The translations under genes were made by a program, and so were the position numbers. A DNA stretch of 21,558 nt from a virus: the IMG/VR virus record IMGVR_UViG_3300030419_001808, positions 1-21,558 of that record. One strand, 5' to 3'. The notes beneath the pieces were generated by a model, which worked only from the letters and a program-made list of their open reading frames with translations, made no database searches and was not told the origin of the DNA. This document shows positions 1 through 21,558 of this stretch, piece after piece (the stretch's first letter is position 1; each line of letters starts with the position of its first letter).

Positions 1-393
1 TGCCGAGGAGTCCTTTTTTTTCTTCCTGTTTTCCTTCCATTTATTAACTTTGGCTTGTAGCTGTTTCTGAACCTTTTTCTTAATAGGTTCAAATAAAGAT
101 TGGGTAACAGTAGTTGTTGTTACAGCTATGACAGCTGTTGTTACTGCAGTTACCACTACCGCTGTTTCCGGTACTGGCATCTGTATATCAATAACCGGTA
201 TTTTAAGGGTGGGCTGTTCGGGTTGTTCTGTTTTTTCCTCCTCCGTTGCCTCAGTCTCCTCAGGGCGCTCTAAATCAGCTGGGGGTACAACTATGGGGCG
301 GAAGGCCGGAACGTCTGCTGTAGGCTGTCTCAGGTACATCTGAGGGATGTCCAGAGCCTTGGGTAGGTTAGGGCGTGGGAGGATGATGGACAT
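1..393 (-). CDS. Proline/glutamate-rich single-span membrane protein, 5' part only
   Basis: This open frame of 131 codons has no stop and runs off the left edge. Its ATG shares one base with the stop of the preceding 93-aa gene (TAATG), which fixes the start and implies translational coupling. Residues 1-75 are rich in Pro and Glu and open with SIILPRPNLPKALDIP. A hydrophobic segment rich in Val, Thr and Ala (about 76-98) could span a membrane once. It is followed by a strongly basic stretch (KKK near 105-107, KKKK near 124-127). Proteins with this opening are familiar to me from marine cyanophage genomes, but their function is not known to me. The Pro-rich spacer plus membrane anchor could suit a lysis, envelope or minor virion role; that is inference. 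Codons look more GC-rich than in the fibre genes next door. Confidence 0.75.
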   Translation of the reverse strand, partial: MSIILPRPNLPKALDIPQMYLRQPTADVPAFRPIVVPPADLERPEETEATEEEKTEQPEQPTLKIPVIDIQMPVPETAVVVTAVTTAVIAVTTTTVTQSLFEPIKKKVQKQLQAKVNKWKENRKKKKDSSA

Positions 394-674
394 TACCCTT
401 TATTAGCGATCAGTTTAGCTTTAAATGCATCTTTCACTGCTTGAGTCCAAACAGCATTGGCTATATTTTTTACTTCATCTGATTCGCCACTTATATCTGT
501 ATCTATAAAATTATCACTAGAATCTATAGTACCACATTGCAAAGTTCTACGGTGAAAACTTTGGCTAATTACCTTTCCGTCTTCTTTGATTGTTGTAGCA
601 GTTCTAATTTGTAAGTGTTTGAAAGAAGAAACAATTTCAATTTTATCGTCTGCAGTTGTTTTTGTTAAAGCCAT
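393..674 (-). CDS. Small conserved cyanophage protein of the fibre region (93 aa)
   Basis: This is a small soluble protein opening MALTKTTADDKIEIV, with a central IRTATTIKEDGKVISQSFHRR segment and a C-terminal helix (NAVWTQAVKDAFKAKL). I recognise the pattern K.TATVIKEDGKE.SRSFHRR from many marine cyanophages, where it sits among tail-fibre or structural genes. No enzymatic motif is visible. A GGAG lies about 11 nt upstream of the ATG, and the gap to the 383-aa gene is 29 nt. The stop overlaps the next ATG by one base. The likely role is an accessory virion or fibre-associated protein, inferred from position only. Confidence 0.75.
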   Translation of the reverse strand: MALTKTTADDKIEIVSSFKHLQIRTATTIKEDGKVISQSFHRRTLQCGTIDSSDNFIDTDISGESDEVKNIANAVWTQAVKDAFKAKLIANKG

Positions 675-703
675 TTAAGATTAATCTCCAATTAATTATA
701 TAT

Positions 704-1855
704 TTAGGCTGTGTGGAATACACCACCGAAACCAAATCGTTCGTTACCATTTTCCCAGATTTCATTATCTGCTGCATGGCTATATTCATGTTTTTTGAAT
801 ATTTCCAGCTGAGTACCATTTAATCTCATCACTTTTGGAGTACCACCAGCTTCAGAGACACTATAATGATAAGCACCGGAAAAACAGTTATAAGCATCAG
901 GTGTAGAAAACGGGAATCCAGAAATAGCTGAGTTAGCTGAAGTAGTACCACTTGAACCGGTTATTTTTATATAGGCAGCTACGTAAACCAGATCACCTAT
1001 TTTTATATACCAACCATCTTGGGTACCATACGTATAACTTGCTCCACCACTTTCAACAATCGTAGGAGTCCAAGTACCTCTTTCATAGTCGTTAAGCACC
1101 TCTGCACTTACAGAACCAGCTCCACTTTCATCATCAGTGTTAGCAGTAAAGTCAATACCTTTAGCATTCGTACCTATGACTAGGTTTCCAGCTGAGACCT
1201 TTACATTCTGATTTGCATCTATTCTTACTGCTTCTGTTAATCCAGTAGTTCCACCGTGTTTCTCATTACTAATAACGAAAACTGATGCACCATTATTTTC
1301 TCTAATTGTATGTATTCTTGATCCATATCTATTTTCAGTAGTAGATCCACTGTTCTTTAGAAATATTCCTGAACCACCACCATCGCTAACAGCAGAAGTT
1401 TGTAAAACGATTTGGTTTTCTGGAGTATTAGTACCAGCATGTGTGACGTTTAGTTGTTCGCCATCAAAGGTGAGATTAGCTTCTGCATCTAATTGAGTAG
1501 TAGTGGATGCAACTGTAACTAATTCATTTTCAGTTGCATTATTAATTGTTGCCCCACCTGCTGCTGCGGCAGCCCATTTAAACCCGCCTGCAGCAGTATC
1601 ATCTGCTGTCAGAATATGGTCATTAGTAGGAGCATTTGCATTAAGTTTAGCTTCTGTAACACTTGCATCTGCAGGTGTAGTAGTGTCTGTGTCTGGAGGT
1701 GTTGCCCATTGCCCATCTCCTCTTAGGTAAGTAGTATTACCTGCTGTACCAGAAGAAGTATTGATATCGTTAATATCTACTGACGCGGTGGCTATATCAG
1801 CATTCTTAACCTCACCATCTTTTATACCTTCTGATACAATTTGATTTAATGCCAT
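704..1855 (-). CDS. Tail fibre / receptor-binding tip protein with GTWTPT module (383 aa)
   Basis: The protein starts with low-complexity fibre sequence: LRGDGQWATPP at 44-54 and DASVTEAKLNANAP at 63-76. A central beta-rich region (about 110-250) carries EAVRIDANQNV near 208-218. The C-terminal module opens with AEVLNDYERGTWTPTI at 251-266 and continues with GWYIKIGDLVYVAAYI. The DYE.GTWTPT motif is common in receptor-binding tips of marine phage fibres. Two linkers resemble those of the main fibre, which suggests exchange of parts. There is no intramolecular chaperone, so it probably trimerises alone or with help from the neighbours. The start shares one base with the stop of the 60-aa gene (TAATG), with GAGGCAG just upstream as ribosome-binding site. 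It probably contacts a host surface glycan or protein, but the receptor cannot be read from sequence. Confidence 0.85.
   Translation of the reverse strand: MALNQIVSEGIKDGEVKNADIATASVDINDINTSSGTAGNTTYLRGDGQWATPPDTDTTTPADASVTEAKLNANAPTNDHILTADDTAAGGFKWAAAAAGGATINNATENELVTVASTTTQLDAEANLTFDGEQLNVTHAGTNTPENQIVLQTSAVSDGGGSGIFLKNSGSTTENRYGSRIHTIRENNGASVFVISNEKHGGTTGLTEAVRIDANQNVKVSAGNLVIGTNAKGIDFTANTDDESGAGSVSAEVLNDYERGTWTPTIVESGGASYTYGTQDGWYIKIGDLVYVAAYIKITGSSGTTSANSAISGFPFSTPDAYNCFSGAYHYSVSEAGGTPKVMRLNGTQLEIFKKHEYSHAADNEIWENGNERFGFGGVFHTA
1637..1660 (-). repeat. Dispersed 24-nt linker repeat, copy in the 383-aa fibre gene
   Basis: On the plus strand it reads TGCATTAAGTTTAGC, two variable bases, then CTGTAAC. 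It encodes the VTxAKLNA linker and matches the copy at 6467-6490 at 22 of 24 bases. Confidence 0.7.
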
Positions 1856-2037
1856 TAATCTGCTGCCTCCGGTGTGTTACCTGCTGCTACCCATTCCTGA
1901 TATCTACGACCGGCTCCAATGTCAGTTGAATCTTTTCTAAATACTAGTTGTGATCCATCAGCAAAGGTTTCAGTTATATGGGTTTCCTGTTCTTCACCTG
2001 TTGCCAGGTTTGTTGTTTTTGTTATTTTATATGACAT
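1855..2037 (-). CDS. Small fibre-associated protein with YQEWVAAGNTPEAAD tail (60 aa)
   Basis: A 60-residue protein opening MSYKITKTTNL and ending in YQEWVAAGNTPEAAD. That ending (Y.eWla.GNTP.pAD) recurs at the C-termini of small phage proteins encoded beside tail fibres and fibre-assembly genes. No membrane segment is seen. GCGGAG lies upstream of the ATG, inside the last codons of the 422-aa fibre gene. Its stop overlaps the next gene by one base. It could be a fibre cap, an assembly factor or a minor tip subunit; the sequence does not decide between these. Confidence 0.75.
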   Translation of the reverse strand: MSYKITKTTNLATGEEQETHITETFADGSQLVFRKDSTDIGAGRRYQEWVAAGNTPEAAD

Positions 2038-2039
2038 AA

Positions 2040-3308
2040 TTAAAACTCCGCATCAAAACCAACACGGGCATTTGCATTAGAAATGTAACCCCATCCTGCA
2101 TGTCCTGTGGTGTTAGAGACATCATCTGTAAAGTGTAGAAAATAACCATTCGCTGATTCTTGTGCTGAGGTACCTACATCATCAGATAAATTCTGTACGC
2201 CAGCACCAGACATTAAAGCAAAGTAATTTTGTCCTACCACTTTATATAAGCCAGGAGTACCACTTCTCATGGTTACAGGAAAGTGAACTCCGCAATACCA
2301 TTGATCAGTACTGTAAGAAGACATTATTCCTAGCATCTCTCCATTATGCCTACTACCATCGGCGTGCATATAGAAGTAACGTTGGCACCTACGTAATTCA
2401 TCATCATACCGCTTGAATTCAAAGTCTGTAGCTGTAGCACCTGCTTCAAGCTGAACTCCTGTTATTTCCCAGGTTGCATCGTCTGTCGTGTACCAATTGT
2501 CATCATCGCCATCGTAATCTTTAAATTGATTAGTCTGATAGACACCCCAAGCATCATCAGTGAAAGAATCATCTGTGTATAAAGATCCCATAGCAATCTG
2601 CCATTGCAACATTAGGCCATGATCATTATTATCTCCAAATACATTATTAGCATTACCAGGTATAGTATGAGTTACATATGTCCAAGTATTAGCGGCAGGT
2701 GTAAATGGATGTGCATAATGTTGGCCTGTTCCTTCACTAGTTCTAAGTGCAAAATAGAATCTTTGTGAGACACTAGATTTTACCCAGAAGGATATAGTTA
2801 CTTTAGAGTTTGGGTCTGTATAGTCCCAACCAGATTGGTGTATATCTCTGTTTTCAGTTATATACTTAAATCTTATATAATCTGCTGCATCAAGAGCAGA
2901 TTGATTACCATTAGTTATTTTATAACACCACCTAAACCCTTTAGCCCAAGGACCAGTATCAGATGATGTTAAAGCTCTTTGTTCTTGTTGAGGTGTTTCG
3001 TTTGTACCACCTTTATCATAATAGAAACGGTCTGTTGTTTTACAGCCTTGCTCAGTACTTGATGTACCTCTCTGAGCAATTCTCATATCGCCGTTGATCA
3101 GGATATTTCTACCTGCAGGAGGTGAACTTGATAATCCCGTTAAACTAGCACCACTAATTGCAGGTAAAGCACCTGTTAATTTATTAGCAGGAATAGTACC
3201 ATCTACACTTAAGTTACCTTTAACAGTAACATTCCTTGAATCATCTAATTCAATATTAGAGTTAGTTCCATCTTCACTATGGAGCTTATCAACTTTTAAT
3301 ATACTCAT
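2040..3308 (-). CDS. Tail fibre protein with jelly-roll-like carbohydrate-binding module (422 aa)
   Basis: Residues 1-62 form a fibre stem (ILKVDKLHSEDGT..I.LD, then NVTVKGNLSVDGTI and GASLTGLSS). At 67-80 comes the hallmark GRNILINGDMRIAQ. The body (about 90-300) has the order typical of a beta-sandwich tip: VTISFWVKSS near 170-179, NTWTYVTHTIPG near 207-218, WEITGVQLEAGATATDFEF near 280-298, and YDDELRRCQRYF at 301-312. This architecture is very common in marine and other phage tail fibres and is usually read as a carbohydrate-binding jelly roll. Residues 313-422 form a further beta-rich tip ending in Phe. The start has an excellent ribosome-binding site (AGGAGG, about 6 nt before the ATG) formed by the final Gly-Gly codons of the 136-aa gene. 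It is likely a receptor-binding protein. Confidence 0.88.
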   Translation of the reverse strand: MSILKVDKLHSEDGTNSNIELDDSRNVTVKGNLSVDGTIPANKLTGALPAISGASLTGLSSSPPAGRNILINGDMRIAQRGTSSTEQGCKTTDRFYYDKGGTNETPQQEQRALTSSDTGPWAKGFRWCYKITNGNQSALDAADYIRFKYITENRDIHQSGWDYTDPNSKVTISFWVKSSVSQRFYFALRTSEGTGQHYAHPFTPAANTWTYVTHTIPGNANNVFGDNNDHGLMLQWQIAMGSLYTDDSFTDDAWGVYQTNQFKDYDGDDDNWYTTDDATWEITGVQLEAGATATDFEFKRYDDELRRCQRYFYMHADGSRHNGEMLGIMSSYSTDQWYCGVHFPVTMRSGTPGLYKVVGQNYFALMSGAGVQNLSDDVGTSAQESANGYFLHFTDDVSNTTGHAGWGYISNANARVGFDAEF

Positions 3309-3309
3309 A

Positions 3310-3720
3310 TCAACCTCCTAAAGCTGTTTTTATACCAGCTATATCAGTTGCATTGTCTATGTTTGTTTGCATAGTTGCATATTTTGTACGAATAGCAGCT
3401 CTAGCTGTTTCAGCTGCAGTAGCATCCTGACCAGGAATATTTAAAGAAATAATATTATCATGAGGTTTAAATTCTTCTGATCTTTTTTCTCTTCTAATAT
3501 TATGTGCTAAAACTTTTGATTTAGTTACATCTTCTGTAACTACACCTGAACCTTTTACCCAGGCATTTCTAAATGTTCGGTCTGTAGGAATCTTGTCATC
3601 CTCTATAACTTCATAATTAGTACCACTAGGAACACTTTTTTTTGCGGTTTCTATTTCTCCATCCACTGGGTGAATAATGGAAAGAGTGCCGTCTGATGTT
3701 AAATAAACTACTTTGGCCAT
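3310..3720 (-). CDS. Fibre-assembly / tail-accessory protein with DRTFRNAW motif (136 aa)
   Basis: The N-terminal half is beta-rich (KVVYLTSDGTLSIIHP). The motif PTDRTFRNAW at 45-54 is followed by VVTEDVTKSKVLAHNIRREKR. The pattern 'P.DRTFR.AW....g.V..Dm.KA..I.R...R..R' is a widespread signature of small phage proteins encoded next to tail fibres. The C-terminal half (about 100-136) is helical and alanine-rich and ends in Gly-Gly. The ATG has GGAGGA upstream, provided by the Gly-Gly-stop end of the 168-aa gene. Small size, position between two fibre genes and the known motif fit a fibre chaperone or adaptor rather than a receptor-binding tip. The exact function is not established from sequence. 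Confidence 0.8.
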   Translation of the reverse strand: MAKVVYLTSDGTLSIIHPVDGEIETAKKSVPSGTNYEVIEDDKIPTDRTFRNAWVKGSGVVTEDVTKSKVLAHNIRREKRSEEFKPHDNIISLNIPGQDATAAETARAAIRTKYATMQTNIDNATDIAGIKTALGG

Positions 3721-3723
3721 TTT

Positions 3724-4230
3724 TTATCCTCCAAAGAATACCAAATAAATTTCCTCGCCATCGCATTCTGTCGTTTCACCATTAGTACCACCAACATATG
3801 AGACACTAATACGTGCAGAGCCTACCGCAAAAGTCCTAGTCCAAGCCTCGTCACCTACAACTAAATATCTACTATCTGGAGAGGCTGCATATCCAACAAC
3901 AATATAATTTGTATTTGGCATATTGCTAGTGAAATTTATTGTATAATCACCTGTACCGTTGTCAGTAATTGAAGCTACATTATAGTGGGATCTAGGTGAA
4001 ATACTGCCAGCCGTTCCATCAAAATTAACCCAAGCTTTAGCTATTGTTGCATCTGGAGTAGAAGAGATAGTATCAAATGATAACTGACCATTCGATCCAT
4101 CTGTCTTTAAATATTGATCTGCACTACCTGCAGCAGTAGGCAGTTTTAATGTGATATCAGCTCCTGATGCTGGACCAGCTATGGTAACAGCGTTGTTACC
4201 ATCAGTGGTTTTAATTTTTAATTCTGCCAT
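3724..4230 (-). CDS. Short tail-fibre tip protein (168 aa)
   Basis: A short stem (ITLKLPTAAGSADQYLKTDG at 26-45) leads into a C-terminal beta-sandwich-like tip. The tip opens with AKAWVNFDGTAGSISPRSHY at 64-83 and continues with VASITDNGTGDYTINF at 85-100 and MPNTNYIVVGYA at 104-115. The pattern 'iKAWVNFnGt....r...NV.SItDngtGdyt.nFt..m....Y' is a common receptor-binding module in marine phage fibres. The start shares one base with the stop of the S74 fibre, which suggests the two are made together, possibly as stem and alternative tip. It ends GG-stop, and those codons supply the ribosome-binding site for the next gene. No chaperone domain is present. Confidence 0.85.
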   Translation of the reverse strand: MAELKIKTTDGNNAVTIAGPASGADITLKLPTAAGSADQYLKTDGSNGQLSFDTISSTPDATIAKAWVNFDGTAGSISPRSHYNVASITDNGTGDYTINFTSNMPNTNYIVVGYAASPDSRYLVVGDEAWTRTFAVGSARISVSYVGGTNGETTECDGEEIYLVFFGG

Positions 4231-5453
4231 TAACCTGCCTCCAGTGCTTTGACCTTAGTCGAAAGTTCTTTAATAGCATTCAACATATGCCAGAACAATT
4301 CATCAGTATTAACTGTTTTTACTCCTTTATCAGAAGTTTTAATACAATCAGGACAAACAGCTTCTAATTCTTGAGCTATTACACCAACATGAGTTGAAGT
4401 ATCACCTTGTCCAATAACTACTTGATGTGCTGTTGTACCTGATGGAAAGGCACTTAAATCGATAGTATCTTCAGATGCAGCAGGGGTATCATACTGACCT
4501 TTTACTTTTATATCACCAACAAAAGATCCCGCTGGAATCGTGTCAGATTCGGTATAATAAGTATCAGCAGGCTTAGTATATTGTTTATACTTAAAATTCC
4601 TTACTTTAACATTATCAATAACACTTAAACCAACAGTATTATCAGTGATATTTTTCTTTAATCGTTGGTCAGATGTTGTAGACCATGAAGAGCTGTTATT
4701 ACCTTGATAGCAAGCTCCACTGTCATTACCATAAATCCAAGTATTAGCATTGGACATGGGAGTATCATCCCATGCTATATACAACCTTTCACTTTCATCG
4801 TCAATTTCACTAGATCCAGCATATCTTCCCAAGCAAACGTTGTAAGATCCGGTAGTAAGCGTCTTACCAGCATGGAATCCTATGGCAGTATTATCTCTAC
4901 CTGTAGTTACATCCTGACCAGATTGACCACCTACGAATGTATTATATCCAGCGGATGTTGCTAATTCTGCCAAAGAAGATCTACCGATAGCAACGTTATC
5001 TCTTCCTGTAGTTTCCTTAATTAAAGCTGCATTACCAATAGCAACGTTATGCTGTCCAGTGGTAAGGTCTTGACCACATGCATTCCCAATAAGGGTATTA
5101 CCCGATCCTTGAGTTATGCTCTCACCACATTTATAACCATAAAGTGTGACTCCTTGTTGGGCACCATTAAAGCTACTTCCTGTATCAGTTCCGCAGTAAG
5201 TATTATTACCGTTATCAAGAGTAAGTCTTGAATCTTCTGAAGATATAGTTTGCCAAGTATTATCTCCTCTCAGAAACTTTGCATCACCTACTCCACTAGC
5301 TGATAAGTGGGCTATATCTACAGCACCAGCTGTTATTTCAGCAGAATCAATAGCATTATCTGCCATTGTGCCGTTATCTACGACATTATCATTTATGCCG
5401 CCAGCTGCGACACCTGCGATAGTATTTGCAGATCCATTAATTGTAATTGCCAT
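4230..5453 (-). CDS. Tail fibre with NxAIG head-like repeats and C-terminal S74 chaperone (407 aa)
   Basis: Residues 1-70 are fibre stem (VDIAHLSASGVGDAKFLRGDNTWQ). Residues about 114-212 carry roughly 20-24-residue repeats built on TG..N.AIG..A, resembling the left-handed parallel beta-roll repeats of YadA-type adhesins. The C-terminal 147 residues are an S74 intramolecular chaperone. It has the self-cleavage motif SDQRLKKNI with Ser261 and Lys266, a later HVGVIAQELEAV block at 355-366, and a terminal helix (LNAIKELSTKVKALEA) suited to a trimeric coiled coil. In the family, as in K1F endosialidase, the Ser/Lys dyad releases the chaperone after trimer folding, so cleavage between Thr260 and Ser261 is expected. 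The start overlaps the main fibre stop by one base. Confidence 0.9.
   Translation of the reverse strand: MAITINGSANTIAGVAAGGINDNVVDNGTMADNAIDSAEITAGAVDIAHLSASGVGDAKFLRGDNTWQTISSEDSRLTLDNGNNTYCGTDTGSSFNGAQQGVTLYGYKCGESITQGSGNTLIGNACGQDLTTGQHNVAIGNAALIKETTGRDNVAIGRSSLAELATSAGYNTFVGGQSGQDVTTGRDNTAIGFHAGKTLTTGSYNVCLGRYAGSSEIDDESERLYIAWDDTPMSNANTWIYGNDSGACYQGNNSSSWSTTSDQRLKKNITDNTVGLSVIDNVKVRNFKYKQYTKPADTYYTESDTIPAGSFVGDIKVKGQYDTPAASEDTIDLSAFPSGTTAHQVVIGQGDTSTHVGVIAQELEAVCPDCIKTSDKGVKTVNTDELFWHMLNAIKELSTKVKALEAG
4233..4673 (-). other. S74 intramolecular chaperone domain of the 407-aa fibre
   Basis: This segment codes for residues 261-407. It begins at the SDQRLK motif (Ser261/Lys266 dyad intact) and runs to a predicted coiled-coil terminus. 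By family knowledge it assists trimer folding and is then cut off, so it should not be in the mature virion. Confidence 0.8.
4818..5114 (-). repeat. Coding repeats, TGxxNxAIG unit, in the 407-aa fibre
   Basis: Residues about 114-212 show four to five degenerate units with the cores SGNTLIGNA, GQHNVAIGNA, GRDNVAIGRS, GYNTFVGGQ, GRDNTAIGFHA and GSYNVCLGRYA. The spacing is about 20-24 residues. They are protein-level repeats with little exact DNA identity. Confidence 0.75.
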
Positions 5454-8400
5454 TAGCTAATCACCCATCTTGCATTATTTGAAATTGTTACAGTGTTCTC
5501 AATAGTTATAGGTCCAACACTGTGTGCTCCTTTATTAGCTCCTAGTGTATATGCAGCACTGATAGTTTGATCATTCTCGTACATACATCCACTAGCTGTA
5601 GTACTTGATACATCAGACCATGTACATACACCAGCAGTTGTTGCTGTAAGTGCTTGCCCATTAGCAGTTGGTACTACCCCAGGTAATGTTATTGTATAGT
5701 TACTAGTCGCCTGAGCTGTAGCTGGTCCTGAAATAGTTGGACCGTATGTATTATTACTACCACCGCCTTCAAGTTTTATAGTGCCTGGTGTTGTATCATT
5801 GCTACCGTAACTACTTAAGGTTAAAACACCTTTATCTATATCAAGGCCGCCTACCGAATACATTAGTAGAGTATCATTACCACTAGAACCTCCTACTATA
5901 ATAGGGACTGGGTTAGCACCGGATGATATACCAAAGAATGCCATCTCTAATGGACTTGGTCCAACTCCATTAACAACTTGGAAACCACGTTTATCACCAC
6001 TTGCACCATCCGTAATAATATTCTGGGCATGAACTCCAAAGTTACTTCCTATAAACCGGAAGTATCCTAACATGTCAGTTTCAGACTCATTTATATAATA
6101 GAAATCATGAGTCTGCCCATGGACATTATTTGGTGTTTTCCAAGTAACAGTATTACCTCCAGTAGCACCGTTATTAGTTACACCATCAGAAGAACCAGCA
6201 TCAGACGTGCTTGCATCAGCAGCCTGTTTTTTTATTTTAAACGGATTAGTTCCTGAACTACAGTTATTAACAAATTTATATGTAGTATTAGGTAGTAAAT
6301 ATATCTCAGGATCATTTACATTACCATCAAATGCATCTCCACTGAATACCCAATGATCTGTACCACTATTAGTTACATTAATTGTAACAACACCAGAAGC
6401 GTCAGCCCATGCTAAACCTGATCCAGAAGCACTCTTCTGTAAGAAGTGTCCAGTAGTTTCTGTACCTGCATTAAGTTTAGCAGCTGTAACTGTATCATCA
6501 CCAGGTGTATTAATAGAAAGAGCTGAACCAGATTGTATTATAAATACTTCTGAACCATTTGGTAGGTTAGCACCAAATTCAATGGTGTGACCATCAGCCA
6601 TACAGAATCCAGTATTAGATCCTATAGATGTACCAGTATTAGGCTTCTGTACAACACCATTAACACTCACCATTAGCTGAGCAGCGTTAGTTACACTAGC
6701 TAAACTACCTGATGTTGAGTTCTCTCTAAGGTCATACTTAGATATAGAGCCATTAAATACAGCAGCATTACCTGTACCTGTATTAAATGCACAAGGTACT
6801 AGATACTTAAAGTCTCCTGTAGAGGTTACTTCACCCCAAGATGAGCCATCATAGACATACATCTTATTGGCACCAGTATCGAAGTAAAGGTCACCTTCAT
6901 CGTCAGTACCAGTAAGTGCTCCTTCACTTGATGCTACACGATATCTATTTTTAAAATCGTTTATATCTTGACTAAGTTGTTCTACGTCGTCATCTTTAGC
7001 TAATAGTCTATGGAAAGTATAGTTTTGCCCAGACCCTGTAGAAGAGACCAACATACCAACACCAGCACCAATTGTCTTACCTTGTAAGGCGTCTGGAGCT
7101 GCTTGGATGGTTACATTTGTATTACCTGCTGTCTTACAATTACCAGTAGTTGAATCAGGTGTACTTGTTGAATCAAATACTACACCACTTGCGTCAGTAA
7201 TACTAATTACAACACCAGATACTGGTTGTGTATTTGGAAAACTAGTTCTATTAGCAATAACTTCAAAGCCACCGAATGGTTCTAATTGTGCAGATACATA
7301 ATCAACAACAGCTCCTGATGTAGGGAATTTAGCATCATCATCAGTAATAGTTGTTTGTTTATCTAATCCATTAAGTTCATTTAGATCAGCTGCTGCACCT
7401 GTATAACCAACTAATTTGTTTAGTTCTGCTGTAGAGACTGTAGCTCCATCTAATATCTGTACTTCTGCTTGACTAAGATCAGCTAATGCATTTGCTGTGT
7501 CTTGAGCCATAGTACCTAGCTCAGTAATCTTAGCATTAGTAGTCTGTTTAGCATCTAACTGTGTTTGAATAGCTGATGTAACATTATCTACATAGTTCAG
7601 TTCTGCAGTAGTTACAGTAGCACCATCTAATATTTCAACTTCTGCTTGTGTTAACGCTGCTAATGCTGCTGAAGCTCCTGATTGACATCCTGATAAGTTT
7701 GTTAAATCAGCATCTAAAGATAGTTTTGATTGGGCTATAGCTGCATCTGATTTAATATCAGCATTGACTATTGAATCGTCTACAATGTTAGATGAGTTTA
7801 CTGAGTTTGCAGACATGTGCTCAAGATCAATAGCACCTGCGGCTATATGCTCAGAGTTGATAACATCATCTCCGATATTATCTCCATCTACAGCATCAGC
7901 TGCTAACATAGCATGTTCTACAGCACCTGTGGCTATAGTAACTGCACCTGTATTTGCAAGTGTTACGTCACCTGAAACAGCAACTTCAGTAGCTTTATTT
8001 GAACCATTACCTACAAGAATCTTAGCACTATCTAAATTCTCTAATTTAGTAAATTCAATAGCTGCGCTTGCATTAACATCAGCATTAACAATAGTCCCAT
8101 CTTTAATATGAGTACTATTAACAGCGCCATTTGCTATATCTTCACTATTTATTTGTAATTGTTGTTCTTCCTGTAGTGCATATAATACTTGATCTTGGTT
8201 ATTATTAAGATCAGCAGCACGTATAGACGATCCGGCAGCATATACCGCTTCAGCCGCATCGACATATGTATCTCTATAAACCCTTACAGTGACACCACTT
8301 AAAGGAGCACCGCTAGCTGCCTGTAAAGTACTGTCTACACTATTAGCGTTAAATTCGATTTTAGTGGGTGAAGTGGTGGTTACAGTGTATTTATTTGTAG

Positions 8401-8527
8401 CCTGAGTCTGGCCATTTAAGGCAACTTTGACATCAGTTCCGTCTGATTTAATTGTCGGGAATGTATACGTAAACTCCTTATGAGAACCATCAGGAGTATT
8501 CGTACCATTGTCAGTATATACTGCCAT
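5453..8527 (-). CDS. 17: Main tail fibre, T7 gp17-like (1024 aa)
   Basis: Residues 1-125 match the T7 gp17 N-terminal attachment domain, which docks the fibre to the tail: FTYTFPTIKSDGTDVKVALNGQ region, VYRDTY at 83-88, and AADLNNNQDQVLYALQEE at 104-121. Residues 130-420 are repetitive stem, including two copies of an AEVxILDGATVxTAELN unit (about 295-311 and 354-370). A DEGDLYFDTGANKMYVYDG module lies at 543-561, followed by a VSVNGVVQKP module (620-630). A cupredoxin-like domain occupies about 714-827. The end (TVTISNNARWVIS) is a common phage fibre terminus. The protein is almost twice the length of T7 gp17 (553 aa), the extra length being distal modules. No S74 domain is present. It starts 6 nt after the gp16-like stop without a strong ribosome-binding site. 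Confidence 0.92.
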   Translation of the reverse strand: MAVYTDNGTNTPDGSHKEFTYTFPTIKSDGTDVKVALNGQTQATNKYTVTTTSPTKIEFNANSVDSTLQAASGAPLSGVTVRVYRDTYVDAAEAVYAAGSSIRAADLNNNQDQVLYALQEEQQLQINSEDIANGAVNSTHIKDGTIVNADVNASAAIEFTKLENLDSAKILVGNGSNKATEVAVSGDVTLANTGAVTIATGAVEHAMLAADAVDGDNIGDDVINSEHIAAGAIDLEHMSANSVNSSNIVDDSIVNADIKSDAAIAQSKLSLDADLTNLSGCQSGASAALAALTQAEVEILDGATVTTAELNYVDNVTSAIQTQLDAKQTTNAKITELGTMAQDTANALADLSQAEVQILDGATVSTAELNKLVGYTGAAADLNELNGLDKQTTITDDDAKFPTSGAVVDYVSAQLEPFGGFEVIANRTSFPNTQPVSGVVISITDASGVVFDSTSTPDSTTGNCKTAGNTNVTIQAAPDALQGKTIGAGVGMLVSSTGSGQNYTFHRLLAKDDDVEQLSQDINDFKNRYRVASSEGALTGTDDEGDLYFDTGANKMYVYDGSSWGEVTSTGDFKYLVPCAFNTGTGNAAVFNGSISKYDLRENSTSGSLASVTNAAQLMVSVNGVVQKPNTGTSIGSNTGFCMADGHTIEFGANLPNGSEVFIIQSGSALSINTPGDDTVTAAKLNAGTETTGHFLQKSASGSGLAWADASGVVTINVTNSGTDHWVFSGDAFDGNVNDPEIYLLPNTTYKFVNNCSSGTNPFKIKKQAADASTSDAGSSDGVTNNGATGGNTVTWKTPNNVHGQTHDFYYINESETDMLGYFRFIGSNFGVHAQNIITDGASGDKRGFQVVNGVGPSPLEMAFFGISSGANPVPIIVGGSSGNDTLLMYSVGGLDIDKGVLTLSSYGSNDTTPGTIKLEGGGSNNTYGPTISGPATAQATSNYTITLPGVVPTANGQALTATTAGVCTWSDVSSTTASGCMYENDQTISAAYTLGANKGAHSVGPITIENTVTISNNARWVIS
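6047..6388 (-). other. Cupredoxin-like domain within the main tail fibre
   Basis: Residues about 714-827 contain NSGTDHWVFSG, then DPEIYLLPNTTYKFVN, SSGTNPFKIK, GVTNNGATGGNTVTWKTP and FYYINESETDMLGYFRF. This follows the order of cupredoxin-like domains (YxFSG, DPxL..GxTYxF, SGHPFxI, V.NNG..xGTVTF.VP, YYxCxxHxxM.G.I). The positions of His, Cys and His are occupied by Asn761, Asn813 and Glu816, and only Met819 is kept. The fold is inferred by motif comparison; copper binding looks unlikely. Confidence 0.6.
6467..6490 (-). repeat. Dispersed 24-nt linker repeat, copy in the main fibre gene
   Basis: This is the second copy of the VTxAKLNA linker repeat, identical to the copy at 1637-1660 except for two adjacent bases. 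It lies just before the cupredoxin-like domain of the fibre. Confidence 0.7.
7415..7660 (-). repeat. Two tandem-like coding repeats (ILDGATV unit) in the fibre stem
   Basis: Two segments of about 23 residues (290-312 and 349-371) share the core QAEVxILDGATVxTAELN and are offset by 59 residues. At DNA level they are clearly related but not identical. Such units are frequent in marine phage fibre stems. Confidence 0.75.
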
Positions 8528-8533
8528 GTTATT

Positions 8534-11500
8534 TTATTTGTTTTGTAGTTGTAACACGCTAGTTTCCTTTAACCTTTGACGTTGTAATCTTTCAATAGAT
8601 TCTTGATCAGCAATCAGTGTCCTTACCGCTTCAACTTTAAGCATCTTAGCCCATGCTTGTCTACGTGCTTTATCGAATGCAGCTTTAATCAACTGATTAT
8701 GTAAGTAAGCTTTCATAGGATCTATTTCTTTCCTACCAGCTCTTAAATCAGCTTGCATTCTAGCTAAAGATTCTTGTACACGTGGATCAGCTGCTAATTT
8801 ATTTAATTTTAATTCAAGGTTTTCTCTACCGATATATCTTTGGAATTCAGATCTAAGAGCAGGTGACTCAGTTAAGTCAGTGCCGTCAGGACCGTAGTAC
8901 GTTGACAATCTTAAATCATAACCACTATCAAACAATAACTTTCTTCCTGGACCTTGGTCTAGGTTTAGAGGAATAGGTATAAACGTATTCCACATTCTTG
9001 TAACAAAGTCATGTTCTCTTAACGGTTGTCCATTGAGCATATCATACTTAACAGGGATAGGATCAACTGCTATTTTCTCAGTTATTAGGTTTCTATTTCT
9101 AATAGAATCACCGATACTTGAGCCAAGTTCAGATGTATGAGGTGTAAATAATTTACCTAACTCATTTCTTAGTCCTGCTAGAGGTACTGTATTGTTTAAT
9201 AAGCCAGCAATAATTCTATTTTGCTGACCTGGTTTTCCTGCAAATAGATCGACAAACTGTTGAATACCAGATAAATAAGACTTGCTTGCAACTGATTGAG
9301 CTATGAGTAAGCTATATTTTTGGAATTGATCCTGAGTCCATTCTTCTCCCATCAACTGACTATGATCTCCAACGTCAGCTATACCAGAAAGAATTTGGTT
9401 AAATGGTTCAAATGAGTCATACCCGACCCATACTCCTCCAATGTTTATACTCCTAGGAACCCAACCCGCATCAAGCCATACCTGTCTCTTTTGTCTGTCT
9501 GTTGGACCATTTCCAGTAAGACCACCATTCATAAAATGCATCGTTGCCATGGAAATTACTCCAGTTCCAATGGCTAATCTACCTGTCTGCAATGCCTTAG
9601 CATTGATAAGGTCTTCTGGTGTACTAATGCCATACTTCGCTACTGCACTTAAATCGTTAACACTAGCCCTTGCTATATCATTAAATTCCTTAACTAAGAA
9701 GTTAAATCCAGGAGTATGTTTAGCAGTTAGGGTTAGACCATTAACACCAGTTCTAGCGAATAAGAAGAATGGTTTAGTCCACGGTGATTTTTCCATAACA
9801 TCGGCTAGACCTTTTGAGAATCCCGTGAGATCCTGCGTGAGAGTAACCTCTCTTCTAGCAAATTCGACGTTTTTACCTAAATCAGTATCTAATCTTATAT
9901 TACCATCAGCATCTACTATATCATTATAGAATCTCTTCTGACCATCCATAAGTATTTCAGGAGTAATCTCTGTGATTTGCCCCTTATTAACTTGTTGCAT
10001 AGCATCGAAGTAAGCCTTCTCTCTAGCTTTAGCTCTACTTAAGATAAACCCAAAGGTATCATCTGTTGCAGCCATAAGCTTAGTTGAATAAGTAAGAAAC
10101 TTACTATCATTCATAGCTCTAGCTTGGTTAGCTATAAAGAATGCTGCTTTATCTCCATCAGTAGCTCTTCCACTCTCCTCAATCCAATGTCTATACATAT
10201 CCCAGTGCTGATCACCTTTGGTGAATTCTGCATACCTAGATTTAACTGTAGCTATATCACCAGTCCAATAGGAATTAAGTCTGGTTTTAAATAACTGCCA
10301 AGCTTCTGGTATAGATTCACGCATAGCATTAACTGCAGCAAGGCTTGCTCGTACAGTTGTACCATCACCAGTGAATGGGTATCTAATAGCAGCTCCTAAC
10401 GTAGTAGCAAGCGGCCTCATGAAGGTAGCGGTTGATGTACCAATAATAGCTCTAGCAGGTGTTTTAGGACCGCTTAGAACGCTATTGATAAATACTTTAT
10501 CTAATTCTTTGAAGAGAATACCTTTATTATAATTACCTTTTAATTCACCGCCTTTCAGTTTTGTACGTAAGAAGTTATCAAAGTCTGTTAAATTATGTAT
10601 ATCATTACTCATAGACACAGTTTCAAATATAGCTTTAAAGAGGTCATCATTATCACTCTCTCCTGCTATATTTAAAGCTAGCCTATAAGCATCTATAGAT
10701 TCACCTACTTGTTCTGATAATTTAGCTTCTAACCACTCCTTCTGTGGAGTTGCATCAGTTGCTTCAAATCTACCAGCTCCTAAGTTTCTAAATTCTTGGG
10801 ATTGAAGTAATCTAGAACGCTTAACTTCTGTGGTAGCAGTAATTAGTTTATCAAATAAAGCTTTAGCTGGGGCATCTATATCACCAAGATCTGCAATGTT
10901 ACCTAATTCTCTACCTGCAATACCTAGATCTCGTATCTCTCTCATCAAAGAGCCAATTAAAAGATCTCCAGCTACTACATTCTTAGAAGTCCAAGCTATC
11001 ATTTCATCTGGTGTATCTGCAAAGTATCTGTGTGCACCTTGGAAATACTCAGCTAAGTACTGTTCTGATGGTATCTCAGCAGCTTCTCTACCTAAACCAG
11101 TCCGTTGGAATTGCTCAATAGCATCACCCCAGACTTGTTTCATAGTCTTCTGTCCAGCTCTTACAGCCTGTACTTCAGCAGTATATCTAGGTTCACTAAC
11201 TAATTCTTTGAATACTTCATTTATAGTTTCCTCACTCAATCCGCTAGTTTTAGCTGCACGTTGTAGTTGGACAGGTGTAGTAACAGAACCAGGTGAGCCA
11301 TTCTCAGCTCCCCATTCAGTTCTAGTTCTTCTCTGTGCATCACGTACATCCATTACATTATCTTTTGAGGTAGGAGCACCTTGCCATGAGTCTCCTTCTA
11401 CATTCTTATGTCCGCCAAAGTCTGATCCTCTTTCAAATAGTTCTAATTGACCAGCTTCTACAGTTTCATCAGCTACACTTTGACTACGTAGTTGACCTTT

Positions 11501-12337
11501 CTCTAAAGCTAATTCTGTACCATCTTCTATTACTTCCTCACCTAGTTTCCTACCAGGTCTGACACGCTTCATGCCCTTACCCATGATACGGAATAGGCCA
11601 TTAGCAAGTTCACCAATACCCATACCTTCTACAACGTTCTTAAAGGTTTTAACAGTAGGATGATCTAAATCATTAGTAGTTAAAGGTGTATCAATAAAAC
11701 CATATCTATCTCTAAGTATTTGTAGAGCGTTAGCATCCTGTGAGTACTTAGATACTAAGTCTGTGGCAGCACCGACTGCAGCGGCTCTCGCCCACTGGTT
11801 AGCCACTAGACCACCTACAGCAGTAACGACTCTACCACCGCCAGCTGCGGCGGCTCCTACTCCCAGTACTGGTGCGGCTTTAACAATAGCTAAACCCATC
11901 GTACCGAAGTGAGTAGCACTTCTTATAAGCCCACCCCACCATGTTTTAGTTTCAATAGGATTAGCTTCATCTACAAAGAAGTCATCCCATTCAGTTTGGT
12001 ATCCTTCTTCTGTTTGCTGTTCTCTTTGTATCTCTCCACTAGCTGTATCAAGTACACGTTCTCCAAGTGTTACTATGGAAGAAGCTGTATCTTGTGTACC
12101 TCCTAAGAAAGCAGATTGTAATTCTTTAACTACACCAGCCATTCCCCAATCTTCTTTATTTCTAGGGTCAGCTTGTTCAGCTTTGAATTGTGCATCAGTA
12201 GCAACTTCTTGCTGTTCCTGTGCTTCTAGTGGAGCTTGTATTTGATTCTCAGCTTCTAGCCAAGCATCATCTCTTTCGATATCTTCTTGCAGTCCTACTG
12301 CATCGATATCACCTCTTTGTAAAGCGCTGTCTGTCAT
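8534..12337 (-). CDS. 16: Internal virion protein D, T7 gp16-like (1267 aa)
   Basis: The size (T7 gp16 is 1318 aa) and the position between the gp15-like and fibre genes identify this as the large internal core protein that is ejected to form part of the channel across the host envelope. The N-terminus is acidic and Gln-rich (1-60). An Ala/Gly-rich hydrophobic stretch at about 145-192 ([20 protein letters not shown]) and another near [17 protein letters not shown] could insert into membranes. The rest is mostly helical and charged, ending in a basic helix ([10 protein letters not shown]). I see no N-terminal lytic transglycosylase motif of the kind T7 gp16 carries. The start overlaps the gp15-like stop by 4 nt (ATGA). 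Confidence 0.88.
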
Positions 12338-14472
12338 AATGTTGCTCCACTATATTGTTGTATAGCTTCTAGATTCAGTCCTGGGATAAGACTTTCTGTA
12401 GAGTTAAAGTCATGACCACTTTCCATTTTATTGGCTCTATCGATACGTTTGCCATTAGGATGATGTTTATACATATATTGTACTAGTGGTGAACGTTTCT
12501 CTAAATCTACTTCACCTCTAGGTTTTGGTAGATCTTTACCTGTCTGAGATCTATATTGTAAATTAGCTATATCCCAACCAGACATACCTTTTACACGTTC
12601 AGCAAGTTTATTATAGTATGGTGGTATTTCCAGGCTTACTGGGTTGGCTGCATATTTCTCTAAGCGTTGGAACTGTTTTTCACTACCTGGTATAAGTTCT
12701 CCTGATAATAAATTACGTGTACTTTTACCACTATCATGGCCTTCTAATAACCATTTTCTACCTGATTGTACTTGAGATGTAAATGCTCTAGGATCTTTTG
12801 GTTCTGGTAATTGAGTATTTATCTGCCCTCTCTCAACCATATCCGATACTCGTTTAAATGCGTAATCATGCAGCTCTTCGGTATTCTCAAATTTATCTCT
12901 ATATTGCATATAGATTTGATTATACTCAGCAGTCGCATTCTCTAACATTAACTTATATTCAAGAGATTTCTCATCTTGCCTGCCAGTTAATTCACTTAAT
13001 TTACCGCCAACAACTGACTTAAGATGACTATCCCTTTTTCTAGCACTAGAAGAATCTATACCTGAGCCTAAAGGACCCTTAGCTATTTCCTTGTACTTAT
13101 CTCTTAAAGTCTTATCACCTATATCAGCCCAATCTTTAGTGGCTACTGGTACTCCATTTTTTATCTTCCACTCTATGTACTCAACTTTGTCTTGATCATC
13201 TTTATCTTCTAAAGTTAGATAACTTTTCAGACCTTCTGGTACCGGAACTCCAGGATGAGCTTCTAGAAAATTAGTAACAAGTTGTGATCTCTCTTCTCTA
13301 CTAGGTAATCCATGCTCCTCTACATGATTCTGTAGATTAGCCATATAGTTTTTCTGTATGACTAGCTTCTCATTATCAATAGCAGTTAATCTAGCAGCTT
13401 GTACTTCTGTTATCTTCTTATAAAGACCGCCACCTCGTCTATTATCAAACTCTTTAAATGTACTAAGTGGTACTAATTTACCACCCATCCCTTTATGGGG
13501 AAACATAAAGTTTTCTAAATCTGCTAGTTCTTTAGCAGATATACCTTGAGTTGGATCTACTTTATTCCTATCTACTAAATCAGCAATAAGATCTCTCAGA
13601 TCCTCACGCATAGAAGTTTTAGTTTTCTTGCTTGAGAATCCGTATTGGGTTTCAGATAAATCTAGAATAGTCTGACCTAGTGTACCTGTACGAGCACCCT
13701 CTACTAAAGCAGTTTCCCATGATTGCTTTCTTTCAGAATCCCTCTGAGCATTAGCAGCTTTGCGCCATTCATATAGGCCATTAGCTTGCTCACGCTCCAT
13801 AGTTTTACGGAACTCTTGGTCAATGAATTCATGACTTGCCCAACTAAGGTCGGTAAAGCCCATCTGAACATTGTGTTCCCGTACTATTTGATTATATTCA
13901 TTCTCATCTCTGATGCTCCCATAAGTCAACATGGAACCATCTTCACGCTCTATTTGTATGTTCTCCCTATTAGCTTCAAACCCAGCTCTCCAGTTAATAG
14001 CACCTTGTCTTAAGAGAGACTGTTTTGCCATAACTAGTTTATGACCAGTCATGTCCTCCAGTCTATCAGCTAAGACATGGTTACCTTCAGCTCTAGCTTT
14101 AGCAGCTAATTCATTGTATAAACCTACATCCTTTTGATAACCTTCTTTATCTTTATTACGTCGATTCCAATTAGCTAATTTTGTTTGAGTTATACCGGCT
14201 TCTAAATGAAGAGCATAAGCTTCATTCATGTAACGCTCATCACGTTTCTTAGCCTGGTCCTTATAAGTTTTAGCTAAAGTTACAGAAAGTTGTTGTGCTT
14301 GATTTACAATTTTTTCAAACCTTTTGGCATCTGCCATCCTTGCCCTAGCATTATCACGCTCTTGCGCCATTGCAGAGCCCCAGGCATTGGGATTAGATGC
14401 TTGATCAAAAGCCTTTGTATAATCAGGGGCTTTTTCATAGGTGAAAGTATCGTACTCATTAAAGCCTGCCAT
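12334..14472 (-). CDS. 15: Internal virion protein C, T7 gp15-like (712 aa)
   Basis: Length (T7 gp15 is 747 aa) and gene order support this call. The protein is mostly alpha-helical, charged and without signal peptide or membrane span. The N-terminus opens MAGFNEYDTFTYEKAPDYTKAF and is followed by long helices with heptad-like character (RARMADAKRFEKIVNQAQQL). In T7, gp15 and gp16 are ejected and assemble the periplasmic tunnel used to pull in DNA; the same role is inferred here. The ATG shares one base with the gp14-like stop (TGATG), and the stop overlaps the gp16-like start by 4 nt, so the three core proteins are probably translated in coupled fashion. Confidence 0.87.
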   Translation of the reverse strand: MAGFNEYDTFTYEKAPDYTKAFDQASNPNAWGSAMAQERDNARARMADAKRFEKIVNQAQQLSVTLAKTYKDQAKKRDERYMNEAYALHLEAGITQTKLANWNRRNKDKEGYQKDVGLYNELAAKARAEGNHVLADRLEDMTGHKLVMAKQSLLRQGAINWRAGFEANRENIQIEREDGSMLTYGSIRDENEYNQIVREHNVQMGFTDLSWASHEFIDQEFRKTMEREQANGLYEWRKAANAQRDSERKQSWETALVEGARTGTLGQTILDLSETQYGFSSKKTKTSMREDLRDLIADLVDRNKVDPTQGISAKELADLENFMFPHKGMGGKLVPLSTFKEFDNRRGGGLYKKITEVQAARLTAIDNEKLVIQKNYMANLQNHVEEHGLPSREERSQLVTNFLEAHPGVPVPEGLKSYLTLEDKDDQDKVEYIEWKIKNGVPVATKDWADIGDKTLRDKYKEIAKGPLGSGIDSSSARKRDSHLKSVVGGKLSELTGRQDEKSLEYKLMLENATAEYNQIYMQYRDKFENTEELHDYAFKRVSDMVERGQINTQLPEPKDPRAFTSQVQSGRKWLLEGHDSGKSTRNLLSGELIPGSEKQFQRLEKYAANPVSLEIPPYYNKLAERVKGMSGWDIANLQYRSQTGKDLPKPRGEVDLEKRSPLVQYMYKHHPNGKRIDRANKMESGHDFNSTESLIPGLNLEAIQQYSGATL

Positions 14473-15281
14473 CAGCCTACCTCCCTGAATTCAACATCAA
14501 TCTGATTATAATCAACACCAAGATAACCATTGTCCATACGTCCAACAGCTTTCGGATTTTTCTTATATACTTCCTCAGCCATTACACCTATATATTCATT
14601 ATCTTCATCGAGATATTTGAATTTATAGATATTATGACCATCAATAGATTGACCTATTTTCCTAACATCTTTCTTTAAACGACTATCAGATAGGGCTGCA
14701 ATACCAGCTATAGTACCTACCATACCCATTACATCACCAAACATAGCCATACCTACATTCTGCATAGCAGGTGCAGCCATTTGTATATCAGGTGTTGGGG
14801 CAAAAGCAGTGCTTGCGAATGACTGATCAATAGCATTAATTGCTCGTCTACGAGAGCTTTCCATGCCCTGCACTAATTCGCCTCTTTGATCTGTCAGTTT
14901 AGCGGCATTACTTGCAAAGTATACACCAGCCTGACCTGCTTCTAAGACTCCGAATCTTTTAACAGACTTACCAGTTACACGACCTGCTGATAGAAGCTTA
15001 CCATAGGTACTTTCTGACAAAAGTTTCCTACCATACTCTTCATTTTTAGTCCATACTGCTTTTTTAAATTTATTGTATCTAGCTTGGGCACGACTCCATG
15101 CTCCATGCTTACCAGCCAATCCTTCAAATATCTTGAATTTTTGAATCTCATGCTGGACTTTTTGTATACCGTAACGGCTATACTTTTGCATCCCCTTATG
15201 GAAACGATCCCACTGGCGATACCTATGTTGTATTTTAGCGTTACGATTAGCAGCCTTAGCTGCACTAGCTCCTGCGCACAC
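14472..15281 (-). CDS. 14: Internal virion protein B, T7 gp14-like, with C-terminal S74-like module (269 aa)
   Basis: It begins MCAGASAAKAANRNAK from a GTG codon at 15281, matching the MC- opening of T7 gp14, and overlaps the gp13-like gene. Residues 1-197 are helical, with Gln/Ala/Arg-rich heptads (ESSRRRAINAIDQSF at 141-155) and a hydrophobic stretch at about 167-197. This equals T7 gp14 in length (196 aa); gp14 forms the outer-membrane pore of the ejection channel. Residues 198-269 add a short S74-type module: SDSRLKKDVRKIG with Ser198 and Lys203, then IYKFKYLDEDNEYIGVMAEEV. That module usually ends fibres. It is about half the length of the one in the 407-aa fibre and lacks the terminal coiled coil. 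Whether it self-cleaves is unknown. Confidence 0.85.
   Translation of the reverse strand: MCAGASAAKAANRNAKIQHRYRQWDRFHKGMQKYSRYGIQKVQHEIQKFKIFEGLAGKHGAWSRAQARYNKFKKAVWTKNEEYGRKLLSESTYGKLLSAGRVTGKSVKRFGVLEAGQAGVYFASNAAKLTDQRGELVQGMESSRRRAINAIDQSFASTAFAPTPDIQMAAPAMQNVGMAMFGDVMGMVGTIAGIAALSDSRLKKDVRKIGQSIDGHNIYKFKYLDEDNEYIGVMAEEVYKKNPKAVGRMDNGYLGVDYNQIDVEFREVG
14475..14690 (-). other. S74-like module fused to the gp14-like protein
   Basis: This segment codes for residues 198-269. The SDxRLK core (Ser198, Lys203) and the YIGVMAEEV block at 230-238 are conserved. The insertion and coiled-coil end of full S74 domains are missing. Confidence 0.7.
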
Positions 15282-15756
15282 GGCAAAACTCTATAAAGGG
15301 CAATTGGTTAGGTCCAAAGGGGACTTTCCGTAGAAATTTGAAGCCTAAAAATTTTAGTAATTTTTTATGGACCTCATTACGGGGATCCATGTAGTTCCAG
15401 AGAAGAGGCTCAGGTCGGCTTTCGATCCATCGTTTTGATTCTCTGGCAAAGGTTAAAGGGAATTCATTTATTGCATCTGTACATAACATCCATACCATAC
15501 CTTTGTATTCTCCATCGCTATCAACGCCAGCCATACCGGCAGTCTTGCCGTTAGGCACCTCGAACCATACACAGGTTCCCTTCTTAGCTTCGTAATCTAC
15601 TAGGTATTCATATGGTGTTAGTCCATGGCCTTCTTCTAATTCCCTTCTATCATCATCACGTATATTAGAGGCCACCTCAATGGCAGCCTCTCTCGTGATA
15701 GGGTGTACGTATTGATCTAATTTAGACACGTGAGTAGAATTTGTTACTGTAATCAC
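15265..15756 (-). CDS. 13: gp13-like protein with GNAT acetyltransferase-like fold (163 aa)
   Basis: It sits where T7 has gene 13 and is similar in size (138 aa in T7). It has the outline of a GNAT protein: an N-terminal charged helix (REAAIEVASNIRDDDRREL at 22-40), a central sheet (CVWFEVPNGKTAGMAGV at 62-78, GMVWMLCT at 86-93), and a C-terminal segment NYMDPRNEVHKKLLKFLGF at 121-139 typical of the acetyl-CoA binding end. The acetylation target, if any, is unknown. T7 gp13 is needed for core assembly. The start is a GTG 35 nt inside the tail tubular B gene. A second GTG nine codons later (CACGTGTCT) is a possible alternative. The 3' end overlaps gp14-like by 17 nt. Confidence 0.8.
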   Translation of the reverse strand: MITVTNSTHVSKLDQYVHPITREAAIEVASNIRDDDRRELEEGHGLTPYEYLVDYEAKKGTCVWFEVPNGKTAGMAGVDSDGEYKGMVWMLCTDAINEFPLTFARESKRWIESRPEPLLWNYMDPRNEVHKKLLKFLGFKFLRKVPFGPNQLPFIEFCRVRRS

Positions 15757-18700
15757 CTTCCCAAGTCATTGAATGCAATGTCGCTGGGGCTGGGTGGGAG
15801 GACTTAAGTGTTACTGTAAGGTTTGTATTCTTTTCATACGTAGGTACAGTCTGTGTAACTGACTCTACAAAATCCACAGAGTTAGCTAAGTAGCTATCAG
15901 CTACAGCTGGTTCCCATGTTTCTGTATAATCAGGCTTACCTGTACGTTGAATTAATGTTTGATATAGACCAGCGTTACCTAAGTTTAATTTCAATCTCTG
16001 TATAACTAATGAAGCTTCAATATCTGATCTGAACTTCTGTTGCTGTTGAGATGTTCTATATATAGTTGGTAACTGTACCTCATAATCAAATAGATATCCT
16101 ATAATAATATCAGAATCTACAGTACAAGTAGCAGCTCCACTAGATCCTCCTCCACCTGTTATAGTAATTACAGGTTCAATAGGATCTCCATCTGTTGGGT
16201 TACGAGAAGTATAATTATAACCACCATCAGTTAACGTTATCGCTGAAATTTTTCCGTCAGAAATCGTAGCTGTAGCAGTCGCATTTCCGATAGTAACATA
16301 ATCCCATTGAGCTGATCCATCTGTTATATTTGCTCCTGTACCAGTAGGTCCGCCTGATCCAGCTGAAGTACCAGCAGTGTCACACATATATACGTTACCA
16401 CTATCGTTTGTTACCATATCCTTTTCTTTATAGGCAGTACTTGCTTGCCATGCAGCCGGTGTAATAGTAACAGTAGGTGCTGATGTGTAACCACTCCCAG
16501 CATTAGTTATGGTAATTTGATTTACTTTTCTAGACCAATTTCCATCAAATATAAAATTAGTACCATCATCAGTTATTTCTTGGTATCTACCTCTATCTAA
16601 GTGATCAGTACCAGACGTCCAATCATAAGCTACTAATGTTTTACCCGATACTTCGTAACCAGGTACAGCACTTTTAGCAACTGTTGATTTATCAGTGGTA
16701 GCATTATATACTTGAGTAGTAACATTCAAATGGCTAGAGTGATCTAAATGTAATCTATACAGTATATCATCTGAGGTATCAGTTGTAAATTGATCTTCAG
16801 TTACAGTTCTAGAATCATCATGTAATTTAATATCAAATCTTAATAACTGATCCTTACTATTATTACGTGTAACTACATATAAAGAATCATCTAATATACA
16901 ATGATGCTGTATAGCTCCTGGGATTTCCCAAGTAAACCATGCAGCTTGTATTCTTTTCTCTTCTGCGTTAAAATATCTGTAACAATAAATTGTACTGGCA
17001 TCCTTTTCACTAAAGAAAACAATACCATTCTCTCTTGAATTAGATATTAATCTTAAATCTTTATTAAATAATTTAGATACAAGTTTACTTTGCTCTACTA
17101 CATCAGGTTCACCTTCTCTCATCGTGCGTTGCATTTCAAAGAAACGTGAATTTCTACCTGCATTATCTAGCCAACCTATGGTCACTCCTAATGAAATTGG
17201 ATTAGTTTTGGAATTAAAATTATAATTAGCAAGACTATTAATCTTAGCAGTATTAGGACTCAAGATATCACTATCTGTTGTCAACATAAACTGCTGAGTT
17301 TTAGTGAATAATATTAATCCAGTATTAACTTGTATAGCATCATAGATGACAGCTGGTTTATCTGAACCAACAGACAAATCAATTGGGTCACTATTGGAAA
17401 ATGTTAATGCAGTTTTATTCCAGAAATTAAATGTCTCTAGCCCAGGTCTAGACATGATGATATTCTCATCACTCATTAAAACAACCCTGTTTCTAAAGAA
17501 AATCATCTTTCTAATTTTCTTACCTACAAAACTAGGTTCTCCATTAGTAAGGTCGTCTCCGACAGTAGCCTCGTTCCAGACGCATTCCTGTACTACAAAG
17601 CTTCCGTCATCTTGTCTGACTATCTTTATAGGTAATGTTTGTGGGTCAAATTCAAATTTAAGGCCAGGGGCTCTACACTCTTCCCATACTCCACTACCAT
17701 CTGCACCATTATTACCTTTAAATTTAACCCACCAGTCATCTTCATCTTCTACACTATTAGATATCTTACATATATAACCATGTTTACATTGATTAGGTAG
17801 TTGATCAATAGTATTAACTTCATCGGTTATAACATTGATAAGATCAGGAGCTGGTGAGTTAGCATTGAATTTACCTGATGCTCTAGTCACATAAAGACCG
17901 TTACCGATCAAACTAATATTTGCATCGGTAAATGTACCACCTGCAATGATCTCAGTCTCTAATGCTCCTAATATACTCTCAGTAGTGACAGTAGTTTCAT
18001 TATCAAACGGTGTAGGTGATGGCCTAGCGGCTGCTAGATTAGCTCTAACCTTAGATATACTATGTTCAAGTACAGTAACTTTATATCTAGCATTCTTCAT
18101 ATAGACATAGAACCAATCACCTGTTCTCCAACCTTCTCCACCATAGAGTAAATCGTGTGTTGTAGTGTAACGACATCTGTAATCAGGGTTAGTAGCTGAA
18201 CCACCTTGAGGTACTGATTGACCTATAGTAGCTATACGGAAGTATAGATCCTTTCTGTCACCAGCACTACCACCACTGTTGTTTACACTTATACTCCATG
18301 ATTGACCATTTGCATCTGCACTATCTCCACTGTCTCCATGGGATATCATAAAGATTTGAGTATCTACATTAGGACAGTAAGCGTCTTGGTGTGGACTGGT
18401 ATTTACACCACCTGACCCAGAACCATCAGCACATAAATAACCACCTGTTGGTAAACCAGATAAGGTACCACCACTTCCACAAGCATTGCTACTGTCATGT
18501 GTTCTCTGTACCTTTATCCTAGTAGCTGTATATATCTCTGTCTCTGTATTATTATCATATATATTTACTGAGTACTGGTTAGCATAAGCTATCTTCTTCA
18601 GTTCAAAATAAGCTTGTGGAGGTGCTGCTGTTGTTAAAGTATTTAACATTGCAACACTTGTTTTCTGATGAGCACTACCATCATTATACTTTTCAGCTCT

Positions 18701-19129
18701 GTTAGTTACAAATGTTTGATCGTTAAGAGTTAGTATCTGTAGATCATCATCAGCAAAGTGGTTTAAATATAATTTTAAACTAGCTTCTGAGTTAGTAGCA
18801 CCGTCTGTTGTATCGGTACTATAAGTAACTGTCTGTTCAGCTCCAGTTCTAGCGTGCCACATTTTCACGACACCTGTCCTATCTATCTGACCTATGTACT
18901 GCTCATCTTCATCACGGTAATAACTGAACCATCTTCCAGTAGTAGCAGAATTTTTAGTACCATCACTAAGAGACGAGACTAACATCCCACCTGGTCTTTT
19001 CATAAGACCTTGGGTTACATCAGGTAGTACGTTCTTAGCTACAGTAACTTGTCCTGGTACCTTTAAAGTATCTGGTTGCTGTGATATACCTTTAGTATAT
19101 GATGGAATTGTTTGTGTTATAGTTGCCAT
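15722..19129 (-). CDS. 12: Tail tubular protein B / tail nozzle, T7 gp12-like (1135 aa)
   Basis: The opening MATITQTIPSYTKGISQQPD and VAKNVLPDVTQGLMKRPGG are characteristic of podovirus tail nozzles, which form a hexamer at the tail tip and anchor the fibres. Further core motifs are RNRVVLMSDENIIMSRPG at 546-563, FNFW at 567-570, and YRYFNAEEKRIQAAWFTWE at 717-735. The protein is much longer than T7 gp12 (794 aa). Part of the excess is a Gly/Ser-rich, Cys-containing insertion at about 212-320 and a nested insertion at about 870-1003. It starts by a one-base overlap with the tail tubular A stop (TAATG). In cyanopodoviruses the nozzle carries extra outer domains, so these insertions probably face outward; that is inference. 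Confidence 0.93.
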   Translation of the reverse strand: MATITQTIPSYTKGISQQPDTLKVPGQVTVAKNVLPDVTQGLMKRPGGMLVSSLSDGTKNSATTGRWFSYYRDEDEQYIGQIDRTGVVKMWHARTGAEQTVTYSTDTTDGATNSEASLKLYLNHFADDDLQILTLNDQTFVTNRAEKYNDGSAHQKTSVAMLNTLTTAAPPQAYFELKKIAYANQYSVNIYDNNTETEIYTATRIKVQRTHDSSNACGSGGTLSGLPTGGYLCADGSGSGGVNTSPHQDAYCPNVDTQIFMISHGDSGDSADANGQSWSISVNNSGGSAGDRKDLYFRIATIGQSVPQGGSATNPDYRCRYTTTHDLLYGGEGWRTGDWFYVYMKNARYKVTVLEHSISKVRANLAAARPSPTPFDNETTVTTESILGALETEIIAGGTFTDANISLIGNGLYVTRASGKFNANSPAPDLINVITDEVNTIDQLPNQCKHGYICKISNSVEDEDDWWVKFKGNNGADGSGVWEECRAPGLKFEFDPQTLPIKIVRQDDGSFVVQECVWNEATVGDDLTNGEPSFVGKKIRKMIFFRNRVVLMSDENIIMSRPGLETFNFWNKTALTFSNSDPIDLSVGSDKPAVIYDAIQVNTGLILFTKTQQFMLTTDSDILSPNTAKINSLANYNFNSKTNPISLGVTIGWLDNAGRNSRFFEMQRTMREGEPDVVEQSKLVSKLFNKDLRLISNSRENGIVFFSEKDASTIYCYRYFNAEEKRIQAAWFTWEIPGAIQHHCILDDSLYVVTRNNSKDQLLRFDIKLHDDSRTVTEDQFTTDTSDDILYRLHLDHSSHLNVTTQVYNATTDKSTVAKSAVPGYEVSGKTLVAYDWTSGTDHLDRGRYQEITDDGTNFIFDGNWSRKVNQITITNAGSGYTSAPTVTITPAAWQASTAYKEKDMVTNDSGNVYMCDTAGTSAGSGGPTGTGANITDGSAQWDYVTIGNATATATISDGKISAITLTDGGYNYTSRNPTDGDPIEPVITITGGGGSSGAATCTVDSDIIIGYLFDYEVQLPTIYRTSQQQQKFRSDIEASLVIQRLKLNLGNAGLYQTLIQRTGKPDYTETWEPAVADSYLANSVDFVESVTQTVPTYEKNTNLTVTLKSSHPAPATLHSMTWEGDYSNKFYSRV
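16121..16522 (-). other. Nested insertion in the nozzle: CBM5/12-like module inside GxGY beta module
   Basis: Residues 870-890 (QITITNAGSGYTSAPTVTI) and 950-990 (ATATISDGKISAITLTDGGYNYTS, continuing to VITITGGGG) read as two halves of a GSGYTSAPTVTI-type beta repeat. Between them, residues 894-945 form an independent unit: WQASTAYKEKDMVTNDSGNVY, then GTS, then ITDGSAQWDYV. That is the aromatic pattern of CBM5/12-like chitin or sugar-binding modules. Confidence 0.65.
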
Positions 19130-19737
19130 TAGCGTGCCAATACTGCTGTAGGTTTGTAACTCCTATAATTAGTTTGATGTCCAAAACCAAAGTAATTATG
19201 ATCACCTTGATTACATTCATACTCAGTACATGTAGATCTAGCTAAAGCTTCTTGCTGTTGTAACAGCTGTACTAATTGAGGATTCGAAACTAATTGTGTA
19301 GCAGCTCTACTTGCTGCTCTATAGGTTATGTATCTTTGGAATGGATTAGGTAGATCTTCAAATTTATATAATGTTACAACATCTAAGTAAAGATCTGTGT
19401 CGAATTCATTAGTATGGTCAACCAAATCATAAAGTTTTCCATCCCTAATAACAACGTCTGTGTACCTATCAACTGATTCGTCATGTACATCATATCTTAA
19501 AGTTTTAGCTGGTAGTGTTATATTTTTATTAGCATCAGGGGAAACTTTAACATGATATTCTGTGTTAAAATGCCAGCCTTCATTTTGTACATCCTTGTTA
19601 ACTTCCGTTAAAATGTTGTAAATGAATGAGATCTCTGGGTTCTCGTAATTGAGTGTTGTAATTGGTGCTTGACCGATAGCTCCCAGGATTGAATTCACTG
19701 CGGATAATTCGGTATCGGTGTCAGTCGTGGTAGCCAT
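19129..19737 (-). CDS. 11: Tail tubular protein A / gatekeeper, T7 gp11-like (202 aa)
   Basis: It shares the signatures of T7 gp11 (196 aa): ELSAVNSILGAIGQAPITTL at 11-30, GWHFNTE at about 57-63, and a C-terminal CTEYECNQGDHNYFGFG. In T7 a dodecamer of this protein forms the adaptor ring between portal and nozzle and holds DNA in. Gene order (capsid, then tail tubular A, then B) agrees. The ATG lies 15 nt past the T-run of an intrinsic terminator and has no visible Shine-Dalgarno, so translation initiation is probably weak. The stop overlaps the tail tubular B start by one base. Confidence 0.93.
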   Translation of the reverse strand: MATTTDTDTELSAVNSILGAIGQAPITTLNYENPEISFIYNILTEVNKDVQNEGWHFNTEYHVKVSPDANKNITLPAKTLRYDVHDESVDRYTDVVIRDGKLYDLVDHTNEFDTDLYLDVVTLYKFEDLPNPFQRYITYRAASRAATQLVSNPQLVQLLQQQEALARSTCTEYECNQGDHNYFGFGHQTNYRSYKPTAVLAR

Positions 19738-19751
19738 AAAGAAATGTGAAT

Positions 19752-19781
19752 AAAAAAAAGGAGGGCGTGAGAACCCTCCTT
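19752..19781 (-). terminator. Intrinsic terminator after the capsid gene (T7 T-phi counterpart)
   Basis: On the minus strand a perfect 8-bp stem AAGGAGGG/CCCTCCTT encloses an 8-nt loop (TTCTCACG) and runs directly into a series of T residues (eight in all, counting the two at the stem end). It sits 20-50 nt after the capsid stop and just before tail tubular A. T7 has its late terminator T-phi at the same place. It should reduce, not abolish, expression of downstream tail genes relative to capsid. Confidence 0.9.
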
Positions 19782-19802
19782 ACGTGAATAAATATAAATG
19801 AA

Positions 19803-20987
19803 TTAGGGAGACCAAGCAGAGTTGCCTGTTGCATTACCTGCATACAGTTCAACACAAGCAGCTGGGTTGAGGTAGTCAGCGCCCATGGCGAGACGACCTA
19901 GGATAACGTCACCCTGATAAATCACGGATACGTCACCTGAAGTTACTTGTACTTGAGGTCCGATTGCTTCTACTACACCTGCGCCTTCTTTCTGGAAGAT
20001 AAGTCCGCAAGAATGGTTAAAGTTTCCATCACCACCTGAGGCTGAACCATCAGATTTCTGTTGACCCTGACCATAACCGGAGTTACCATCAGCAGAAATA
20101 CCATCGTCAGAAGTCTTAGCAGATTCAATCTGTGGATTCACCCAATCACCAGTTCTACCTGGATCAGCTGGTCCTCCAGAAATGCCATACTTAACACCGT
20201 AGTAATCAAAGAACGGAATGTTCATTGATTTAAAGATCTTAATTCCAGCGATTTCTATTACACCGTTACCTGATTGTAGTGAAGAACCTTGAACATCACG
20301 ATTAACCAGTCCACCGTCTCCGACTTTCTGAATCAATTCATAATATTGCCTTGGGTTCAATACACCCACACGTCCGTCGTTACTAATTCCCTTCTCATCT
20401 AAAGCTGCCGCGGCATCATAAAATGCTGCTATGAGATTATCGGCATTGAATGCTTCAGACTGTGCAGGGGTTCCTGCAGAACCAACACGGACTTGTGTTC
20501 CGCCTGGCTCCTTGAAGTTAGTCTTAGTAATTGGACTTACTGTACGTGCACCTTGAGTGATTGATCTAAAGATTAGACGGTCATACTTCTCAGCGAGAGC
20601 GTAACCAATCTTCTTAGAGATCTCTCCTCTCAAATCATAGTGCGCAAGTGTCTCATCTAATTCATAGACGAAGGCACTTGAGATTAGAAGATCATCACAA
20701 GTGATAGTCTTCTCTGCTACTGGGGGTGCACCATCGGTGTTACCCAGTATGCTATTTCCTGGCGTATGATACTCAGCGGTGGTGCGTCCCGTATAGATGA
20801 ACTGCAATGATTTGCCATTCTTAAGGGTACGCTTTGTCACCAGATCCCTTGCAATTGTATTACGTTGGAATCCTTTGAACATCTCTCCAGAAAACAGCTT
20901 CAAATATAGAGCGCGTGCATTTCCCGCCGCATTATCCTGGCCCGGGCGGGTCAGTTTGGTCGGGTTAATGTTCGATTGTTGAGCCAT
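19803..20987 (-). CDS. 10: Major capsid protein, T7 gp10-like (394 aa)
   Basis: The N-terminal region ARALYLKLFSGEMFKGF (24-40), then TLKNGKSLQFIYTGR (54-68) and LLISSAFVYELDETLAHYD (100-118), with LRGEISKKIGYALAEKYDRL (119-138), is diagnostic of T7-type HK97-fold capsid proteins. I recognise it as closest to cyanopodovirus capsids. The C-terminal end contains VSVIYQGDVILGRLAMGADYLNPAACVEL. A Gly/Ser/Asp-rich stretch at about 270-325 is probably a surface loop. The length is 394 aa versus 345 in T7 gp10A. The ATG at 20987 has only a weak AGG about 4 nt upstream, surprising for the most abundant virion protein. A structured leader precedes it and a terminator follows. Confidence 0.97.
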   Translation of the reverse strand: MAQQSNINPTKLTRPGQDNAAGNARALYLKLFSGEMFKGFQRNTIARDLVTKRTLKNGKSLQFIYTGRTTAEYHTPGNSILGNTDGAPPVAEKTITCDDLLISSAFVYELDETLAHYDLRGEISKKIGYALAEKYDRLIFRSITQGARTVSPITKTNFKEPGGTQVRVGSAGTPAQSEAFNADNLIAAFYDAAAALDEKGISNDGRVGVLNPRQYYELIQKVGDGGLVNRDVQGSSLQSGNGVIEIAGIKIFKSMNIPFFDYYGVKYGISGGPADPGRTGDWVNPQIESAKTSDDGISADGNSGYGQGQQKSDGSASGGDGNFNHSCGLIFQKEGAGVVEAIGPQVQVTSGDVSVIYQGDVILGRLAMGADYLNPAACVELYAGNATGNSAWSP

Positions 20988-21061
20988 TTACCTGTTTAAG
21001 TTTGTATTTTTTACTATCTTCCGCGAAAAATTTTATGATCAATTTGTCGTGGTCTTTCCCA

Positions 21062-21073
21062 CCGTCTAGACGG
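21062..21073. promoter_or_regulatory. 12-bp perfect palindrome CCGTCTAGACGG
   Basis: A perfect dyad about 75 nt before the capsid ATG and 8 nt past an AAGGAGGAT on the transcribed strand. It could be a protein-binding dyad or a small RNA stem. No function is shown by sequence alone. Confidence 0.4.
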
Positions 21074-21109
21074 CTAATGGTATCCTCCTTGGAGGGCAAA
21101 AGCCAATGA

Positions 21110-21140
21110 AAGAGAGGTCCGACTCTGAGGTGCCTCTCTT
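21110..21140 (-). other. Hairpin in the capsid leader (AAGAGAGG / CCTCTCTT)
   Basis: A perfect 8-bp inverted repeat with a 15-nt loop begins 6 nt after the stop of the 56-aa gene. On the transcribed strand it is followed by TCATTGGCTTTTG, only a poor T-run. It may therefore be an RNA-processing or stability element more than an efficient terminator. Confidence 0.55.
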
Positions 21141-21146
21141 CCTGAT

Positions 21147-21317
21147 TCAACCTGTTAGAGCTTCCTCTAATGAGTTGTAATCTACTTCATCATCTACACC
21201 AGGGGGTTGAGAGTCACTAGGAGTTAAATCCTCCTTGTCTCTTATATCAACCTGTTCGGTGAGGGCAGGTCCAAAGCTAGTAATACTAGCTCTTTGACTT
21301 GATGATTGATGCGCCAT
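21147..21317 (-). CDS. Small acidic protein upstream of capsid (56 aa)
   Basis: I chose the ATG at 21317 (MAHQSSSQRASITSFGPAL). A perfect GGAGGA lies 6 nt before it, and the ATG shares one base with the stop of the preceding 43-aa gene (TAATG). A frame start seven codons earlier would place the ribosome-binding site inside the gene. The product is polar, with a Ser/Arg-rich start and an acidic end (DDEVDYNSLEEALTG), and has no membrane span. I do not recognise it. It lies where T7 has the scaffold gene but is far too short to be a full scaffold. It could be a scaffold remnant, a capsid cofactor or part of an accessory cassette. Confidence 0.65.
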   Translation of the reverse strand: MAHQSSSQRASITSFGPALTEQVDIRDKEDLTPSDSQPPGVDDEVDYNSLEEALTG

Positions 21318-21448
21318 TAATATTCCTCCGATAAACATGGTGGACAGGATCTACAGTGCTGATGTTCTGTCATATGTAGACCTTCTATAAAAATGAAGAA
21401 CCCCAAGAGCAACCAAACGATTGCCCATGGGGATTCAAAGTACTTCAT
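21317..21448 (-). CDS. Small single-span membrane protein with Cys-rich tail (43 aa)
   Basis: This frame is short and easily missed. It starts with an ATG sharing one base with the stop of the beta-barrel gene (TGATG), and its TAA shares one base with the next ATG (TAATG). Both couplings match the style of this genome. The N-terminus MKYFESPWAIVWLLLGFF and following residues form a clear hydrophobic span (about 7-22). The tail holds HCRSCPPC (Cys32, Cys35, Cys38, with His28 and His31 nearby), which could bind metal or form disulfides. A second in-frame ATG (Met26) could start a shorter soluble form. I do not recognise a family. A terminator-like hairpin lies inside the gene, which tempers confidence. 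Confidence 0.6.
   Translation of the reverse strand: MKYFESPWAIVWLLLGFFIFIEGLHMTEHQHCRSCPPCLSEEY
21388..21432 (-). terminator. Terminator-like hairpin inside the 43-aa gene
   Basis: On the minus strand CCCCATGGGCAA and TTGCTCTTGGGG pair as a 12-bp stem with one T-T mismatch and one G-T wobble, around an 8-nt loop. A T-rich run (TTCTTCATTTTTAT) follows. It begins 16 nt after the stop of the beta-barrel gene, a good position for partial termination or attenuation of readthrough toward the capsid gene. Confidence 0.55.
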
Positions 21449-21558
21449 CAGAACTTATATTTAGCTCCGATTTTAGTACCGTATGCGTTATCAGCATCTT
21501 CATCAGTGATGAATGATACTTCACCATACACATCGAACTTCTCTGAAGCAGCGATGGT
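21448..21558 (-). CDS. Outer-membrane beta-barrel-like protein, C-terminal end only
   Basis: Thirty-six codons plus stop continue in from beyond the right edge. The sequence alternates polar and hydrophobic residues (FDVYGEVSFI, then YGTKIGAKYKF) and ends in Phe. The last eight residues KIGAKYKF fit the beta-signal consensus recognised by the BAM outer-membrane insertion machinery (polar, any, Gly, two any, hydrophobic, any, hydrophobic). It probably ends a porin-like or other outer-membrane barrel. With only the end visible, family and size cannot be given. Its stop overlaps the 43-aa gene by one base. Confidence 0.6.
   Translation of the reverse strand, partial: TIAASEKFDVYGEVSFITDEDADNAYGTKIGAKYKF

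Follow-up and report, generated by a model that had tools for sequence, protein, structure and literature searches.

The tail fibre gene in the window (the whole stretch of DNA analysed, a virus record of 21,558 nucleotides) encodes, at residues 714-827, what is very probably (roughly 0.8) a copper-less cupredoxin domain, with its origin in marine-phage copies that have an intact copper site. These residues translate as VTINVTNSGTDHWVFSGD...SGTNPFKIK...DGVTNNGATGG...DFYYINESETDMLGYFRFIG. The features of the gene are the following:

5453..8527 (-), T7 gp17-like tail fibre gene, 1024 aa, of a P-SSP7-like cyanopodovirus (ORF list, PF03906, PHROG fibre families, P-SSP7 gp17)
6404..8497 (-), anchor and shaft, aa 11-708, common to the P-SSP7, P-SSP3, P-SSP2 and P-GSP1 fibres (tblastn, blastp)
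6047..6388 (-), cupredoxin-like domain, aa 714-827 (profile match aa 716-838), copper site replaced
6245..6247 (-), Asn761, column of the first His ligand (HPF motif; family alignments)
6089..6091 (-), Asn813, column of the Cys ligand (family alignments)
6080..6082 (-), Glu816, column of the second His ligand (family alignments)
6071..6073 (-), Met819, kept, axial Met column (family alignments)
5612..6046 (-), downstream module, aa 828-972, travelling together with the cupredoxin-like domain (blastp against L002)
5459..5686 (-), C-terminal cap, aa 948-1023, equivalent to the end of P-SSP7 gp17 (643-714; blastp E=4.5e-6 and alignment)

The protein has the N-terminal anchor of T7 gp17-like fibres: its N-terminus matched PF03906 (T7 fibre N-domain) with E=1.2e-4 and 22.3 bits, just under the gathering cut-off of 25.2, and aa 9-251 of P-SSP7 gp17 are 41% identical to it. 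In addition, PHROG fibre families match the 1024-aa fibre, and blastp gave 44% identity with P-SSP7 gp17 over 509 aa. Homology to P-SSP7-type fibres ends at aa 692-708. The P-SSP7 gp17 (715 aa) aligns with the fibre up to residue 708 and again at 948-1023; both proteins are alike in shaft and C-terminal cap, whereas P-SSP7 gp17 is without the insert of ~240 residues that lies between these two parts and carries the cupredoxin-like domain. The blastp comparison showed no such domain in the gp17 of P-SSP7, P-SSP3 or P-GSP1, no second copy was found in the 21,558-nt record, and the search for plasmid carriage of the domain gave no match. The original prediction had described the domain as the tip of the fibre. 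In the strict sense this does not hold, since ~200 residues follow it, the last ~75 of which are the cap common to P-SSP7 gp17; the domain is distal in the fibre, near its C-terminus, and not its extreme tip. Cryo-EM of the relative P-SCSP1u could not resolve the distal part of its fibre (PMC10575957). The tail tubular protein B of the phage is 53% identical to its homologue in P-SSP7 and P-SSP3, and this, together with the fibre alignments, identifies the phage as a T7-like cyanopodovirus, whose host is probably Prochlorococcus.

Known cupredoxins carry electrons or are copper enzymes. The ligand set of a type 1 (blue) copper site is His/Cys/His plus an axial Met, and of these the fibre domain keeps Met819 alone. 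The upstream motif reads SGTN(761)PF and the ligand loop YYIN(813)ESE(816)TDM(819). The residue numbers given earlier for this region (N761 in TNPF, Y810, N813, E816, M819) proved exact on translation, and the loss of the copper site that had been claimed is borne out by the Asn/Asn/Glu that fill the His/Cys/His columns and by the pattern of losses on the tree described below. The residues of the core formed by PFxI, DGVTNNGA and Y...M-x-G, that is P, F, I, DGVTNNG, Y, M and G, are all kept in the fibre domain.

When the fibre domain alone was searched against Pfam, PDB and NCBIfam, no cupredoxin was retrieved; the kinship appears only via the relatives with intact ligands. A profile was made from 82 of these intact relatives only, leaving out the fibre domain and its nearest kin, and it matched the fibre with 57.5 bits and E=6.6e-15 (for 100,000 sequences). 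The same profile reported, at E<=1000, none of 2000 shuffles of the domain and not the fibre with the domain removed, so that chance resemblance is ruled out. PHROG_677, which comes from an independent library, also matched the fibre domain (E=2.2e-13). An intact copy matched plastocyanin 2plt (0.0044) and amicyanin 3ply (0.0083), its His, Cys, His and Met falling on the copper ligands, and the intact relatives matched the NCBIfam amicyanin model at 3.2e-5 (below cut-off) and Pfam Copper-bind at 0.003 (below the gathering threshold). Each of these matches is weak, yet they are concordant and the ligands line up, which at the sequence level supports kinship with known cupredoxins. With amicyanin and plastocyanin (TIGR02657, TIGR02656, PF00127) the family shares fold and ligand order, the intact phage copies having the Cys-x2-His-x2-Met spacing of amicyanin; it differs from them in that phage copies score under the curated cut-offs and the fibre copy lacks all three strong ligands. 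Weak matches of four intact copies to PF25489 (At5g54830-like domain, plant; best 1.9e-4) may point to a remote kinship.

The cupredoxin fold, a Greek-key beta-sandwich of about eight strands, is also what the structure prediction returned. The AlphaFold model of the fibre domain, for which the domain and 38 relatives were used as input, had a pLDDT of 85.3, a pTM of 0.80, nine strands and almost no helix. By VIA, rusticyanin (2cal) matched with Z 9.9 and an rmsd of 2.6 A over 103 aligned residues, and copper proteins fill the matches listed. By Foldseek, the top matches were the N-terminal cupredoxin domain of the Hyphomicrobium CuNIR (2dv6) and rusticyanin (4e-4 to 1e-3), followed by laccases, plastocyanin and CoxB, with TM-scores to solved cupredoxins that were modest (0.40-0.46). 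Rusticyanin and CuNIR, although the best structural matches, are only 11-13% identical to the domain and are copper carriers or enzymes, not virion proteins. It should be noted that the alignment behind the model is dominated by intact copies, so the model shows the fold of the family more than an independent fold of the fibre domain. A control model of an intact copy (pLDDT 90, pTM 0.78) gave by VIA rusticyanin with Z 9.4 and an rmsd of 2.0 over 87 residues and CuNIR with Z 10.9 but a high rmsd of 8.7, cupredoxin proteins being on top among the matches listed. Its raw Foldseek list also holds Ig domains (titin, CD2), and for this reason the fold claim rests on the fibre model, VIA and the sequence taken together. 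Taken in this way, the predicted, almost all-beta model bears out the cupredoxin fold that had been proposed.

The family to which the domain belongs is a large and apparently undescribed set of marine-phage virion domains. With the fibre domain as query we retrieved 80 IMG/VR loci, 25 bacterial loci and 201 phage records; with an intact copy, 354 phage records, nearly all of them from cyanophages. The consensus is GHPFxI...DGVTNNGA...G-x-I-x-F-x-VP-x-x-AP-x-x-LYYxCxxHxxMxGxI. The domain makes up the C-terminal ~100 residues of PHROG_677, the gp9-like baseplate wedge/tail fibre connector (syn9, S-RIM2, P-SSM7 and S-SSM4 among others), a different protein and position from the fibre, where His/Cys/His/Met are kept and which is annotated only by its position in the T4 scheme. 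Intact copies of this kind close the connector of cyanomyoviruses at loci L315-L321, L324 and L325, the carriers being S-RIM2, syn9, S-RIM8, S-RIM14, S-TIM4, P-SSM7, S-SSM4, S-MbCM100 and ACG-2014d. Long fibre proteins contain the domain too, many Flavobacteriaceae proteins end in it, and the P-SSM2 spike (L313) has two intact copies. Closer to our phage, the cultured Prochlorococcus podoviruses P-SCSP2 (ORF33; L311, 7443-8756) and P-GSP1 (PRQG_00035; L312, 7572-9208) have the same domain in the fibre gene cluster, but there it is intact in its ligands and forms the N-terminus of a separate accessory fibre gene a few genes downstream of gp17, not a part of gp17. The domain has been shuffled, as a module, inside the fibre gene cluster. 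The bacterial copies (L082-L106) come from Flavobacteriaceae, Dokdonella, Tahibacter and a Ferrovibrio MAG; they are single or tandem, have all ligands intact, and many are C-terminal in proteins of ~400-650 aa.

The ligands were surveyed on 110 representatives at 80% identity. Eighty-two of the 110 have the amicyanin-like set (HCHM; His/Cys-x2-His-x2-Met), so homologues with intact ligands, which the original prediction had pointed to as a check, are in fact the majority. Twenty-five are without His, Cys and His, and only three are partial (YCQM, HAHM, HDLL); the Met is lost in only two of the 110. All 18 bacterial representatives are intact. Triple loss of His/Cys/His was seen 25 times against 1.6 expected under independent loss, and the pairs H1-H2, C-H2 and H1-C rank 1, 2 and 3 among 4371 column pairs (MI-APC), with the Met uncoupled; shared descent in a 14-row and a 6-row copper-less clade makes the raw counts of pairs and the mutual information too high, and the count on the tree is therefore safer. 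The tree, built on ~108 columns and with many forks unresolved, requires at least nine changes between intact and not intact, or at least seven if triple losses alone are counted. The AU test rejected (p=0.0015) a single ancient loss from which all copper-less copies would descend. His/Cys/His are retained jointly and disappear jointly, which is most simply read as three residues acting as a unit, a metal site; no other sequence evidence speaks as strongly for a metal, predicted to be copper, in the intact copies as this all-or-nothing loss.

Copper-less copies are found in several settings. L067 and L080 each have one copper-less and one intact copy within the same protein. A clade with Phe, Ala, Thr/Val/Ile and Met in the ligand columns (L046, L107-L153, S-B05, S-B43) is found in cyanomyovirus-like phages, at aa ~170-290 of their long fibre proteins, and has a core-filled look, not a polar one. 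In L054, L056, L078 and L187-L203 a second, partly matching repeat without His or Cys in the ligand columns lies directly behind the copper-less copy, and is perhaps a further decayed copy.

The closest kin of the fibre domain are L001 and L002 only, which are about 58-59% identical in the domain. The fibre domain and L001 form a clade (support 100/99) nested among HCHM phage copies; the ligand-column letters are NNEM in the fibre and NSNM in L001/L002. In L002 the domain lies in a separate fibre gene of 525 aa and is followed by the same downstream module, with the order kept, and this fibre is 45% identical to aa 677-972, domain included (blastp). Compared with L001/L002, identity is 58% inside the domain and 40% in the flanks; dN is 0.41 and dS 1.25, which is near saturation, giving dN/dS ~0.33. 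This ratio, and the identity above that of the flanks, indicate that the fibre copy is maintained by purifying selection. A pseudogene or frameshift is ruled out by that ratio and by the frame, open over 1024 aa. The descent from copies with a full ligand set is upheld by the intact relatives, the alignment columns and the nesting on the tree. The original prediction had the fold recruited after the loss of copper: the loss stands, and the order does not, since varied phage tail and baseplate proteins have intact copies and the fibre clade is nested among them, which places recruitment before loss.

The history would thus start from a marine-phage domain with an intact type 1-like site (His ... 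Cys-x2-His-x2-Met, in amicyanin spacing). Together with its downstream module, this domain probably entered a fibre of the P-SSP7 type by recombination, between the shaft and the C-terminal cap; in the lineage of the fibre and L001/L002 the three strong ligands were probably replaced together (by Asn, Asn, Glu, and in L001/L002 by Asn, Ser, Asn), and purifying selection preserved the beta-sandwich, the Met and the motifs DGVTNNGA and PF. Such a domain, without strong ligands, would neither hold copper nor move electrons, and would be a side module, folded and close to the distal end of the trimeric fibre, with its loops, the former copper loop included, most likely presented to a host-surface ligand.

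We give an even chance to the proposal that its job is contact with the host surface, which makes this the likeliest of the jobs considered. The ephrin ectodomain, in an animal membrane protein, is a copper-less cupredoxin fold that serves in receptor binding; it is a precedent by analogy for this use, and we claim no sequence relation. A different job for the same cupredoxin domain, which we regard as a tenable but doubtful alternative, is that of a structural spacer, a beta-sandwich without ligand that stabilises the trimer and whose copper site was dropped unselected. The location inside the fibre, between shaft and cap, would suit a spacer. So would the recurrence of losses in several long fibre proteins and the 14-row clade with Phe, Ala, a small residue and Met, which fills the site like a core repacked for stability. 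In the fibre copy, however, the replacements are polar (N, N, E) and not core-filling, no other part of the insert is as well conserved as the domain in the comparison with L001/L002, and, like receptor modules, the domain passes whole from one fibre gene to another.

Asn/Asn/Glu/Met could also hold a hard ion such as Ca2+, and the site would then be changed rather than lost, with Asn761, Asn813, Glu816 and the backbone binding another ion that steadies the loop. Oxygen donors do occupy all three replaced positions both in the fibre copy and in its nearest kin (N/S/N), and T4 gp37 is a precedent for metal ions in fibre tips (iron, HxH; PMC11705849). We nevertheless consider such a site improbable: the replacing letters are not conserved save the Asn at the first position (NNEM against NSNM), Met is no ligand for hard ions, and the sample holds no precedent in the family. 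Still less probable, and disfavoured here, is a generic Ig-like decoration domain that is no kin of cupredoxins and whose relatives have His/Cys/His/Met by coincidence. Ig-like sheets are common in phage proteins, titin and CD2 are in the Foldseek list of the intact model, and the Pfam scores fall under the gathering thresholds; but sequence alignment places all four ligand columns on those of plastocyanin and amicyanin, the His/Cys/His trio is retained or given up jointly, and nearly every match of the fibre model is a cupredoxin.

With the copper-less cupredoxin domain as the preferred reading, the more striking discovery is the intact family, the fibre copy being one of several copper-less branches of it. 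As the 82 intact copies show, the domain need not lose its ligands to live in a tail protein, and the family amounts to a natural experiment in which the same virion domain has a complete site in most phages and has had the whole site removed at least seven times. The original prediction spoke of an electron-transfer fold; for the ancestor such a function is conjectural, the copper ligands being visible in the sequence and a redox partner not. A speculative extension, which we think rather unlikely, is that hundreds of marine cyanophages have true copper-loaded cupredoxin domains on their virions (baseplate connector, fibres) for docking on copper-handling proteins of the host surface or for redox contact with them, and that the fibre lineage is among several that abandoned copper and made a recognition surface of the ligand loop. 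Whether there is copper on cyanophage virions, and for what purpose, is directly testable in cultured syn9, S-RIM8, P-SSM7, P-GSP1 and P-SCSP2. Our literature search, with subscription papers and preprints outside its scope, found no paper naming a cupredoxin in a phage tail. The nearest published idea is iron in phage fibres via HxH motifs (PMC11705849), and copper-loaded virion cupredoxins, if true, would be its copper counterpart.

Elsewhere in the window, a 136-aa ORF of the fibre gene cluster (3310-3720, -) had no PHROG match. A 407-aa fibre-like gene (4230-5453, -) ends in a stretch that, by eye, is S74-type and chaperone-like (SDxRLKK...GVIAQE / GVMAEE), and the same ending, also judged by eye, was seen in a virion gene at 14472-15281 (-) that adjoins a phrog_308 gene.
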